Shown: piece by piece, positions 1 through 64,000 of the stretch
Layout: each line of letters starts with the position of its first letter
Numbering within the stretch: position 1 is the first letter of the stretch
From: SAR324 cluster bacterium
GTDB lineage: Bacteria; SAR324; NAC60-12
DNA length: 64,000 bases
Assembly: GCA_015232315.1 (NCBI GenBank)
Contig: JADFZZ010000001.1
Location: 1-64,000 of the forward strand
Reading direction: 5' to 3'
Notes under the pieces: generated by a model
What the model was told of the DNA's origin: nothing
Database searches by the model: none
Seen by the model: only the letters and a program-made list of their open reading frames with translations
Made by a program: the position numbers and the translations under genes

Positions 1-45
1 CAGCTACTAACCAAGGTAATGCTTCAATACAAGGGATTTTCATAC

Positions 46-236
46 GTCCTCCTGGGGTGAATGGCGCTCAGAAAATTTTTATGCCAAATCAACACAACTC
101 AACAGATGTTTTTTTCGAAAACCCAAGAAAATATTCTTTTTTACCAAAAGGACACTTAAGTCCTCCTGAGGTGAATGGTGCTCAGAAACTTTTTATGCCA
201 AATCAACACAACAGATGTTTTTTTCGAAAACCCGAG
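46..236. repeat. Tandem-spaced direct repeat, two copies (46-127 and 160-236)
   Basis: Two copies of an approximately 80-base unit begin with GTCCTCCTG and end with TTTTTTTCGAAAACCC. They are separated by about 30 bases. The second copy has a few substitutions and lacks 5 bases next to the shared CAACACAA. A short open frame runs across both copies and would encode a repeated NGAQK-x-FMPNQHN motif, but it has no convincing ribosome binding site and the 5-base indel is not frame-neutral. I therefore treat this as a non-coding repeat. The leading copy is close to the window edge, so more copies may lie to the left. Confidence 0.7.
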
Positions 237-389
237 TAAATGACGGTTCGCTAAAAATTGTCCAGATTGGAGAAATGGGGCTGAAAGCTTTTTGATAAAA
301 ATTTTACGGGTTTTTCCATATTTTTGATCCCTGTTATATATCGGGATTGTTATACTCAAGCCTTCATGAATTCTATCTGGAGGCGATGT

Positions 390-1856
390 ATGATTGATAC
401 CCCCAATACCCGAAAAACTTTTTGCCAGATCACCGGTAAACTCCATTTGCTATTTTCATTATTCTTGCTGTTCCCCTTGCCTTGGTGCTTCTATTATGAA
501 TGGAATCCGGACATCGGACTGCTGTTCCTCCAAATTTCCGGGGTGGTAGCGGTCATTGGCGTTGTCCTGCGATATTACGGCAGGGACGCGCCGAACATAA
601 TATTGCCGCGTGATTCCTTATTCATCGTGGGCTATTCCTGGCTGGCGTTAGTGGTGACTGGCGCGTTGCCGTATTGGAAAAGCAATTACATTCCCGGTTT
701 TGTGGATGCGATCTTTGAATCCGTTTCCGGTTTTACCACCACCGGAGCGTCCATCATGACGGACGTGGAGATCCTGCCGGATGCCATCCAATTCTGGAGA
801 GGGTTGACCCAATGGATCGGTGGGATGGGAATTATCGTGTTATTCGTGAGTGTGTTTCCCAATTTGAGTTTGGGAGCCAAAACCTTGTTCAAACGAGAAT
901 CCAGTCAATTGCGTTCCGATCCGACAGAGCCTGTGATTCGCGACGCGGCCAGGAGCATGTGTTTGACTTACATGGTGTTGACAATCCTCCAGATTCTCCT
1001 GTTGCGGGGGGCGGGAATGTCTGTTCTGGACGCCATGATCCATACGTTCGCCAGTATTTCCACCGGGGGTTTCTCCAGCAGAAATGCCAGCGTCGGTGCT
1101 TTTCAGTCTCCGTTCATCGAAGGGATCATTATCGTTTTCATGTACTTGGGTTCGATCAATTTCGGCTTATATTATGACTTGGTTCATGGCAAATGGCGAC
1201 GGGTCCTCAAAGATGCGGAATTGCGGTTTTTTCTAAGCGTGGGTTTGATTTTCACGGGTCTCTCCACGCTTTCGTTGTGGTTTCATTCCGGTTTCAATTT
1301 TCTGAAAGCCTTGCGATCCTCCGCTTTTCAAATCAGCACCATTCTCACCACGACCGGCTTTGCCTCGGACGATTATGAAAAATATCCGTTTGGCCCACAG
1401 GCTCTTATTTTTCTGTGCATGTTGATGGGCGGGATGGCGGGTTCCACGGCGGGAGGCATCAAACAATTTCGCATTTTTTTACTGTTCAAAATCATTGTGA
1501 ATCACATTCACCTCAGTTTTCGTCCGTCCCTGGTGACCAAACTGCGTGTGGGCGACACGGTCATTCAGGATAACCTGTTACAGTCGGTATTGGGCTTTTT
1601 CTGTGTCTATGCCGTGACACTGGCAATCGGATTTGTATGCCTGGCCTTCAGTGGACAAGATCTGCTGACATCCCTGACGGCGGTGATGACCTGCGCGGCG
1701 GCCGCGGGTCCGGGTTTTGGGATGGTGGGTCCCACGGATAACTTCGCGGCCCTGAATGATTTTGCCACAGTGGTGTTATCGGTGGTCATGCTGTTGGGAC
1801 GTCTGGAATTTTTTGTGCTGTTGGCATTTTTCCATCCGAGATTCTGGAGACGATAA
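390..1856 (+). CDS. trkH: TrkH/KtrB-family potassium uptake channel subunit
   Basis: This inner-membrane protein (488 aa) is the K+-translocating subunit of a Trk/Ktr uptake system. The ATG at 390 is chosen because GGAGG lies just upstream and the length then matches the family; an in-frame start at 324 has no such site. Family knowledge predicts four pore loops, and four candidates are visible: SGFTTTGAS, STGGFSSRN, TTTGFAS and AAGPGFG. The conserved GGMAGSTAGGIK segment before the last transmembrane block is also present. No trkA or ktrA regulatory subunit is seen in the window, so the partner must be encoded elsewhere. Immediately downstream are a small inverted-repeat element and a truncated kdpE-like gene, so this may once have been a larger potassium-related locus. 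Confidence 0.93.
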   Translation: MIDTPNTRKTFCQITGKLHLLFSLFLLFPLPWCFYYEWNPDIGLLFLQISGVVAVIGVVLRYYGRDAPNIILPRDSLFIVGYSWLALVVTGALPYWKSNYIPGFVDAIFESVSGFTTTGASIMTDVEILPDAIQFWRGLTQWIGGMGIIVLFVSVFPNLSLGAKTLFKRESSQLRSDPTEPVIRDAARSMCLTYMVLTILQILLLRGAGMSVLDAMIHTFASISTGGFSSRNASVGAFQSPFIEGIIIVFMYLGSINFGLYYDLVHGKWRRVLKDAELRFFLSVGLIFTGLSTLSLWFHSGFNFLKALRSSAFQISTILTTTGFASDDYEKYPFGPQALIFLCMLMGGMAGSTAGGIKQFRIFLLFKIIVNHIHLSFRPSLVTKLRVGDTVIQDNLLQSVLGFFCVYAVTLAIGFVCLAFSGQDLLTSLTAVMTCAAAAGPGFGMVGPTDNFAALNDFATVVLSVVMLLGRLEFFVLLAFFHPRFWRR

Positions 1857-1868
1857 CCAACCAGCACG

Positions 1869-1976
1869 TGATAAGTACCCGACCATAAATCTTTAACCAT
1901 TTTTTCTGGTTCCCTACCTCTTCTGGTGGGGAACCCTCCTTTTAATGTTAAAAAAACTTTTGAGCGGTACTTATCA
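1869..1976. mobile_element. Small non-coding element with 11-bp perfect terminal inverted repeats
   Basis: The ends are TGATAAGTACC (1869-1879) and GGTACTTATCA (1966-1976), which are exact reverse complements. The interior (1888-1940) recurs in inverted orientation at about 29702-29751 with few changes, so it is a dispersed repeat and not just a hairpin. There is no coding capacity. No clear target duplication is visible at the edges. The stop codon of the small minus-strand frame at 1974-2165 falls inside the right terminal repeat. Confidence 0.6.
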
Positions 1977-2211
1977 GACACGGATCGGCAGGATGACCAA
2001 GGGAATACCGTGTTGATAGAGCCTTCGCTGTAGGGTGAAGGCGGTATAATTGTGCAGCCATCGTGTGGTGAAGAGGGAATCCTCGGGAAACACCAAGGTG
2101 GTCCTCTGGCAGAACCAAAAATATTTGTTCAGGACCATAGCACAGGACGGAAATGCTACTGGCACCCAGCATCAACCCGATCCATCCCGCAGAATAAGGA
2201 CGCTGTTTCAT
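1974..2211 (-). pseudogene. Small frameshifted ORF coupled to the kdpE-like remnant
   Basis: An ATG at 2211 overlaps the TGA of the kdpE-like remnant in an ATGA arrangement, which suggests translational coupling. The first frame begins MKQRPYSAGWIGLMLG and looks like a membrane segment. The second half reads better in another frame (2165-1974), which ends in GIPLVILPIRV. One frameshift would join them into a protein of about 78 aa with one transmembrane segment. I do not recognise the family. This is a weak call resting on the overlap and on the appearance of the two frames; it could be chance. Confidence 0.3.
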
Positions 2212-2340
2212 GGCGTTTGTTCCTCAAGGAGGAGTAGCCGATAACCGATTCCCGGTTCGGTGATCAGCAGAGCGGGATTGTTGGCATCGACTTCGATTTT
2301 GCTCCTGAGTTGGGCGACATACACCCGCAGATAATGATGT
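2208..2340 (-). pseudogene. C-terminal stub of an OmpR/KdpE-type response regulator
   Basis: Read on the minus strand, this stretch encodes HHYLRVYVAQLRSKIE followed by ITEPGIGYRLL and a stop at 2208-2210. That is the recognition helix and C-terminal wing of an OmpR-family winged-helix regulator, and the TEPGIGYRL ending is characteristic of KdpE. The receiver domain and most of the DNA-binding domain are missing because the left end of the IS3 element lies directly at 2341. The missing 5' part is not found on the other side of the element. This points to IS-linked deletion or rearrangement rather than simple insertion. Confidence 0.75.
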
Positions 2341-2410
2341 TGTGGTACAGTCACTTTAGAGTATGCATGTTCCCGATCCTCTGCTAAAATGAAGAAAAAG
2401 GAGGTGGATT

Positions 2411-2695
2411 ATGAAACAAGCATCACGACACTATACGGAAGAGTTTAAACAAGACGCGGTAAAATTGGTTGTGGAAGATGGGTACAAGCAAACGGAAGCG
2501 GCACGGAATCTGGGTATTCCTCCCCGCACGCTGGAAGGATGGGTCGAAAAAGCCCGACATCAGGATTCTGGCAAAAACCTGACAGCGTCAGAACATCTGG
2601 AGTTGAAACGGTTGCGTCAAGAAGTCAAACGATTGACGATGGAGCGAGAAATTCTAAAAAAGGCCACGGCCTTCTTCGCAAGGGAAAATCATTGA
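2411..2695 (+). CDS. IS3-family transposase OrfA (helix-turn-helix)
   Basis: The protein (94 aa) carries an N-terminal helix-turn-helix of the IS3 OrfA type, visible as YTEEFKQDAV followed by QTEAARNLGI. A leucine-zipper-like heptad stretch follows, ending in KRLTMEREILKKATAFF. It binds the element ends and dimerises with the OrfAB product. The start is supported by AAAAAGGAGG about 7 bases upstream. Near the 3' end the heptamer A AAA AAG lies in the correct phase for -1 slippage into orfB. Confidence 0.92.
   Translation: MKQASRHYTEEFKQDAVKLVVEDGYKQTEAARNLGIPPRTLEGWVEKARHQDSGKNLTASEHLELKRLRQEVKRLTMEREILKKATAFFARENH
2656..2662 (+). promoter_or_regulatory. Programmed -1 frameshift heptamer in the IS3 element
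   Basis: The heptamer A AAA AAG occupies the zero-frame codons CTA AAA AAG of orfA. Slipping back one base continues as AAA AAA GGC into the orfB frame, giving an OrfAB fusion transposase. This is the classic signal in the IS3 family. I did not identify a specific downstream pseudoknot. Confidence 0.75.
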
Positions 2696-3564
2696 GATAT
2701 GAGTTCATTGAACGAGAGAAGAAGGCGTATCCGATCCGGGTGATGTGTCATGTATTAAAAGTATCTGTTAGCGGATATTACAGTTGGAATAAACGTCAAC
2801 AAAAACAAGAGGGAACCACGATTTCCTCTCGAAAGAATCTGGTAGACAGAGTCAAAGAGATTCATCAGGAAACCCGTGAAAGTTACGGGAGTCGGAGAAT
2901 GTCTGCCCAGTTGAGGAAGGAAGGTCATCCGGTAGGACGCGCTCAAGCGCGAAGCCTGATGAAAGAAGCTGAGGTCACGGTAAAACAGAACAAACGGTTT
3001 ATTCAGACCACAGACAGTCGCCATCCCTGGCCTGTGGCGGAAAATTTGCTGGATCGCCAATTCAATCCTGAAAAACCCAATCAGGTCTGGGCTAGCGATA
3101 TCACCTACCTTTGGACTTCTGAAGGGTGGGTTTATCTGGCGGTTGTGATTGATTTGTACTCACGGAGGGTGGTTGGCTGGTCCGTTGATTCCCGAATGAC
3201 CACCGAATTGGTGGAAAACGCCCTGAAAATGGCGATTCAACGAAGAAAACCAGCGCCTGGAATTCTGTTTCATTCGGATCGGGGAAGCCAATACGCCGCT
3301 GAAAGTTTCAGAAAACTGTTGAAACGTTATGGAATGATTTCCTCCATGAGCCGAAAAGGGGAATGCCATGATAATTCTCCGGTGGAACGCTTTTGGGGCT
3401 CCCTGAAAAAAGAATGGACCAACTCCATCCGTTATCAAAATGTGGATGAAGTCCGGTTGGATGTCATGAAATATATTGAAATGTTTTACAACTCCAAACG
3501 ATTACATTCCACTCTGGGCTATCAAAGCCCCGTGGAATTTGAAAAACTGGCTTCCGCCAGTTGA
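2692..3564 (+). CDS. IS3-family transposase OrfB (DDE integrase domain)
   Basis: This is the catalytic half of the transposase, made in family members mainly as the OrfAB fusion after -1 frameshifting. The TTG at 2692 is only a nominal start. The order is an HTH_21-like segment (ESYGSRRMSAQLR), then an rve-type DDE core. The catalytic acids are visible as WASDITYLW, FHSDRGSQY and SPVERFWGSLKKE. The ending RLHSTLGYQSPVEFE is standard for IS3. All three acids are present and the frame is open, so the element may still be active. Confidence 0.92.
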   Translation: MRYEFIEREKKAYPIRVMCHVLKVSVSGYYSWNKRQQKQEGTTISSRKNLVDRVKEIHQETRESYGSRRMSAQLRKEGHPVGRAQARSLMKEAEVTVKQNKRFIQTTDSRHPWPVAENLLDRQFNPEKPNQVWASDITYLWTSEGWVYLAVVIDLYSRRVVGWSVDSRMTTELVENALKMAIQRRKPAPGILFHSDRGSQYAAESFRKLLKRYGMISSMSRKGECHDNSPVERFWGSLKKEWTNSIRYQNVDEVRLDVMKYIEMFYNSKRLHSTLGYQSPVEFEKLASAS

Positions 3565-3680
3565 TCTCCCCAAAGGGGGATCTTGTTGCCTCCGGCGGCC
3601 AGAACCCTCACGGTTCTGGACTCTGGGTACGTTTGAAATGATCGGGAAGGAAGTAACTCCATTTTGTCTTGACCACCACA

Positions 3681-3996
3681 ATATTTATTCATTGTCATCC
3701 TCCGTCTCCACTCCGGTAACTGTGAAAAATATATCCAATGCCACCGCGCTTACCGGGGGATATTATCATACGTGCGCCACATCCGGTGGCAGTGTCCGAT
3801 GTTGGGGACATAATGGATATGGTCAATTGGGAAACAATAGCGCGTCCATGTCATCCAGCACGCCCGTGACCATTACGGGGTTATGAAATTCGAGCATAGA
3901 GTCCGACACAGAGAAAATTCAAGTTCCCAATTAACTCATTGGTACGATGCAATCTCTGATGCCTCCACGCCAGTGACCATCAAAGGTGTGAGGGTT
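3681..3996 (+). pseudogene. RCC1-repeat protein fragments truncated by the IS element
   Basis: Directly after the IS right end an open frame encodes STPVTVKNISNAT, then CATSGGSVRCWG and GYGQLGNN, ending STPVTITGL and a stop at 3886. These are one to two RCC1 propeller repeats like those of the gene at 12324, but without a start or signal peptide. A second piece encoding DASTPVTIKGV occurs out of continuity at about 3958-3992. The region is the 3' debris of one or two RCC1-type genes whose 5' part has been lost. Confidence 0.7.
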
Positions 3997-4036
3997 ATGA
4001 GCATGGCTTTTTGTTGTGATACAAGGAAATAATTTT

Positions 4037-4798
4037 ATGCAGGCGTTACGATTTTGTCTGATCCGTTGCATTCCATGGGTAGCCTTGGCTTGGCCGGGTT
4101 TAATCTGGGCCGCGTGTTCCTATCAGGACATCGCGGATCTGAAAAACGAGAGTTTCCGGGATGATGATATTCGGCAATTTTGCCAATTGATGGAAAAACA
4201 GAATGCGGTTGCCGCTCCAACTTCAAATCTGGCGGGAACGCCGGTGAATGTGTCACCGGCTCCGGCTTGCGAATCCGTTTCGACACTGCCTGACGCGCCT
4301 CCGGCGCAGGAAACCCGGGACAGTTCCGGTTCCTCCCTCTGCTCCTGGATTCCATCATTGCCGGAAACCTCCTGGACGCCTTTACGGGGAATCAACGTGG
4401 GACTCACGCCCTTGTCCCTGCTGGCGGGAGCCATTCAGTTGCAGGGCGAATATATGTTTTCCTTCGGGATTTCCCTGGGAGTGGAACTGTTTGACTGGGA
4501 TGCTTCCAGCAAGAATTACGGCACGCAAAGCCTGCGGCTCTTTGCCCGGAGTTACCATCCGTGGCGAACGGGGCACTGGTATGGCGGCGGGGGACCCGGG
4601 ATGATCCGGGTGGAATACCCCGCCGAAACCATCAACAACACGGGCGCGACCCTGGATGGCGGTTATCGTTGGGTGAGCAATCAGTTCTTCATGGATCTGG
4701 GAATTTATATGGGATTTTGGGGCAAACAAGACGTAGATGGCGTGGACCGCAACCTGAATGTTATCGGCGGTGACTGGAAAGTCGGATTACGGTTTTAG
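4037..4798 (+). CDS. Secreted outer-membrane beta-barrel protein, unknown function
   Basis: The start at 4037 has AAGGA at a good distance; an in-frame codon at 4016 is less likely. The protein (253 aa) has a signal peptide ending around LIWAA. A low-complexity Pro/Ala-rich linker follows (about residues 60-105). From about residue 115 there are alternating aromatic and small residues typical of amphipathic strands (QLQGEYMFSFGIS, RLFARSYHPW, WYGGGGPG). The chain ends in Phe (KVGLRF), the usual C-terminal signature of outer-membrane barrels. About eight strands seem possible. I do not recognise a named family. It starts the envelope-protein cluster extending to 20964. Confidence 0.7.
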   Translation: MQALRFCLIRCIPWVALAWPGLIWAACSYQDIADLKNESFRDDDIRQFCQLMEKQNAVAAPTSNLAGTPVNVSPAPACESVSTLPDAPPAQETRDSSGSSLCSWIPSLPETSWTPLRGINVGLTPLSLLAGAIQLQGEYMFSFGISLGVELFDWDASSKNYGTQSLRLFARSYHPWRTGHWYGGGGPGMIRVEYPAETINNTGATLDGGYRWVSNQFFMDLGIYMGFWGKQDVDGVDRNLNVIGGDWKVGLRF

Positions 4799-4820
4799 AA
4801 AAAGAGCCTGTTCATGGGCG

Positions 4821-5171
4821 TCACGGATTTCTACTGGTGTTGACAGCTATCTGACGCAACAAATCCACGGTTTCCTCACGAGAACGACGAGATTCCTCAG
4901 CCAGTTGATCCATATGGGACGTCAGTTCCTGAAATCCGGCATGTAACGTGGTTTCCACCCGCTCCAGTCGGTTTCCCACTTGGGCCAGTCGGTTTTCCAT
5001 GCGTCCCAGGCGTTCATTTCCCGAACGTTGGGCTTCCAGGATCGCGCCAAGAAGCGTGGTGTCCTGGCTACCGACCTGATCCGCCAAATCCTGGAGGGCC
5101 AGAATCAGTTTCTTGACGATTTCGGGGGTGCTGGATGGGGTTACTTCATCAATATTGGGTAATTTCAGCAT
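4821..5171 (-). CDS. Coiled-coil protein, unknown function
   Basis: The ATG at 5171 has AGGAG five bases upstream; a longer in-frame start near 5318 would overlap the 5' end of the next gene and adds a sequence with no coding look. The product (116 aa) begins MLKLPNIDEVTPSSTPEIV. It has a hydrophobic/acidic helix (about 20-45) and a long heptad coiled coil (about 50-100) with repeats such as GRMENRLAQVGNRLERVE. No signal peptide or membrane segment is present, so it is probably cytoplasmic. It is the only minus-strand gene in this cluster and is transcribed divergently from the VWA lipoprotein gene. Confidence 0.6.
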   Translation of the reverse strand: MLKLPNIDEVTPSSTPEIVKKLILALQDLADQVGSQDTTLLGAILEAQRSGNERLGRMENRLAQVGNRLERVETTLHAGFQELTSHMDQLAEESRRSREETVDLLRQIAVNTSRNP

Positions 5172-5298
5172 GGATCTCCTGAGCAATGATCGATATCTTC
5201 GGAAAACGAATTCGGCACACGACGATATTTTTAAGTACGTTGAATTTACCATAATGACAAGTCCGCACTGACAGCGATCGGAACAAAAGGAGAGGAAC

Positions 5299-7638
5299 AT
5301 GAAAAACCGTTTAATCATGGCGGGTTTGATCTGTGGATTGACACTGTCGGGGTGTAACGCGGAAAGCCTGGGAACCTATACGGACACAGGACGGCATTCT
5401 GATCAGAGCGGTCAAGCTTTGGATGAAAAGAACGAGGTCTTGCCTGACGCGGAAACCAACATTCCGGAATCTGAGGCAGTCAATTCGGCCTCAGGGCTGA
5501 AAGCCGAGGATTTTTCCAAGGATTATGTTTCGATTGCTCCGGATAACATTCGGGAAACCCTGAAAAATACCAGGGAATTTTATAACAACTTCGATTCCGG
5601 TTTTCTGGGAAGACAGCCCACACTCACCAGTGTTTCAGATCTGGGAACGTGCAATCCTTTTGTGGAAACCATGAGTTTTATTGACGCAGGCAACGGCTTT
5701 TATGAACGTTTCAGCGCAGACAAGAATATCGAAGCTTGTCTTAACCAGGCACGAGATATTGAAACCATGCGTTATGTGAGTTCTGTTCATGGTTTTTTTC
5801 AGAAAACCCGGTTTTTGGATACGGAGGGATCTCCCGTCAATTTAACAACGCAGACAGACCTCGGTACTTTTCCCAGAGCAGAGGCCTTGAGCCGTTTTTA
5901 CAGCAAAACAGTGATTCATCATATCACCTCCGCTACGGGCGAAACCCTGGAAGACCTCACCGAACTCAGACAATTGACCTCCGCATCGTCTAGTCCGGAC
6001 CAAGTATGTGTACTCAATCCGGGTCAGACACAGATGGATTGTGTTCGCTATACGCAAAAAACAACAACCCAGGCAGGCAGTATCCTCAGGGATGAGACAA
6101 CCGTTTCGTCCTTTGTTTCCAGCAATCTGACCGTTTCGGCGACGGGAACCTATTTCACTCAAGGTTCCATCGAATTCAGACTGAACAACTGGACCGGCAC
6201 CATGACGTATTCCGACGATCCGGAAACACCGCCTTCGTTCACCGTAACCAATGGATCATTGACCGTGACAGGGAAACTGGGTGAACTGAACGTCAAAAGC
6301 CTGGGCAATGGCCAGAGTTTTTTTGCGCCTGGAGACATGAATCTGTCGGATAAAGTCACCGGAAATTTCAGCGGATTGACGATGAATACAGGAGAACAAA
6401 GTGACGTGGTGGGGTTTCTTGCCCTGGTTGGAGCGAGTTCCGGGGAAACCACCGGTAGCGCTGTGTACCAGCGGATGATTACCGATATTCAGTCATTGAC
6501 CACCGTCATTTCTCAATTACAGGCGGTATCGGTGTTTGATAACGGCAATACCGTTCGTGGCAGTTACTCACTGAGTAGCCGGACCTTGCTGAATCCCACC
6601 ACACTGTCCAATGAACTGCTGAAGAAAATCGGGGTGACTTCCGGAAACCAGGTCCAGAATCTGCCATATTCACCACTGAACAGTCTGGATTATCAGACGT
6701 TCCGGTTTGAACTGGCGGTTCAATACAATTCTGCGACAGAAGTCATTGTGATTGTCAATTTGGTCGCGAATGAAAATTATACCACTTATCAAGCGATGGT
6801 GGATTCCACTGTGAGCGTGAACAATCTGGTGAATGAGGAAGTAGCGCGGGTCAGTCAGAAAGACACTTTCACGGTAGCCGCCACAGCCAGTGTTGCGGAT
6901 TTTTTGATGGTCATTGACAACTCAGGCAGCATGTCCGATGAGCAAACCGCACTGGCCGAGAATGCCACCAGTTTTTTTGACAAGTTGCAAAGCGCGGGGC
7001 TTGATTTCAGAATCGGTGTCATTACTACGGACAGTTCCACTTTACGCCATACAGGGTTTACCAACGATAAAACCGCGTTTCAGACAGCGGTTCAGGCGGG
7101 AATCGGCGGATCAGGCACGGAATCCGCAATTTACTTTGCCGAACAGGCACTTCTGGATACCGGCAGTGTGGTCAAGGCCGGATATCCTCGCGCAGGAGCC
7201 AGCCTTTCCATTATCATGCTCAGTGATGAATCGGATCAGTACAGTTCTTATGCTGGCAAAGCTTTTGATTTTGATTCAAATGTATTTCTGACCAAGAGCT
7301 ACAAAGTTTATGTGATTGTCGCGGATTCCGGGTCCTCAACCACAGGCTATATCAAACTGGCCAGTAAAACCGGCGGTAGTTTTGGAAACATCTATCAGTC
7401 CAGCTATGCCGCAACCCTGGATGTGATTGTCCAGAATGCGGGTGGTGCCAATTACACTTTGAGCCACACTCCAATTGCGTCCACTCTGGAAGTGAAGGTC
7501 AACGGATCCGTGGTCCCCATCAGCAACACCAATGGATTTTTGTATAACGGTTCTGCGAACACCATTGCCTTTTTTGGAACAGCTATTCCAGCCGCAGGCG
7601 CGACGATGGAGGTCAGGTACCAGTATGTCTCCAGGTAA
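5299..7638 (+). CDS. Large lipoprotein with von Willebrand factor A domain
   Basis: The start has AAAGGAGAGG upstream. The N-terminus is a lipoprotein signal peptide with lipobox LSGC, Cys19 being the predicted lipidated residue. The protein has 779 aa. Residues about 50-530 are a secreted region rich in Ser/Thr and Gly with no motif I recognise. A VWA domain follows from about 535 to 700 with an intact MIDAS motif DNSGSMS starting at Asp540, plus a downstream LSDESD. VWA domains with this motif bind a divalent cation and a protein ligand. The final 60 residues look like a beta-rich cap. The gene overlaps the CHASE2 cyclase gene by 14 bases, so the two are cotranscribed. A role in envelope sensing or adhesion is an inference from context. 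Confidence 0.85.
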   Translation: MKNRLIMAGLICGLTLSGCNAESLGTYTDTGRHSDQSGQALDEKNEVLPDAETNIPESEAVNSASGLKAEDFSKDYVSIAPDNIRETLKNTREFYNNFDSGFLGRQPTLTSVSDLGTCNPFVETMSFIDAGNGFYERFSADKNIEACLNQARDIETMRYVSSVHGFFQKTRFLDTEGSPVNLTTQTDLGTFPRAEALSRFYSKTVIHHITSATGETLEDLTELRQLTSASSSPDQVCVLNPGQTQMDCVRYTQKTTTQAGSILRDETTVSSFVSSNLTVSATGTYFTQGSIEFRLNNWTGTMTYSDDPETPPSFTVTNGSLTVTGKLGELNVKSLGNGQSFFAPGDMNLSDKVTGNFSGLTMNTGEQSDVVGFLALVGASSGETTGSAVYQRMITDIQSLTTVISQLQAVSVFDNGNTVRGSYSLSSRTLLNPTTLSNELLKKIGVTSGNQVQNLPYSPLNSLDYQTFRFELAVQYNSATEVIVIVNLVANENYTTYQAMVDSTVSVNNLVNEEVARVSQKDTFTVAATASVADFLMVIDNSGSMSDEQTALAENATSFFDKLQSAGLDFRIGVITTDSSTLRHTGFTNDKTAFQTAVQAGIGGSGTESAIYFAEQALLDTGSVVKAGYPRAGASLSIIMLSDESDQYSSYAGKAFDFDSNVFLTKSYKVYVIVADSGSSTTGYIKLASKTGGSFGNIYQSSYAATLDVIVQNAGGANYTLSHTPIASTLEVKVNGSVVPISNTNGFLYNGSANTIAFFGTAIPAAGATMEVRYQYVSR

Positions 7639-10108
7639 ACGCCGTATCGTACCCCGGCTGTTATCTTTGAATGTTCTGATGATCGTAGGAGTGCTGTATG
7701 TTCTGCAGCCCCGTTTTCTGACGTTCATGGATAAAAAAAGCGTGGATTTGCTGATCACCGGGCAAAGCAATCCACCTCAGGCCAATGTACCCGTATTCAT
7801 TGCCGCAGTGGATTCCAAAAGCATCGACGCCTTTGGCCGCTGGCCCTGGACTCGCTCCCGGATGGCGACATTAATTCAGGAATTGACCGATTATTATCAG
7901 GTCAAAACAATTGGACTGGATATGGTTTTTTCGGAACCTGAAACCGTATTACCGGAGCAAAATCGGAATGTGAATGGAATGCTTGAGAAATACTCCGCCA
8001 AGGATCAGGCATTGCTCAGAAATTTTCTCCAAACCCTCTCCATGAATTCAGCGGATATCCAATTGGCACAGTCAATTCAACAGGGGAATGTCACGCTGGG
8101 GTATTTCTTTTTTCTGTCCAGTCAACGATACCAAGTGGATCAGGCCACCCTCAAGACTTTGAAAAAACGGGGTGTCCCGGAATCCTTGCTACAAGCGATG
8201 GCACCTTTGCAGCTTTACCGGCGGATGACCCTGGAGGAATTTGATCAACTGTTGAATCAAAAATTGACTGAAGAAGATCTGGCCCAATTTCAAAGCATGA
8301 TTCTGGAAGAAAGCACTCATGCTCCCTGGGATTATCTCACTCCGGAACAACAGCGTCAGGCTCAATTGACCTTGCAGGGCAACTCCTTCAATCTGGTCAG
8401 TGGGGTTCGGCATCTCAATTCAGTACCGTTGATGCGAGGGGATGCGGTGGAACCCAATATCTCACGGATTCATACCGCAGGAAAAGAAATTGGTTTTTTG
8501 AACGCTTTTCCCGACGGGGAAGATGGTGTCATCCGACGGGCACACCTGGTGATGCGTTATGGGGAATTGCTGTATCCGTCCCTGCCGCTACAACTGCTTA
8601 AAACTTTTCGGGATGAACCCTCAATGCAGGTCATGTTGAGAGAAAACCGCATGATAGAATTACGCATGGGATCGCATGTGTTCCCAACCGATGCGGATGG
8701 CGCCATTCTGTTGAACTTTCGGGGTCCCCGTGGAACCTTTGCCACGTTTTCCGTGGTAGACATCATGGAACATCGGGTTCCCAAGGAGTTTCTGACCGAT
8801 AAAATCGCGCTGGTCGGCATCACGGAAGCCGGTTTGCTGGATATTTACAACACGCCCGTGGGAAATATGTTTCCGGGCGTGGAAATCCATGCCACCGTGC
8901 TGGAAAACCTGATGCACCAGGCCTATCTGAAAATATCTCCCTGGCAGGACGTGATCCTGTTGAGCGCCATCCTGGGGGTCGGAGTGTTGTTGAGTTGGCT
9001 GTCTCACGCACTGATTTATCCTTGGTTCAGCGTGGTTTCCAGTCTACTGCTTCTGAGTGCGTTTGCCACGCATTATTACGTGGTGATTCACCTTCAGACC
9101 TGGATGAGTATCCTGTATCCGTTTCTGCTGATTTTTGGGATTTGGGTGGTCAACACTGTGTATCGGCTGATTCTGATTGATCTGGCCAGAAAACAAGCTC
9201 GTCAACGCATTATTGAAACCAAAAATGTGTTTCAACTTTTCGTGCCGCCCCAGTTTCTGGACCGTATTTCCAAGGGCCGCTTTGAAGCCCTCCAGCATGG
9301 AATTGCCAGGCAGTCGCCTGTGTCAGTGATGTTTTCCGACATTCGATCCTTTACCACGATTTCTGAAAATCTTTCTCATCTGGAACTCTTTCAACTGCTG
9401 AATGAGTATATGCGCCACATGATTCCTGAAATTCAGCGGCAGGGCGGCTTCATCGACAAATTTATCGGGGATGCCATCATGGCGCTGTTTGATGAGGAAA
9501 GCTGTAAGAATGCTTATGGCGCAGAATCGTCCATTCTGGCGGCCATAGAAATGGTCAAAGCGCTGGACTTGTTCAATGAAAAACGCAAAGCCGCGTTTCA
9601 ACCCCCGATCCTGTCAGGAATCGGGATCAATTCCGGCACAGTCACCATGGGCACCCTGGGCAACGAATCACGAATGGAATCGACGGTGATCGGCGATGCG
9701 GTGAATCTGGCCTCCCGTCTGGAGGGACTGACCAAAACGTTTGGCTCCCGGATTCTGATCAGTGAATCCACCTGGAAACAACTACCCGATCCGGATCGGT
9801 TTCAAATCCGCGAAGTGGGCTATGTCAGTGTGAAGGGGAAAAAGAAACCCACCACGCTGTATGAAGTATTTGATGCGGACCCGGAATGGGTACGTAACAA
9901 AAAAGCAAAATCCTGGCCCTGGCTGTTGAAGGGCATGGGCTTTTATCATCACCGCCGTTTTGACGATGCCGTGGAAGCATTGAAAACCGCGACTGCGATT
10001 TTTTCGGAAGACGTGGTCATTCAGCAATACCTGCACCTGGCGCTGGAATATCAGAAAAATCCGCCGGGTGAAAATTGGGATAGTCAAATCGTTATGACAC
10101 ACAAGTGA
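7625..10108 (+). CDS. CHASE2-domain class III adenylate cyclase
   Basis: This membrane enzyme (827 aa) should convert ATP to cAMP. The chosen ATG (7625) lies inside the 3' end of the VWA gene, with GGAGG upstream; an in-frame codon at 7532 would extend further into that gene. After an N-terminal membrane anchor, an extracytoplasmic CHASE2 sensor domain spans about 40-425 (DSKSIDAFGRWPW and YPSLPLQLL are typical). Three transmembrane helices lie at about 440-510. The cyclase domain (about 560-760) has metal-binding Asp572 in FSDIRSF and Asp616 in FIGDAIMAL, the DKFIGD lysine, and GDAVNLASRLE with the transition-state Asn and Arg. The Lys/Asp specificity pair favours ATP over GTP. A short C-terminal tail follows. 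The gene is followed 3 bases later by the barrel gene. Confidence 0.9.
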   Translation: MSPGKRRIVPRLLSLNVLMIVGVLYVLQPRFLTFMDKKSVDLLITGQSNPPQANVPVFIAAVDSKSIDAFGRWPWTRSRMATLIQELTDYYQVKTIGLDMVFSEPETVLPEQNRNVNGMLEKYSAKDQALLRNFLQTLSMNSADIQLAQSIQQGNVTLGYFFFLSSQRYQVDQATLKTLKKRGVPESLLQAMAPLQLYRRMTLEEFDQLLNQKLTEEDLAQFQSMILEESTHAPWDYLTPEQQRQAQLTLQGNSFNLVSGVRHLNSVPLMRGDAVEPNISRIHTAGKEIGFLNAFPDGEDGVIRRAHLVMRYGELLYPSLPLQLLKTFRDEPSMQVMLRENRMIELRMGSHVFPTDADGAILLNFRGPRGTFATFSVVDIMEHRVPKEFLTDKIALVGITEAGLLDIYNTPVGNMFPGVEIHATVLENLMHQAYLKISPWQDVILLSAILGVGVLLSWLSHALIYPWFSVVSSLLLLSAFATHYYVVIHLQTWMSILYPFLLIFGIWVVNTVYRLILIDLARKQARQRIIETKNVFQLFVPPQFLDRISKGRFEALQHGIARQSPVSVMFSDIRSFTTISENLSHLELFQLLNEYMRHMIPEIQRQGGFIDKFIGDAIMALFDEESCKNAYGAESSILAAIEMVKALDLFNEKRKAAFQPPILSGIGINSGTVTMGTLGNESRMESTVIGDAVNLASRLEGLTKTFGSRILISESTWKQLPDPDRFQIREVGYVSVKGKKKPTTLYEVFDADPEWVRNKKAKSWPWLLKGMGFYHHRRFDDAVEALKTATAIFSEDVVIQQYLHLALEYQKNPPGENWDSQIVMTHK

Positions 10109-10111
10109 ATT

Positions 10112-11550
10112 ATGAAAACCATTATAACCACCATCTGCCTGAGTCTGATGCTCTTTGGTGCAGTGCCGATTCAGGCGGCAGATATTCTTATTTACAGTTC
10201 GTCCCACACCAGCGGCGCAGAAATCACGGAGTCGGAAATCACCGTACAGTTGGAAATCCGTGCCTTTGAACCGTTGACGGAGGTCATGATTAACGGACAA
10301 ACCGTAGATGCGGACGGCGAAAGGCGGGTTTCCGTGGCGGTTCCCCTCATCCTCAAGGAAGGAGAAAATCCCATCGTGGTTTCGGCAAAAACAGCTCGGC
10401 AATCCGCGGAAGAAAATTTTGTATTTATCCATAAAACGGAACAACCCGACCATTGGAGTCTGATGTCACAGGTTGCCCTGAAATTGGATTCCAATGTCAA
10501 CGAAGTCTCCCGCGCCTCTTCCCGGGTCCGGGGGCATCTATGGCAAGCCATTGTGATGCCGGAATATCTCCTGGAATGGGATACGGACACATGGGTGGGA
10601 ATCAATGCGGTTGCCAGCCGGGAACGCTATCAGGAAAATGTTCTGCGTCCATTTGAAAACGGATTTTTGCGTGCGATAGGATTTTTACGCAAAAACATCG
10701 AATGGGGACTTTGGGAAACCGGACTGGGACACAACCGGATCAATGATCAGATGCTGGAACCTTCCAACAGTCTGGATATTTATCAAAAAGCACCGTCTCG
10801 TCAAAATCAGACAGAGCTTTACACCCAGCTTCATTATCCGTTTTCAGACACATTGCGGATGCTGGGAAAACTGACTTTGAAACAGCAAACGATCAGCCGG
10901 ATTCCTACCGATCCCGGCTACAATGACACGGCGGCGCTCCAGAATTTATCCCTGAGAATTTATTGGCGTTTCGACACGAACAACACCCTGCTGGGACGCT
11001 GGGAGCGCGAGAATCATGACGCACAAGGAAAATATACCGATCATACGACAATACCTTCGCCAAATTTGAGAAAGACTAGTCACGAAAACACTGGGCTACC
11101 TCAGAAATAACTGAATTAAAAATAGACCCCTCAAATTCAAGGGTTATTATTAATTACTAATAAACTGATTTAATAAGGAATATTAGTTTCATAATTCTCA
11201 TTAGATATTGTTGCGAAATCGGCCTACAACCATTTAAGTACGGAGGTCGTGTCTGTTGGCGAAGGTATTGTACGAGCGATACGCTTCAGATCAAAGGTTC
11301 CTATGATTTGGATTCACATCAATTTTCCGCAGGATGGAAGATGAAGACATTTCAACATGCCGCGACAGACCCCGCCCTGGATCTTGCCATCCAGTCCATA
11401 GAACAGCAGTGGACCCTGCGCTATGGTTATGCCTGGTCGCCCATATGGAATCCCTTTGTGGAATATGAACTGGAAACAAGCGATGCCAATACTTCCTTTC
11501 TGGAATACCGTAAACAAACTTTCACATTTGCTCTGTTGATTGTCTTATGA
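10112..11550 (+). pseudogene. Outer-membrane protein gene split by a MITE-like insertion
   Basis: The 5' part (10112-11047) encodes a signal peptide (cleavage near PIQAAD), a small Ig-like beta domain (about 25-110) and then amphipathic strands of a surface barrel. The frame then runs into foreign sequence and stops at 11110. From 11275 the same protein resumes, encoding SDTLQIKGSYDLDSHQFSAG and the C-terminal strands to 11550. Deleting 227 bases (11048-11274: the element plus one 3-base duplication) joins ACG to AGC in frame and gives a protein of 403 aa. As it stands the gene makes a product of 332 aa lacking its last strands. The stop at 11548-11550 overlaps the FecR gene start (ATGA), so the insertion may also reduce coupled translation downstream. 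Confidence 0.85.
11048..11271. mobile_element. 224-bp MITE-like element with 16-bp perfect inverted ends
   Basis: The termini are ACAATACCTTCGCCAA (11048-11063) and TTGGCGAAGGTATTGT (11256-11271), which are exact reverse complements. ACG precedes and follows the element (11045-11047 and 11272-11274). If the last T belongs to the flank the duplication is TACG, 4 bp. The interior is A+T-rich with no transposase frame. It interrupts the barrel gene 10112-11550, and its exact removal restores the frame, which independently confirms the boundaries. I did not see another copy in this window. Confidence 0.85.
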
Positions 11551-12317
11551 AGCATCTTATCATTCCTGTTTTGATTTGGTTGGTGGCGCCCTTGCTTTAC
11601 GCTCAGGATGGTGTCCTGATTTTGCTGAAAGGATATTTACAACACACCCATGCAGGTTCCGACCAGGTTTACCGGGTGGGTGACGATTCACCTTCTGTTG
11701 AGGTCCGTGTTTTCGAAGGGGATGAAATCCAAACCGGAGAAAACACCGAGGTAGAACTCAAGCTACGTCAGGACAGTGAAAAAATGACACTCTATGCCAA
11801 CACCTATCTTAAAATCAGCCGGATTGATGAACAGGAAACCTTACTGAATCTGTGGATCGGCAAGGCAAAATTTCTGGTAGAATCCGTAGTGGATCAATTT
11901 TCAGGAATCATGCGTTTCAAGGTGCAGACCGGAGTGGCATTCCTGGGAGTCAAGGGAACAGAGTTTTTTGTGGAAACCAATAAAACCGGAACTTCGCTGT
12001 TGACGCTTTCCGGAGTGGTGCTATTCGCCAACCGGACTAACCTGGAAGACCTGGTAGAAGTCACTCAGAACCATGTGTCCAAAGTTATCCAGAATCGACC
12101 TCCTACGCCTCCCGGTAAAATCAGTGACGCCAGGAAAGAACGCATTCTCAATGGCGACAGTAAAAGCTGGGGTAGTGCCGTACAGGAAACGGAACGCATG
12201 GATCAAGGCTTGAAGGATTCGTCACAGGAAACCCTCGAAGCCTTGCAGGAAGACCAAACGCTGGAACTGGAATTGTTGAAAGAAAAACAGGTGAAAATTC
12301 AGGTTGAATTTCAGTAG
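11547..12317 (+). CDS. Secreted FecR-domain protein
   Basis: The start overlaps the barrel gene stop in ATGA. The protein (256 aa) has a signal peptide ending near LLYAQ. A FecR-like domain covers about 45-160: EGDEIQTGENTEVELKL is the typical segment after the first strand pair, and GVKGTEFFVE is the signature of the domain core. The C-terminal 70 residues are charged and helical. In classical systems FecR transmits a signal from an outer-membrane transporter to a sigma factor. Here there is no membrane anchor, no sigma factor and no TonB receptor. The gene is instead adjacent to a CHASE2 cyclase and a barrel protein. A periplasmic signal-transfer or scaffold role in that operon is an inference. 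Confidence 0.8.
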   Translation: MKHLIIPVLIWLVAPLLYAQDGVLILLKGYLQHTHAGSDQVYRVGDDSPSVEVRVFEGDEIQTGENTEVELKLRQDSEKMTLYANTYLKISRIDEQETLLNLWIGKAKFLVESVVDQFSGIMRFKVQTGVAFLGVKGTEFFVETNKTGTSLLTLSGVVLFANRTNLEDLVEVTQNHVSKVIQNRPPTPPGKISDARKERILNGDSKSWGSAVQETERMDQGLKDSSQETLEALQEDQTLELELLKEKQVKIQVEFQ

Positions 12318-12323
12318 GACGGG

Positions 12324-13922
12324 ATGATGTCAAAAATAATTTTTGGAATATGCTGGGTGTTGGGGCTTTTTTTACTGACCGGTTGTGAAGAAATTCCCAA
12401 CAAGGATTCCTCTCGGCGAGGCCATGTGGTCTTGCAATTGAAACTGGAATCAAGAAATCCCCAAATGTCTCGATTGACCAGGGAACTTTCCACCAAAACC
12501 AACACCATTGTGGTTCAGGTCATTGATCCCACCTTGCTGACCGGAAATGAGATTCCCCCCGTAAGTCAGTTTACTGGCCAGGCTATTGCCCAAACCCTGC
12601 TGGATTTACAAACCCATACCATGGATGTTAACTTGCCGTTTGATCAATCCATGCGGTTATTGGTGTATGTTTTTGAGCAGCAGGTTTCAATTTCCGGGGT
12701 GGCAACCCTCGCGGAAGTGCCCATTCAGCGTGGTATTTCGGAAATCTTCACCATCGACTCCGACACAAACGAATTGACGCTTTCCATTTCCCTGGAAACA
12801 GTATTACCCGCCGCCGGCAGTTTTGGAACGCCGCCCAATCTCGTGCTTTCCGGAGGCGGACGACATTCCTGCCGGATTGACGCCTCCAACGCTATTCAAT
12901 GCTGGGGACGTGGGGATCAGGGGGAATTGGGCAATGGTTTTACCACCAATTCCATGATTCCGGTTTCGGTTTACCAAATCACGACGGCACGACACATCAC
13001 GACCGGAGTGGGATTCAGTTGCGCGGTGCTCACCGATGGAACTGTTTCCTGCTGGGGCAACAACACAGAGGGCACGCTGGGAAACGGTGAAACCGATAAT
13101 CAAAGTTATCCAGTGGCCGCAAGGGGAGTGACTAACGCTATTCAGGTTTCCACCGGAAGTTTGTATGTTTGTGCCGTATTGGAAACAGGGAAGGGGATGT
13201 GCTGGGGCAATCTGTCCTATGGGTCCATCATCACGGCGGATGATTTTACTCCCGGCACGGGAAATCCCACGCCCAAGGAAATCAACGGACTGTCCAATGT
13301 GGTACAGATCGCTCCCGGTGGGGTTCATGCCTGCGCCCTGATTTCCAATGGTACGGTTCAGTGTTGGGGTTATGGGGGATTGGGGCAATTGGGGCAAGGT
13401 TCCACTTCCAGTTCTGAAACCCCGGTTCGCGTGCTGGAGATTTCCGATGTCAAACAAATTACTTCAGGTGGGGTGCATTCCTGCGCATTGCTCAAATCTG
13501 GTCTGGTTAAATGCTGGGGTGGCGGAACCTATGGGCAACTGGGCCATGGACAGACTCCGGAAAAACAGGCAAACCCTGTGGATGTTTCAGGGATCACCAA
13601 CGCCACGCAAATCACGGCCGGTTTCTATTTCACCTGTGCATTGCTACAAACCGGTACGGTTCAATGCTGGGGCAACGGCAAATCCGGGCAGTTGGGAAAT
13701 GAAACCAACACGGCAATTCAAAGCACTCCGGTGGATGTATCCACTCTCGGTGACGTGCTTCAGATCAGTGCGGGAAATTCTCATGTTTGTGCTGTTCTGA
13801 ACGATTTGAGCATGAAGTGCTGGGGATTGGGACAAAACGGACAGCTTGGCAATGGTCAAAACTCCAGCCATAACAAACCTGTTGCGGTCCAGATCACGGG
13901 AGAAACCCTGACTCCGTTATAA
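12324..13922 (+). CDS. RCC1-repeat lipoprotein (seven-bladed propeller)
   Basis: The protein (532 aa) has a lipoprotein signal with lipobox LTGC. A linker domain of about 150 residues follows. Then come seven RCC1-type repeats from about 170 to 525, each with a C-x-CWG-like core: QCWGRGDQGELGNG, SCWGNNTEGTLGNG, KCWGGGTYGQLGHG and so on. Each also has a preceding HSCAL or FSCAV cysteine that could pair with the CWG cysteine. The repeats predict a beta-propeller exposed on the cell surface or in the periplasm. Bacterial RCC1 proteins are not nucleotide exchange factors; they usually serve in binding. It follows the FecR gene by 6 bases and closes the cyclase operon. Debris of a related gene lies at 3681-3996. 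Confidence 0.88.
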   Translation: MMSKIIFGICWVLGLFLLTGCEEIPNKDSSRRGHVVLQLKLESRNPQMSRLTRELSTKTNTIVVQVIDPTLLTGNEIPPVSQFTGQAIAQTLLDLQTHTMDVNLPFDQSMRLLVYVFEQQVSISGVATLAEVPIQRGISEIFTIDSDTNELTLSISLETVLPAAGSFGTPPNLVLSGGGRHSCRIDASNAIQCWGRGDQGELGNGFTTNSMIPVSVYQITTARHITTGVGFSCAVLTDGTVSCWGNNTEGTLGNGETDNQSYPVAARGVTNAIQVSTGSLYVCAVLETGKGMCWGNLSYGSIITADDFTPGTGNPTPKEINGLSNVVQIAPGGVHACALISNGTVQCWGYGGLGQLGQGSTSSSETPVRVLEISDVKQITSGGVHSCALLKSGLVKCWGGGTYGQLGHGQTPEKQANPVDVSGITNATQITAGFYFTCALLQTGTVQCWGNGKSGQLGNETNTAIQSTPVDVSTLGDVLQISAGNSHVCAVLNDLSMKCWGLGQNGQLGNGQNSSHNKPVAVQITGETLTPL

Positions 13923-14144
13923 TCAAAATAATTTTAGTCAACCTGCTACGACGCATTAGGCCTATTATCTATTCCCACACGTGTTGTTACCAAAGATTTG
14001 TGCTGGCTGAAAACTCGCAAGAAAAAGATTTTTCTTGAGTTACTCAATTCTTTGTTTTAAGCAGAAACAAGCATGTTGTTTGGATTCACTGGGAAACTGG
14101 TGAATTCGAGTTTATATTTTGTAAATTTTGACAGAGGAATACTT
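13923..14144. other. Intergenic gap before the second lipoprotein block
   Basis: This gap of 222 bases separates the RCC1 gene from the next plus-strand gene. It is A+T-rich. I see no clear hairpin terminator and no strong promoter pair, but it is the longest gap in this part of the cluster and therefore the likeliest place for a new transcription start. Confidence 0.3.
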
Positions 14145-15500
14145 ATGAAACATAGTTTATTAGCGTTATGCATGGTCATTGCCGGATTAGTTGCTGTGAG
14201 TTGTGGTCCTTCAGCCCCACCTCCTACACCGGAAACATTCCTGACTCTGGCTGATGTTTCAGGCCGCCCCACTTTTCAGGAAACGTCACCCGATGTGAGA
14301 GTTATCGCGGTAAAAGCCAAAGCGTTCATCAAGTTGAATGATATTCGTGCGGCCAAGGAAAGAGCCAAGGAACTGGCTTCCATTCAGGCGGTGGACTCCA
14401 TGGTTCGTGAACTGCTGGATGCTGATACCTACAACAAAAATTATGAGGAAATTGATCGGTATATGTCCCAGAACGTCAATAATTACATTGATGATGTTGA
14501 GGTCGTGGGTGAAAAGAAAATCTTCAATGACAAATATTATGGAATTGCCGCGGCCTTCAAGGTCAACCGTCAGAAAGTACTGGTTGCGCTACAAAAAGAG
14601 CTGAAGCTGATCAACACCAGCGCCAACAGCCTGATCACTGTGATTACCAGCAAAAAAGGCATTGATCTGTCAGCCGCGGGATTCAGGTTTGAAGACATGG
14701 AATCTGCTTTGATGAACCAGATTCAGACCGATTTGAATCAGCGTGGACTCCGAGCCATGGATTTCCGTAATGCCATCACTTCCATGCAGACCGATGAAAC
14801 CAAAAAAGCCGCGTTTTCCAAAATTTCCAAAGATCAGTTCATGGCCACTATCGCTGGCAGTTCCGCCGGTAATGCGTCACTGGACCAACAAGTCAAGGGT
14901 GCTGAAGAGTTTTACAGCACAGGATTATCCCTGATCAAACAACTGGCAAAAGTTGTGATTGAAGTGAATATCTTCGCGGTGAATGGAAACATTCAGGGCG
15001 ATATTGCGTTGTCCATGAATGTGACAGCCAAGAATATTGCCACTGGAACCGGCGGCGCGTTTGCCAACACTGTGGTGAATGTCGCGCGACGCGGCGGTCC
15101 GAATGTGATCGCTTCAGCCATGATCACAGGACTTGTCAAGGATTCCTATGAGGAAATGACCAAAGAATTTATTCCTCAGGTGGTTAAGGAAATGTCCACT
15201 GTTTCTGTTGGTGGCGACAAACTGATTGCGTATGATATTGTCCTTAAAGGCTTTGATGAAGAAGGTTCAAAACTGCGCAGACGGATTTCCGGAATGGAAA
15301 ATGAGACATTCCGTTTTATCACCCTGGACAACACTGTTCCTACTATCTTAACCCTCAAAGTTCGTTACTCAGGAAAAGCACTTAAATTGTCAGACATGAT
15401 TCTGGGTGCGATTGAAGAAGCCAATGTACCTGTAAAAGAACCTATATTTGCGCCTGAATTGACAGATATCGTGTTTGTTCGCGATACTTCTAAAAAATAA
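14145..15500 (+). CDS. Lipoprotein with LPP20/FlgT-like N-terminal domain
   Basis: The ATG at 14145 has AGAGGA upstream; an earlier in-frame codon (14073) would bury the signal peptide. The 451-residue product has lipobox VSCG, then a Pro-rich linker. From about 45 to 140 it has an Ala-rich helical segment (NDIRAAKERAKELASIQAVDSMVRELL region) followed by strands (VVGEKKIFNDKYYGIAAAFKV). This is the pattern of LPP20-type and FlgT N-terminal domains: helix with conserved small residues, then a strand pair. The rest (about 150-450) contains alpha/beta segments I cannot assign. It opens a run of envelope proteins extending to 20964. Confidence 0.65.
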   Translation: MKHSLLALCMVIAGLVAVSCGPSAPPPTPETFLTLADVSGRPTFQETSPDVRVIAVKAKAFIKLNDIRAAKERAKELASIQAVDSMVRELLDADTYNKNYEEIDRYMSQNVNNYIDDVEVVGEKKIFNDKYYGIAAAFKVNRQKVLVALQKELKLINTSANSLITVITSKKGIDLSAAGFRFEDMESALMNQIQTDLNQRGLRAMDFRNAITSMQTDETKKAAFSKISKDQFMATIAGSSAGNASLDQQVKGAEEFYSTGLSLIKQLAKVVIEVNIFAVNGNIQGDIALSMNVTAKNIATGTGGAFANTVVNVARRGGPNVIASAMITGLVKDSYEEMTKEFIPQVVKEMSTVSVGGDKLIAYDIVLKGFDEEGSKLRRRISGMENETFRFITLDNTVPTILTLKVRYSGKALKLSDMILGAIEEANVPVKEPIFAPELTDIVFVRDTSKK

Positions 15501-15507
15501 TAACCAT

Positions 15508-15523
15508 GCCGGGGTAACCCGGC
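15508..15523 (+). terminator. Weak hairpin after the LPP20-like gene
   Basis: GCCGGG (15508-15513), loop GTAA, CCCGGC (15518-15523), followed by TTTCC. The stem is six base pairs and the T tract is poor, so it is probably an attenuating or mRNA-stabilising hairpin rather than a full stop, as the next gene follows within 55 bases of the upstream stop codon. Confidence 0.4.
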
Positions 15524-15554
15524 TTTCCGATCTTCTCAGTTTGTAAAGGAATAT

Positions 15555-16412
15555 ATGTTACGAAAATTATCTTTATTGTGCGGAATCGCTTTGGTGATGG
15601 CCCTGGCCGCATGTTCCAGCCTGGATAAGGCAGAACAATTGTATCAGCAGGGAGAAAAAGACAAAGCCACAGATATAGCGATTGGTTTTCTGGACAGCAG
15701 TGATAAAGGTGAGCGAACCCGTGCTGCGGATTTGTTGGGAAAAATTGGAGGTGATAAAGCCGGTAAGGCTCTGACCGAAAAAATAGATGACCCTGATCCG
15801 GAAGTACAGGCAACCATCATTGTGAATGTTGGAAAAACCGGCTATACCCCGGCTTCGGCAAAGCTGGTTAAAATGGTTCCTGATGCCCGCGGAGAAATTT
15901 TTGAAGCAGTGGGTAAAGCCATTCGGCAACTGGGTGATCCGGCAATCAGTCTGCTGGTGGAAGATTTCCATGCGCCCAGCAAAAAGGCCTCTCAGGATCA
16001 GATCAAAAAAATGCTGGTTTATATTGGGCCAGACGTGACAGAATCCATTGCCCGATCCATGAAGAACAAATCCTATTTTGAGAATAAAGCTAATTTTGAT
16101 ATCCTGATCGAGATCCGGAATCCAGCAGTTGCCTCAATGATGCTTCCCTATATTGAAGATGATGAAGTGGCGCATCTGGTGGTGGAAGGTCTGACAAAAC
16201 TGGGTAGCATGGCCGTGGACCCGGTGATGGAAAAATTGCGAATAGTGTCTCAAGCTTCAGGGAATGCCGCTCTGAAAGAACGACTTGTGAAAGTTTTGGG
16301 GCAAATCAAGGATCCTCGTGCAACCACGATCCTTGAACCCATGAGTCAGGATGAAAGTGATCTCGTTCGCCAGGCTGTCGATCGTGCACTTTACCAGATT
16401 CGGGGATTCTGA
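15555..16412 (+). CDS. HEAT-repeat lipoprotein
   Basis: The protein (285 aa) has lipobox LAAC with TAAAGGA before the start. The mature part is all-helical. It begins with a short TPR-like helix pair (AEQLYQQGEKDKATDIAIGFL), then HEAT/PBS-lyase-type repeats from about 50 to 280. Repeat turns include RTRAADLLGKIGG, DPDPEVQATII and DPRATTILEPM. Such solenoids act as protein-binding scaffolds; no catalytic residues are expected. Lipidation should place it in the outer or inner membrane facing the periplasm. It lies between two other lipoprotein or secreted genes in the same direction. Confidence 0.8.
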   Translation: MLRKLSLLCGIALVMALAACSSLDKAEQLYQQGEKDKATDIAIGFLDSSDKGERTRAADLLGKIGGDKAGKALTEKIDDPDPEVQATIIVNVGKTGYTPASAKLVKMVPDARGEIFEAVGKAIRQLGDPAISLLVEDFHAPSKKASQDQIKKMLVYIGPDVTESIARSMKNKSYFENKANFDILIEIRNPAVASMMLPYIEDDEVAHLVVEGLTKLGSMAVDPVMEKLRIVSQASGNAALKERLVKVLGQIKDPRATTILEPMSQDESDLVRQAVDRALYQIRGF

Positions 16413-16419
16413 GTGATCG

Positions 16420-16446
16420 TCCGGAAGTCCTGCGGGTTCTTCCGGA
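16420..16446 (+). terminator. Hairpin terminator after the HEAT lipoprotein gene
   Basis: TCCGGAAG (16420-16427) pairs with CTTCCGGA (16439-16446) across an 11-base loop, followed by TTTATGCTTTCTT. An eight-base-pair stem with a T-rich tail fits an intrinsic terminator, so the FecR and TPR genes downstream may have their own promoter. Confidence 0.6.
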
Positions 16447-16522
16447 TTTATGCTTTCTTAAAGACCTCCGTCAGCCTTCATTTCTTGTCCATACCGAATC
16501 ATCCTTTCTAAAAAAGGTGTTT

Positions 16523-17194
16523 ATGAAATCGTTATTCCGTTGTTTATTTTTGGCGGGAATCCTGTTGTTGGGCTGGTCCTTTTCCGCAATGGCGCTGTTT
16601 CCTCAACAGGGATTTGGAACGTTGCAGGTCAAGAATCCTGGTGTCAAAGTCATTCGGGACGGCAAAGAGCAGATGGTTGGTTCCCTGGGACTGGCACTGA
16701 TGAAAAAAGATGTCATCCAGACCGATGACAAAGGCAAAGCACAGATAGCACTGAACACTGGTGATGCCATCTTTGTGGGTCCAGTCACTCGCTTGATTGT
16801 GGATGAATCTCTCACAAATCAGGGATCATCAAGCGGTGTTCGTCATATCGTTTTATCCGTGTGGGGCAAAATCAGATCGCAGGTCAAACCGGATCCTAAA
16901 AAGAAATTCGAAATATTAACGACAACGGCCACAATCGGCATCAAAGGAACAGACTTTATTGTTGAAAACGTGGATGATGTGACCACAGTCGGCACGCTCA
17001 ACGGGCTGGTTATGCTGTCTTCCCAGAAAAATCAGAATTCTGTGGATATTCCACCTGGAAAAATGTCATCGGTTTCTCCGCTCGGGGAGGTGATGCCGCT
17101 GACAGAGTTTGCGGGACGGTTGATGCAGGACATGGAATTTGCCGGAGCAAAAATGAAAGAAGAAGAATCCTCCGGAGCAAAAATCCGGTTGTGA
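16523..17194 (+). CDS. Secreted FecR-domain protein (second copy)
   Basis: The ATG at 16523 is preferred over a GTG two codons earlier. The protein (223 aa) has a signal peptide ending near SAMA. The FecR-type domain covers about 30-170: KKDVIQTDDKGKAQIAL corresponds to the segment seen in the first FecR protein of the window, and ATIGIKGTDFIVE is the core signature. The Lys-rich strand QVKPDPKKKFEI precedes it. It is clearly a distant paralogue of the 11547 gene. The C-terminal 40 residues contain two FAGAK/SSGAK-like repeats. There is no transmembrane anchor or sigma factor gene nearby. Confidence 0.78.
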   Translation: MKSLFRCLFLAGILLLGWSFSAMALFPQQGFGTLQVKNPGVKVIRDGKEQMVGSLGLALMKKDVIQTDDKGKAQIALNTGDAIFVGPVTRLIVDESLTNQGSSSGVRHIVLSVWGKIRSQVKPDPKKKFEILTTTATIGIKGTDFIVENVDDVTTVGTLNGLVMLSSQKNQNSVDIPPGKMSSVSPLGEVMPLTEFAGRLMQDMEFAGAKMKEEESSGAKIRL

Positions 17195-17247
17195 TTTTAA
17201 GGAAACGCACAGCTCAAATCTTGTCAGATTTAATTATGGAGAAAGGT

Positions 17248-18516
17248 ATGTTACGTCAAAAGTTATTGGCTTCACTGCTGTTGGGCATTTCATTCTGGAT
17301 GCTGGCTGGTTGTGAAACTCCGTTGTCCCAGTTTGAAGTGCAACGTCCCGCACGGGTCAGTGTGCCCCGTCAGGTGACCAAAGTGTTCATCAAACGCGCC
17401 CAAATCAAGGATATCAACGATGAATTGAAACTCAAGGAACAGGTACTACAGCATCTGGCGGCCCAGCTCAATAGTTTTGGCCGGTTTGAGGTTCAGGTTG
17501 TCGATGATATTGATGAAAGTAAAATTGACCGCGAAAAAGAAACGATCGGTATCATTCAGGGGGAAATCATCAGCGGAGGTGAGGTCGATCGAGGCCAGTT
17601 CACAGAAACCGCCATGTGCAAGGGCGGAATCGCCGGTCGGTTGATCGCCGCGGGTTCCGCCGCCGCTACAGATGCGGCGATCACCCTCGACAGCCATGCG
17701 TTTGTCTGTAAAACAGGAGGAATCAAAACGGCGTTGGTGGAAGGCGCGACCACACAGTTGCTCGCAATGGCCATGAAAACAACCAAACCACCCGAGGATG
17801 AGGTGGTTCGAGCTTACAACTACAAGAACATTTCTTTGTTTGCCCAGGCTTCCTTCAGTTTTTCCATCATCGGACAAACCAGGGAGACACTGGCAATCAG
17901 GGCGGATGCCGCCAGTTTCGGACGTCATGCCATTGATAAAAACAGTTATCGTAATGTGACAGAAGGACGTCCGCATCCACTGGTTCGGGCATCCATTCAA
18001 GTGTTCAAATTACCCACATTTCCAATCACGATCCGTCCTGCGGGTGTGGTGATAGACAGCATTCCCAAAGATGACTATTATGCCAATCCTCAATTGCCTG
18101 TGCCTTCTGTCAGAGATATTGATCCACAGGAAAAACAGGAAGTGATCAAACAACTGGTGGCAGAATCAGTCCAACCTTTTATTCAAACCATTTCGCCTTA
18201 TCGCATTAAAATTCAAACGGAAATCGCATCCGGTGGTAAAGCCGAAGTTCAGGAACTCCTGAAGAAAGGGCAATGGAAAACGGCACGGGAACGTATTGAA
18301 ACATTGTCTCAAAATGATCGGACACCACCAGACTGGTATAATCTGGGTCTCGCTTATGAAGGCAATGCTATTGTGGTGGAAGATTATGAAGACGCACGCC
18401 GTTTTTATATTGAAGCGCTCAATCGTGATCCCGGCAACAAACTGTATGCCATGAGTATTGGCCGCATGGCGCAACGACTTTCGGAAGCAAGAAAACTCAG
18501 ACAACAGACTCAGTGA
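17248..18516 (+). CDS. Lipoprotein with CsgG/LpoB-like and TPR domains (paralogue 1)
   Basis: The ATG at 17248 has GGAGAAAGG upstream; in-frame codons from 17191 would add a non-signal extension. The 422-residue product has lipobox LAGC. The first 200 residues look like a CsgG/LpoB-type alpha/beta fold: strand KVFIKRAQI, helix LKLKEQVLQHLAAQL, then RFEVQVVDD. A central segment with several Cys and Gly follows. The C-terminal 90 residues form TPR-like pairs (WYNLGLAYEG, ARRFYIEALNRDPGN). The two downstream genes share this layout, so the three form a tandem paralogous family. Function unknown; complex assembly at the outer membrane is an inference from CsgG/LpoB relatives. Confidence 0.65.
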   Translation: MLRQKLLASLLLGISFWMLAGCETPLSQFEVQRPARVSVPRQVTKVFIKRAQIKDINDELKLKEQVLQHLAAQLNSFGRFEVQVVDDIDESKIDREKETIGIIQGEIISGGEVDRGQFTETAMCKGGIAGRLIAAGSAAATDAAITLDSHAFVCKTGGIKTALVEGATTQLLAMAMKTTKPPEDEVVRAYNYKNISLFAQASFSFSIIGQTRETLAIRADAASFGRHAIDKNSYRNVTEGRPHPLVRASIQVFKLPTFPITIRPAGVVIDSIPKDDYYANPQLPVPSVRDIDPQEKQEVIKQLVAESVQPFIQTISPYRIKIQTEIASGGKAEVQELLKKGQWKTARERIETLSQNDRTPPDWYNLGLAYEGNAIVVEDYEDARRFYIEALNRDPGNKLYAMSIGRMAQRLSEARKLRQQTQ

Positions 18517-18600
18517 ACAGTTTAAGTCCGTTTGTTTAAAACAATAAACATACCGAAGCCCTGGATTGGGACGTCGACTTTAATTCAAAAAAGGAAGTTT

Positions 18601-19749
18601 ATGAAAACACTGCGCGGAAAACAACACAGAGCCCTACTTATTTCAGGGTTAGTGCTCCTCATGATCCTGGCGGGTTGTGCCAAGGCAAAGCTCAGGGTGC
18701 TGACACCCGCTGAAATCAACACAGTCAATATCCAAACAGTCGCTGTGGGTAGTTTTCAGATTGGCGGTATTCGTGAAAAATTCAAATCCGAAAGAAATGG
18801 CGGATGGATCACGCATGAAATTGCACTGACAGCCGCTGAAAAACAGGCCATCAGTCGGGCTGTGAGATCCAGAGTCATCAATCTGTTGACCACAACACCG
18901 TATTTCAAAGTCAGTTTTTCCGATGAATTCGCCTCAATGGAAAATGACACAGCCTTGCAACAACTTGTTTCCACTAAAGGTTATAAAACCCAGGATATTG
19001 ACGCTGTGATCAACGGTAAAATCTGGCTCGATATCGAACGAACCGATGGAGCAGACATCAACAAGGTTGAGCTGTCCTATATTGAGCCTTCACAAGATCC
19101 TGAACGCCAGATGGATCTGGGGGTGGAACAATTGATCTGGTGGCCGTATAAATCGGAACGGGGAACTCTGGCTCTTGAAATCAAACTCACCCGCTTGAAT
19201 CCGACAGAAGTCGTGGCTGTTACTTTTGATACCCGAAGTTACGCACACCGGATTGGTGGTATTCCCGCAGGCTTACTGGACCAGGCTTCAGGTGCGCTTT
19301 CCATGATGGGTGGTGCGGCGTCAGCGGATGCCGACAAAACAAAAAAGATTGAATCCGCGGATGAGGTTCTGCCTTCGTTTGACCAGATGGTTGCGGACCT
19401 TTCGATGTCTATTGCCGCCGCTTTTGTGAAAAAAATCGCTGTCACCGAAAAAGTCGTCAGCTATCCCATTGCGACAGGAGGCGATGCCAACACAAAGGTG
19501 CTGATTGAAGCAGGGGCTTATGATCTGGCCATTGAAAAATTACAAAATATTACCGCGACTGAACCTCTGGGTGATGATCTTTATAATCTGGGGTTATGTT
19601 TTGAAGCCAAGGGTGATTTTGGACTCGCCCTCAATTTTTATAGAGATGCCTTCAAACAGGATTCCACAAATCTGCTTTACGCACAGGGAATTGGACGGCT
19701 TGAGCGGCTTCAGCGAGAATATCCGGCGTTAAGAAAACAGCTTCGTTAA
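18601..19749 (+). CDS. Lipoprotein with CsgG/LpoB-like and TPR domains (paralogue 2)
   Basis: The ATG at 18601 follows AAAAAAGGAAG; an in-frame start at 18532 is unlikely. The lipoprotein of 382 residues has lipobox LAGC. The CsgG/LpoB-like part reads TVAVGSFQIGG, then a helix AISRAVRSRVINLL and the strand TPYFKVSFSDE, which is the expected order. The C-terminal TPR pair (LYNLGLCFEAKGDFGLALNFY, then FKQDSTNLLYAQGIGRL) aligns with the ends of the flanking paralogues. It is spaced 84 bases after paralogue 1 and 24 bases before paralogue 3. Confidence 0.65.
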   Translation: MKTLRGKQHRALLISGLVLLMILAGCAKAKLRVLTPAEINTVNIQTVAVGSFQIGGIREKFKSERNGGWITHEIALTAAEKQAISRAVRSRVINLLTTTPYFKVSFSDEFASMENDTALQQLVSTKGYKTQDIDAVINGKIWLDIERTDGADINKVELSYIEPSQDPERQMDLGVEQLIWWPYKSERGTLALEIKLTRLNPTEVVAVTFDTRSYAHRIGGIPAGLLDQASGALSMMGGAASADADKTKKIESADEVLPSFDQMVADLSMSIAAAFVKKIAVTEKVVSYPIATGGDANTKVLIEAGAYDLAIEKLQNITATEPLGDDLYNLGLCFEAKGDFGLALNFYRDAFKQDSTNLLYAQGIGRLERLQREYPALRKQLR

Positions 19750-19773
19750 TTTTTTCACATCATTGAGGTACCC

Positions 19774-20964
19774 ATGAATCACAATCGATTTATTGTATAT
19801 TTTTTTCTGCTGTTGATCGTCGGACTTTCCGCTTGCGCGCCTCAGGTGACGTATCAGGTGAAGCGTCCTCCGGCATATCCTGTAGAAAACATTGAATTTG
19901 TGGCAGTCGACTCTTTTGCCGCGCAAGATGGCCAGATTGCTCTGCCCAAACCCGTCAAAAATGTGAATGACAAGGATCTGCTCAAACCTGTGATCAATGA
20001 ATTTGTGTCTGACACGGCTCAGGCGGGAATGGCTGGCGATTTGGCACGAGCCAATCTGGTTTCTGGATTATCGACTTATTCGCCTTACAGGATCATCAAT
20101 ACAACGGGTGAGCAGAACGCGTTCACGGGCGTTTTACCTGATGCGTCAAAAACAGCCTTGATCCGTGCGAAAGTAAAATATTCTGAGACCATTTTTGAAA
20201 GAAATGAAAAATTGAAATATGTATTGGTGATCCATAACCGGAAGGATCTGGCCTCACAACTGATGTCCATTGGCTTGGCAGCCGGTGCTCATGCGGCCGG
20301 TGCCGGTTTTGAGGAACCAACGCCTTATGTGGAAATTGTCGGTGCTATGGAAGTTGAATTTGAACTGTTGCGTCAAAGCGATCTTACCCCCTTGTTGCCC
20401 AATCAAACGCTCAGGGCCTATTACGTCAGAAAGTGGGGTGGGGAGAGCGGAACATCGCATGTTCCTGAAACACTGAGAAACACCATTGTGCAAGAATACC
20501 AGGGGGATGAGGCCGCCTTGAGCAGTTTGCTGTCTGACGTGGATAAAGCCCGTCTGGCACTGGATGATCCGGATGAATATCTAGCCAAAGGTTATGGCTT
20601 AAAAAGAAATTTTAATGTACCGCTCACACCACTTGATGTCAAAGTCAGGCTGGCTCGTCAGGTGACTCAAAAATATCTGAAAATGATCAGTTCTTATGAG
20701 GAACCCGCCAATCTGACTGTGATGGGTGGTGATGATGTTGCCGCAACCCTGATTAAAGGCAACGCTTATGAAGAGGCCATTGTCCGGTTGCAGGGATTGC
20801 CCGGTCAAACTTTTGAAAATACCTATAATCTGGCTCTGGCTTATGAAGCGTCAGGACAATTCAGTCTTGCCCGCCAGACTTATGAAGACGCCTTGCGCAT
20901 GAATCCGGGAGATGCTTCTGTCAAGGAAGCTATGAATCGTCTGAAAAACTCTGTTACACGATAA
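19774..20964 (+). CDS. Lipoprotein with CsgG/LpoB-like and TPR domains (paralogue 3)
   Basis: The start has TTGAGGTACCC upstream. The product (396 aa) has lipobox LSAC. It begins with a short strand-rich part (NIEFVAVDSFAAQ), then a longer insert. The C-terminal pair TYNLALAYEASGQFSLARQTY and ALRMNPGDASVKEAMNRL is nearly the same as in paralogues 1 and 2. This copy is the most diverged in the middle. It ends 6 bases before the epimerase gene, suggesting cotranscription. As with its relatives, the role is unknown. Confidence 0.65.
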   Translation: MNHNRFIVYFFLLLIVGLSACAPQVTYQVKRPPAYPVENIEFVAVDSFAAQDGQIALPKPVKNVNDKDLLKPVINEFVSDTAQAGMAGDLARANLVSGLSTYSPYRIINTTGEQNAFTGVLPDASKTALIRAKVKYSETIFERNEKLKYVLVIHNRKDLASQLMSIGLAAGAHAAGAGFEEPTPYVEIVGAMEVEFELLRQSDLTPLLPNQTLRAYYVRKWGGESGTSHVPETLRNTIVQEYQGDEAALSSLLSDVDKARLALDDPDEYLAKGYGLKRNFNVPLTPLDVKVRLARQVTQKYLKMISSYEEPANLTVMGGDDVAATLIKGNAYEEAIVRLQGLPGQTFENTYNLALAYEASGQFSLARQTYEDALRMNPGDASVKEAMNRLKNSVTR

Positions 20965-20970
20965 ATTACG

Positions 20971-21978
20971 ATGGCTGCAAATATTCTTGTTACTGGCGCG
21001 ACAGGGTTCATTGGTTCTCATCTGGTGCGACAACTGGTAGCTACAGGCCAGTCTGTGCGGGTGCTGGTTCGTAATCCTGAAAAACTCAAGGATGTGGAAC
21101 TGGAACCATCTCCTTTGCTGGAAATCGCCAAGGGGGATCTGCTGGATCCGGAATCTATTGAACAGGCCCTGAAGGGGATCAGCAGGGTTTACCATATCGC
21201 AGGTTACATTTCGACCCGCAAACAGGATGTCGCTCAGGTTTATAAACTGAATGTGGATATCACCCGAAATCTGTTTTCAGTCTGTGCCCGGCATAAACTC
21301 GAAAAAATTGTTTATCTGGCAAGTATTTTTGCGCTTGGTGGAAATTCAATCATGCCAGTGGATGAAACCACGGAATACAACCTCGGACATTTCCCGATTG
21401 GATATTTCAAAGCCAAACGGGAAGCGGAGCTATACGCTTGGAGCTGTGTCAGCGAGGGCCTTCCGCTCACCTTTGTCTATCCGGGATTTTGTTATGGCCC
21501 CGGCGATGTTTATAACTCAAGTTCAGAAGCTTTATTGATGTTTCTGCACCGCCGGTTGCCGGTTTATCTGACAGGTGGCGCCAATGCCATGGATGTGCGG
21601 GATGCCGCACAGGGATTGATTCTGGGAATGGAAAAAGGACGAATTGGCGAAAAATATCTGGTTGGAGGAAGAAACATTTCCAACAGTGATCTGTTTGATC
21701 TGTTTTCTCAAATCACCCGTATTCCCGGACCCAAACTGGCAGTTCCCCGATTTGCCGGGCAGTGGGCCGGTAAACTGGCTGAAAAATTGATGAAGAATCC
21801 GCTGGTTGATTTTGAAGGCGCGACCGTCATGGGGCACTACTGGTATTATGATTCCTCCAAAGCCCGCAAAGAACTTGGGTTCACCTCCCGTGATCTGCGT
21901 GAATCCATCACAGATGCCATCCACTGGTTCTGCTCCTGCAAAATGGCTCCCTGGCCACCCGGTTGGAAACGAAGCTGA
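20971..21978 (+). CDS. Extended SDR: NAD-dependent epimerase/dehydratase
   Basis: This cytoplasmic enzyme (335 aa) has the NAD(P)-binding Rossmann motif GATGFIGSH at residues 9-17. The catalytic triad elements are visible as Ser118 in YLASIF and Tyr145/Lys149 in YFKAK. These are the hallmarks of extended short-chain dehydrogenases acting on nucleotide sugars or related substrates. Overall it resembles the HpnA-like branch of sugar epimerases and dihydroflavonol-reductase-like proteins. The substrate cannot be told from the sequence. Being at the 3' end of the lipoprotein run, 6 bases after paralogue 3, it may modify a glycan or lipid for the envelope, which is an inference. Confidence 0.85.
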   Translation: MAANILVTGATGFIGSHLVRQLVATGQSVRVLVRNPEKLKDVELEPSPLLEIAKGDLLDPESIEQALKGISRVYHIAGYISTRKQDVAQVYKLNVDITRNLFSVCARHKLEKIVYLASIFALGGNSIMPVDETTEYNLGHFPIGYFKAKREAELYAWSCVSEGLPLTFVYPGFCYGPGDVYNSSSEALLMFLHRRLPVYLTGGANAMDVRDAAQGLILGMEKGRIGEKYLVGGRNISNSDLFDLFSQITRIPGPKLAVPRFAGQWAGKLAEKLMKNPLVDFEGATVMGHYWYYDSSKARKELGFTSRDLRESITDAIHWFCSCKMAPWPPGWKRS

Positions 21979-22041
21979 TCACGAACCGTCGCTATAACAC
22001 AACTCAGTTTTATTCCCTTCAATCATACGCTTTGTGGAACT

Positions 22042-22063
22042 GGCGGGGCCTGTAATCCCCGCC
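22042..22063 (+). terminator. GC-rich hairpin after the epimerase gene
   Basis: GGCGGGG (22042-22048) pairs with CCCCGCC (22057-22063) across an 8-base loop. There is no T tract, but the position 60 bases after the last gene of a long plus-strand run suits transcript termination or 3'-end protection. Confidence 0.45.
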
Positions 22064-22129
22064 TACCATCCGGTTGACGCTCAAAATCAGAAGAAGTAAG
22101 GCGAAAACCGGAAAAGAATATACCGGAAC

Positions 22130-22201
22130 GGTAGCCCCGGGTTACGTCCCGGGGAAGGCGACAAACCGTGGAATTGCATCGGGACGTAACCCAATGCTAC
22201 C
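22130..22201. repeat. 72-base interrupted palindrome in the convergent gap
   Basis: The ends GGTAGC and GCTACC (22130-22135, 22196-22201) pair. Inside, GGGTTACGTCCCG pairs with CGGGACGTAACCC. The result is a long stem with an apical region of about 28 bases. It lies between the convergent epimerase and hybrid kinase genes (intergenic 21979-22514). It resembles REP-like elements, and the GGTTACG/ACGTAACC core is similar to the hairpin at 63107-63131. Confidence 0.6.
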
Positions 22202-22294
22202 GTCTCGAAATAATATGTTACAGCAACAATTCTGGTATGTTTATTTCCGGCGATCGCCTAGCCCTAGTCAAACAGGGCCATTAAGGGGCAGGAA

Positions 22295-22471
22295 TCAATG
22301 AGAGTGATGTTTGGCATGGATTTTTTCCCGGATTATTTTTTTGCTTTGCCCGGAAAGATGACCTTGGCCGCTTCCGTATTTACCAAAAAATTCTTTGCCG
22401 ATTTCCCATGAAATAGTCGGGACCCGTTTGGTGACATGCTGCAGGGAAATCACAACGTTGGAGGATGTCAT
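22295..22471 (-). CDS. Possible small basic protein, uncertain
   Basis: An open frame downstream of the hybrid kinase, on the same strand, encodes 58 residues rich in Lys and His (ending IHAKHHSH). The composition and strand fit a real small gene 43 bases after the kinase stop, but no ribosome binding site is visible and I do not recognise the sequence. It may be the 3' fragment of a lost gene. Confidence 0.25.
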   Translation of the reverse strand: MTSSNVVISLQHVTKRVPTISWEIGKEFFGKYGSGQGHLSGQSKKIIREKIHAKHHSH

Positions 22472-22514
22472 GGGGTTTCTTGAAACAGGGTTAAGGATAT
22501 GGTCGAAAAACGAA

Positions 22515-24167
22515 TTAATCCAGAAGTTGGGAGAAAACTTTGCTGAATTCATGCAATGTCACAGGCTTGTGCAGTAACCCGCGAAATCCAATGGCCAGCA
22601 GTTCCTGTTCCGACAGTGTTTCCAGATAGCCGGTCATAATGACAATGGGCAGATCGGGATGTTTGGGAATCAAGGTTTTGGCCAGATCAAGTCCGCTCAT
22701 GTGAGGCATCGCATAATCCAGAAGCAACAGATCCACCCGCGATTCAGGTTGCTTCAAATAATCAATCACAGACTGACTATCACTGAAGAGTGTCACCTGA
22801 TAACCCAGGCGCTCCAGAGCCAGTCGATACCATTGCCGGAGTTGGGGTTCATCATCAAGGATCACCAGGTGTTCGTGTCCTGAACGTATAAACGTTGCCT
22901 CTGCGTTTTGTCCTGTCACGGACTCAACCACAGGAAAAAACAAATCAAAGGTTGTGCCCTGGTCCGGGATACTACGCACCTGAATGGCTCCCTGATGTTT
23001 TTTTACAATGCCATAAACCACGGAAAGTCCCAGTCCTGTTCCTTTCCCGACGGGTTTTGTTGTAAAAAAAGGTTCAAAGATTCTTTCTTGAATATGGGCA
23101 GGCATTCCACATCCTGTATCACGGATGGTTAGTTGCAGATAATCGCCTGCGGTTAAGTTGAGGAGCCTGGCCTCATGGGCCGTCAGATGACTTTTGAGCA
23201 AACTCACGGTCACGACACCTTCCCTGCCTTCCAGTGCATGGAACGCATTGGTGCATAAATTCATCAGGATTTGATAAATCTGGGTAGGGTCGGCCAGAAT
23301 CATGGGCAGATTCGCGTCAATCTGACGTTCAACCCGGATCATTGGGGGCAAGGTTGATTTTAACATTTCGAGAGCTTCCTTCACAATCGCGTGAATATGG
23401 ACAGGATGAAAGCTCTGCTCAGACACACGACTAAAAGTCAGGATCTGCTTGATCAACCGGGCGCCTCTTAAGCCTGCCTGCATGAGGATATCACAATAAG
23501 CCATGCTACGATTTTCTGTGGGCAATTCTTCCTGCAGAAGTTGAGTATAGCCCAGAATGATGTTTAAAATATTGTTAAAATCATGAGCGATCCCACCGGC
23601 CAGTGTGCCAATGGCTTCCATTTTCTGGGCATGACGCAACTGGGTTTCCAGCAGTTCCTTGTCATCCACCAGTTGATTGTGAAAGTTGAGTTCCTGCCGC
23701 AATTGTTCATGGGTCTGTTTCAGTGACTGATTCTGTTGGACAATATGTTTTCCGAGCAATTCAGACTGATGCCTCAACAATTTTTTCTGCTGATCCATTT
23801 CGACAAAAACAGAAACCTTGGCTTTCAAAATCTCAGGAGGCAGAGGTTTGATCAGATAATCCACCGCGCCCAATTCATAGCCCTTGAACACATGGACCAT
23901 TTCATGATTGCTGGCAGTCACGAAGATGAGCGGGATATGGCGGGTTCGTTTGATGGAACGCAAAATTTCCGCGGCTTCAATGCCATCCATGTCCGGCATC
24001 TGGACATCCATCAGAATCAGCGCGATGTCATGCTTGACGCTCAGTTTCAACGCTTCATCACCCGACTGAGCCTTGAGGATCTGAAGATTGAGACCTGCGA
24101 GTATGTCCTCGAACGCCAGCAGATTTTTGGGATTATCATCAACAATAAGAATGGTAGAAGGTGTCAA
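22515..24167 (-). CDS. Hybrid sensor kinase, REC-HisKA-HATPase-REC, soluble
   Basis: This cytoplasmic protein (550 aa) starts with a receiver domain: acid pair in IVDDN, phospho-acceptor Asp54 in ILMDVQMPD, Lys near KPLPPE. A coiled coil follows (about 125-180). The HisKA domain has His195 in GGIAHDFNNIL, and the HATPase has LMNLCTNAFHAL, DTGCGMP and GTGLGLS. A second receiver ends the chain, with Asp484 in LLLLDYAMP. With receivers at both ends and no sensor or membrane segment, it can take part in a phosphorelay, probably with the giant kinase upstream. It is preceded by cheR at a distance of 14 bases, so the three genes form one minus-strand operon. Confidence 0.92.
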   Translation of the reverse strand: MTPSTILIVDDNPKNLLAFEDILAGLNLQILKAQSGDEALKLSVKHDIALILMDVQMPDMDGIEAAEILRSIKRTRHIPLIFVTASNHEMVHVFKGYELGAVDYLIKPLPPEILKAKVSVFVEMDQQKKLLRHQSELLGKHIVQQNQSLKQTHEQLRQELNFHNQLVDDKELLETQLRHAQKMEAIGTLAGGIAHDFNNILNIILGYTQLLQEELPTENRSMAYCDILMQAGLRGARLIKQILTFSRVSEQSFHPVHIHAIVKEALEMLKSTLPPMIRVERQIDANLPMILADPTQIYQILMNLCTNAFHALEGREGVVTVSLLKSHLTAHEARLLNLTAGDYLQLTIRDTGCGMPAHIQERIFEPFFTTKPVGKGTGLGLSVVYGIVKKHQGAIQVRSIPDQGTTFDLFFPVVESVTGQNAEATFIRSGHEHLVILDDEPQLRQWYRLALERLGYQVTLFSDSQSVIDYLKQPESRVDLLLLDYAMPHMSGLDLAKTLIPKHPDLPIVIMTGYLETLSEQELLAIGFRGLLHKPVTLHEFSKVFSQLLD

Positions 24168-24181
24168 AATGTTCCTTAAAA

Positions 24182-25003
24182 TTATGAAAGTTTACGATAA
24201 ACACGTTCTTCTTCAGCAACGCATTCAAAATTATTTTCATAGTCTGAAAAACGAAGGGTTTCCCTGGTTCCCAGTCCGAGAAAACCACGGTCACACAAAC
24301 TTCTGTGAAACAGGCCCAACGCGCGGTTTTGCAAATCATCATCGAAATAAATCATCACATTGCGGCATAAAATCAAATGCATTTCGTTGAACACTTCATC
24401 GGTTGCCAAATGGTGCATGGCAAACACGATGTTGGTTTTTAAGGAGGAATCCATGGCCATTCCGGTTTTTTCCGCATGATAATAATCGGAAAAAGCACCT
24501 GTTCCTCCGGCTTGATGGTAGTTTTCGGTATATTTTCTGATTCGTTTGGCGGCGTAATGTCCTTCTCTCGCTTTTTGTATCAGAGCGGAATTCATGTCGG
24601 TCGCATAAATTTTTGCCCGCTCATAAAGACCTTCCTCTTTGAGTAAGATTGCCATGGAATAGGCTTCCTCACCGGTCGCGCAACCTGCAATCCAGATGCG
24701 GATGAACGGATAGGTGCTCAAAAAAGGCAGGATTTCCTTCCTCAACACCTGAAAAAATTCAGGATCACGAAACATTTCCGTGACATCAATGGACAGATCC
24801 CTGAGGATCGTTTTGAAACAGGATTCATCCTCCAGCACAGGATGCACCAGCTCCGCGATATGGGATAACTTCATGATGGCCAGGCGGTGTGCGATACGCC
24901 GATGCAGAGAACTGCGCGCGTATTTTCTGAAGTCGTAGCCATACCGGCGAAAGATCGCTTCGAGCAATAAATCGAGTTCAATTTCCCGAATTTCTTTTTC
25001 CAT
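24182..25003 (-). CDS. cheR: CheR-type chemoreceptor/protein methyltransferase
   Basis: The protein (273 aa) transfers a methyl group from S-adenosylmethionine to glutamate side chains. The N-terminal helical CheR_N domain covers about 1-75 (SSLHRRIAHRLAIM). The SAM-binding motif GCATGEEAYSMA lies in the Rossmann-like domain, and NVMIYFDDDLQ is the usual C-terminal motif. The ATG at 25003 overlaps the stop of the giant kinase as TAATG; an alternative TTG four codons upstream is less likely. No cheB occurs in the window. Its place between two hybrid kinases fits a dedicated signalling module rather than the main flagellar chemotaxis operon. Confidence 0.92.
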   Translation of the reverse strand: MEKEIREIELDLLLEAIFRRYGYDFRKYARSSLHRRIAHRLAIMKLSHIAELVHPVLEDESCFKTILRDLSIDVTEMFRDPEFFQVLRKEILPFLSTYPFIRIWIAGCATGEEAYSMAILLKEEGLYERAKIYATDMNSALIQKAREGHYAAKRIRKYTENYHQAGGTGAFSDYYHAEKTGMAMDSSLKTNIVFAMHHLATDEVFNEMHLILCRNVMIYFDDDLQNRALGLFHRSLCDRGFLGLGTRETLRFSDYENNFECVAEEERVYRKLS

Positions 25004-28000
25004 TATTGCAACCAAACCCTGAGCAAGGAGATGAGTTTATTGAAATCAACCGGTTTGGTCATGTAATCATTCGCACCAGCGTCAATACATTTTTTACGAT
25101 CTTCTTTCATCGCTTTGGCTGTAAGCGCGATGATGGGCAGATTCGTGAAACGCTCCTCCTGACGAATTTTTTTAATGGTTTCATACCCGTCAATACCAGG
25201 CAACATGATATCCATCAGCACCAGATCTATCCGTGGATTTCCATGGAGCATCTGCAACGCTTTATGTCCATCAAAGGCCTGCAATACTTCCAGGCCGTTT
25301 TCTTCCAGACGACTGCTCATCGCAAACGAGTTACGCGGGTCATCATCCACCAGCAGAACTTTTTTTAAATTCAGGTCTTCATTGGAGGAATAAAATTTCC
25401 GGATCATATTCTGCTGTGGTCCGGGCAGACTCGCTTCAGCCTGATGCAGAAACAGGGTGAGTTCCGCCAGCAATCTTTCCAGGGATTTTGTCCCTTTGAT
25501 AATAATTTGCCGTGCATACTGACGCAGGCGGATTTCGTCATCCTGTGAGATCATTTCACCCGTATAAACAATGACAGGAGGCAACGCCCGTTCTGACTGT
25601 TGCTGAATCAGTTCCAGAAATTCCAGTCCGCTCATATCCTTGAGTTGAATGTCCATGATGATGCAGTCGAACCGTTGCTGTTTAAGCAATTCCAGGGCCT
25701 TGTTGCCTGTCGTAGCCACAAAGGCATCCGCCTCGGTAAAGCTCGCAAGTTCCATCATGGCATCTCTCAGTTCCTGTTTATCTTCAGCAATCAACACCTT
25801 TTTCTGCTTCGGAATCCTTGAGTTTTCAAGGCTTTGGAACAACTCATGGAACTTGTCCGGAGTGACAGGTTTTTTGACAAAACCGATGGCTCCCATTTGC
25901 ATTCCTTTCATCCCCTGATCTTCTGAGGAAATAAAATGCACGGGGATGTGACGTGTCTCCGGTGAACGTGTGAGTTCATCCATCACATTCCAGCCGTCCA
26001 TTTGAGGCAGTTCCACATCCAGAATGATGGCATGCGGCAGATACTGACGAGCTATTTTGATCCCCTGGCGGCCATCTCCGGCATGAATGAGTTTGATATT
26101 CCGTTCATGCGCGATCTCAAGCGCGGAAAGGGCAAAGCGGACATCATCCTCGATCAGTAAAAACACCTGACTGTCCGGAAAAAGCTGGTCCCGATCATCC
26201 TGAAAGGACATTGAAGCCGGATGATTTTCTTTTTCCGGAATTGCGGGTTTTGTGGCAGGAGGTTCTGATGTTGCCGGTTGTTCTGATACCTTCGCCGCCA
26301 ACAACTGTTGTTTGACAGAATTGTCAGGGACAGGAGTCGGCAGACTCGTTGAAACAGGAAGCGAATGCGGGATATACAAGGTAAAGGTGCTTCCCTTGCC
26401 CTGCTCACTTTCCAGTTCGATCCTTCCTCCCAGCATATCTGCCAGTTTTTGGCAAATATACAGTCCCAGACCTGTGCCACCGTATTTTCGGTTGGTAGCC
26501 CCGTTTTCCTGTTGAAACGCTTCAAATACAAGCTCTTGCTTGTTTTGGGCAATGCCGATCCCTGTGTCAATCACCGCAAAGGCCAGGTATTCATTATCAG
26601 GAAATGTGGGTTGATACAGATGAACAGTGATCGAACCATGCTGTGTGAACTTGAGGGCATTCGATATGAAATTTTTAAGAATCTGCTCGAGTTTTGTATG
26701 ATCCGTTTGAAGCGTCCGGAGTGCCTCCTGTTCCGCGTGTATCTGAAAAAGCAGTCCTTTTTTGGCAATGGCAGGTTGAAAGACGCGCTGGATATATGCC
26801 AGAACAGATTCCATTCGGACGTCTTCCATATGCAATGTCATCTTGCCGGCTTCAATTTTTGACAAATCCAGAATGTCATTGATGAGTGTCAGCAAATCCA
26901 TCCCGCTTTCATGAATCATGTGCGCAAACTGCACCTGTTTTTCATTCAGATTGCCTTCTTTATTCCGCGAAAGACTGTCTGCCAGCAACAACAGGCTATT
27001 GAGCGGTGTGCGCAATTCATGGGACATGTTCGCCAGAAATTCAGATTTGTAACGGTTGCTGATTTCAAGGGCGGTGGCTTTTTCCTCCAGCGTTTGTTGG
27101 GTTTCTTCCAACACCCGGTTTTTCTGTTCAATCATTTTATGCTGTTGTTCCATTTCATGAGATCGTTCTTCCAGTTCCTGATTGGTTACCCTGAGTTCTT
27201 CCTGCTGTTGCTGTAGTTCTTTTTCTGACTTTTTGAGAGCATCCGTCTGATTCATCAACTCTTCATTGACTTGTGACAATTCTTCCTGTTGCCTTTGTAA
27301 TTCCTCTGTTTGTCGTTGAGAAGTTTCCAGCAGTTCCTTCATTTTCATGCGTGATTGCGCCGAATGGAGCGCAATCGCTATGTTTTCCTGCGTCTGATTC
27401 ATGAATTCAAGATGCTGTGGTGTGAATTCATGCAAGGAACCCAGTTCAATCACACCTTCCAATTTTTTTTCCAGCAGAATAGGCACAATCAGCAGGCTTC
27501 CCGGAGTCACTGCGCCGGTGCCAGAGGAAACAGGCCGGTAATCCGCCGGCACATCCTTGATCAACAGAGTGGTTTTCTGGAGAGCCGCTTGTCCAAGCAA
27601 CGTTTGACCGGGCAAAAGTCGTTCAGGATAGGGCTGTTGTACCGGTTGCGCATAATGGGATTTGAGGACCAGAGTTTGATCTTTGTCCAATATATAAAAT
27701 GCCCCTGTCTGGGCATTCAGATAAGCCGTTAGAAAATTCAGGATGTTCTGGCTCAGTGTTTTCAGAGAAAGCTCTCCACGCATCACATCACTCAGTTTGC
27801 CATAACCTTCGCGAAACCAGTTTTGCCGTTGCGTCTCATGATGATATTGGCGCAAGGTCCGGGTCATGGTCATCAGGGCCAGGCCCAATTGATCATGCTC
27901 AGAGCGGGGTGTGAGTTCCACCGAATAGTTGCCTGACGCAATGGTCTGTGCCTGCTGAACCACCGCGACAAGACTGGCACGCATGGCATTGACCGCTTCG

Positions 28001-29340
28001 CCCATGGTGTCGGTATCGCTTCTCAACGCAATGGAACGTGAAAGATCTCCCTGAGCGATGGAAGAAGAAACTTCAGTGATTTGCCGGAAAGAGCCCACCA
28101 CCTGTTGAAAACTGTGATACACGGTCCCGATTTCATTGTTTGGAACCTCATACGCTTCATCCGTCAACTCGCCTTTCGCGACCCGTTGTGCCCAGTTCGA
28201 GACATGAATCAATGGACGAGTGATCCAACGGGAAACCAGCCAGGTCAGGAGAAAGACACCTGTTAACGCAAAAAGCAGGATAAGCAACAGTGTGTTTCGT
28301 AACTGAGCAAGATCAGCAAAGGCCTCAGTCTGATCAATTTCAGCGATCAAATCCCAATGGACACCCAGGCTGAAAATTTCATCCGAATGCCGGAGGACTC
28401 CAATCACTGGAACACCGCGATAATCGTCATAGAGTCTTGTTTCAAACTGAAAATTTTCATGTTTCTCTTGCGACAGCCAATTCTTCCGTTTTATGTTGAG
28501 CAATGCGGAATTTACAGGCTGTCTAAGAACGGTTGGTTCGGTAGAAAGATGTGAATTGGAACGCATCAGTTGATCACCACCCACCAGATAGGCTTCACGG
28601 TGCGGCGCATGCTCATTATGCAGAATCTCATGGATACGCTCTTGAGGGAACCGAATGGCAAGCAAACCGGAAACTGTATCATTCTCCATGATTGGCGCAA
28701 TCAGAAAACCGACCACTTTATCCTGTGCCGCGGGGTAAAATTCCAGGTCTGAAAGGCGGATTTGTCTGGTCAGCAGAACTTGCTGAATCGTCTGGCTGAA
28801 GTTGGTATTCTGATATGCTGTCTGAAACAGGTTGATGCCGAGATCAGCATCTTTCGCAACAGTAAATAAAATGTTTCCCCGGGCATCAAGCATCAAAATA
28901 TCACTGATCTGATAAACGTCCTTGAAGCGTCTTAAGTCCTGACCATATTGATCAGACAAGGTCTTCCATGTCACACTTTGAACCCAGTCTTTCAAGGAAG
29001 ATTGCGAATCGCTCCAGCTTGTTTTCAGAAGGCGGAAAAATTTCAAATTGTCAGTATGTTGTGATTCATAGTGAAGATCCTTGACACGCTGACGGAAAAA
29101 CCGGTCAAGAGCTTCGACTTTGAGTTGTGCCTCCAGTTCCAGATTTTGGTGTGTGGTTTCGGTAATGTCACGGCGAGCCTGATAATAATTGAGTCCACTC
29201 AAGAGAAATAATGGTATGGTCGCAATGAACAGAAACCAGAAAAACAGGGTTCGCCTCAACGAAGCTGAACCTTTGCGGAAATTTAGGAAATTCTGTTTTT
29301 CCGGATCATTTTTTTTTGAAGAGGGATCATGGTCTGGCAT
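25003..29340 (-). CDS. Giant hybrid histidine kinase: Cache-HAMP-GAF-HisKA-HATPase-3xREC
   Basis: The membrane kinase has about 1445 residues. Order: cytoplasmic tail, TM1 (about 30-50), a Cache-like extracytoplasmic sensor (about 55-335), TM2 (about 345-370), HAMP-type linker(s), a GAF domain (about 520-660), a long Gln/Glu-rich coiled coil (about 665-760), HisKA with His774 in NMSHELRTPLNS, and HATPase with NALKFT, DTGIGI and GTGLGL. A Pro-rich linker and three receivers follow, with phospho-acceptor Asp in ILDVELPQMDG, IMDIQLKDMSG and LMDIMLPGIDG. The overall plan resembles BarA/GacS-type phosphorelay kinases, but with three receivers and no HPt domain visible. The ATG at 29340 is a choice; a GTG at 29370 is also possible, and neither has a strong ribosome binding site. 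Confidence 0.9.
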   Translation of the reverse strand: MPDHDPSSKKNDPEKQNFLNFRKGSASLRRTLFFWFLFIATIPLFLLSGLNYYQARRDITETTHQNLELEAQLKVEALDRFFRQRVKDLHYESQHTDNLKFFRLLKTSWSDSQSSLKDWVQSVTWKTLSDQYGQDLRRFKDVYQISDILMLDARGNILFTVAKDADLGINLFQTAYQNTNFSQTIQQVLLTRQIRLSDLEFYPAAQDKVVGFLIAPIMENDTVSGLLAIRFPQERIHEILHNEHAPHREAYLVGGDQLMRSNSHLSTEPTVLRQPVNSALLNIKRKNWLSQEKHENFQFETRLYDDYRGVPVIGVLRHSDEIFSLGVHWDLIAEIDQTEAFADLAQLRNTLLLILLFALTGVFLLTWLVSRWITRPLIHVSNWAQRVAKGELTDEAYEVPNNEIGTVYHSFQQVVGSFRQITEVSSSIAQGDLSRSIALRSDTDTMGEAVNAMRASLVAVVQQAQTIASGNYSVELTPRSEHDQLGLALMTMTRTLRQYHHETQRQNWFREGYGKLSDVMRGELSLKTLSQNILNFLTAYLNAQTGAFYILDKDQTLVLKSHYAQPVQQPYPERLLPGQTLLGQAALQKTTLLIKDVPADYRPVSSGTGAVTPGSLLIVPILLEKKLEGVIELGSLHEFTPQHLEFMNQTQENIAIALHSAQSRMKMKELLETSQRQTEELQRQQEELSQVNEELMNQTDALKKSEKELQQQQEELRVTNQELEERSHEMEQQHKMIEQKNRVLEETQQTLEEKATALEISNRYKSEFLANMSHELRTPLNSLLLLADSLSRNKEGNLNEKQVQFAHMIHESGMDLLTLINDILDLSKIEAGKMTLHMEDVRMESVLAYIQRVFQPAIAKKGLLFQIHAEQEALRTLQTDHTKLEQILKNFISNALKFTQHGSITVHLYQPTFPDNEYLAFAVIDTGIGIAQNKQELVFEAFQQENGATNRKYGGTGLGLYICQKLADMLGGRIELESEQGKGSTFTLYIPHSLPVSTSLPTPVPDNSVKQQLLAAKVSEQPATSEPPATKPAIPEKENHPASMSFQDDRDQLFPDSQVFLLIEDDVRFALSALEIAHERNIKLIHAGDGRQGIKIARQYLPHAIILDVELPQMDGWNVMDELTRSPETRHIPVHFISSEDQGMKGMQMGAIGFVKKPVTPDKFHELFQSLENSRIPKQKKVLIAEDKQELRDAMMELASFTEADAFVATTGNKALELLKQQRFDCIIMDIQLKDMSGLEFLELIQQQSERALPPVIVYTGEMISQDDEIRLRQYARQIIIKGTKSLERLLAELTLFLHQAEASLPGPQQNMIRKFYSSNEDLNLKKVLLVDDDPRNSFAMSSRLEENGLEVLQAFDGHKALQMLHGNPRIDLVLMDIMLPGIDGYETIKKIRQEERFTNLPIIALTAKAMKEDRKKCIDAGANDYMTKPVDFNKLISLLRVWLQ

Positions 29341-29576
29341 AATAATTTTTTCATGGCGATTGAAAGTCACGGTTTTTTACCGAGTTCATGACACAAAGAA
29401 CTGACATTGGGAAGACAGAAATATCAAGATTCATCTTTATTTAAGCCGACTCAGATCCCTACTGGATATCCTGTTCCGCTTGGTGTAGAATCGTTGACAT
29501 TGAGGTTTCATCACAATAAACACGAATTATCACCATCAACCCCTGTGTGTGCCATGCTGAATCTATTCTCAAAATC

Positions 29577-29773
29577 AAACAAGTACCTGATCAGAAGTTT
29601 ATTAACATTAATCTGGTTCCTGACGTCTCGTCAGGAACCGTTTCATAAGGCACCTCCGGTACCCTTCCAAGCCTCGTTGGCAAGCCACCGGAGGTGGGCT
29701 AAGGAGGGTTCCCCACCAGAGGTAGGAAACCAGAAAAAATGGTTAAAGATTGATGGACGGGCGCTTAACAGAA
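29577..29773. repeat. Second, larger copy of the 1869-1976 element, inverted
   Basis: Positions about 29702-29751 match 1888-1940 on the opposite strand. Weaker similarity continues outward on both sides (ATTAACATTAAT and AAGTACC at about 29577-29612; GGACGGGCGCTTAA on the other flank). Relative to the first copy this one carries about 85 extra bases (29615-29699) made of two hairpins: GGTTCCTGACG/CGTCAGGAACC (29615-29625, 29629-29639, perfect, 3-base loop) and CACCTCCGGT/ACCGGAGGTG (29651-29660, 29687-29696). It lies immediately 5' of the outer-membrane protein gene. The open frame crossing it is probably not translated. Confidence 0.6.
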
Positions 29774-29793
29774 CATTATTTCGAAAGACCGGC

Positions 29794-31119
29794 ATGATTG
29801 GACTTCTGTTTTTCAGTCTGCTGGTCGGTTTTATTTCCGAAATTTCCGGGCAAGAGGCTGATCTGTTCGCGGACGATGACCAGCTCAACGCTCCCACTGC
29901 CGCAACCGTGTTGCCGGATTCAGTCAACATGATCTGGTCGGGGCTGTTTGACATGCGGGCTGTCTCTACCGGAAAAGCAATACCATGGCAGAAGGGAGGA
30001 ACCAATCTGACACGCTATGGTGGCATTGACACCGATCATGATGGCACTGGCGACCGAGGTTCACTGGAATTTCAGGTGTCACAAGCCTCTCTGGTTGCCG
30101 AAGTTCTGGTTTCCGGCAAGGTTGGCGCCCACCTTCAGTTCAACTATGATGATCCTTATGATGGCTCTCAGTCCAATGGCCGGTTGGGTGTTGCGGAAGG
30201 GTATCTGCTCTATGAACGGAATCCGGGGGAACATCAACAACTCAAGGTCCGCATGGGCCGTTTGTTCCCGCCCATCTCACTGGAGCACCCCGGAACGGCC
30301 TGGAGTACCCGTTACAGCATCACCCCCTCAGCGTTGAACACATGGGTTGGTGAAGAGTTGAAACCTGCCGCTGTTGAAATGGCCTGGCGTTATGACTATG
30401 CGCCCTATTCGCATCTGGATATCACTCTTGCACCATTTTCCGGAAATGATCCCGCAGGTGAAATCCTTTCCTGGAGAGGCTGGGCACTGCACGATTATCA
30501 ATCCACTGTCGGGGGGCGTCTTAAATTTTACAGCGAAACTCCTGCGACGATCTCTCCTCAAAATCAGTGGGGAGAACCCTTCAAGGAAATGGATGGCCGA
30601 CTGGGAGTTTATGGAAAAATAGGCTGGACCCCTTCAGCGCAATGGCATTTCAACAGTTTTTATTTCAATTCGCTCAGTGATCCCAAGATCAAGGACACTA
30701 AAAATGAATATTCCTGGCAAACCGAATTCACCGTTGTTTCATTTCAGCTTCAACCCGTTTTGTCGCTGACTCTGCTGGGACAGGCGGCCTCTGGAAACAC
30801 CTTCATGGGGAATCCTGAAAATCCCGGGGTGGATAATGATTTCAACACCTGGTATCTGATGGCCAGTTATGACTATGAGGCGCATCGAATCACGTTGCGT
30901 CATGATTCTTTTGCCGTCAAGGATCTCGATTCATACCCTTACGATGACAACAATTCTGAAGGAACAGCCAATACCGTGGCATATTTTTTCAGAGCTGGAG
31001 AGTTCTATCAGGTGGGGTTGGAATATCTGAATATCCAGAGTGAACGGTATTTGAGTCCGGATCTTACACAGGACCCGGAGGACACCCTGTATCAATTGAT
31101 GCTCAGGATGGTGTTTTAA
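29794..31119 (+). CDS. Outer-membrane porin-like beta-barrel protein
   Basis: The frame is open from 29407, but the upstream part is repeat-derived, so I start at the ATG at 29794, which gives a hydrophobic signal sequence (IGLLFFSLLVGFISE). The start is not supported by a strong ribosome binding site. The mature protein (about 415 aa) alternates polar and hydrophobic residues throughout. Strand-like patterns include VGAHLQFNYDD, QLKVRMGRLFPP and GQVSLEYLNI-like segments near the end, and the chain finishes LMLRMVF with the terminal Phe of outer-membrane barrels. A segment LEHPGTAWSTRYSITPSALNTWVGEEL resembles the plug-like region of phosphate-type or general porins. Substrate unknown. Confidence 0.7.
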   Translation: MIGLLFFSLLVGFISEISGQEADLFADDDQLNAPTAATVLPDSVNMIWSGLFDMRAVSTGKAIPWQKGGTNLTRYGGIDTDHDGTGDRGSLEFQVSQASLVAEVLVSGKVGAHLQFNYDDPYDGSQSNGRLGVAEGYLLYERNPGEHQQLKVRMGRLFPPISLEHPGTAWSTRYSITPSALNTWVGEELKPAAVEMAWRYDYAPYSHLDITLAPFSGNDPAGEILSWRGWALHDYQSTVGGRLKFYSETPATISPQNQWGEPFKEMDGRLGVYGKIGWTPSAQWHFNSFYFNSLSDPKIKDTKNEYSWQTEFTVVSFQLQPVLSLTLLGQAASGNTFMGNPENPGVDNDFNTWYLMASYDYEAHRITLRHDSFAVKDLDSYPYDDNNSEGTANTVAYFFRAGEFYQVGLEYLNIQSERYLSPDLTQDPEDTLYQLMLRMVF

Positions 31120-31123
31120 TGTA

Positions 31124-31145
31124 GGGGCGACCGGCCGGTCGCCCC
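31124..31145. terminator. Perfect 22-bp palindrome between convergent genes
   Basis: GGGGCGACCGG (31124-31134) is followed directly by CCGGTCGCCCC (31135-31145), a perfect inverted repeat. Downstream on the plus strand is CCTGTTTATTTTT. It lies between the porin stop and the stop of the minus-strand cyclase gene and could terminate both. Confidence 0.65.
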
Positions 31146-31150
31146 CCTGT

Positions 31151-33166
31151 TTATTTTTGCGACATCACCTGAACGCCCTGCCATGACGGTTCTGGTGGAT
31201 GGCTCAGATAATTCTGACATTGCTCAACAAATCGATGTGAAGGTCCATCCTGAGGCGCACGTTTCAGACAATTCTTAAAACAATCAAGGGCGGCCTTGAA
31301 CTGTTGTGTCCGGTATAGCTGAAGTCCTTCCTGAAACATCGCTAGCAGTTCTTTTTGCTCAGATTGGACGTCTTGTGTCATCCCCAGTAACTCATAAATT
31401 CTGAGCACATTGCTTTTTCCTTTGAGCACGGTCAAATCGAGTTCACGTACCAGAAATTCATCGATCGGCAGTGCTTTGAAAATATTCTCTGAAATGATGA
31501 TTTGTGTTCCATAATATTTATTCAGCGATTCCAGACGGGCGGCAATGTTCACCGCGTCCCCGATCACGGTGTAATCCATACGGGATTCCGAGCCTACATT
31601 CCCCACAATCACTTCGCCGCTATGAATCCCAATCCTGGTGCTGAAGCCGGCTAAATGATCCGCCTGCTGGACAGGGAGCGGATCATGCCGTGCCTGTTGA
31701 TTCAAGGCTGTAATGCAGGCGTTTCTCGCCTGATTCGGCACAACAAGCGGTGCTCCCCAGAAAGCCATGATGGCGTCGCCGATATATTTGTCAACAATAC
31801 CGCCTTCCTTTTCGATCAGATTGGTCATGTGGGTCAGGTAGTTGTTCAGAAACAGAATCAACTGCTCAGGCGTCAGTTTTTCACTGATAGAAGTGAAATC
31901 GACAATATCCGAAAAATAAATCGTCACATCTTTTTTTTCACCACCCAGCGTGACATTGGATTTTAACAATTCATCCACCACAGACGATGAAACATATTTT
32001 TTGAAGGTGCGTTTGATGTGTTCTTTTTCTTTCAATCCCTGAACCATGGCATTGAATGTTTGCGCCAAATGCCCCAGTTCATCCTGTGATTCTACCACCA
32101 GATGCACGTCCAGATTGCCGTTTTTGACAGAGTCTGCGCCCTCTGAAAGAACTTTCACTGAACGGGTAACGCCCCGACTGATCAACAATGAGAAAAAAAC
32201 ACCTGTCAACACCGCCAGCACCCCGATCACATTCAAGAGATCTGACAACCGGGTAAAAAACCGCATTTCTTCTGTTTTTGAACGAAAAATCAGGATACTG
32301 CCAATCTTCTCCCGCATGCCATCTGTCACATGCGTGGCCAACACCAGAAAATCTTCATCCTGATGTTTAAATGCGTAGATCGCATCTTCCTGTTCCGGGT
32401 CCATACGGGAGGCAAGCTGTTCAAGAGCCTGGTCATAAGCCATGTTTGAACTGCCATACAGTTTTCCTGCCTGAAACACCGCGATTTCGGAGAGCGTGAT
32501 TTTTTTGATCTGATTCAGGCTTTCAGTCAGATCCAGGCCAATAATCAACACCCCTGTGACATCATCGCCAAAGACCACCGGCTTCAAAAAAACTTCCACC
32601 AGTTTATATTCCTGAGCCGGTGTTCCCTCCGGCAAATATTGATAAACCGGGGAATCTTTGCCCCACCAGGTGAACAACTCATAGCCATGCAGTGCTGACT
32701 GCATCACCGGTAACGGGCTGAGATCTTTTTCAAGCAGATTTTTTGCGCCTTTCTGGTACAAAACTTTTCCTGCCCCATTGGTGATGATGAACACCGAACT
32801 TTGCTGAAACAACGCGATTTCCCGCACGATGTCTTCCATTTTTTGCGATATTTCTTCAGGGGTTTCCGAAAGCTGGACATCACCAAACAGATCATCGTCA
32901 TTGTGGTTATATTCCGACAGACTGGCGCGTAATTGCGGGTTATTCCCGATCAGAGCCGATGTGGCATCTGAATAATACCGCAATTGGGTTCGACGGAATT
33001 CTTTGAGCACATTGGCTGTGATTCTGGTTTCTTCAATGATCTTGTTTTCGCTGGCCTGATGCAACCTGATATTGACTGAAATCACACTCACACCAACCGA
33101 CAACACAATCAGTGTGGTGAAGGCCAGCACCAGTTTGTTACGCATGCTGTTCAATAAAAAACCCAT
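31151..33166 (-). CDS. Cache/HAMP adenylate cyclase
   Basis: The membrane cyclase (671 aa) starts at an ATG preceded by AGGTG; a GTG two codons upstream is an alternative. TM1 (about 10-30), an extracytoplasmic Cache-like sensor (about 35-300), TM2 (about 305-330) and HAMP (about 330-385) lead to a class III cyclase domain (about 405-590). Metal-binding acids are in YFSDIVDFT and YIGDAIMAFW, and GDAVNIAARLE supplies the transition-state Asn and Arg. The Lys in VDKYIGD and the Asp in VIGDAV favour ATP, hence cAMP. The last 80 residues contain a TPR-like pair. The sensor domain differs from the CHASE2 cyclase at 7625, but the catalytic domains are related, so the organism uses cAMP with at least two inputs. 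Confidence 0.9.
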   Translation of the reverse strand: MGFLLNSMRNKLVLAFTTLIVLSVGVSVISVNIRLHQASENKIIEETRITANVLKEFRRTQLRYYSDATSALIGNNPQLRASLSEYNHNDDDLFGDVQLSETPEEISQKMEDIVREIALFQQSSVFIITNGAGKVLYQKGAKNLLEKDLSPLPVMQSALHGYELFTWWGKDSPVYQYLPEGTPAQEYKLVEVFLKPVVFGDDVTGVLIIGLDLTESLNQIKKITLSEIAVFQAGKLYGSSNMAYDQALEQLASRMDPEQEDAIYAFKHQDEDFLVLATHVTDGMREKIGSILIFRSKTEEMRFFTRLSDLLNVIGVLAVLTGVFFSLLISRGVTRSVKVLSEGADSVKNGNLDVHLVVESQDELGHLAQTFNAMVQGLKEKEHIKRTFKKYVSSSVVDELLKSNVTLGGEKKDVTIYFSDIVDFTSISEKLTPEQLILFLNNYLTHMTNLIEKEGGIVDKYIGDAIMAFWGAPLVVPNQARNACITALNQQARHDPLPVQQADHLAGFSTRIGIHSGEVIVGNVGSESRMDYTVIGDAVNIAARLESLNKYYGTQIIISENIFKALPIDEFLVRELDLTVLKGKSNVLRIYELLGMTQDVQSEQKELLAMFQEGLQLYRTQQFKAALDCFKNCLKRAPQDGPSHRFVEQCQNYLSHPPEPSWQGVQVMSQK

Positions 33167-33172
33167 GGACAC

Positions 33173-33465
33173 CTATTGAATGGGGTGGTGAAAACAACGG
33201 TATTCAAAAATTTTGTAATGCTCCTCTTTCCCTTTTCCCTTTTTACATATTTCTGTAAAAAAATTTTCACATTGGCTCAAAATAACAATGTGATTACCAA
33301 AGCAATACCGGGTTCGATATTTTAATCAATGCCCAAGATTGACAACAAATCAATAAATGATTTATTCTTGGAATCCGAATGATGCCATGTTTTTCTTTGT
33401 TCTCACGCTCTTGATTGGGATGCGATCTGTGATTCATGCACCTGGCACCCCATTTGAAGGTATTT
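33173..33465. other. Divergent intergenic region
   Basis: These 293 bases separate the divergent cyclase and nucleotidyltransferase genes. The sequence is A+T-rich and must contain promoters for both. A TTGACA-like hexamer is visible near 33340, but no good -10 partner. No repeats stand out. Confidence 0.35.
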
Positions 33466-33966
33466 ATGATGTATGAAACGGTTTTTGAAAAATTTGCGAA
33501 AAATAATCTTCGTTATGTGGTGATTGGTGGAATTGCGGTGAATTTTCATGGTTTTTCCCGTGCTACCAGCGACCTGGATATTTTGATGGTATTGAGTGAT
33601 GAAGAGATTCGCAAATTCATCTCGATTGTCACTGAACTGGCATATTCTCCCAGACAACACATCGCATTATCCGATCTGCTGAATCCAGAAAAAAGACGAG
33701 AATGGATTGAAGAAAAAAACATGAAAGTGTTTTCTCTCATTCGTCACAACAACCCGATGGAAACAATTGATCTCATGATTCACTGCCCGCTAGAGTTTGA
33801 ATCCATCTATGAACGTCGCTTGTTGATGCCCTTTCGTCAGATTGAGATCCCGGTTGCGAGCATACCGGATCTGATTGAATTGAAAAAATGGGCAGGACGG
33901 GAGCGGGACTTGATAGATATCAAGGCCTTAAAAAAAATTCAGGAGTTACAACATGACCCTTCCTGA
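33466..33966 (+). CDS. AbiEii-like/minimal nucleotidyltransferase
   Basis: The first Met (33466) or the next codon is used; GAAGGT is upstream. The product (166 aa) has the nucleotidyltransferase core GGIAVNFHGFSR followed by SDLDILM, giving the Gly-Gly and Asp-x-Asp metal-binding residues of the pol-beta fold. A C-terminal strand-helix with IDLMIHCPLEFE provides the third acid. The fold is shared with AbiEii-type toxins and with MNT-type antitoxins that AMPylate a partner. The 62-residue ORF that overlaps its 3' end could be the partner. No HEPN motif is visible, so MNT/HEPN is unlikely. Confidence 0.75.
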   Translation: MMYETVFEKFAKNNLRYVVIGGIAVNFHGFSRATSDLDILMVLSDEEIRKFISIVTELAYSPRQHIALSDLLNPEKRREWIEEKNMKVFSLIRHNNPMETIDLMIHCPLEFESIYERRLLMPFRQIEIPVASIPDLIELKKWAGRERDLIDIKALKKIQELQHDPS

Positions 33967-34141
33967 ACCTATGCGGCATACAGATTACGATGAGTTTGAT
34001 ATTGACCGGATGCGATATTTCATGTCGCTTTCTGTCGAGGAAAAATTGAGACATCTGGAACAACTGAATCTTCTCACCCGGACATTGATGCCCGAATCCA
34101 GTCAACGGATATGGGAACAATTACAGAAGGATGGTTTCTAA
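33953..34141 (+). CDS. Small protein overlapping the nucleotidyltransferase gene
   Basis: The ORF (62 aa) begins 14 bases before the nucleotidyltransferase stop. The product is charged and helical (DIDRMRYFMSLSVEEKLRHLEQL) with no Cys, membrane segment or known motif. The overlap indicates cotranslation, so it may be a cognate regulator or partner. I do not recognise the family. Function is inferred only from gene order. Confidence 0.6.
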   Translation: MTLPEPMRHTDYDEFDIDRMRYFMSLSVEEKLRHLEQLNLLTRTLMPESSQRIWEQLQKDGF

Positions 34142-34148
34142 TCTATTC

Positions 34149-35240
34149 CTAAATCAACGATAACAGAAAATTATGCAATCGGGGACGGAAGGTTTTCATC
34201 TGCGGGATGTTGCCTTCACGGCTCAAATGAACCCTGTTGGTCAGCACAATCAACACGACATGGGAAATCGGATCCATCCACAGGGATGTGCCTGTAAACC
34301 CTGTATGCCCAATGCTGCCGTCAGGAAAAAGTTCACCACAACTCCAGTATCCCCGCCCCGACTGCTTGACATCCCAACCTAAACCTCGTGGCAGTAATTG
34401 CTTCGAATTGTGATTGCGTAGCATTTGGGTCACCGTCCTTGATGACAGCACCCGTTGTCCCTCCAGTGTTCCTCCGTTCAACATCATTCGACAAAAACGG
34501 TGAAGATCTTCCGCTGTCGAAAACAGCCCTGCGTTTCCTCCTTCACCCTGAAAGATAAAAGCGTTTTCATCATGAACAACGCCTCTCAACAACTGTTTCC
34601 GCCAAGGACAATTTTCAGTTGGAGCGACAGACATCACGGAAAGTCCGTGAGTCACCGGATTGAACGCGGTGTGTCTCAACCTGAGAGGAACCGCGATATT
34701 TTTATGAAAAAATTCGGTCAACGACATCCCAGACAGTTGACAGATGATTTTTCTCAAAATGATGAATCCCAGACAACTGTAAATCATTCGGGTTCCTGTT
34801 GGGCAGGCGAGTGGAATTTTCATTAATTTATTCCACGCATCGTCTTCATCAGTCGCCTCAGCGAATAAATTTTCCCATGCGGGCAATCCCGATGTGTGTG
34901 TCAGCAAATGGCGCAATGTAATGAATTTGGTCTCGTCTCTTAAAAATTCCGGAATGAAGGCGCTTACAGGATCTTCAAGATCCAGTTGCCCATGTTCCAG
35001 CAGAATCATGCATGACAGTGCTGTTGCCACAGGTTTTGTGATAGACGCGATGTCAAATAATGTGTTGCTCTGAAGTGGGTCTTCTGACGTCCGATCCAGG
35101 GAACCCCAGGCATGATGCAGTAAAATGTCATCTCCCACAGCAAACAGGATTTCAATTCCGGGAAACACGCCGTTGCTGAATTGTTGGGCTACCAACTGGC
35201 TCAATTCATGATATTTCTGATCGCTAATCGTGTATGTCAT
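34149..35240 (-). CDS. Serine hydrolase of the class C beta-lactamase family
   Basis: The protein (363 aa) has the SxxK catalytic motif SITK at residues 66-69, a Tyr-Ser pair (YSCLGF) in the YxN position, and HTG in GHTGFTG near the C-terminus. This is the three-motif layout of class C beta-lactamases, DD-peptidases and esterases such as EstB. There is no clear signal peptide, so a cytoplasmic esterase or amidase role is as likely as peptidoglycan hydrolysis. It converges with the small plus-strand gene at 34141, separated by 7 bases. The substrate cannot be told. Confidence 0.85.
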   Translation of the reverse strand: MTYTISDQKYHELSQLVAQQFSNGVFPGIEILFAVGDDILLHHAWGSLDRTSEDPLQSNTLFDIASITKPVATALSCMILLEHGQLDLEDPVSAFIPEFLRDETKFITLRHLLTHTSGLPAWENLFAEATDEDDAWNKLMKIPLACPTGTRMIYSCLGFIILRKIICQLSGMSLTEFFHKNIAVPLRLRHTAFNPVTHGLSVMSVAPTENCPWRKQLLRGVVHDENAFIFQGEGGNAGLFSTAEDLHRFCRMMLNGGTLEGQRVLSSRTVTQMLRNHNSKQLLPRGLGWDVKQSGRGYWSCGELFPDGSIGHTGFTGTSLWMDPISHVVLIVLTNRVHLSREGNIPQMKTFRPRLHNFLLSLI

Positions 35241-35326
35241 CTTGGATTATGGCTTGAAGTTAATAAGGAACAAAGATGTATTGTTCAAATTGATGAGTCA
35301 ACTTTCCCCTGTCAACTGGAGCAGTC

Positions 35327-36391
35327 ATGAAAATTCGATCCGCCATAGAAAAATTGACCCCCTATAAACCACCACTGGAAGGCAGAAATCCCAGGGAATT
35401 CACCCTGCTGGATTTCAATGAATCGCCTTTTCCCCTGCCACCGCATGTCCGGGAGCGACTGGTGGAATATATTCAGGGAAACACCCTGCATGTTTATCCC
35501 GCTTATGGCGATTTTCTGGAACACCTGGCGGCCTATACGGGAGTCACGCCTGAACAGTTGATTGTTACCAATGGCTCTGACCAGGCTATTGACATCATCC
35601 TGCGATGCATTCTGGATGCCGGTGATGAGATGGTGCTGGCAAAACCCGGATTTTCCATGTTTTTTCAAATAGCCGGAACCCTCGACGCGTCTGTGATTTC
35701 ACCCTTCTATTCTCTGGACGACATGCGTTTTCCGATGGACCAGATCGTCCGTTCTGTCACAGAAAAAACCCGGTTGATCGTGGTCATCAATCCCAACAAT
35801 CCGACGGGCACATCCGCCAGCCTGGAACAACTCCGTCAACTACTGACCACATTTCCGGATATAGCGGTTCTGGTGGATGAAGCTTATTACGAATTTACAG
35901 GAAAAACCTGTGTCTCACTGGTGAACGAATTTTCCAATCTTGTTGTGATCAGAACCTTTTCCAAGGCGTTTGCCATTCCCAGTTTGCGTTTGGGCTACGC
36001 GCTTGGCAATCCGGACTTCATTCAGCAACTTTACAAGATCAGAGGTCCGTATGATGTCAATATGCTGGCCATCGTTTCGGCCAGAGCCCAACTGGATAAT
36101 CCTGAACCATGGAAAGAAGCCATACGCCATGTGATGACAGAATCCAAGCCCGCATTGGAACATTTTTTTCAGACCCATCAAGTGAAATATTATCCAGGCG
36201 AGGCACATTTCATGTTGGTAGTTCCTGAAAATCTGCCGGAATCTGTTAATTATTTAAAAGATCATGGAATTTTGGTTCGCCCCATGCATCCGCCTATCGG
36301 CCATATGTTTCGGGTCAATGCGGGAACCATGGAGCAAACACAAAAATTCATTCAGATTTACAAAAAATATCTGGAGCTTGTTCATGATTAA
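35327..36391 (+). CDS. hisC: Histidinol-phosphate aminotransferase
   Basis: This PLP-dependent enzyme (354 aa) converts imidazole-acetol phosphate and glutamate to histidinol phosphate and 2-oxoglutarate. The fold type I signature is complete: YPAYGD near the start, NPNNPTG for the phosphate-binding strand, DEAYYEF for the pyridine-ring Asp and Tyr, and the Schiff-base Lys213 in RTFSKAFAIPSLRLGYALG. Length matches HisC, though some relatives act on aromatic amino acids or cobalamin precursors. It is not in a his operon here: the neighbours are a serine hydrolase on the other strand and a chemoreceptor. Confidence 0.85.
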   Translation: MKIRSAIEKLTPYKPPLEGRNPREFTLLDFNESPFPLPPHVRERLVEYIQGNTLHVYPAYGDFLEHLAAYTGVTPEQLIVTNGSDQAIDIILRCILDAGDEMVLAKPGFSMFFQIAGTLDASVISPFYSLDDMRFPMDQIVRSVTEKTRLIVVINPNNPTGTSASLEQLRQLLTTFPDIAVLVDEAYYEFTGKTCVSLVNEFSNLVVIRTFSKAFAIPSLRLGYALGNPDFIQQLYKIRGPYDVNMLAIVSARAQLDNPEPWKEAIRHVMTESKPALEHFFQTHQVKYYPGEAHFMLVVPENLPESVNYLKDHGILVRPMHPPIGHMFRVNAGTMEQTQKFIQIYKKYLELVHD

Positions 36392-36499
36392 AAATGCCAT
36401 TGACATTGAACCCTAAAACTCAATATAGGTTAAATTAAGGTTTAGTTTAAAACAAATCATCCCATTCCTTGATGAACAATATTCAACCCAACAGGAATT

Positions 36500-38212
36500 A
36501 TGACTACCAAAGCAGAAGATATGATGAGCGGTATTTCCAAAGCATCAGGAACCAAAGCACTCTCGCTTACAGGCAAAAAATTTCGGATGAATATTCTGAC
36601 GAAATTTCTGGGCAGTGTCGCCATCACCACCATCGTGATATCGGCCCTCGGCGCATTAATGGTTTCACAGCAGTATACTTCCGCACTGGAAGATGAAACA
36701 GAACGATCAATCAACCTGAAAGAAGAACAAATTGATCAGTCCATCAACGGGCAAAAAGAACTACTGAAGGCTAATTTGATCCAGCAGATGGAAATTCTGG
36801 GGGCTGTCATGAAGTACACTCTCGTCAATGAGAGTGTGGATGAGGGGCGACGCCGCGGGTTGGATGTCATTACTTCCATGCTGGGAGATAAAAACATTGT
36901 GGCGATATTGATCACCCATGGGGATGGCGCATCTTTTGTGGGGGGGCATGTTACAGAAAATGGTCAGATTGCGAGTCTGAAACAACTTACAGAAAATCAT
37001 CGCAAGAAGAATTCGATCCTTGAACGTGATATCACCAGTGGAACAGGTGAAGTGATTGGACGCATCAGCCTTGTTTATTCTCAGGACGTTATCAACAAAG
37101 CAAAACAGGCCTCAGAAGCAGAGTTGGCAGAATTGTCCAGTGCCATGAAACAAAGCATTGGCCGACAAGTCTTTTTGATCGTCAGAAATCATGTCATTGA
37201 GAGTATCATCTTTTTTATCATTCTGATGATGATCATCACCTGGCTTACCCAGAATCAGGTCATCAAACCGCTGGCAGGATTCAAGTCCATTCTTTCTGAT
37301 CTGGCATCGGCACAGGCTGATCTGACACGCAGAGTGGGCATTAAAAGCAATGATGAGCTTCAGGAAGTTGCCGGATTGCTCAACAGTTTTGTTCATCAAA
37401 TCCAGTCGATCGTTTCCAACATTTCCAGTATTGCCTCCAAAATCGACCATGAAAGCACTGAACTCAACTCCTCGATCGGTAGTGTTTCCGGAACCATCCA
37501 TGAGTTGACCGAACTGGCAACCACTCAGTCTGCCGCGATTGAACAGACGTCCGCGACCATGCGGGAGATTCAGTCCGGTGTGGAAATGACAGCAAATTAT
37601 GCCAAAGACGCAGACAGACTTTCAACCGAAGCTGGTGAGGAAAGTCAGGAAAGTTCAAAAGCGGTGCAGCAGATGCAGTTGAGTATGCAGCGAATCCACG
37701 ATACCGCGTCCCAAATCAACAATTTTATTTCCGCGATCAATGAGATTGCCAACCAGACCAACCTGCTTTCCTTGAATGCCGCCATTGAGGCCGCCAAAGC
37801 TGGAGAACAGGGAAAAGGGTTTGCGGTGGTTGCGGATGAAGTCCGGCGTTTGGCTGAGAACTCCGCCAAAGTGACCCAGGAAATTCAGGGCTTGATTCAG
37901 GAAAGCAACCAGCGGATTGGCGAAGGACAGGATGCTGTTAAAATGGTGGATGCCAGTCTGGCAAGAATCAGCGAAAAAATTGCCCAAAGTTCAACAGTGG
38001 TGTCTGAAATTTCAACCGCGACTTCCGAACAAAGTATTGCCGCGCAAGAGATCAACGTCACGCTGGAACGTCTTGCGGAAAGCAGTTCCCATGTTGCGGA
38101 TGCCGCTGAAAAAATTGACAAGACCTCATCCCAGCAGGTTCAGTTTGCCCAGCATGTTTCTTCCAGTGCTGGAGAACTTCAGGATCAGATCAAGCAATAC
38201 AAATACAACTAA
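36500..38212 (+). CDS. Methyl-accepting chemotaxis protein
   Basis: The receptor (570 aa) is preceded by ACAGGAATT. A long cytoplasmic N-terminal tail of about 30 residues precedes TM1 (about 33-58). A sensor domain (about 60-230) resembles single Cache folds. TM2 lies at about 232-250, then HAMP. The methyl-accepting coiled coil has a well-conserved hairpin tip: [20 protein letters not shown] and [16 protein letters not shown]. The helical bundle ends at the C-terminus without a CheR-docking pentapeptide. It signals to CheA via CheW and presumably controls the flagellar motor whose parts are encoded at 54290-59352. Confidence 0.92.
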
Positions 38213-38226
38213 TCCGCACAAATTAG

Positions 38227-38250
38227 TCCGGGGCGACTTGATTCCCCGGA
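38227..38250 (+). terminator. Terminator hairpin after the chemoreceptor gene
   Basis: TCCGGGG (38227-38233) pairs with CCCCGGA (38244-38250) across a 10-base loop; the sequence after it is T/C-rich (TGTCCTCCTTTGTTT). It sits 15 bases after the stop codon. Confidence 0.6.
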
Positions 38251-38312
38251 TGTCCTCCTTTGTTTCGCATAATCCATAATTCTATTTTTCTATTGACCAA
38301 GGATGATCTCCA

Positions 38313-38603
38313 TTATGGTTTCAACCTTGTTCTTGCAATTTCATACACTTTATTTCCCTCTCGTTTTCCTATCGCAATCACCAAAACAACCAGCTCATTT
38401 TCAATGACTTCATAAACCAGACGATAGCCACTGGATTTTAATTTAATTTTATAGTGGTTTGAGAATCCTGAAAGTCGACTGGCAGATACATGAGGATTCT
38501 CCAGTCTTTCTTCCAATTTCTTTTTCAACTGTAATTGAATGTTTGAATCCAGTTTTTTCCATTCTTTGAGGGCTGTTGGCAGAAAATGTAATTTATAACT
38601 CAT
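38313..38603 (-). CDS. RelE/StbE-type toxin
   Basis: The start at 38603 (MSYKLHFLPTALKEW) is preferred over an earlier in-frame Met. The protein (96 aa) matches the RelE/ParE fold: KEWKKLD, then RLSGFSNHYKIKLKSSGYRLVYEV, ending in VLVIAIGKREGNKVYE. Basic and aromatic residues (KIKLKSSGYRLVY) are those used by RelE-family ribosome-dependent mRNA nucleases. It lies 3' of the antitoxin gene with an 11-base overlap, the usual order. Confidence 0.9.
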   Translation of the reverse strand: MSYKLHFLPTALKEWKKLDSNIQLQLKKKLEERLENPHVSASRLSGFSNHYKIKLKSSGYRLVYEVIENELVVLVIAIGKREGNKVYEIARTRLKP

Positions 38604-38844
38604 CAATGGACACTTCAATGGCTTGTTGTTTTTCTGAAAGACGTTGTTTTACAATTTCACCCAGCTCATGATCCTCAAGTTTTTCCAGAAGCAGTTCATA
38701 AGTTTCAGCAGGTATTAGATAAGCCGTCGGTTTATTATGACTCAGAATAGTGATTGGATTTCCTTCAGACTGTCTTAACAATGCGGATGGATTCTTCTTT
38801 AGCTCTGAAATGCTGGCAGAAAATCCGGCTAGTATTGGTTCCAT
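38593..38844 (-). CDS. StbD/Phd-YefM-type antitoxin
   Basis: The protein (83 aa) has an N-terminal DNA-binding half with ILAGFSASISELKKNPSALL, which matches StbD-type antitoxins, and the signature LSHNKPTAYLIPAE. The acidic, probably disordered C-terminus neutralises the toxin. Together with the overlapping RelE-like gene it forms a type II toxin-antitoxin operon. Such antitoxins usually repress their own promoter, here within the A+T-rich stretch upstream of 38844. Confidence 0.9.
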   Translation of the reverse strand: MEPILAGFSASISELKKNPSALLRQSEGNPITILSHNKPTAYLIPAETYELLLEKLEDHELGEIVKQRLSEKQQAIEVSIDEL

Positions 38845-39034
38845 TTCATTTCTCCCAAATATGATCCCATTAAATCATTTTATTTATTTCATATATAGAG
38901 TATGCCTCATGAGTTGCAAGTTCCCGTACTTACGAAATTATAATGCGTGAATAGCGAATCACTTAAAACGGGATACTCTCAAGATATGCTTCATTTCACA
39001 GCTTGAATTATTGACAACCTGCCAGTTATTAATC

Positions 39035-40012
39035 ATGGAACACGAACATCATCACACCATCGCAGACACAGACGCCAATCAGCGAATTGACAAATTTCTG
39101 GCTACGGATGAGTTTATCACGTCACGGGCTGAAGTGCAGCGTCTTCTCAAATCAGGGGATATTACGGTCAATCAGCTTTGTGTCAATCCGTCCTACAAAC
39201 TACGGGCTGGCGATCTGGTCCGCATTGTGTTGCCTGAACCGGAACTGCTGGATCTGGTGCCTGAGCAGGGACCTCTGGATATTCTTTATGAAGATGCCAA
39301 TTTACTGGTGATCAACAAGGCCGCGGGCGTTGTTGTGCATCCGGCGCCGGGACACAATTCAGGAACGCTGGTCCATTTTCTCATGCACCATTGCAAGGAT
39401 CTGGCAGGGATCGGGGGGGTGCAACGGCCTGGAATTGTCCACCGACTGGATAAGGACACCTCCGGAACGCTGGTTGTGGCAAAAAACGATATTGCCCACC
39501 AGAGTCTGGTGGAACAATTCAAGGTTCACTCAATCCATCGACAATATATCGCTCTGGTCTGGGGCGTTCCCATGATGTCATCAGGCACTATTTCCGCGGC
39601 CATCGGGCGCAACCCCAATAACCGCAAAAAAATGGGTCTGAATGAACGTGGAAAGCATGCGGTCACGCATTGGCGGGTCCTGGAACGCTTTCAAAATTGC
39701 GCTCTGCTTTCATGCACGCTTGAAACCGGAAGAACCCATCAAATCCGCACCCATCTCACGTCCATGGGATTCCCACTGATTGGCGATCAGCAATATGGAA
39801 CGTCGCCCCTGCATCGTCTGAAAAATCTGCCGGGACCGGTGAAACAACAATTGAGTCAGTTGCACAGACAGGCGTTGCATGCCCAGGAACTGGGATTCAT
39901 CCATCCTGTATCTCAGGATTATATGAAATTTTCCGCTCCTGTTCCTGAAGATATGTCGCTCTTGCTGGATATATTAAGAAAATTTCATCCTAACCATATG
40001 CTGCGGAATTGA
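39035..40012 (+). CDS. rluD: Ribosomal large-subunit pseudouridine synthase D
   Basis: The start at 39035 (MEHEHHH) is chosen over an upstream in-frame Met because it begins closer to the S4 domain. The protein (325 aa) has an S4 RNA-binding domain (about 17-75: QRIDKFLA and SRAEVQRLLKSGDITVN). The RluA-family catalytic domain has Asp139 in HRLDKDTSG, plus RTHQIRTHL and ALHAQELGF. It isomerises uridines in helix 69 of 23S rRNA. It begins downstream of the divergent toxin-antitoxin pair. Confidence 0.92.
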   Translation: MEHEHHHTIADTDANQRIDKFLATDEFITSRAEVQRLLKSGDITVNQLCVNPSYKLRAGDLVRIVLPEPELLDLVPEQGPLDILYEDANLLVINKAAGVVVHPAPGHNSGTLVHFLMHHCKDLAGIGGVQRPGIVHRLDKDTSGTLVVAKNDIAHQSLVEQFKVHSIHRQYIALVWGVPMMSSGTISAAIGRNPNNRKKMGLNERGKHAVTHWRVLERFQNCALLSCTLETGRTHQIRTHLTSMGFPLIGDQQYGTSPLHRLKNLPGPVKQQLSQLHRQALHAQELGFIHPVSQDYMKFSAPVPEDMSLLLDILRKFHPNHMLRN

Positions 40013-40170
40013 CACCTGAAACACCTATCTTTCTGCTTGAACCTTGTCTATGGTTCCATTATCGTTCCTCCTCTTAACAACTCTTCAATGAAGGGTTTCT
40101 GAGGTGCGAGTTCTTTGAAAAAATTGTTACTCATTTTTCAATACTCATCATTCTCGAGTTCATAGCAAAT

Positions 40171-40196
40171 AACCCGAAAAGTTTTACGGGTTTTCC
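40171..40196 (+). terminator. Possible terminator or leader hairpin before ilvC
   Basis: AACCCG (40171-40176) pairs with CGGGTT (40187-40192), with AAAA/TTTT extending the stem and TTTT following. It lies about 160 bases after rluD and about 80 before ilvC. It could terminate rluD or act in an ilvC leader. A second hairpin, CATTCAG/CTGAATG (40214-40220, 40233-40239), lies between it and ilvC. Confidence 0.35.
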
Positions 40197-40277
40197 GTGA
40201 TAACGCATGTAAGCATTCAGGTAACAGAACCACTGAATGTTTGCGGAAACAGCAGACTCATTCCCAGAGGAATTTAC

Positions 40278-41324
40278 ATGAAAAATATCAACATTGCCGG
40301 CCATACTGAAACGATCATCGAACGAGCGGATTACCCGATTGAAAAATGTAAGAAAATTTTAGACAAAGAAGTGACCGCCATCCTGGGCTATGGTCCACAG
40401 GGACGAGGACAAAGTCTCAACATGCGCGATCAGGGATTCAATGTCATTCTGGGTCTGCGACCGGGCTCCAGTTGGGACAAAGCAGTTGCTGATGGCTGGG
40501 TTGCCGGAAAAAATCTGTTTGAAATCGCGGAAGCCACCAAACGGGGAACCATCATTCAATACCTGCTGTCGGATGCTTCACAAATCGCCATGTGGCCCAC
40601 TGTGAAAGCAAACCTGAAGGAAGGAGACGCACTGTATTTTTCTCATGGTTTCGGTATTGTTTTCAAAGATCAGACAAACATCATTCCTCCGGCCAACGTG
40701 GATGTCATTCTGGTGGCACCCAAGGGTAGCGGCTTGACTGTCAGAACACATTTTGAAGCAGGTCGCGGAATCAATGCGTCATGGGCCATTCATCAGGATT
40801 TCACAGGAAAAGCCAAAGACCGTTGTGTTGCCACCGCGTTTGCCATCGGGTCCGGACATCTGTTTCAGACCACTTTTGAGAAGGAAGTTCACAGTGATCT
40901 GACGGGCGAACGTTGTGTGTTGATGGGTTTGATCCAGGGTGCGTTCCTTGCGCAGTATGAAGTGTTGAGAGAGCATGGTCACTCCCCCTCTGAAGCGTAC
41001 AATGAAACCATTGAAGAAGCTTTGCAAAGTCTGTATCCATTGATTGCCGAAAAAGGAATGGACTGGATGTTTGCCAATTGTTCCACCACAGCCCAACGCG
41101 GTGCTTTGGACTGGGCCCCCAAATTTCACAAGGCCGTCAAACCCGTGATTGAAGAATGCTATCAGAGCGTGATTACCGGCAATGAAGCCAAACTCTCCAT
41201 TGATTCCAATTCCCGTGCGAATTATCGTGTTGAACTGGAAAAAGAGTTACAAGCCATGCAGGATCAGGAAATGTGGCAGGCAGGCAAGGCCTTGCGTCCA
41301 TTACGTCCGGAAAATGCCAGGTAA
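40278..41324 (+). CDS. ilvC: Ketol-acid reductoisomerase, short Bacteroidetes-like form
   Basis: The ATG at 40278 has AGAGGA upstream. The protein (348 aa) catalyses the second step of valine/leucine/isoleucine synthesis, rearranging and reducing acetolactate with NAD(P)H and Mg2+. The Rossmann motif is GYGPQGRGQSLNMRDQGFNV. The metal-binding helices contain SDLTGER and EAYNETIEE. The late motif ANCSTTAQRGALDW, the SIDSNSRANY region and the ending LRPENAR are those of the 345-350 residue form known from Bacteroidetes, different from both the usual 330-residue class I and the 490-residue class II enzymes. No other ilv or leu gene is nearby, so transfer or relocation as a single gene is possible. 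Confidence 0.92.
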   Translation: MKNINIAGHTETIIERADYPIEKCKKILDKEVTAILGYGPQGRGQSLNMRDQGFNVILGLRPGSSWDKAVADGWVAGKNLFEIAEATKRGTIIQYLLSDASQIAMWPTVKANLKEGDALYFSHGFGIVFKDQTNIIPPANVDVILVAPKGSGLTVRTHFEAGRGINASWAIHQDFTGKAKDRCVATAFAIGSGHLFQTTFEKEVHSDLTGERCVLMGLIQGAFLAQYEVLREHGHSPSEAYNETIEEALQSLYPLIAEKGMDWMFANCSTTAQRGALDWAPKFHKAVKPVIEECYQSVITGNEAKLSIDSNSRANYRVELEKELQAMQDQEMWQAGKALRPLRPENAR

Positions 41325-41360
41325 TTAAATGAACCATCAAGGAATTATTTGAGGAGTGTT

Positions 41361-41699
41361 ATGTCAGGATTAAAGCTCTTAGGTGAAGGCAGCCAATATT
41401 ATGCAATGCAGTCTCATCAGAGATTCAGGAAAAGTGAAGATCTGGAAGTGGATGCCATTCCTTTTTCAGGAGCTCTTCGCCATCATTATAATCCCAACAT
41501 GGTTCTTCTGCTCACTCATCCCTGGGACCGGGATGGGGTTGTTTTTGAATTTCGGCAGGAAGACATCATCTTTGCGGAAGAGTTATCCAGCCAGACTCGA
41601 CCGGATGGCGTTACCGTTGAAATGGCCAAACTCTGGTTGAAAAAAGGTAGCATTGCCATGAAAATGCAACCTGTCCGGGTTGGCGATTCAGAAGAATGA
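41361..41699 (+). CDS. Conserved-looking small protein, unknown function
   Basis: The ATG at 41361 follows GAGGAG at 10 bases. The product (112 aa) is soluble, with predicted beta strands (HHYNPNMVLLLTHP, GVVFEFRQEDIIFAEEL) and no Cys clusters or membrane segments. The strand pattern suggests a small beta-rich domain. It lies 36 bases after ilvC and 1 base before the EVE gene, so is probably part of a short operon with them. I do not recognise the family. Confidence 0.7.
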   Translation: MSGLKLLGEGSQYYAMQSHQRFRKSEDLEVDAIPFSGALRHHYNPNMVLLLTHPWDRDGVVFEFRQEDIIFAEELSSQTRPDGVTVEMAKLWLKKGSIAMKMQPVRVGDSEE

Positions 41700-41700
41700 T

Positions 41701-42171
41701 ATGAAATACTGGCTGATGAAATCAGAGCCAAACGTCTTTTCCATTGATGATTTGAGGCAGTGTCCTCAGCAAACAGAAAGCTGGGATGGTGTGAGAAATT
41801 ATCAGGCACGCAATTACATGCGTGATGAAATGTCCAGAGGCGATATGGTTCTGTTTTATCACAGCCGTATTTCCCCCTCCATTGCGGGATTGGCTGAAAT
41901 AGTTCAAACAGCCCATCCTGATCCCACATCCTGGAATCCTTCCAGTCCCTACTTTGATCCCAAAAGTACCCCTGATCAACCGCGCTGGTTTATGGTGGCT
42001 GTGCGGTTCCGGGAAAAATTCAAAAATCCACTTTCGCTGGATTATCTGAAAACGATTCCTGAACTCCAACCCATGATGTTATTGCGTAAGGGATCCAGAC
42101 TTTCGATCCAACCCGTCACGAAGGAGGAATACACCATCATTCTTGATTTGGCACATTCATCATCTCTTTGA
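41701..42171 (+). CDS. EVE-domain protein (THYN1 family)
   Basis: The ATG at 41701 almost touches the preceding stop. The protein (156 aa) is a single EVE domain, beginning YWLMKSEPNVFSIDDL, with SWDGVRNYQARNYMRD and MLLRKGSRLSIQPV, all characteristic. EVE domains belong to the PUA-like fold and bind modified bases in nucleic acids. No restriction or modification gene is next to it, so a defence role is not supported here. The gene is followed 7 bases later by a response regulator. Confidence 0.9.
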   Translation: MKYWLMKSEPNVFSIDDLRQCPQQTESWDGVRNYQARNYMRDEMSRGDMVLFYHSRISPSIAGLAEIVQTAHPDPTSWNPSSPYFDPKSTPDQPRWFMVAVRFREKFKNPLSLDYLKTIPELQPMMLLRKGSRLSIQPVTKEEYTIILDLAHSSSL

Positions 42172-42178
42172 GGTTGCA

Positions 42179-43657
42179 ATGGATTCCAGTGAAAATAAAT
42201 TTCAATACAGCAAGAAACCATTGTTTTCCCCCAGGCAGGCTGCTTCCAAGGAGGAGCTTGCGACTCAGAAATGGAAAGTATTGATTGTGGATGATGCGGA
42301 AGAAATTCATCTTCTGACAAAAATGGTGTTACGAAATTTTACTTTCATGAACAGAGGGCTGGAATTCGTCAGCGCCTACTCCGGAGCGGAATCCCGCAAA
42401 ATCATTCTCCAGCATTCGGATATCGCTGTTATTCTGCTGGATGTGGTGATGGAAGAAGATGATTCCGGACTCAAGGTGGTCAGGTTCCTTCGCAATGAAC
42501 TGCAAAACCAGTTGGTGCGCATTGTTCTGCGGACCGGACAACCGGGACAGGCACCGGAAGAAAAAGTGATTGTCGAGTATGATATCAATGATTATAAAGC
42601 AAAAACAGAGTTAACTGCCCCTAAACTGTTCACCACCATGTTCTCCGCATTGAGATCATACCGTGATCTCATGACCATTGAAAACAACCGGCGTTCTCTT
42701 GAAAAAATCATTGAATCCTCGTGCAACCTTTATAATTTGCCGTCCATGAGGAAGTTTGCGTCTGGAAGTCTCAGTCAGATTGTCTCCATTCTCAATCTCA
42801 GTCCACATGCCATCTATTGTCATGTTTCCAACTCATTGCAAAAACCGGCCTTTGACATCATTGCCGCAACCGGCAAATATGAAACACAGATACATAACAA
42901 TTTATCCGAAATCCTGAATGTCACCGCTTTGAACGATTGCCTGTCAGTGGTGCACAATCAAAAAAATCTGTACTCGGATCATCACTACATTGGTTATTTT
43001 CAAGGACATAATCTGGGCGCCAGCATTCTGTTTCTTGAAAGTCACAACGAACTCACTCAAACCGATTGGCAATTGCTGGATTTCTTTTCTCTGCACATCA
43101 AAACGGCTTATTCTAACCTTGATGTCAAACATCAACTGGTATGCGTGCTGGAACGTTTTATGAATATTATGGAGGAATTTTCCCGAAATCAGAACCAGTT
43201 CGAAAAAATAAGCCATTTTTTCAATAAAGCCCCGCAATATGCCCATATGCTGGCACTCAGGTATGGACTTTCTGAGGACGAGGCGAAGCATCTTAAAAAC
43301 GCGGCCAGCATTTATCATCTGCGCCAATTGCTACTTCCGTCAACTTTGCAAATGATTCCAGCCCAAACAACAGAAGACTATTCTTCATTCATCCAATCCG
43401 CGATCACCATCACACTCCAGATTCAGGCGTATCAGGCGCAAGGTGTTTCACAGGGTCTGCTTAACAATGAGATCCATCTCTATACAAAAATAGTTGCCTT
43501 GGCCAACGATCTCACAGAGGTGATAAACAGTTCCCCTCAAGGTGACAGGGACCTGGACAGCATCAAAAGTAAATTGCTTGCTCTCCCGGGAACCAGACAT
43601 GATCCTGAACTGATGTCTCTCCTTCTTGAACATCTGGACGTATTTCTGGAAGTCTGA
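42179..43657 (+). CDS. Response regulator with DUF3369 and degenerate HD-GYP-like domain
   Basis: The ATG at 42179 has GAGG upstream; an in-frame codon at 42143 lies inside the EVE gene. The protein (492 aa) has an N-terminal receiver (about 30-165): acidic pair in IVDDAEE, phospho-acceptor Asp in ILLDVVMEEDDSG, and Lys in DYKAKTEL. The GQAPEEKVIVEYDINDYKAKTEL stretch is typical of the DUF3369 group. The middle (about 185-330) is GAF-like. The C-terminal part resembles an HD-GYP domain (LALRYGLSEDEAKHLKNAASIYHLRQLLLPSTL), but the HD pair is replaced by YH and no GYP loop is seen, so phosphodiesterase activity is unlikely. It may act by protein-protein contact. Confidence 0.75.
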   Translation: MDSSENKFQYSKKPLFSPRQAASKEELATQKWKVLIVDDAEEIHLLTKMVLRNFTFMNRGLEFVSAYSGAESRKIILQHSDIAVILLDVVMEEDDSGLKVVRFLRNELQNQLVRIVLRTGQPGQAPEEKVIVEYDINDYKAKTELTAPKLFTTMFSALRSYRDLMTIENNRRSLEKIIESSCNLYNLPSMRKFASGSLSQIVSILNLSPHAIYCHVSNSLQKPAFDIIAATGKYETQIHNNLSEILNVTALNDCLSVVHNQKNLYSDHHYIGYFQGHNLGASILFLESHNELTQTDWQLLDFFSLHIKTAYSNLDVKHQLVCVLERFMNIMEEFSRNQNQFEKISHFFNKAPQYAHMLALRYGLSEDEAKHLKNAASIYHLRQLLLPSTLQMIPAQTTEDYSSFIQSAITITLQIQAYQAQGVSQGLLNNEIHLYTKIVALANDLTEVINSSPQGDRDLDSIKSKLLALPGTRHDPELMSLLLEHLDVFLEV

Positions 43658-43710
43658 ATTATACTTCAGACGGGTGAAATCTGGAATTTTAAGAGTTGTG
43701 TCATACCAGA

Positions 43711-43767
43711 CTTGATCCGGTATCCAGAGTCCACAGAGCGCCGCATACCCATGGATTCCGTGTCAAG
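43711..43767. repeat. Imperfect inverted repeat, REP-like
   Basis: CTTGATCCGGTATCCA (43711-43726) and TGGATTCCGTGTCAAG (43752-43767) pair at 13 of 16 positions. The motif with TCCGGTATCCA near one end and GGATTCC near the other resembles small palindromic repeats common in large proteobacterial genomes. It lies in the gap 43658-44180, which otherwise holds only a doubtful minus-strand frame (43763-44080) without a ribosome binding site. Confidence 0.5.
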
Positions 43768-44180
43768 CAGGGAAGGGGTTAAGAATCAAATTTTGTAATC
43801 GTCGATAATATTTCATAGCTCTCATTTCAGAATTGGTGTGGAACCCCCCTGGTCTCTGTACATCAAAAATTCTTCTGTTATCTTTTGCCTGCCGTTGACC
43901 ATAAAAGCAATACAACCTGTGAGTGACGAAAACGTAACGGAAATACGGCACTGAACCATGCCTGGGCAGTATTCTGTTATTTGACGGATAAATGCATTTA
44001 GATTCTTGAAATAAAATGGTTTTTAAGGATCCGTCATACGTCTGATTGAATATCATGGGTTTTTCCATTAGCTGAGTCAAACATCATCGCGGGTCTGAGA
44101 TGTGTGACCGTGTTTCTGGGCGGTGGGCATTCAACTTGGCTGAAGAGGCACAGGTCACATGGTTATTCACAACTTAATTG

Positions 44181-44771
44181 ATGAAAACACTTATGGAAAA
44201 ATCGTTATTTCGAAAAGAAGTGTTACCTTTCTTTTCACAGTTCACACTATTGATTGTGGCAACAATCATTGTGGATGTCATGCTACACCAGCTTGGATTG
44301 GTTTGGATCGGTAGATATTTAGGAATACCGGGAACCTTGATCATTCTGCTATCTTTTCTCTATTCACTGAGAAAACGAAAGAAAATTCAACGGGGATCCC
44401 CTAAAAAATGGATGCATTTCCATGAAATTTGCGCATGGTCAGGTTCATTGCTGATATTGGTTCATGGTGGTATTCATTTTAACGCAATTCTGCCCTGGTT
44501 GGCTATCATTGCCATGCTGGTGGAAATTATGAGCGGATTAACAGGTGAATTTCTGCTGAAACGATCCCAACAACGAGTTTCTTCCAGAAAAAAATATTTT
44601 CTACAGCAAGGGCTCTCCCAGGAAAAAATAGAAAATACAATTTTCTGGGACGCGGTTGCCGTGGATTTAATGAAGAAATGGAGATCTGTGCATCTCCCGA
44701 TTACCCTGGTATTTTCTGTTTTGTCCATCATCCACATTGTGACTGTTTTTCTATTCTGGGAGTGGAAATGA
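44181..44771 (+). CDS. Membrane subunit of a cytochrome complex, probable heme b type
   Basis: The protein (about 196 aa) has four to five hydrophobic segments (FTLLIVATIIVDVML, GTLIILLSFLYSL, ICAWSGSLLILVHGG, LPITLVFSVLSIIHIV). Histidines sit inside or next to them (HFHEICAW, LVHGGIHF, IIHIVT), suggesting axial ligands to b-type hemes as in ferric-reductase-like or formate-dehydrogenase-gamma-like subunits. A charged cytoplasmic loop is rich in Lys and Gln. The stop overlaps the start of the ten-heme cytochrome gene (ATGA), so the two are cotranslated and probably form an electron-transfer complex. No exact family match is claimed. Confidence 0.65.
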   Translation: MKTLMEKSLFRKEVLPFFSQFTLLIVATIIVDVMLHQLGLVWIGRYLGIPGTLIILLSFLYSLRKRKKIQRGSPKKWMHFHEICAWSGSLLILVHGGIHFNAILPWLAIIAMLVEIMSGLTGEFLLKRSQQRVSSRKKYFLQQGLSQEKIENTIFWDAVAVDLMKKWRSVHLPITLVFSVLSIIHIVTVFLFWEWK

Positions 44772-45652
44772 AAAAAAGAAGCATCTATCCTCTTCTGACT
44801 ATATTATTACTGGCCTGTGTAGTTCTCAGTTTCTTGTATCCTCATTGGCTGTTAAGTCCGGGAAAACTCATGGACGCACATCAGGAATTAACAACAAATT
44901 GTTTATCCTGTCACACTCTTTTTCAGGGAACTCCTGTAAATAAATGTATTTCCTGCCATCGCGTGGATGATATTGGCTTGATGACATCCAAAGGGGTTCC
45001 CATTAAAAGGGAGAAAAAAGACACAGTCGCATTTCATCAAAATTTGAATGAAGCGGACTGTATCAGTTGTCATGCGGAACATCAGGGATTTAAATCGGTC
45101 AAACCGGTAACAAGATTTTCTCATGAGCTGTTGAATTCTTCGATCAAAACCAATTGTACGGCCTGTCACAAGAGCCCTGAAGATTCGTTGCATGCGCATG
45201 TTCCACAAAACTGTACTGAATGCCATAATCTGGAAAAATGGGTCCCTGCGCGCTTCGAGCATAGTGTGCTGGATTCTGTTACCCTTAAAGATTGTGTCGC
45301 ATGCCATCCATCACCCAAAGATAATTTTCACCAACAAGTTGCAGGAAGTTGCGGGCAATGTCATAGTCAGGATAAATGGCTTCCCTCAACATTTGACCAT
45401 CGAAAATATTTTGTTTTTGATAAGCACCATCCTAAGGATTGCAACAACTGTCATTTAAAGAGTAATTATCAGCAATATTCCTGCTATGAATGTCATGAGC
45501 ATAGCCCCTCAAAAATCAGAAGTGAACATATTGAAGAAGGAATTTATAAGTATGAAAATTGTGTGGAGTGCCACCGAAGCGGCAATGAAAAAGATATCAG
45601 ATGGAACAGAGGAACAAACAGAAAATGGGAGAAAGATCACGATGACGATTGA
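44768..45652 (+). CDS. Ten-heme c-type cytochrome, membrane-anchored
   Basis: The start overlaps the previous stop. The protein (294 aa) has an N-terminal hydrophobic anchor or uncleaved signal (SIYPLLTILLLACVVLSFLYP). I count ten CxxCH heme-binding motifs: CLSCH, CISCH twice, CTACH, CTECH, CVACH, CGQCH, CNNCH, CYECH and CVECH. Many extra His residues can serve as distal ligands. The pattern resembles cytochrome c3/c7-like and NrfH-NapC-associated multiheme proteins rather than MtrA. It should carry electrons in the periplasm. The acidic C-terminus (KDHDDD) has no heme motif. Its partner is the membrane protein encoded just upstream. Confidence 0.9.
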   Translation: MKKRSIYPLLTILLLACVVLSFLYPHWLLSPGKLMDAHQELTTNCLSCHTLFQGTPVNKCISCHRVDDIGLMTSKGVPIKREKKDTVAFHQNLNEADCISCHAEHQGFKSVKPVTRFSHELLNSSIKTNCTACHKSPEDSLHAHVPQNCTECHNLEKWVPARFEHSVLDSVTLKDCVACHPSPKDNFHQQVAGSCGQCHSQDKWLPSTFDHRKYFVFDKHHPKDCNNCHLKSNYQQYSCYECHEHSPSKIRSEHIEEGIYKYENCVECHRSGNEKDIRWNRGTNRKWEKDHDDD

Positions 45653-45671
45653 TTGTAAGATCTGAGCATCT

Positions 45672-45707
45672 GCCTTTCAGTCGCTCTTGAAACAGCGACT
45701 GAAAGGC
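45672..45707. terminator. Strong 14-bp stem terminator between convergent operons
   Basis: GCCTTTCAGTCGCT (45672-45685) pairs perfectly with AGCGACTGAAAGGC (45694-45707) across an 8-base loop. It lies between the stops of the ten-heme cytochrome gene and the thioredoxin-reductase fusion gene and can serve both. Confidence 0.8.
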
Positions 45708-45724
45708 AAGAGAACAGACACGGC

Positions 45725-47011
45725 TCAGGCCGCGTCGTCGATTTCTCTGGTGGCAGTGATTGCCGCTTTGGTTCCATCCGATACCGCGACGGTGATCTGG
45801 CGGTAAGGATTATTCGCGACATCTCCCACAGCAAAAACATCTTTCACAGTGGTCCGCATAAACACATCGGTTTTGATGTATCCCCACTGGTCTTTTTCAA
45901 AGCGATCCCCGAATAAATCAATATTGGGTTTCATTCCCGCGAATATAAATACGCCATGAGTGGAAAGGGTTTTAAGCTGGCGCGTTTTTAAATCTTCGAC
46001 AGTGACATCCATCCCGGTGGGGGTTTTTTCAAATTTTCTAGGCTCATGTTCCAGGATAAACTCAATTTTTTCATTGGCGAAGGCTTTTTCCTGAGCCAGT
46101 TTATTAGCCTGCAACGTCGCAAATTGATGAACAATGGTCACTTTGGTGGCAAATTTGGTGATGAACAGCGATTCTTCCACCGCTGAGTTTCCGCCACCAA
46201 TCACGACCACTTCCTTATCCTGAAAATATTTACCATCACACGTCGCACAGTAACTGATGCCATCGCCTTTGTATTCTTCTTCTCCGGGAACTCCCAAAAG
46301 CCGGTGGGTTGAACCGGTGGCAACAATGATTTTTTTGGCCCGGATCGTTTCGACGCCATCAATGATGATCTCTTTTTTTTCCAGATCAGCGTGAGTCACA
46401 TCCACCGCATACCGTCGCTCCACACCAGCCTCGACCGCCTGCTCATTCATATTGTGCATCAGCATGAAGCCTTCAATGGGCTTGGTGAATCCAGGGAAGT
46501 TACTGACCAGGTGGGTTTTGGAGACTTGTCCTCCCGCAAGACCGATATCCACGATAATCGTTTTCAGTTTTGCCTGAGCCGTATAAATTCCGGCAGTCAA
46601 ACCGGCAGGACCTGCCCCGAGAATCAGAACATCACATTCTGTTTCAAAGGGTTTGATTCCGCTTTTCAACTCTCTGGCCCGCTCAGTGCCGATCATGCTG
46701 TCAAGGTTTTCCATGATCTCCGCGCGTTTGATACCGCCTGTCAATTTTTTCCCGATGAGCTGGCCATCTTTATAAAATAACAATGTGGGAGAACTGTTGA
46801 CGCCAAGTTTATTGGCCAGTTCACGGTTCCCCTGCCTGAATATTTTTACAAATTTAATATCATGGCCATACACGTCATGCAGGCTATGAAATTTTGAAGC
46901 CAGGGCTTCGCAGGGAGGACACTCGGTTGAGTAAAAATCAAACGCGACCAGGCCTCCATTCAATACGACTTCTTCATATTGAGCTTCATTGATTTCAAGA
47001 ATGTTTTCCAT
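45725..47011 (-). CDS. Thioredoxin-thioredoxin reductase fusion
   Basis: The protein (428 aa) joins an N-terminal thioredoxin domain (about 1-108) to an FAD-dependent thioredoxin reductase (about 125-425). The thioredoxin active site is CPPC (Cys31/Cys34) instead of CGPC, and the cis-Pro is in NSSPTLLFY. The reductase has the FAD motif GAGPAG (132-137), the redox pair CATC (Cys255/Cys258), the NADPH motif GGGNSA and the FAD motif AVGDVANNP. The fusion reverses the reductase-thioredoxin order known from mycobacterial TrxB/A proteins. It starts one base from the end of the radical SAM gene, so it belongs to the same operon. CPPC changes the redox potential and suggests a dedicated substrate, perhaps the Cys-rich peptide of this locus. 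Confidence 0.9.
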   Translation of the reverse strand: MENILEINEAQYEEVVLNGGLVAFDFYSTECPPCEALASKFHSLHDVYGHDIKFVKIFRQGNRELANKLGVNSSPTLLFYKDGQLIGKKLTGGIKRAEIMENLDSMIGTERARELKSGIKPFETECDVLILGAGPAGLTAGIYTAQAKLKTIIVDIGLAGGQVSKTHLVSNFPGFTKPIEGFMLMHNMNEQAVEAGVERRYAVDVTHADLEKKEIIIDGVETIRAKKIIVATGSTHRLLGVPGEEEYKGDGISYCATCDGKYFQDKEVVVIGGGNSAVEESLFITKFATKVTIVHQFATLQANKLAQEKAFANEKIEFILEHEPRKFEKTPTGMDVTVEDLKTRQLKTLSTHGVFIFAGMKPNIDLFGDRFEKDQWGYIKTDVFMRTTVKDVFAVGDVANNPYRQITVAVSDGTKAAITATREIDDAA

Positions 47012-47012
47012 G

Positions 47013-48377
47013 TTACAACTCCTCTGCGAAATAAGTTGAAATGCCCATCCCCATCAATTGATCGACAGGACGGCAGTCTTCAGATAAAATTTCCCCTGTT
47101 TTGTTTTTTGCGACAGAGGCACACCCTCCGCCACAAGCCAGTGCCAAATTGCAACTCCGGCATTTGTCAATGGACAAAATATTTCTTTTTCCCCAGCGGC
47201 TGATAACATCAGCTTTTTTTGTGACCTCAGGATAAAAAGTCCCCAGGATCTCTCCTGTCTTTCCTGCTGTCGCGGTGCAGGAATAGATGTTGCCGTTATA
47301 ATCAAAAGCCCATTCTGTTTTGGTGGCGGGACAGGAATCAAACAACGGGTCTGGAAGTTCGCCTTTTTCAAATAAAAATTTTGAAATAGAAAATGCCGGT
47401 TGATGGAATTTCAGAAAATCAGGATACCTTTTGACGATTTCATACACATGCTCATACATGGTCACTCTGCTGAATAATTTGGCGCTATCCGCTTGGCATG
47501 TGTGCAGTTCATAATTTCGACCCAGTTGCGTCTTGAAAAATTGGCTGTCGGTCCATCCTTTTTCAATGGCAAACCGGGCCAGATTTTCCAGATCATCAAT
47601 ATTTTCCTTGTCAACGACGATTCTTAAATTGATTGGAATTTCATTTTGTAAACATAAATCAATCCCTGAGACAATTTTGTCAAAGGTTTCATTGCCGTTG
47701 CGTAACGCTCTTCTCTTGTTATGAAGCTCCCGGGTTCCATCCAGTGTCACCTGAATTTCCTTGATCGAAGCGGTTTTCAGGATATCGATATATTCTTCGA
47801 GCGTATAACCGTTGGTCACGCCCGCAATCTGGAGGTTTCGCTGATTGGCTTTTTCAATGATTTTTTTAATGTTTTCCTGGTGAAATTTCCCAATCAGAAA
47901 CGGTTCGCCCCCAAAAAGCGTGATATATTTTTTGCGTGAGTGGAATTCCCGGTCAATATATTGAAAAAAAGCCTCGAGTAGCTCTTCTTTCAACGGATTC
48001 GGGGTTTGGGCGTATTCTACCTGAAAGCAGTATTCACAATCAAAATTGCAACTGTATTGAGGAACAAAAAAGATCTGTACCTCGTCCTGTTCCTGGTTCT
48101 GGAGAAATTCCAGATACTTTAATTTAAACCGCGATTCCTCTTCTTTTTCATCAACGAGATACCCTTTTTCAATATATTCATCGATGTCTGAGTATTTCCC
48201 TTCCTGAATTTCGCGGGCCTTTTGTGCTGTGAGAATATCAGCGTTTCCTGAGAGCAGGTTGACCAGAAAAAATTGATCAGAATCTTTGATTTGTGAAAAA
48301 ATATTATGATGAGAGAAAATCACTTTGACCTGATGGCAATAAATGTTTGAACCCCAAAAACGGGTAATGACAAACAC
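47013..48377 (-). CDS. Radical SAM/SPASM peptide maturase
   Basis: The enzyme (454 aa) has a GTG start with GAGAAG upstream. The N-terminal 100 residues form a domain typical of peptide maturases (FSHHNIFSQI, FLVNLLSGNADIL), which in relatives binds the precursor. The radical SAM core has Cys110, Cys114 and Cys117 in CNFDCEYC for the SAM-bound cluster, plus FGGEPFL and VTLDGTRELHNKRR. The C-terminal SPASM region is Cys-rich: DSCPATKTEW, IYSCTATAGKTGEILG, and CRSCNLALACGGGCASV, with a final Cys in EDCRP, enough for two auxiliary clusters. Such enzymes form thioether or carbon-carbon crosslinks or oxidise residues in small peptides. A 31-residue Cys-rich peptide gene lies 31 bases upstream on the same strand. 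Confidence 0.92.
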   Translation of the reverse strand: MFVITRFWGSNIYCHQVKVIFSHHNIFSQIKDSDQFFLVNLLSGNADILTAQKAREIQEGKYSDIDEYIEKGYLVDEKEEESRFKLKYLEFLQNQEQDEVQIFFVPQYSCNFDCEYCFQVEYAQTPNPLKEELLEAFFQYIDREFHSRKKYITLFGGEPFLIGKFHQENIKKIIEKANQRNLQIAGVTNGYTLEEYIDILKTASIKEIQVTLDGTRELHNKRRALRNGNETFDKIVSGIDLCLQNEIPINLRIVVDKENIDDLENLARFAIEKGWTDSQFFKTQLGRNYELHTCQADSAKLFSRVTMYEHVYEIVKRYPDFLKFHQPAFSISKFLFEKGELPDPLFDSCPATKTEWAFDYNGNIYSCTATAGKTGEILGTFYPEVTKKADVISRWGKRNILSIDKCRSCNLALACGGGCASVAKNKTGEILSEDCRPVDQLMGMGISTYFAEEL

Positions 48378-48408
48378 ACTTCTCTCATTACCCGCAAGTT
48401 ACTGAAAC

Positions 48409-48504
48409 TTAATCGTGACAACCGGCGACTGTTGTGGAAACTTTCGCACAGCACTGTGCCACTGCTTTGCATTTACAATCTTTCTTTTTAATCAATGATT
48501 TCAT
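48409..48504 (-). CDS. Cys-rich 31-residue peptide, candidate RiPP precursor
   Basis: A short frame starts at 48504, five bases after a near-perfect AAGGAGG. It encodes 31 residues: a basic leader-like start (MKSLIKKKD), then Cys10, Cys12, Cys18, Cys19 and Cys29, with the motifs CKCKAVAQCC and AGCHD at the end. It lies in line with the methyltransferase gene upstream (37 bases) and the radical SAM gene downstream (31 bases). The size, cysteine content and neighbours are those expected of a precursor peptide for a SPASM maturase. It is not classed by any family I can name. It could instead be a small metal- or metalloid-binding peptide; both may be true. Confidence 0.8.
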   Translation of the reverse strand: MKSLIKKKDCKCKAVAQCCAKVSTTVAGCHD

Positions 48505-48541
48505 AAATCCTCCTTGTTCAGGTTAATTAACAGAGGCAAAA

Positions 48542-49180
48542 TCAGGGTTTCCAGCCCATGATGGTAAAGCTGGCAACCGTTGCTTTGCCTTTCTCATAAG
48601 GAACACTTTCCTTAAGAATTTGAATGCGTTCAAAACCAGTATTAGTCAAGGTTGCCAGATATTCATCCCTGGTAACCGCGCCAGCCCAGCATTCAGATAT
48701 TGCGACAGGATCGTTTCTGTAGTCTTCAGGAATCTGTTCCATGGAATAGATATCGCTGATCACAAACCGACCTCCTTTTTTCATCACTCTGAAAATTTCC
48801 TGCCAGACAGCGTTTTTATTGGTGGCATGATTGATGGTACAATTGGACACAACCAGGTCCGCTTTTTCATCCGCGACCAACAACTGGTCCAGTTCCGTCT
48901 GGATGAATTCCACATTCCTGATTTCTGCTTTCTCAGCGTTTTCTCGGGCTTTTTGGATCATTCCATCTGAAATATCGATTCCATAGGCAAATCCCTGGTC
49001 TCCAACCATAACCGCCATTTTCAACAGCTCATGTCCACGGCCGCTTCCTAAATCAATACAGACTTCACCTTTTTGAGGCTTTGAATAATCCAGTGTGTTG
49101 CCACAGGACAAACAACAATTGCTTTCAGCCAAGCCGGAATAGCGTTGATTGATGGTTTCGATGGTCATTTCAGTATGCAT
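48542..49180 (-). CDS. ArsM-like SAM methyltransferase with conserved cysteines
   Basis: The protein (212 aa) starts after CTGGAG. It is a class I methyltransferase: CIDLGSGRGHELL (about 41-53) is motif I and YGIDISDGMIQKARE (about 66-80) motif II. It resembles arsenite methyltransferases strongly around VVSNCTINHA (Cys114), SDIYSMEQIPEDYRNDP and SECWAGAVT (Cys164), which correspond to the arsenic-binding cysteines of ArsM in known enzymes. An N-terminal cluster C22-C23-C26 (ESNCCLSCG) stands in for the third. It is shorter than usual ArsM (about 260-300). It may methylate arsenite, or, since it lies beside a Cys-rich peptide and a SPASM enzyme, a thiol or metalloid bound to that peptide. The latter is inference. 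Confidence 0.85.
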   Translation of the reverse strand: MHTEMTIETINQRYSGLAESNCCLSCGNTLDYSKPQKGEVCIDLGSGRGHELLKMAVMVGDQGFAYGIDISDGMIQKARENAEKAEIRNVEFIQTELDQLLVADEKADLVVSNCTINHATNKNAVWQEIFRVMKKGGRFVISDIYSMEQIPEDYRNDPVAISECWAGAVTRDEYLATLTNTGFERIQILKESVPYEKGKATVASFTIMGWKP

Positions 49181-49207
49181 ATGTTCTCCAGGACAGATTA
49201 TTGCGGA

Positions 49208-49372
49208 TCAATCTTTTTTCCAATTGACTTCAATCTTTTTTTCACCAATTTCATTTTTGGCTATTGTCGCTAACTTGACCAGTTCCTCTTTGCAACAGTC
49301 GATCGTTTTCGCTTCGCTGATCCTTCGAATCAATTCATCTGCGAATTCTTTGATTGTAATGGTTTTTTTCAT
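49208..49372 (-). CDS. Small Cys-Cys protein starting the radical SAM/ArsM-like operon
   Basis: The ATG at 49372 has AGAGGAG upstream. An earlier in-frame codon (49477) has none. The product (54 aa) is charged and helical (TIKEFADELIRRISEAKT) with a single vicinal Cys pair in TIDCCKEELVKL. Vicinal cysteines bind arsenite or soft metals well. It lies 27 bases before the ArsM-like gene and appears to be the first gene of the operon. It could be a second precursor, a chaperone for the peptide, or a metalloid-binding protein. I do not recognise the family. Confidence 0.75.
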   Translation of the reverse strand: MKKTITIKEFADELIRRISEAKTIDCCKEELVKLATIAKNEIGEKKIEVNWKKD

Positions 49373-49696
49373 GATATTCTCCTCTTTCATAAGGTTTGAA
49401 TAATGAATAAATGACAGTCTCGTCACCGTCTTTGTATACAAAAAACGATGTTCAAAATCAACACGTGACATTCGCAATTTTACACATCACTCTCGTGCGG
49501 TGTCTTGTCTTCCGGCTTTGCTTTTTTTGTCGGCACGCGACAAACATTATTCCCCATTCAACCGGGAACCCCAAATACCGATGACAATACCTTTTGCAAT
49601 ACAAACCAGATCGCGACAAATATTATAAAATCCAATTCTCTCATTGCTCACTCCCATTAAACTTTATTTTTATAACATAAAAATCTTTCAATATAT

Positions 49697-49712
49697 GAAT
49701 ACTTGAATATTC
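49697..49712. promoter_or_regulatory. Dyad GAATA...TATTC, possible ArsR/SmtB-type operator
   Basis: GAATACTTGAATATTC is an imperfect palindrome with arms GAATA and TATTC, set in an A+T-rich context (ATATAT before it). ArsR/SmtB-family repressors commonly bind dyads of this look. It lies about 325 bases upstream of the start at 49372, which is far for a simple operator, and no arsR gene is visible. Treat as a candidate only. Confidence 0.25.
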
Positions 49713-49751
49713 TGATTCGGTCAATATAATTTTTTCAGGTATGTATTCTTT

Positions 49752-49891
49752 CGTAAGCGTTCAGCCGTCAGTTTTCAGTTTTCAGAAATTCTCAAGGCCT
49801 GGAAGCCAAACGATATTTTCTGCTATTGAGTTATAATGCTTCTGAAGCGCATAAACACTGAAAGCTGAATACTGAAAGCTGAACGCTTACG
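49752..49891. mobile_element. 140-bp element with 14-bp perfect terminal inverted repeats
   Basis: The ends CGTAAGCGTTCAGC (49752-49765) and GCTGAACGCTTACG (49878-49891) are exact reverse complements. Inside are short internal repeats of TTTTCAG and CTGAAAGCTGAA type, which would continue the stem. TTTTTT follows the right end, so it could also act as a terminator for the phosphatase-side transcript. No coding frame is contained. No target duplication is evident. No second copy was noticed in the window. Confidence 0.65.
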
Positions 49892-49948
49892 TTTTTTCTC
49901 ATCTGCCATCCGTGGCGTGTGGCTTAAAAAGTGGCGAAAGAATAATGC

Positions 49949-52900
49949 TTACGGCCCATTCACTTCAAGGATCAAAAAAGTCACATCATCCCGTGAATTG
50001 CCACCGGTGAATTGTGTCCACTTGTCCTGCAAAAACGATTTCATGTCGGTCAACGACAGATCCAGACACTGTTCCAACACTTTTACCACGCGTTCTTCGC
50101 CCCAAAATTCACCACTGCCATTCTTGTTTTCGGATTCAATCAGACCATCTGTGTAGAGAAACACCTTGTCTCCCGGCAGGAGTCGACTGGTTTGCTCCTC
50201 ATAAATCAAACCAATATCCTTGTCCGGCATAGCACCAATGAACAAACCACGTGTGTCCCAGAATTCCAGTGTTTTTGTCTGATGTCTAAGAATAACAGCG
50301 GCTGGATGAGACGCGTTGCTGTAAATCACACTTCCGTCAGGAGAGAGTTTCAGCAGGAACGCCGTCAGGTATTCATTGGTTTTAATGATCTGGAACATGG
50401 ATTGATTGAAGTTTCGCAGGATCGCTTTGGGAGAATTTTGATGCCTGAGAATATCAGAGAAACAGAGTTTGGCCATAATGGTGATGAAGGCCGCCGGAAC
50501 GCCGTGCCCCATCGCATCCGCAATCAGAATATATAAGGATCCGTCTTCCAGGGGGATGATTTCATAATAATCGCCGTTGACCTGCCCCAGTGCCCTTGAA
50601 TAACCATCAATCCTGAAGTCTCGATGTGACAGGGGCAGAACAGGAAATATTCCCTGCTGAATGTTGGATGCCAGTTCAAGTTCCCCTCGAAGCAACGCGT
50701 CTTTATGTTTCAGGTCATCCAGCGTCTGGTTGAGATAATGGGTCCGTTCCAGAACCTGACTTTCAAGATTTTGAACGAGGGACGCGTTTTCAATATAGGG
50801 TGGCAGTAATTCACACACATGCGCCAGAAATTCATATTCTGATTCAAGATAATGCGTTCCATTGATTTTGTGCCCCAAAAACATGATGCCCACAAGGGTT
50901 TCACCAGAAAAAACTCCGCAAAACCATTCCGTATTTTTCAATAGAGACCCCATGCTCAGATGATTATCAAGGTTCCCCTGTTTGAAATCCCGAAATGTAT
51001 CCCGATGCATCGGGTAGGTTTCAAGCATGCTGAACAGCGGGAGATCTGCCGGAAAGTGCATCAGGGAGACAGGGTCTTCTTTTGCCTGATGCTCCCAGAA
51101 CAGACTGCGCCGAATATTGGTTTTCTGCCAACCATCAAACGAATTCTCCTTTTTGTTATAAAACACGACCGCACAGTGCATGGAAAATAATTCCGCAAGC
51201 AAATGCATTGAAATGCTCTGAAAAATGTCTTCCAGTTGCCGGGCATTGGATAATTCAGATGTCAGTCGTCGCAGGCGTGTGTTCAGTTCATATCTGCGAC
51301 TGTGTCCCAAAAACAGATTTACGGTTCGCATCCACAGACTTTGAAACAGATAAATTCCGCCAAAACAGACAAAAATTACCTGCGCATACCATTGCAGGGT
51401 ATTCTGACTGTTGACCATGTTCAGCACAAACGCGATTTCGTAAAATAACCAGAAAATCCCTGACCAATACAGACTCTTGCGGAAAAATGACTGCGCATAC
51501 GGAATATCCCCCCTGTAAAAGCCATAGATCATGATGAGGATCGGTAAAAACGCGTAATTCCCGGGTGGATACCACTGGAACCATTCCACCAGTGGCATAT
51601 CCAGCAACATGAGATCGGCTGCGCCACCCAGACCAATGAGGATGTAAATCACCTGTTCTCTGCGGATCATCGTCATTTGGTGATAATTTTTGTAAATAGT
51701 ATAGGTCACAGACAGAAGCATCACAATGACCCCTAATTCCAAAGGCAGATACAGGGGACCTGCCAAAGCGAAGCGCCCCCAGGGATAATCCACAATATCT
51801 ACGATCAACCATGGTGTTTGGGAGGTTATCGCCAGGGTGCCACATAAGCCATAAACCAACAGCAACCACAAACGACCGGGCTTGTAATCCATCAGCCACA
51901 GAAAAAACCGGATCGCCACACCTAATTGCAACGCCAGCATCAAATAACGGATTCTTGCGATTTTGAGACTCCATTCGTAATGACCGATGATCTGGTTCAC
52001 CAGAAATTCGAGTCCGTAAAAACTGAAAATAATGAGAACGACGCCCATCATCAGCGTTTCTTTGGGAAACTGGGTTTTTTTCAGAACCAGGATTGCGCCG
52101 AAACAGGAAAAAATGATCATCAAGGCCGCCGGAATGCCATAAGGAACCACCGCGTTGAATATCAGTTCATGGTGAAAATTACTGAACAGATACAGCACAG
52201 TGAACAGATGCACGGCAAAGCCGGCATAGATAAAACCATACATCAGATATTTTTTTGTGCGTTTCCATCGAACCAGTGAGACCATCCAGTCTTCTGTCGT
52301 ATGTGTGACATAAATCATCAGGGCATATGCCGCAATCATGAATAACAAGGCATACGGGTACTGTCCGGCAATACTGGAACGATCGGTATATCCAGCCAGT
52401 AACGAAATTATCAGGAGCAGAATTCCACTGAGAATATAGCGATGTTTCCGTTTTCTCCGTTGCGAAAACATACTGGAACCAATGGTTTGAACGGCCAGAA
52501 TTTGCTGAAACAGAAACCATAACAGCGTCAGAAAAGCTCCTGCGCCTCCTGATTCAATAATCACAATACCATTGGTGTAGAATGAGTTGGATTCAGCAAT
52601 CTGTTCACCCCACAAAAACATGATCAATACCAGCACACTCCAGAGATTGAAACGTTTCCAGATTGTATAGGTATCAAGAACAGTCACAAACCACCAAATG
52701 TGCAGCAATCCCTGAATTACCAGAAAACTGAGACCGGTTCGCAGGATCCAGATTTCCCACGTACCAAAAGAATGAGTGGAGAGGAAATAGGCAAATTCAA
52801 TAAGGCAGGCCCATAGCAGGCACATCATCCCCAGTAAAATACTTTCTATTCGGCGTCTTCCTGCTTGCAGGCACCAGAGTGCCGCGCCAAAAAACGCCAC

Positions 52901-53761
52901 CTGCGCCAATAAGATACTGATCAAATAGGGCGATTTTTCCAGAACGACCGCATTTCCTGTCCAGTAATGGTACAGCAGTGCGATCACATTGCCGCCAAAA
53001 ATACCTGAAGTGATCAGCAGCATAAATCCTGAAAACTGCCCACTGACAACCAGTGTTTTAAAATAATTTTTCCAGGAATTTTTCCACAAGCCAACCGCAA
53101 TCAGGGTCAGCGGTAAAAACCGTGATTGACTCAGCAGATACCATTCTTTGCCTTCCATGGGAAATGTTCTGAGAATCTCCATGAACCAGCCCAGCAGAAC
53201 GCCTGAAAACACCCAGCGGTAGGTTTCCTGACGCAGTGGGATAGGACTTCTGAAACGGTAAAACAGAAAGGCTCCATAAACCATGGTTCCCCAGCGTAGC
53301 AGTGTGAGTAAATATAAACCCGCGCCACCGCTAAGCGTAAACCCATAGGAAAACTCAACACTACCTTTGAAATAAAACTCGGTGAAGGTTGATGGAAAAA
53401 AAGCCAGCGCGATGGTATACATCGTCCACTCCAGCCAGTGTCGCTGTGACTGTCCGGTCACACGATGCATGAACTGAATTTCAACCGGCAGAATGAGGAG
53501 ATAAATAAAATAATGGAGTTTGATGAATTCGAGCCACGTATTCCCTGACACCATGAGGGAACCCAGACTGACATCCACCGCGGAAAATAAATGCAGCAAA
53601 CAGAGAATCGCAAAAAAACGGCTGGATTGAGATTCGCGTTCCTTTTTAAACGTGTAGGTGAGAAATATGCTACTGAAAACAATGGTGAAAAGAGAAGGAA
53701 GCAGATAAGGAAAGATCCGGTCTGTACGGAACAACATGGAAAGCAAGTCTTGCTGTCCCAT
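49949..53761 (-). CDS. Giant multi-membrane PP2C (RsbU/SpoIIE-type) phosphatase
   Basis: The protein (1270 aa) has an N-terminal two-thirds with roughly twenty hydrophobic segments (residues about 10-830), in blocks separated by short loops such as AGRRRIESILLG. A GAF-like domain (about 850-1010) follows, then a coiled coil (LESQVLERTHYLNQTLDDLKHKDAL) and a PP2C domain of SpoIIE/RsbU type (about 1045-1268). Metal-binding acids are in NGDYYEI, ADAMGHGVPAAF, YTDGLIES and SRDDVTFLIL. The enzyme should dephosphorylate an anti-sigma-antagonist, and a STAS protein is encoded just 6 bases upstream. The membrane part is unusually large and may sense or bind a lipid, light or small molecule; no transporter signature was recognised. 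Confidence 0.88.
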   Translation of the reverse strand: MGQQDLLSMLFRTDRIFPYLLPSLFTIVFSSIFLTYTFKKERESQSSRFFAILCLLHLFSAVDVSLGSLMVSGNTWLEFIKLHYFIYLLILPVEIQFMHRVTGQSQRHWLEWTMYTIALAFFPSTFTEFYFKGSVEFSYGFTLSGGAGLYLLTLLRWGTMVYGAFLFYRFRSPIPLRQETYRWVFSGVLLGWFMEILRTFPMEGKEWYLLSQSRFLPLTLIAVGLWKNSWKNYFKTLVVSGQFSGFMLLITSGIFGGNVIALLYHYWTGNAVVLEKSPYLISILLAQVAFFGAALWCLQAGRRRIESILLGMMCLLWACLIEFAYFLSTHSFGTWEIWILRTGLSFLVIQGLLHIWWFVTVLDTYTIWKRFNLWSVLVLIMFLWGEQIAESNSFYTNGIVIIESGGAGAFLTLLWFLFQQILAVQTIGSSMFSQRRKRKHRYILSGILLLIISLLAGYTDRSSIAGQYPYALLFMIAAYALMIYVTHTTEDWMVSLVRWKRTKKYLMYGFIYAGFAVHLFTVLYLFSNFHHELIFNAVVPYGIPAALMIIFSCFGAILVLKKTQFPKETLMMGVVLIIFSFYGLEFLVNQIIGHYEWSLKIARIRYLMLALQLGVAIRFFLWLMDYKPGRLWLLLVYGLCGTLAITSQTPWLIVDIVDYPWGRFALAGPLYLPLELGVIVMLLSVTYTIYKNYHQMTMIRREQVIYILIGLGGAADLMLLDMPLVEWFQWYPPGNYAFLPILIMIYGFYRGDIPYAQSFFRKSLYWSGIFWLFYEIAFVLNMVNSQNTLQWYAQVIFVCFGGIYLFQSLWMRTVNLFLGHSRRYELNTRLRRLTSELSNARQLEDIFQSISMHLLAELFSMHCAVVFYNKKENSFDGWQKTNIRRSLFWEHQAKEDPVSLMHFPADLPLFSMLETYPMHRDTFRDFKQGNLDNHLSMGSLLKNTEWFCGVFSGETLVGIMFLGHKINGTHYLESEYEFLAHVCELLPPYIENASLVQNLESQVLERTHYLNQTLDDLKHKDALLRGELELASNIQQGIFPVLPLSHRDFRIDGYSRALGQVNGDYYEIIPLEDGSLYILIADAMGHGVPAAFITIMAKLCFSDILRHQNSPKAILRNFNQSMFQIIKTNEYLTAFLLKLSPDGSVIYSNASHPAAVILRHQTKTLEFWDTRGLFIGAMPDKDIGLIYEEQTSRLLPGDKVFLYTDGLIESENKNGSGEFWGEERVVKVLEQCLDLSLTDMKSFLQDKWTQFTGGNSRDDVTFLILEVNGP

Positions 53762-53767
53762 AATTAC

Positions 53768-54094
53768 CTATTGATTGAGAGCTGATACCCCGGCGTCAAC
53801 GGTATCAAACACCGAAAAGAGCGTATCCAGTTTAGCAATAGAAACCAGGTGGCGGTTTTTTGCGGTAAGGTTGCATAAGGACATCCCCACATTGATCTCT
53901 TTCAGGTTATTGTACATGGCGACCAGCAAGCCGATATTGGATGAAGTTAGAACTTCTATCTGTGATAAATCTATCAATACTTTCCGGGCTTGTGCTGATT
54001 CAACGTCCTCAATCACATCATGGACATCATCCAGAGAAAAATGATCGAGAACGACAATTTTGCAGACAATCCCTTCATGTTCCACTTCAATCAT
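53768..54094 (-). CDS. STAS-domain anti-sigma factor antagonist
   Basis: The ATG at 54094 has AAAAGGT upstream; codons at 54118 and 54133 are alternatives. The protein (108 aa) is a single STAS domain: strand KVLIDLSQIEVL, then the phosphorylatable Ser segment TSSNIGLLVAMYNNL, and SLCNLTAKNRHLV. In partner-switching systems a kinase of the RsbW type phosphorylates this Ser and the PP2C enzyme removes it. The phosphatase is encoded next door; no RsbW-like kinase or sigma factor is in the window. The closeness to flagellar genes, which run divergently from 54290, may link the switch to motility. Confidence 0.88.
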   Translation of the reverse strand: MIEVEHEGIVCKIVVLDHFSLDDVHDVIEDVESAQARKVLIDLSQIEVLTSSNIGLLVAMYNNLKEINVGMSLCNLTAKNRHLVSIAKLDTLFSVFDTVDAGVSALNQ

Positions 54095-54289
54095 AATTGA
54101 CCTTTTGTTTTTATTCATCGGAGGGGGAAACAATTATTTATACGTTGTATTTATTCCTACAGAGGGCCATGTGATAAAATCAAGGCCTTAAACTATTTTT
54201 CACAAAAAAAAGCAACAGACGCAGTTGTGCAAGATAATTGCAATTCTGTTTCTGATGTCTGGAAAATGCCCTATTTTTACCGGTTGACT

Positions 54290-54736
54290 ATGAAACCATT
54301 CAAACTCCAAACAGCGTTGAATGTGCGCCAACGCTTTGAAAAACTGAAACAAAAAGAATTTGCTGAACAGTTACAGGTTGTTCAGCAAATCCAGACCCAC
54401 ATGGATGAAATTAAACAATCTCTGTCTGAGCGCGAACAGCAACTGGATGTTTCCAAAAGGCAGGGCTTCACTATCATGGAGTTACAAATTCATTCCAATT
54501 ATCAGCAAGGGGTGAAACAGGATCTCAAACGACTCTCCCGGCAATTGAAAGAGCAACAGCAACTGGCCGATTCCAGACAGAGAGTGCTGATCAAAGCCAC
54601 CCAGAAAAAGAGAATTCTGGAAATTCTCAAAGAAAAACAGGAATCTCGTTACAAGGAAGAACAAAAACGGATTGAACAGGCCATGATGGATGAAATTTCC
54701 CAGAACCAGTATAATTTGAAGAATAAAGAGCGATAA
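54290..54736 (+). CDS. fliJ: Flagellar export chaperone FliJ
   Basis: The ATG at 54290 (MKPFKLQTALNVR) gives 148 aa, the usual FliJ length; the frame is open from 54227. The whole protein is a coiled coil rich in Gln, Lys and Glu, beginning with FKLQTALNVRQRFEKLKQKE, the typical FliJ start. FliJ stimulates the export ATPase FliI in the flagellar type III apparatus. Identification rests on length, coiled-coil pattern and the flagellar gene order that follows. Confidence 0.8.
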   Translation: MKPFKLQTALNVRQRFEKLKQKEFAEQLQVVQQIQTHMDEIKQSLSEREQQLDVSKRQGFTIMELQIHSNYQQGVKQDLKRLSRQLKEQQQLADSRQRVLIKATQKKRILEILKEKQESRYKEEQKRIEQAMMDEISQNQYNLKNKER

Positions 54737-54792
54737 TTTTTTCCTGAAGCCGTAGCCCCATTATTCTAATCCATAGCGTATGATTAAAAAAA

Positions 54793-55386
54793 ATGAATGA
54801 TAAACCACTGAATTCAAAAATACTTTATACTTTCATTCTCGTGTTTTGTCTATTTCTGACATCGGCGAGGCCCGCTTATAGCATACCGAAACCTGTGGAA
54901 GATCTGTGTACCAAATTCAATCTTCGATTTTGCGCGGGTCCACCTCCTGAAGACAAAACAAAGCAGGAAGAAGAACCGCCCAAACATGAATTCACTGACA
55001 GTGAACGGAAAATTCTCACACGACTGGTTGAATATCAGAAACAGCTCCAAAGCAAGGAAAGCCAGCTTGAGCAACGTGAATCCCAATTACGCTCATTGAA
55101 AGAAGACATACAACGTCAGATTGAACAACTTGAACTGATGCAAAAAAGCATTGCGCAGGATATTGAAGCAAAAAAAATTCTGGATACAGATCAGTTCAAT
55201 AAGGCTGTCAATTTTTATGATAAAATGGAATCGCCGAAAGCGGCTCTATCGCTTTCACAGTTGGACACGAAAACAGCCATCCAGATTCTTTTAAAATTGA
55301 AAGAAAAAAAATCGTCAGAAATTCTGGCCAGCATGAAACCTGACAAGGCCGCGCAATTGATTGAAGGAATGACGAGAAAGCAATAG
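54793..55386 (+). CDS. motE: MotE/MgtE-N-like flagellar chaperone
   Basis: The protein (197 aa) has a hydrophobic N-terminal segment (ILYTFILVFCLFLTSARPA), a short acidic region, and a coiled coil (LTRLVEYQKQLQSKESQLEQR). The last 55 residues match an MgtE N-terminal-like helical domain (KMESPKAALSLSQLDTKTAIQILLKLKEKKSSEILASM), as in the periplasmic chaperone MotE of epsilon- and deltaproteobacteria. MotE helps MotC fold. No motA, motB or motC is seen here. Its place between fliJ and fliK is usual for this family. Confidence 0.8.
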   Translation: MNDKPLNSKILYTFILVFCLFLTSARPAYSIPKPVEDLCTKFNLRFCAGPPPEDKTKQEEEPPKHEFTDSERKILTRLVEYQKQLQSKESQLEQRESQLRSLKEDIQRQIEQLELMQKSIAQDIEAKKILDTDQFNKAVNFYDKMESPKAALSLSQLDTKTAIQILLKLKEKKSSEILASMKPDKAAQLIEGMTRKQ

Positions 55387-55472
55387 CATCATTTGTATCA
55401 GAAGAAATCTTATGGAAGAGGTTTCTTGTTTGAAGTGGATCACTCCCAATTTATCTTTTTGATGAACTATCT

Positions 55473-56978
55473 ATGATTTCCGCGATTTCAAATGCCCTTT
55501 CTCCCGGCAATGCACAAGGAGACGTGATGGGAATGCCTGGCGTAGCCATGGATTCTCAAATGGCCCCTGACTTCCAAAATTCCTTGGATGAGGCACTCAG
55601 CCGTAGCGTTTATTCGCCTGCAATGGCCTCCGCGCTGACTCCTGTGGAAACCAATGAAGACATGCTGTTTGGCGTTCCTGTGGAAGATCTTGATATGGCA
55701 GATCTCGACACTGAGACGGAAGCAACCGACATTGACGAAAACACAGTCCCGGTCATGGCAATCACTCCATTTCGCGCAGAGTTAGCTTCCATGCAACCGA
55801 GTTCAAGGTCATCTGAAAACAAACCTTCTGTTCCTGATATCCGAGTCGGAGTGCCCCCTTCGCCACAGCAGGCTGTAAGCCCTGAATCTTCAAAATCCCT
55901 TGAGACAAGTCCTCAAAAACGCGTTGCTTCATGGCTTCAATCCTCCAACAAGGTTAATCATAATCGCTTGCCTGAGACATCGGCAGAAGCAGAATTTTCT
56001 TTAGAAGCTCAGGAAAATTCTCCTGAGATGCAGGCTGATCCCCGTGTGACTATTGGCCAGAAAGCAGCTTCAGACCGTGCGACCATTTCTATTGGAGAAA
56101 GTCTTCAAAAAAGTGTGGTTCGGCAGTCAGAACAGGAAAAAGCCATTCAGGAAGGATTAGCCGTCGCACCCAAAAAAGGTATTTCCCTCAAGGATTTTTT
56201 CCACCGTGTCGATTCCGCCAAACTGGAAGAAATGAATCTTAAAACCGACCCGGCACTTTCCAGAGTAGAACCCTTACCCACTCCTGAAACCCAAAAGCTG
56301 AACCTGTTGCAACAGCAGCAAAATATCATGAAGCAGATGTTTCAACATGATAAAACCAGGGATATGATGCAGGCAACAACCATGCCCTCGGGTATGGCCG
56401 GAGCCATGATTGCCAATCCGGATACGATGTTACAGGAACATGAAATAGAAGAGTCAGAATTTTCACTGGATTCAGTGCAGGGAGCGTCCAACGAATTGAA
56501 AGCCTTGTCGCGCGAAACAAAAACCCATGAAAACACCGCACCCAGAAAAGTGGATAGTCCGTTTGATCTGGAGCAGATTGTCAGCAGGGTCAATTCCGGA
56601 AATGGCGACCCTCAGGAAATAACCATGGAACTCAATCCTGAACATCTCGGCAAGCTTACAATGAAAGTCATGCAGGATGGAGATAACCTCTCTGTGGAAA
56701 TGAGAGTGGATAATCCCATGGCAAAACAAATGATTGAAGCCAGTATGAACGACCTCAAAAACCGGTTCATCGAAAAGGATTTTTCTTTTTCAAATTTCAA
56801 TCTCTCAGTCAACATTGATCAGCGGTCCAATTCCCAGTTTCAGCAATCGCCCAATCAGGGCGGCTTTGCCCAGGACCATATTGGCGCCACTCAGTCAAAC
56901 CGTCTGGAACGTGAAGTTCCTGTGATGGCATCAATCCGGAGGCCTTCAGCGGCATCCGGACTCAGTTTATACGCTTAA
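55473..56978 (+). CDS. fliK: Flagellar hook-length control protein FliK
   Basis: The protein (501 aa) has a long, poorly conserved, Ser/Glu/Gln-rich N-terminal region (about 1-360) and a compact C-terminal domain (about 365-475) matching the FliK type III substrate-switch domain: ITMELNPEHLGKLTMKVMQDGDNLSVEMRVDN and MIEASMNDLKNRF. FliK measures hook length and switches export from hook to filament substrates. The position directly before flgD and flgE agrees. The tail after 475 is Gln/Asn-rich. Confidence 0.9.
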   Translation: MISAISNALSPGNAQGDVMGMPGVAMDSQMAPDFQNSLDEALSRSVYSPAMASALTPVETNEDMLFGVPVEDLDMADLDTETEATDIDENTVPVMAITPFRAELASMQPSSRSSENKPSVPDIRVGVPPSPQQAVSPESSKSLETSPQKRVASWLQSSNKVNHNRLPETSAEAEFSLEAQENSPEMQADPRVTIGQKAASDRATISIGESLQKSVVRQSEQEKAIQEGLAVAPKKGISLKDFFHRVDSAKLEEMNLKTDPALSRVEPLPTPETQKLNLLQQQQNIMKQMFQHDKTRDMMQATTMPSGMAGAMIANPDTMLQEHEIEESEFSLDSVQGASNELKALSRETKTHENTAPRKVDSPFDLEQIVSRVNSGNGDPQEITMELNPEHLGKLTMKVMQDGDNLSVEMRVDNPMAKQMIEASMNDLKNRFIEKDFSFSNFNLSVNIDQRSNSQFQQSPNQGGFAQDHIGATQSNRLEREVPVMASIRRPSAASGLSLYA

Positions 56979-56989
56979 AGGAGATCTGT

Positions 56990-57805
56990 ATGGATACCAC
57001 AGCCGTCCAACAGGCATTAGGTCAGGCCAGCAATTCCCAACGCAATGCCGCCGTCAAAACGCATGGGCCGCCCAAAGACAGTAAAGATGGAAAAGAATTG
57101 GGAAAGCAGGATTTTCTCAACTTGCTGATGACCCAGATGGCCAATCAGGATCCCATGGACCCCATGGACAGCAAAAGCATGATGGCCCAGCTTTCTGCCA
57201 TGGGAACCCTGGAGCAATTGCAGAACATGAACTCCAAAATGGATCAACTGCTGACCCATCAGTCTGATATCGCTCAAGCCAGTTCCAGTGTTTATCTGGA
57301 TAAGGATGTTGAACTCGCAAGTCCAACACTCACCCTGAAAGGCGGGGTTTCCGCACCGGTCACCTACTCACTGGGAGGCGATGCGGCCAAAGTGAGCATT
57401 TATATCACGAATGACAAGGGCGACATGGTCCGCACGATCAACATGGATCATCAAGGTCCGGGAGAACACGCTGAAACATGGGATGGAAAGGATGATGACG
57501 GTGATGTGCTGTCAGATGGAGCTTTCCGCTATGAAGTGATTGCCAAAACCGAAACTGGCGAAAATATCGAAGTGTCTCAAAATAAAAAAGGCAGAATCTC
57601 CAAACTGGATTTCAAAAATGGCCGGTCCATGGTGGAAATCAATGGAGAATGGCTACCTGCTGAAAAAATTCAGCGCTTGGGCAATGACTCTCTGCGCCGT
57701 TTTGACAGCGCAATGCCCTTGCCGCTTCGCAAGGATTTAAATACGCGGAAACTTGTGATTCCGCCTGCTTATTCCCAGGCTTCCAAACCTGAGGAAATCA
57801 AATAA
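56990..57805 (+). CDS. flgD: Flagellar hook cap protein FlgD
   Basis: AAAGGAG precedes the start. The protein (271 aa) contains the FlgD N-terminal motif KQDFLNLLMTQMANQDPMDP followed by SAMGTLEQLQNM. The middle domain is an Ig-like FlgD fold (KVSIYITNDKGDMVRTI, then GPGEHAETWDGKDDDG). It caps the growing hook and helps FlgE assemble. It lies 11 bases after fliK. The C-terminal 60 residues, with Arg/Pro-rich segments, are longer than in the common form. Confidence 0.93.
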   Translation: MDTTAVQQALGQASNSQRNAAVKTHGPPKDSKDGKELGKQDFLNLLMTQMANQDPMDPMDSKSMMAQLSAMGTLEQLQNMNSKMDQLLTHQSDIAQASSSVYLDKDVELASPTLTLKGGVSAPVTYSLGGDAAKVSIYITNDKGDMVRTINMDHQGPGEHAETWDGKDDDGDVLSDGAFRYEVIAKTETGENIEVSQNKKGRISKLDFKNGRSMVEINGEWLPAEKIQRLGNDSLRRFDSAMPLPLRKDLNTRKLVIPPAYSQASKPEEIK

Positions 57806-57873
57806 ATGCAATGGATGCATCATTTTTGTTCTGGAAAACAGTCGTAATTGTTCATTTTTAATGGAGTAGTTCT

Positions 57874-59352
57874 ATGAGCTTGCTAGGCGCATTAACAACA
57901 GGTTCCAGCGGTGTAACGGCTTTTGGCCGGGCCATGACGGTGGTAGGTAGCAATATCGCTAACGTTAATACCTTTGGTTACAAAGCCGCCCATGTTTCTT
58001 TTGAAGACGTGCTTTCTTCGGATTTTCCACAAGGCACAGGCCCTACCAAGGTCAGTCAGGGTGTGGGAATTGCCAGCATCAATCAAAATTTCACTCAGGG
58101 CGCGTTTGAACAAACCGAACTGCAAAGCGATATGGCGATCAACGGGGAAGGTTTTTTTACCGTGCAGGATCAGTTTGGCCGACGTTATTATACCCGGGCC
58201 GGACAGTTCACTTATGATAAAAATGGTCAACTGTCTACTGACAGAGGATTGAATGTGTTGACCAAGGATGTCGATCCTGTCACCAAAGAAGCTGTTGGAC
58301 TGCCCAAGCCACTGAAAGTGCTGGGAACGATTGATCCACCTGTACCGACCGGTGATGGACGGATGGATTCCGGTATCAAGGTCGCGGCCAATCTGGATGC
58401 GGGTGCCGCTGTGCTGGACACCCCGTTTGATCCAACCAACGTGAAAAGTAATATGTACAATTATTCTACCACCACCACGGTTTATGACCGGTCAGGCGCA
58501 GACCACACCGCCACGATTGTCTATCGCAAACGACCGGACATTCCGGAACAGGTTGATCCCAACAGTGGACAGGTGATTCCAGCCATCCGCAACCAATGGG
58601 AATGGTACACGCTGTTTGAAGGCGAGGAAGTTGGCCAACGACCGGGGCAAATGGTGGCTGTCGGTGGTGGATTTCTGCAATTTACAGATGATGGCCGGTT
58701 GGTTCAATCCACAGGCGGACAATTTATAGCGCAACCAGGAGGTGTGGATCCAAACACAGGTCAGCCCTTACCTTCCGGTCCGCCGATTTTGCAACCGGCA
58801 CCTGTCAATCCTGACACAGGCAAACCGCAGATCACGGTTGATTTTGGCTCTGACGCACCGCAGGTGATCGGTATCAGTCTTGGTATGGGCTCCAATCCGG
58901 ATGATCCCAATGATGAACGTACAGGTTTGGAAGGACTCACCCAGTTTGCGTCTCCCAACAGTATTATCGGGGTCGATGCCGATGGGCATCCAAGTGGTAC
59001 ACTGGAAGGCATTGTTGTCGAATCCAGTGGTGTGGTGATGGGTCGTTTTGATAGTGGGTATATGCGACCTATGGGCAAAATTGTCCTCACAAAATTTGAC
59101 AATCCACAAAAATTGCTCAAACAGGGTGATAATCTGTTTCAAACGTCTCCGCATTCAGGCAAGGCAATTCTTGGTGAACCGGGTGTGGGCGCATTTGGAG
59201 AGATTCGCAGTCAGACGCTGGAACAATCCAACGTGGATCTGGCACGGGAATTTGTGAAGATGGTTGAAACCCAGCGCGCCTTCCAGGCCAACGCTAAAAC
59301 AGTGACCACCGCGGATGAAATGATCCAGGAAATGGTCAACCTCAAACGATAA
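57874..59352 (+). CDS. flgE: Flagellar hook protein FlgE
   Basis: GGAG lies before the start. The protein (492 aa) begins with the coiled-coil D0 part (LTTGSSGVTAFGRAMTVVGSNIANVNTFGYKA), then a D1 segment with INGEGFFTVQDQFGRRYYTRAGQFTYD. A central variable region (about 130-390) follows. It ends with the matching C-terminal D0 helix SNVDLAREFVKMVETQRAFQANAKTV. It polymerises into the hook. It is the last of the plus-strand flagellar genes; a UUCG-loop hairpin follows. Confidence 0.95.
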   Translation: MSLLGALTTGSSGVTAFGRAMTVVGSNIANVNTFGYKAAHVSFEDVLSSDFPQGTGPTKVSQGVGIASINQNFTQGAFEQTELQSDMAINGEGFFTVQDQFGRRYYTRAGQFTYDKNGQLSTDRGLNVLTKDVDPVTKEAVGLPKPLKVLGTIDPPVPTGDGRMDSGIKVAANLDAGAAVLDTPFDPTNVKSNMYNYSTTTTVYDRSGADHTATIVYRKRPDIPEQVDPNSGQVIPAIRNQWEWYTLFEGEEVGQRPGQMVAVGGGFLQFTDDGRLVQSTGGQFIAQPGGVDPNTGQPLPSGPPILQPAPVNPDTGKPQITVDFGSDAPQVIGISLGMGSNPDDPNDERTGLEGLTQFASPNSIIGVDADGHPSGTLEGIVVESSGVVMGRFDSGYMRPMGKIVLTKFDNPQKLLKQGDNLFQTSPHSGKAILGEPGVGAFGEIRSQTLEQSNVDLAREFVKMVETQRAFQANAKTVTTADEMIQEMVNLKR

Positions 59353-59360
59353 CACAAGGC

Positions 59361-59376
59361 GCGGGCTTCGGCCCGC
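59361..59376 (+). terminator. UUCG-tetraloop hairpin after flgE
   Basis: GCGGGC (59361-59366), loop TTCG, GCCCGC (59371-59376). The UUCG loop is very stable. There is no T tract on the plus strand, so it may act mainly as a 3' end stabiliser. It lies between flgE and the convergent SAM hydrolase family gene. Confidence 0.5.
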
Positions 59377-59391
59377 CACAGGCTTCAGACA

Positions 59392-60162
59392 TCACTCCTG
59401 AAACACAATTCTCACTTCCTCATTTTCTTTGAGATCCCAGCGTATTTGAGCGGAATCGGCATAACAGGCGAGTTCCAGCAATCCATCACTGTTGATCAGG
59501 GCCATCAATGGTTCAGATCTTCCGGCTTCATAATGATGATATAACGGGATTTCCTGATTCCTGAAAAAAATTTTTACAGGTCTGGTGTGCCATTGCGATG
59601 CACGCAAATTGGTCAGCGCATTCCCGAAACGATCGAACAAAATAACCGTTCCCGCAACATAGCCGGCAGTTTCAACCGAATCAGGGACCTGGAGCTTCTG
59701 AAAAGATGAAGCAGGGACGCCCACATCGAACAACGACATTCCACGAGACAAGTGAGCGGCAACAGGAGCAAACACTGCGAGTCCGTCAAAACTGGCATGA
59801 GATTGCCAGAAAGGCGTGTGTTTATGAATCCGCACTATTTGTTCCGCAACCACGGTGTTCAGCAGTAGTGAAACAATGCCATTATCAGGGCCGATCCAGA
59901 TTCCATGAGGTGTTTTTATGGCAAGTCCCCCCCTGTCTGAGCCAACACCGGGATCAATCACCGCAATATGAATCGTATCCTGGGTAAAACTGGGAAGGGA
60001 GCGTTGAATACAATAGGCTGCGGCGATGAGATTTTGCGGAGGCAAGTCGTGCGTGATATCCACCAGTGAGACGGATGGCACAATCGAAAGGATTTTACCT
60101 TTCATGGCACCCACATAACCATCACGGGTGCCAAAATCAGTGGTCAAAGTGATCACAGGCAT
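59392..60162 (-). CDS. SAM hydroxide adenosyltransferase family protein (DUF62)
   Basis: The protein (256 aa) belongs to the fluorinase/chlorinase superfamily. Visible signatures are LTTDFGTRDGYVGAMKG at the start, AVIDPGVGSDRG, IGPDNG and FDRFGNALTN. Most bacterial members hydrolyse S-adenosylmethionine to adenosine and methionine, using hydroxide. The residues usual for the hydrolase (Asp at the start and the Arg/His side pair) seem kept, so I prefer this to halogenase activity. No halogenation genes are near. It is convergent with flgE. Confidence 0.88.
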   Translation of the reverse strand: MPVITLTTDFGTRDGYVGAMKGKILSIVPSVSLVDITHDLPPQNLIAAAYCIQRSLPSFTQDTIHIAVIDPGVGSDRGGLAIKTPHGIWIGPDNGIVSLLLNTVVAEQIVRIHKHTPFWQSHASFDGLAVFAPVAAHLSRGMSLFDVGVPASSFQKLQVPDSVETAGYVAGTVILFDRFGNALTNLRASQWHTRPVKIFFRNQEIPLYHHYEAGRSEPLMALINSDGLLELACYADSAQIRWDLKENEEVRIVFQE

Positions 60163-60658
60163 AGAACAAATCCTTTATGAAGATGCTAAGGAATGGCAAA
60201 AGTAAGTTGTAAAAGTTTGCTCGTGCCCTACGTCCCGTGGGGCACGTTATCCCTCAGGCAAAGCTCTGCTTCGCACCTACCGGAGGTGGGCAATGTCATA
60301 AGCAATCAATTAAAGTGCAAAAAAAAATATAATTTTCTGGAATCGTCTATTATTTTGAGTTTTTCTGATTATAACGGACATACCATCCCGCGCGCGGAGG
60401 ATAAACTGACTATCATAGGAGAACAGTACCATACGCTGAGATCAATCAACCAGCAATATTCTGGTCGCCTCTATAATCATGAATAATGCGAAGATTGGAT
60501 GGAATAAACGATTGATGGCGAGATGGGAACATGCGTATTTGCTGAAGGTTCTGAAAGGAATCAGTCTGTAGCGTGATTGCCTTGGTGTGTCCACGAACAC
60601 CTGCCTTTTGAAATTGGGATAACGAAAGACAGGCGTCATGGACACATTTTTCCAGGAT
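60163..60658. other. Intergenic region with two hairpins, no gene
   Basis: The 496 bases contain CGTGCCC/GGGCACG (60222-60228, 60240-60246) and CACCT...AGGTG around 60274-60288. The latter includes ACCGGAGGTGGG, which recurs at 29687-29698 and 63086-63097. Short open frames on both strands here lack ribosome binding sites and recognisable content. Confidence 0.5.
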
Positions 60659-61147
60659 TTATGTAGTTTCTGAAATGTCTGATGCCATCATCAATTCATC
60701 CTGCGAAAAAACTTTGTCTATATCCAGAATAATCAGGAATCCCTCGTTGTGTTTTCCCATTCCCTTGATAAACTCTGTGTTGAGTTTTGTTCCAATTTTA
60801 GGCGGGGGTTGAATGAATTTATGATCCAGTTCAATCACCTCCCTGACAGAATCCACCAATGCGCCAATCACCACCTTCTCTGTGGAAATATGGATTTCCA
60901 CAATGATGATGCAGGTGTTGACGGTCTTGCTGGTGACCTCCAGACCAAATTTCATCCGCATATCCACCACAGGAACAACGCTTCCGCGAAGATTGATCAC
61001 ACCGCACATGAAGGACGGCATTTGTGGGACTTTGGTGATGGTGGTGACTTCGAGGACTTCCCTCACCTTGTTAATGTCCAGGGCAAATTCCTCGTTATCC
61101 AGCGTGAGGGTTAAATATTGAGTGGTTTGAGTTTCCTGTTCAGCCAT
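60659..61147 (-). CDS. cheW: CheW chemotaxis scaffold protein
   Basis: AGGAGGAACTT precedes the ATG at 61147. The protein (162 aa) is a single CheW domain: YLTLTLDNEEFALDINKVREVLE, then MPSFMCGVINLRGSVVPVVDMR and GALVDSVREVIEL. It links chemoreceptors to the kinase CheA, which is not in this window. It follows a chemoreceptor gene with a 9-base gap and should be cotranscribed with it. Confidence 0.93.
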   Translation of the reverse strand: MAEQETQTTQYLTLTLDNEEFALDINKVREVLEVTTITKVPQMPSFMCGVINLRGSVVPVVDMRMKFGLEVTSKTVNTCIIIVEIHISTEKVVIGALVDSVREVIELDHKFIQPPPKIGTKLNTEFIKGMGKHNEGFLIILDIDKVFSQDELMMASDISETT

Positions 61148-61156
61148 AAGTTCCTC

Positions 61157-62830
61157 CTAATACCGCTCGAATGTGTTGTCATCATCCTTATCCTTCAGCA
61201 TGAGTTTGACACCTGTATCTTTTTCAGCGGGGGCTGATAATTGTTTTTTTGCCTGGAATTGAGAGGTGGCCAATTGTTTTTTGGGCTTGGTCTGCATAGT
61301 TTTCCTTCGTTGTGTCTCGACCTGAAAGAAAGCGACCGTATCTTGCAGTCCTTGCGCTTGAGTGGATAGTTCTTCCGAAATGGAAGACATTTCTTCTGAG
61401 GCGGAAGCATTTTGCTGAATCACACGATCCAGTTGCTGAATGGCCTGATTGATCTGATCTGCACCAGATTTTTGTTCATTACCAGAAGCCGTAATTTCCT
61501 GCACCAGTTCTGCTGTTTTCTGGATGTCTGGCACTAATTTATCCAACATTTCTCCTGCTTTTTCAGCAACTTGAACAGACATTGAAGATAGTTTCGTAAT
61601 CTCTCCTGCTGCTGACTGACTGCGTTCAGCCAGTTTTCGAACTTCTGAGGCCACAACAGCAAACCCTTTGCCATGTTCTCCGGCTCGTGCTGCCTCAATG
61701 GCGGCATTAAGCGCCAACAAGTTGGTTTGACGAGCAATTTCTTCAATGATAGAAATTTTTTGCGAAATATCTTTCATGGCACTGACGGCTTGTCTCACCG
61801 CCGTCCCACTCTCTCTGGCATCCTTGGATGCTTTGGACGCGATATGATCCGTTTGTTTGGAATTATCCGCGTTTTGCTGAATGTTGGAGGACATTTCTTC
61901 CATGGATGATGACACTTCCTCAATAGAAGCGGCTTGTTCTGTCGCGCCTTGTGACAAAGACTGGGCGCTTTGGGTAATCTGTTCGGAACTCATGGTGAAT
62001 TGTTGGGTTGCGTCATTGACTTGTCCCAGCACATTCTTCAAAATACTTACTGTCTTCTCCATTTCGCCATAAACCCCTCTCAATCCATGCGTATCAAAAG
62101 CAATCATCAAGTTCCCTTCGGCTATTTTACGCATCACCTCCGCAAGCGTTCCGGGTTCATTCCCCAATTGTTTCAAAATGCCTTGTGTAATAATGGTTCC
62201 AATTAAAAGACTGACCAACACGCCCAACACACCGCCAATAATCAGGACCATCTTGGTTTGAGATTCCAAGCGTTCCATGTCTTCACTCCTTTTGCCTAAT
62301 AAAGAGCTTTCTTCATTGATCATGTCACTGATGATTCCTCTCATTCCATCCATGGACTGCTTCCCTTTTCCTGACGCGATGAAACTAACCACATCCTCTG
62401 TTGTCTTGCGACCGTCATTGGCCTCACGACGTAATTTTATGAGCGCGTCAATTTCATCAGCAAACCAGCGGTTGTATTGTTCCCGCAAACGGTTGAATCG
62501 TTCTTGCTGTTTCATGTTATCAGAGGTTAATGATTTTGCTTTATTGAAATGTTCTTCAAAGGCAATTTTGCCACCATTGAGCGGTTCCAGAAAGTTTTCC
62601 TTGCCTGTAATGGCGTAGCCTCTTTCACCTGTCTCAATGTTAATCAGCGATTCCAAAATTCCGTTGACCTCGCCGATGACCTGATACGTATGAATATTCC
62701 ATTTACTGGCCTGGCCTTGATTGGAGAAATTTACATAACTGACAGATATAACGACCAACAGTATTACGACTACAGTTCCAAAGCCCATCGTTAATTTACG
62801 ACCCATTTTCATATGATCCAACCACGCCAT
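61157..62830 (-). CDS. CHASE3-domain methyl-accepting chemotaxis protein
   Basis: The receptor (557 aa) starts after AGAGGA. TM1 lies at about 15-34, then a four-helix CHASE3-like sensor (about 40-185; [21 protein letters not shown] is the typical segment), TM2 (about 190-215) and a HAMP-type linker. The signalling bundle has the hairpin [39 protein letters not shown]. The C-terminal 50 residues are Lys/Gln-rich and end in FERY, which may serve for CheR docking as pentapeptides do in other receptors. Its sensor differs from that of the receptor at 36500. Confidence 0.93.
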
Positions 62831-63163
62831 AAAATCCTCTTCAAAATAGTTTTTGTTTAAGCTTGATGACTAAAGAATGTTCCACAAAAATTAACCGTAG
62901 CAATGAGTTAACTTTCATAGAACCCCAGCGACGACTAAACTCATCACATCCTGGTAAGTGAAGTGTCAGTTTGAAAAGTGTTTATCAAGATCATTCAGAG
63001 TTTTTTCTGCGATGCTCCGTCTCAACACAAACAAGGTTACACAGTCATTTGTTGGCGTGACTCAAATTAACCGATCATGACATTGACCGGAGGTGGGTCA
63101 TGGAACGGTTACGAACGGGACGTTCGTAACCAGAACGTTTTCCCTGTTATTTTTTGAATGGTC
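62831..63163. other. Intergenic region upstream of the CHASE3 receptor
   Basis: This 333-base gap contains the presumed promoter of the chemoreceptor-cheW pair, the ACCGGAGGTGGG motif (63086-63097) and the perfect hairpin at 63107-63131. I see no coding frame. Confidence 0.4.
63107..63131. repeat. Perfect 11-bp stem, 3-base loop hairpin
   Basis: GGTTACGAACG (63107-63117), loop GGA, CGTTCGTAACC (63121-63131). The size and the GGTT...ACG framework match the hairpin at 29615-29639 (GGTTCCTGACG, loop TCT), and ACCGGAGGTGGG lies next to both. It may terminate the minus-strand gene only from the wrong side (it lies downstream of its stop at 63164), so a terminator role for that gene is possible. 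Confidence 0.55.
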
Positions 63164-64000
63164 CTAAAACGCGGATTTTTCCATTTTTGCAGGATCCATA
63201 TATGAAAATTGTGACCGTGTTTTTAGATCAATTGTATGCGTCGCGTATTTTACCAGTTCATTTCTGCCGCAGGCTTCAAACCCCTGATGCTGGTTCATGA
63301 ACCAGGCGTAAATCATTTCGGAAATACGCCGCATTCTGTAACTTTGCACTGCGGCCCAACGGTTTCCCCCCCCACGTATACGCCAATAATCTTCACGATC
63401 AATGATACTGACCACCGAATACGCCTTGCGACCTTGCGGAGTGTCAATTTCAATAATACCGCTGTTGCCATTCAAGCCCCGCACAAATCCAGTCTTGTCC
63501 CAGATTTTCACCGAATCAAACTGTTCAAAACAGGTTCCATCTTTAAGTCGGTCGCGTGAATGTCGGTGTCCTTCAATACCGAGCAGACTCAACATGAATT
63601 CAGAAGCCTGCTGATTGTCTTCCTGACTGAAGCCCGAGCCAAGAATCCTCTTTTTCCAGATTCTCGCGAACAAACGGTTCAGATCGCTGGCTGAGATTTT
63701 ATTCTGGTAAGTCCGGCCTCCTGCGGGAATATATTCCACCAGTTTGAGGTGATTGTACAAGCCTGTGTTTCTCAGCAGTTCAGACACATGCTCAGGTCCG
63801 CCCAGTGTTTTCAAAATATGATTGGTGCTGTAGTTGCTGCTGAGATTGATCATGCTTCTCAGATGACGATACAGAGAATCGGTATGGGTGATATGCCCGC
63901 GATACCATTCCAGCATGTAGGCATGCAACACTGGAACCTTGATCAGACTGGCAGCTTTTACCTGTTCCTGCGCCTTCACAGACACCAGCATTTGCCCTGT
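63164..64000 (-). CDS. Class A beta-lactamase-like serine hydrolase (5' end outside window)
   Basis: The frame is open to the edge at 64000 (encoding TGQ before the first internal Met at 63991), so the true start lies outside. Three motifs of class A beta-lactamases are visible: SLIK with the nucleophilic Ser, SSNYSTN in the SDN position, and KTG in WDKTGFVRG. The usual omega-loop Glu (ExxLN) is not evident, so penicillin-binding/DD-peptidase-like or other hydrolase activity is as likely as beta-lactamase. The 45 residues after the last strands are an extra C-terminal tail. Confidence 0.8.
   Translation of the reverse strand, partial: TGQMLVSVKAQEQVKAASLIKVPVLHAYMLEWYRGHITHTDSLYRHLRSMINLSSNYSTNHILKTLGGPEHVSELLRNTGLYNHLKLVEYIPAGGRTYQNKISASDLNRLFARIWKKRILGSGFSQEDNQQASEFMLSLLGIEGHRHSRDRLKDGTCFEQFDSVKIWDKTGFVRGLNGNSGIIEIDTPQGRKAYSVVSIIDREDYWRIRGGGNRWAAVQSYRMRRISEMIYAWFMNQHQGFEACGRNELVKYATHTIDLKTRSQFSYMDPAKMEKSAF

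Follow-up and report, generated by a model that had tools for sequence, protein, structure and literature searches.

Five genes transcribed from the minus strand lie close together in the window, the 64,000-nucleotide stretch of DNA from a SAR324 cluster bacterium that was analysed here. In the direction of transcription, the features of the locus are as follows.

49208..49372, minus strand: p54, accessory protein of 54 aa carrying an IDCCK motif
48542..49180, minus strand: short ArsM-type SAM methyltransferase of 212 aa, with C26, C114 and C164 (NF008823, 193 bits; cut-off 263)
48409..48504, minus strand: precursor peptide of 31 aa, MKSLIKKKDCKCKAVAQCCAKVSTTVAGCHD, with a C-terminal core conserved in 71 distinct homologues
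48356..48395, minus strand: hairpin resembling a terminator or attenuator, located between peptide and maturase (stem of 11 pairs, then U5; z = -3.7)
47013..48323, minus strand: radical SAM/SPASM peptide maturase, probably starting at GTG 48323 (longest ORF from 48377; Radical_SAM PF04055)
45725..47011, minus strand: thioredoxin (CPPC)-thioredoxin reductase (CATC) fusion (PF00085, PF07992; TIGR01292, 313 bits)

Inspection of the ORFs in the window recovered the five minus-strand genes with gaps of 27, 37, 31 and 1 bases, as an earlier sequence-only reading had described them, and together with the Pfam matches bore out its assignment of a Trx(CPPC)-TrxR fusion and a radical SAM/SPASM enzyme to the operon. 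The 31-base gap between peptide and maturase holds for the longest ORF; since homologues of the maturase start at the position matching GTG 48323, the interval is more likely about 85 nt long. It accommodates the hairpin, which looks like a terminator or attenuator. Comparable hairpins were found 3' of 18 of 84 homologous peptide genes, against 0-4 in shuffled sequences, a distribution that would fit a precursor expressed above its maturase.

About 80 loci share the cassette formed by the short ArsM-type methyltransferase, the tiny peptide, the radical SAM/SPASM maturase and the Trx-TrxR fusion. They belong to Bacteroidota, Spirochaetota, Fibrobacterota and Bacillota, in addition to the SAR324-like genome of the window. 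In sufficiently complete loci from the five phyla, peptide, methyltransferase and maturase occur together, nearly always with the TrxR gene. Among 296 Spirochaetota genomes, the radical SAM gene and the methyltransferase gene coincide in 31 of 33 cases (Fisher 3e-36). Nearly all exceptions (L108, L114, L130, G344, G372, G474, G494, G512 and G529) come down to a contig end, an insert or a peptide gene that has moved, G344 being the only one left unexplained. The proposal that the operon is RiPP-like is thus strongly supported, peptide, maturase and methyltransferase being inseparable over the roughly 80 loci: essentially every complete locus encodes a peptide with the invariant cysteines, and the methyltransferase clade is not one that occurs mostly without the radical SAM gene. 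Two hallmarks of a radical SAM/SPASM RiPP system, the maturase motifs and a conserved short precursor ORF beside the enzyme, are present. CreD, Pvc16-type and flagellar neighbours were rejected as parts of the cassette, their proximity reflecting lineage-specific synteny.

The C-terminal pattern A-[QL]-C-C-[AST]-K-x-[ST]-x4-G-C-H-[DN]-stop fits all 71 distinct peptides, which are 30-60 aa long and join a variable linker to a single fixed core of 16 residues. The five cysteines first noted in the window peptide do exist; only three of them (CC and GCH) are invariant among the 71 distinct C-termini, and the DCKC pair is not conserved. When 17 cassette genomes were searched, the pattern matched exactly once in 16 and gave no match in controls; in the remaining genome the peptide exists, though the pattern failed to match it. 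Most changes among 84 distinct DNA copies fall at third codon positions (9.1 per pair, versus 2.7 and 2.3 at the other two), and by this measure the peptide is under purifying selection and its drift synonymous. Pattern specificity, the invariant core and the third-position changes together rule out a chance ORF. No Pfam or NCBIfam family matches the peptide, and no exporter, peptidase or immunity gene is constant across the cassette neighbourhoods. A fixed core, present in a single copy per genome and lacking such constant partners, argues for an intracellular cofactor or carrier as opposed to a secreted toxin.

Cysteines C26, C114 and C164 of the window methyltransferase align with C72, C174 and C224 of CmArsM, the three As(III)-binding residues of ArsM, and are invariant in 19 methyltransferase sequences. 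The original description had singled out Cys114 and Cys164; both were confirmed, and the third ArsM cysteine, C26, must be added to them. The predicted structure (pLDDT 89.8) has ArsM or AS3MT proteins as its 13 best fold matches in the PDB, with the thiol S-methyltransferases TmtA and GtmA among the weaker ones. The enzyme shares its fold and its As(III)-binding cysteine triad with canonical ArsM (PDB 4fs8, 6cx6) but is only 212 aa long, has no C-terminal extension and is almost always found beside the peptide and maturase genes. Its score for NF008823, the arsenite methyltransferase family, lies below threshold, as does that for NF038099, the ArsM of the arsenosugar pathway (81 bits; cut-off 400), and its identification as a canonical, arsenosugar or arsinothricin ArsM was rejected on these grounds. 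We therefore refer to it as ArsM-like, without classing it as ArsM, and regard As(III) methylation as its putative activity. In Bacteroidales the corresponding clade is discrete, with 31 genomes scoring 272-377 bits and the next matches at most 201 bits. An ordinary ArsM is also present in 16 of the 31 cassette genomes; as the two are often found together, the cassette does not simply replace ordinary ArsM. Stop codons are reported within some of the methyltransferase matches, and none of them was taken as selenocysteine.

In the maturase, the CxxxCxxC motif and the C-terminal (SPASM) cysteines are invariant in 17 sequences. Its best NCBIfam matches were CefB (149.7 bits), TIGR04463 (133.4 bits) and Clo7bot (127.9 bits), far below the respective cut-offs of 600, 525 and 600 bits, so that assignment to any of the three was rejected. 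These Cys-rich RiPP systems, in which a SPASM maturase likewise stands beside a Cys-rich precursor, are nonetheless the best family-level relatives; the window precursor differs from theirs in having one fixed 16-residue core with no family match. The top PDB matches of the maturase model were those of a thioether-forming sactipeptide maturase (5why, 5wgg). At 18% identity, the CteB-type sactipeptide/ranthipeptide maturases share with it the fold, the SPASM clusters and a Cys-containing substrate; to our knowledge, the CteB-type system has neither a methyltransferase nor a Trx-TrxR partner. That this match forms thioethers in Cys peptides was counted for the RiPP-type explanation proposed below. 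Three strands and three helices at the N-terminus of the modelled maturase resemble an RRE. In two loci DUF5714 is fused to the maturase. A plasmid collection yielded only remote maturases (<30% identity). In the window's own small phylum just one distant maturase (30-32%) was found, associated with a different precursor type, which suggests that the cassette was probably acquired horizontally. In the tree, the window sequence falls among those of Bacteroidota and Spirochaetota, its sister not being resolved.

As for the remaining genes, the active-site cysteines of both thioredoxin and thioredoxin reductase are invariant in 12 cassette homologues. No Pfam or NCBIfam family matched p54 above cut-off; its homologues belong to cassette loci, where several immediately follow the radical SAM or TrxR gene, and 14 of 15 p54-bearing genomes among the 296 of Spirochaetota also have the maturase (Fisher 3e-14). 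Judged by these homologues, p54 is a new conserved small family.

We postulate, with a probability of roughly 45%, that the genes form a dedicated RiPP-type cassette for handling a soft element, most likely arsenic. The N-terminal domain of the maturase would bind the MKSL end of the peptide, and the enzyme would modify the core, perhaps through a thioether or another cross-link; both modification and release of the peptide are putative. With three soft ligands, the matured peptide could capture As(III) and pass it to the methyltransferase, or hold it there during methylation, taking the role that glutathione or free thiols play for ordinary ArsM. The Trx-TrxR protein would use NADPH to keep the cysteines of peptide and enzyme reduced, and p54, DUF1847 or DUF5714 would be accessory parts differing by lineage.

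Genomic context bears on the identity of the element. In one locus (L163) the cassette lies within an ars island with ArsP_1, ACR3, ArsC and ArsR; in a second (L189) it adjoins ArsP and an LCVCD-type ArsR, and two more (L177 and L185) have ArsR neighbours. ACR3 is enriched in cassette genomes, where 22 of 33 have it, as compared with 87 of the remaining 263 (p = 2e-4, in a test that ignores kinship). The cysteine triad, the two ars-linked loci, the ArsR neighbours and the ACR3 enrichment suggest that the peptide may carry, or be decorated with, methylated arsenic; arsenic as the element is supported by these comparisons, not proven. The more specific proposal of a first metalloid RiPP, in which the maturase-modified three-thiol core carries methylated arsenic or is covalently joined to it, the arsenical being built by an ArsM-type enzyme served by its own Trx-TrxR and a C-As bond possibly being made by the SPASM enzyme, is on the unlikely side.

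The same architecture might serve another element, be it antimony, selenium/tellurium, mercury, or sulfane sulfur/sulfide in anaerobic sulfidic habitats. At most loci, the window included, no ars gene was recognised nearby, and at several loci of Bacteroidales there are DUF302, DUF6132, sulfide:quinone-oxidoreductase-like (SQR-like), DsrE-like or rhodanese-like genes, a set that suggests sulfur. DUF302 occurs in 9 loci and DUF6132 in 11-13, and DsrE-like, SQR-like, rhodanese-like and TauE-like genes adjoin some cassettes of Bacteroidota and Spirochaetota. Against this, the methyltransferase retains precisely those cysteines with which ArsM binds As(III), and two independent loci accompany ars genes, and we consider an element other than arsenic somewhat unlikely. 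Also conceivable is a RiPP cofactor of the thiol type, or a redox peptide, with no metalloid involved: the maturase would cross-link the peptide, the methyltransferase would S-methylate one of the peptide's own cysteines and Trx-TrxR would cycle its disulfide. In its invariant core, its single copy and the lack of an exporter, the peptide resembles the PQQ and mycofactocin precursors, which are cofactor peptides, and the dedicated NADPH-Trx-TrxR partner and the TmtA and GtmA fold matches point the same way; yet an ordinary S-methyltransferase acting on peptides would not obviously require the invariant ArsM triad, and the ars-linked loci also speak against this explanation, which is quite unlikely. 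An antimicrobial or signal whose small core is conserved by happenstance, suggested by the SPASM maturase and small leader-core peptide, is highly improbable, since antimicrobial RiPP cores diversify whereas this one is invariant across phyla, single-copy and devoid of a constant transporter, peptidase or immunity gene.

Among arsenic pathways, the arsinothricin cluster arsQML likewise combines an ArsM-type methyltransferase with an adjoining radical SAM gene, an ars setting and C-As chemistry acting on As(III). Its radical SAM protein, ArsL, uses SAM to make a small amino acid, and no precursor peptide is involved (PMC8552651), whereas the window enzyme is a SPASM peptide maturase accompanied by a conserved peptide and Trx-TrxR. 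The arsenosugar pathway also pairs ArsM with a radical SAM protein (ArsS), whose step is arsenic adenosylation and not peptide maturation (PMC12159101). Both biosyntheses were rejected for the cassette, the ArsM families scoring below cut-off and the radical SAM enzyme matching peptide maturases. A literature search found no described pathway in which a SPASM peptide maturase and its dedicated precursor accompany an ArsM-type enzyme, and nothing relevant on DUF1847, DUF5714 or a RiPP with arsenic. The gene set is thus a previously undescribed one, widely shared among bacteria.

The near constancy of the core over five phyla of mostly uncultured bacteria indicates a biochemical role that is both specific and conserved, like that of peptide-derived cofactors. 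Through the cassette, DUF1847, DUF5714 and p54, each without known function here, gain functional partners. With its three cysteines, the peptide may represent the first ribosomally made one devoted to handling arsenic or a comparable soft element. If arsenic is handled, arsenic biochemistry would gain a thiol ligand that is ribosomal and evolvable, which could account for the way ArsM is supplied in cells that may lack glutathione.

The sequence-only reading had taken this region for a candidate RiPP or metalloid-peptide operon of five minus-strand genes, and the places of all five were borne out by the analysis:

45725-49372, minus strand: the operon, comprising, in transcription order, p54 (a 54-aa accessory protein with an IDCCK motif), a short ArsM-type methyltransferase, a 31-aa Cys peptide, a radical SAM/SPASM maturase and a thioredoxin-thioredoxin reductase (Trx-TrxR) fusion
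44678-45652, convergent with the operon: a multihaem cytochrome c gene (Cytochrom_CIII/C7-like), its start overlapped by a 197-aa ORF with no Pfam match
49949-53761, directly upstream of the operon, beyond a spacer of about 580 nt that has no clear gene: a 1270-aa multi-pass membrane protein with a SpoIIE-type phosphatase domain at its end

The likely maturase start is GTG 48323, matching the residue at which homologous maturases begin, in place of 48377. The 85-nt interval between the peptide and maturase genes holds an 11-pair hairpin followed by U5 (z -3.7). Terminator-like hairpins, differing in sequence, lie 3′ of 18 of 84 homologous peptide genes, versus 0-4 in dinucleotide shuffles; for effective stems of at least 9, the figures are 14 versus 0-1. 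This layout would be expected if the precursor were made in excess over the maturase.

All 71 distinct peptide C-termini conform to A-[QL]-C-C-[AST]-K-x-[ST]-x4-G-C-H-[DN]-stop. Most of the peptides begin with MKSL, the linker to the core is free in length and sequence, and most variation falls at third codon positions. Of the five cysteines first noticed in the peptide, three belong to the conserved core and two lie outside it. The radical SAM protein resembles RiPP maturases at the family level only; the solved structure closest to its model is a thioether-forming sactipeptide maturase (5why/5wgg), and the modelled N-terminal part (three strands, three helices) looks like a RiPP recognition element. 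Homologues of the Trx-TrxR fusion keep the TrxR cysteine pair and, save for one with CAPC, the Trx motif CPPC. The window cassette scores below membership in named NCBIfam families, and neither the peptide nor p54 matched a curated family above cut-off. Both maturase and conserved precursor, as sought in a SPASM RiPP system, are present, and we consider this a genuine RiPP-type cassette (probability about 0.9).

A single scan of 84,980 genomes yielded 28 close loci (38-60% maturase identity) in Bacteroidota, Spirochaetota, Fibrobacterota and Bacillota. Methyltransferase, peptide and maturase occur together at every one with enough DNA, and TrxR at nearly all. Wider searches found the cassette in 31/247 genomes from the order containing a Prolixibacteraceae member, 33/296 of the Spirochaetota group and 4/341 of a clostridial class, with the peptide recovered in nearly all. 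The short Cys ORF is a constant companion, with apparent gaps traceable to contig termini, insertions or relocation of the gene; at locus L163 it adjoins arsR instead of lying between methyltransferase and maturase, and in genome G105 it follows the methyltransferase by about 3 kb. Nor is the methyltransferase found chiefly in genomes that lack the maturase. In Spirochaetota the overlap comprises 31 of 33 maturase and 31 of 34 methyltransferase genomes (Fisher 3e-36); contig edges cut five of the six discrepant genomes, one of the six having been found through p54 (G372, G474, G494, G512 and G529; G344 is the sole exception). In the Bacteroidales set, cassette methyltransferases stand apart by score (272-377 bits, versus at most 201 for ordinary ArsM).

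The window methyltransferase scores 193 bits against the NF008823 cut-off of 263. Three of its cysteines, C26, C114 and C164, fall opposite C72, C174 and C224 of Cyanidioschyzon ArsM in the alignment and provide the ArsM ligand set; none of them varies across 19 cassette homologues that share 43-60% identity with the window sequence. The 13 best PDB matches of its AlphaFold2 model (pLDDT 89.8) are ArsM/AS3MT structures. At five Spirochaetota loci (L152-L156) the gene directly upstream of the methyltransferase encodes a MarR-type regulator whose cysteines are scattered and which is a candidate for sensing the inducing signal.

The single-copy p54 belongs to a real small family (MKK-ITI-EF...IDCCK...IEV-W). 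The maturase is present in 14 of 15 Spirochaetota genomes with p54 (3e-14); in the remaining one, a cassette methyltransferase lies where a contig stops. At 16 loci from Bacteroidota or Spirochaetota, DUF1847 lies in or beside the cassette. The Cys-rich domain DUF5714 adjoins it in Spirochaetota, where it is free-standing, and in clostridial loci; its fusion to the maturase C-terminus in L056 (5992-8121) and L189 (9201-11576) provides a functional link. From these distributions, lineages share the core and vary the accessories. In one Spirochaetota lineage (L157, L158, L160) aldehyde:ferredoxin-oxidoreductase-like and alcohol-dehydrogenase-like genes adjoin the cassette, probably as lineage synteny.

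Within the window's small phylum, only the window genome, one of 52, carries the cassette; a second genome of the phylum encodes a distant maturase, paired with a different precursor. In the maturase tree the window branches among sequences from Bacteroidota and Spirochaetota, with no resolved sister, and this placement suggests horizontal acquisition. Two SAR324-type loci (L010:1118-2865, L059:5594-7341) hold another RiPP-like pair, unlike this one: a 62-aa peptide in which ICCGKETGSGTNFGQC occurs, ahead of a SPASM maturase with 30% identity. Additional radical SAM genes and a methyltransferase lie close by.

As to the element handled, the cysteine triad points to arsenic. At L163 the cassette sits amid genes for an ArsP_1 permease, ACR3, LMW-PTP-type ArsC and ArsR, L189 has ArsP and an LCVCD-type ArsR, and ArsR-type regulators at L177 and L185 bear C-terminal CNC motifs. 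ACR3 occurs in 22/33 cassette Spirochaetota versus 87/263 others (p = 2e-4, kinship ignored). Against this, most loci have no ars gene nearby, and none was recognised around the window cassette. The chemistry could instead concern sulfur or other thiols, as DUF302, DUF6132, SQR-like, DsrE-like and rhodanese-like neighbours at several loci suggest, several of these being named from sequence reading, not family search. The comparisons establish the anatomy of the cassette, its co-inheritance and the conservation of its residues. Our tentative preference, at slightly under even odds, is for the arsenic model, in which we infer the substrate, the peptide modification and the peptide-metalloid contact. 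The product would act as a dedicated peptide ligand inside the cell: its CC...GCHD core would be reshaped by the maturase, As(III) delivered or held by the peptide would be methylated by the triad-bearing enzyme, and Trx-TrxR, Trx being a known reductant for ArsM, would supply electrons.

Known pairs of radical SAM enzyme and ArsM, those of arsinothricin (PMC8552651) and arsenosugars (PMC12159101), yield small molecules and involve no precursor peptide, whereas the window cassette has one; known Cys-rich SPASM RiPPs lack ArsM, whereas this cassette includes an ArsM-type methyltransferase. We place it among SPASM RiPP systems as a new variant; if a metalloid were shown, it would be categorically new.
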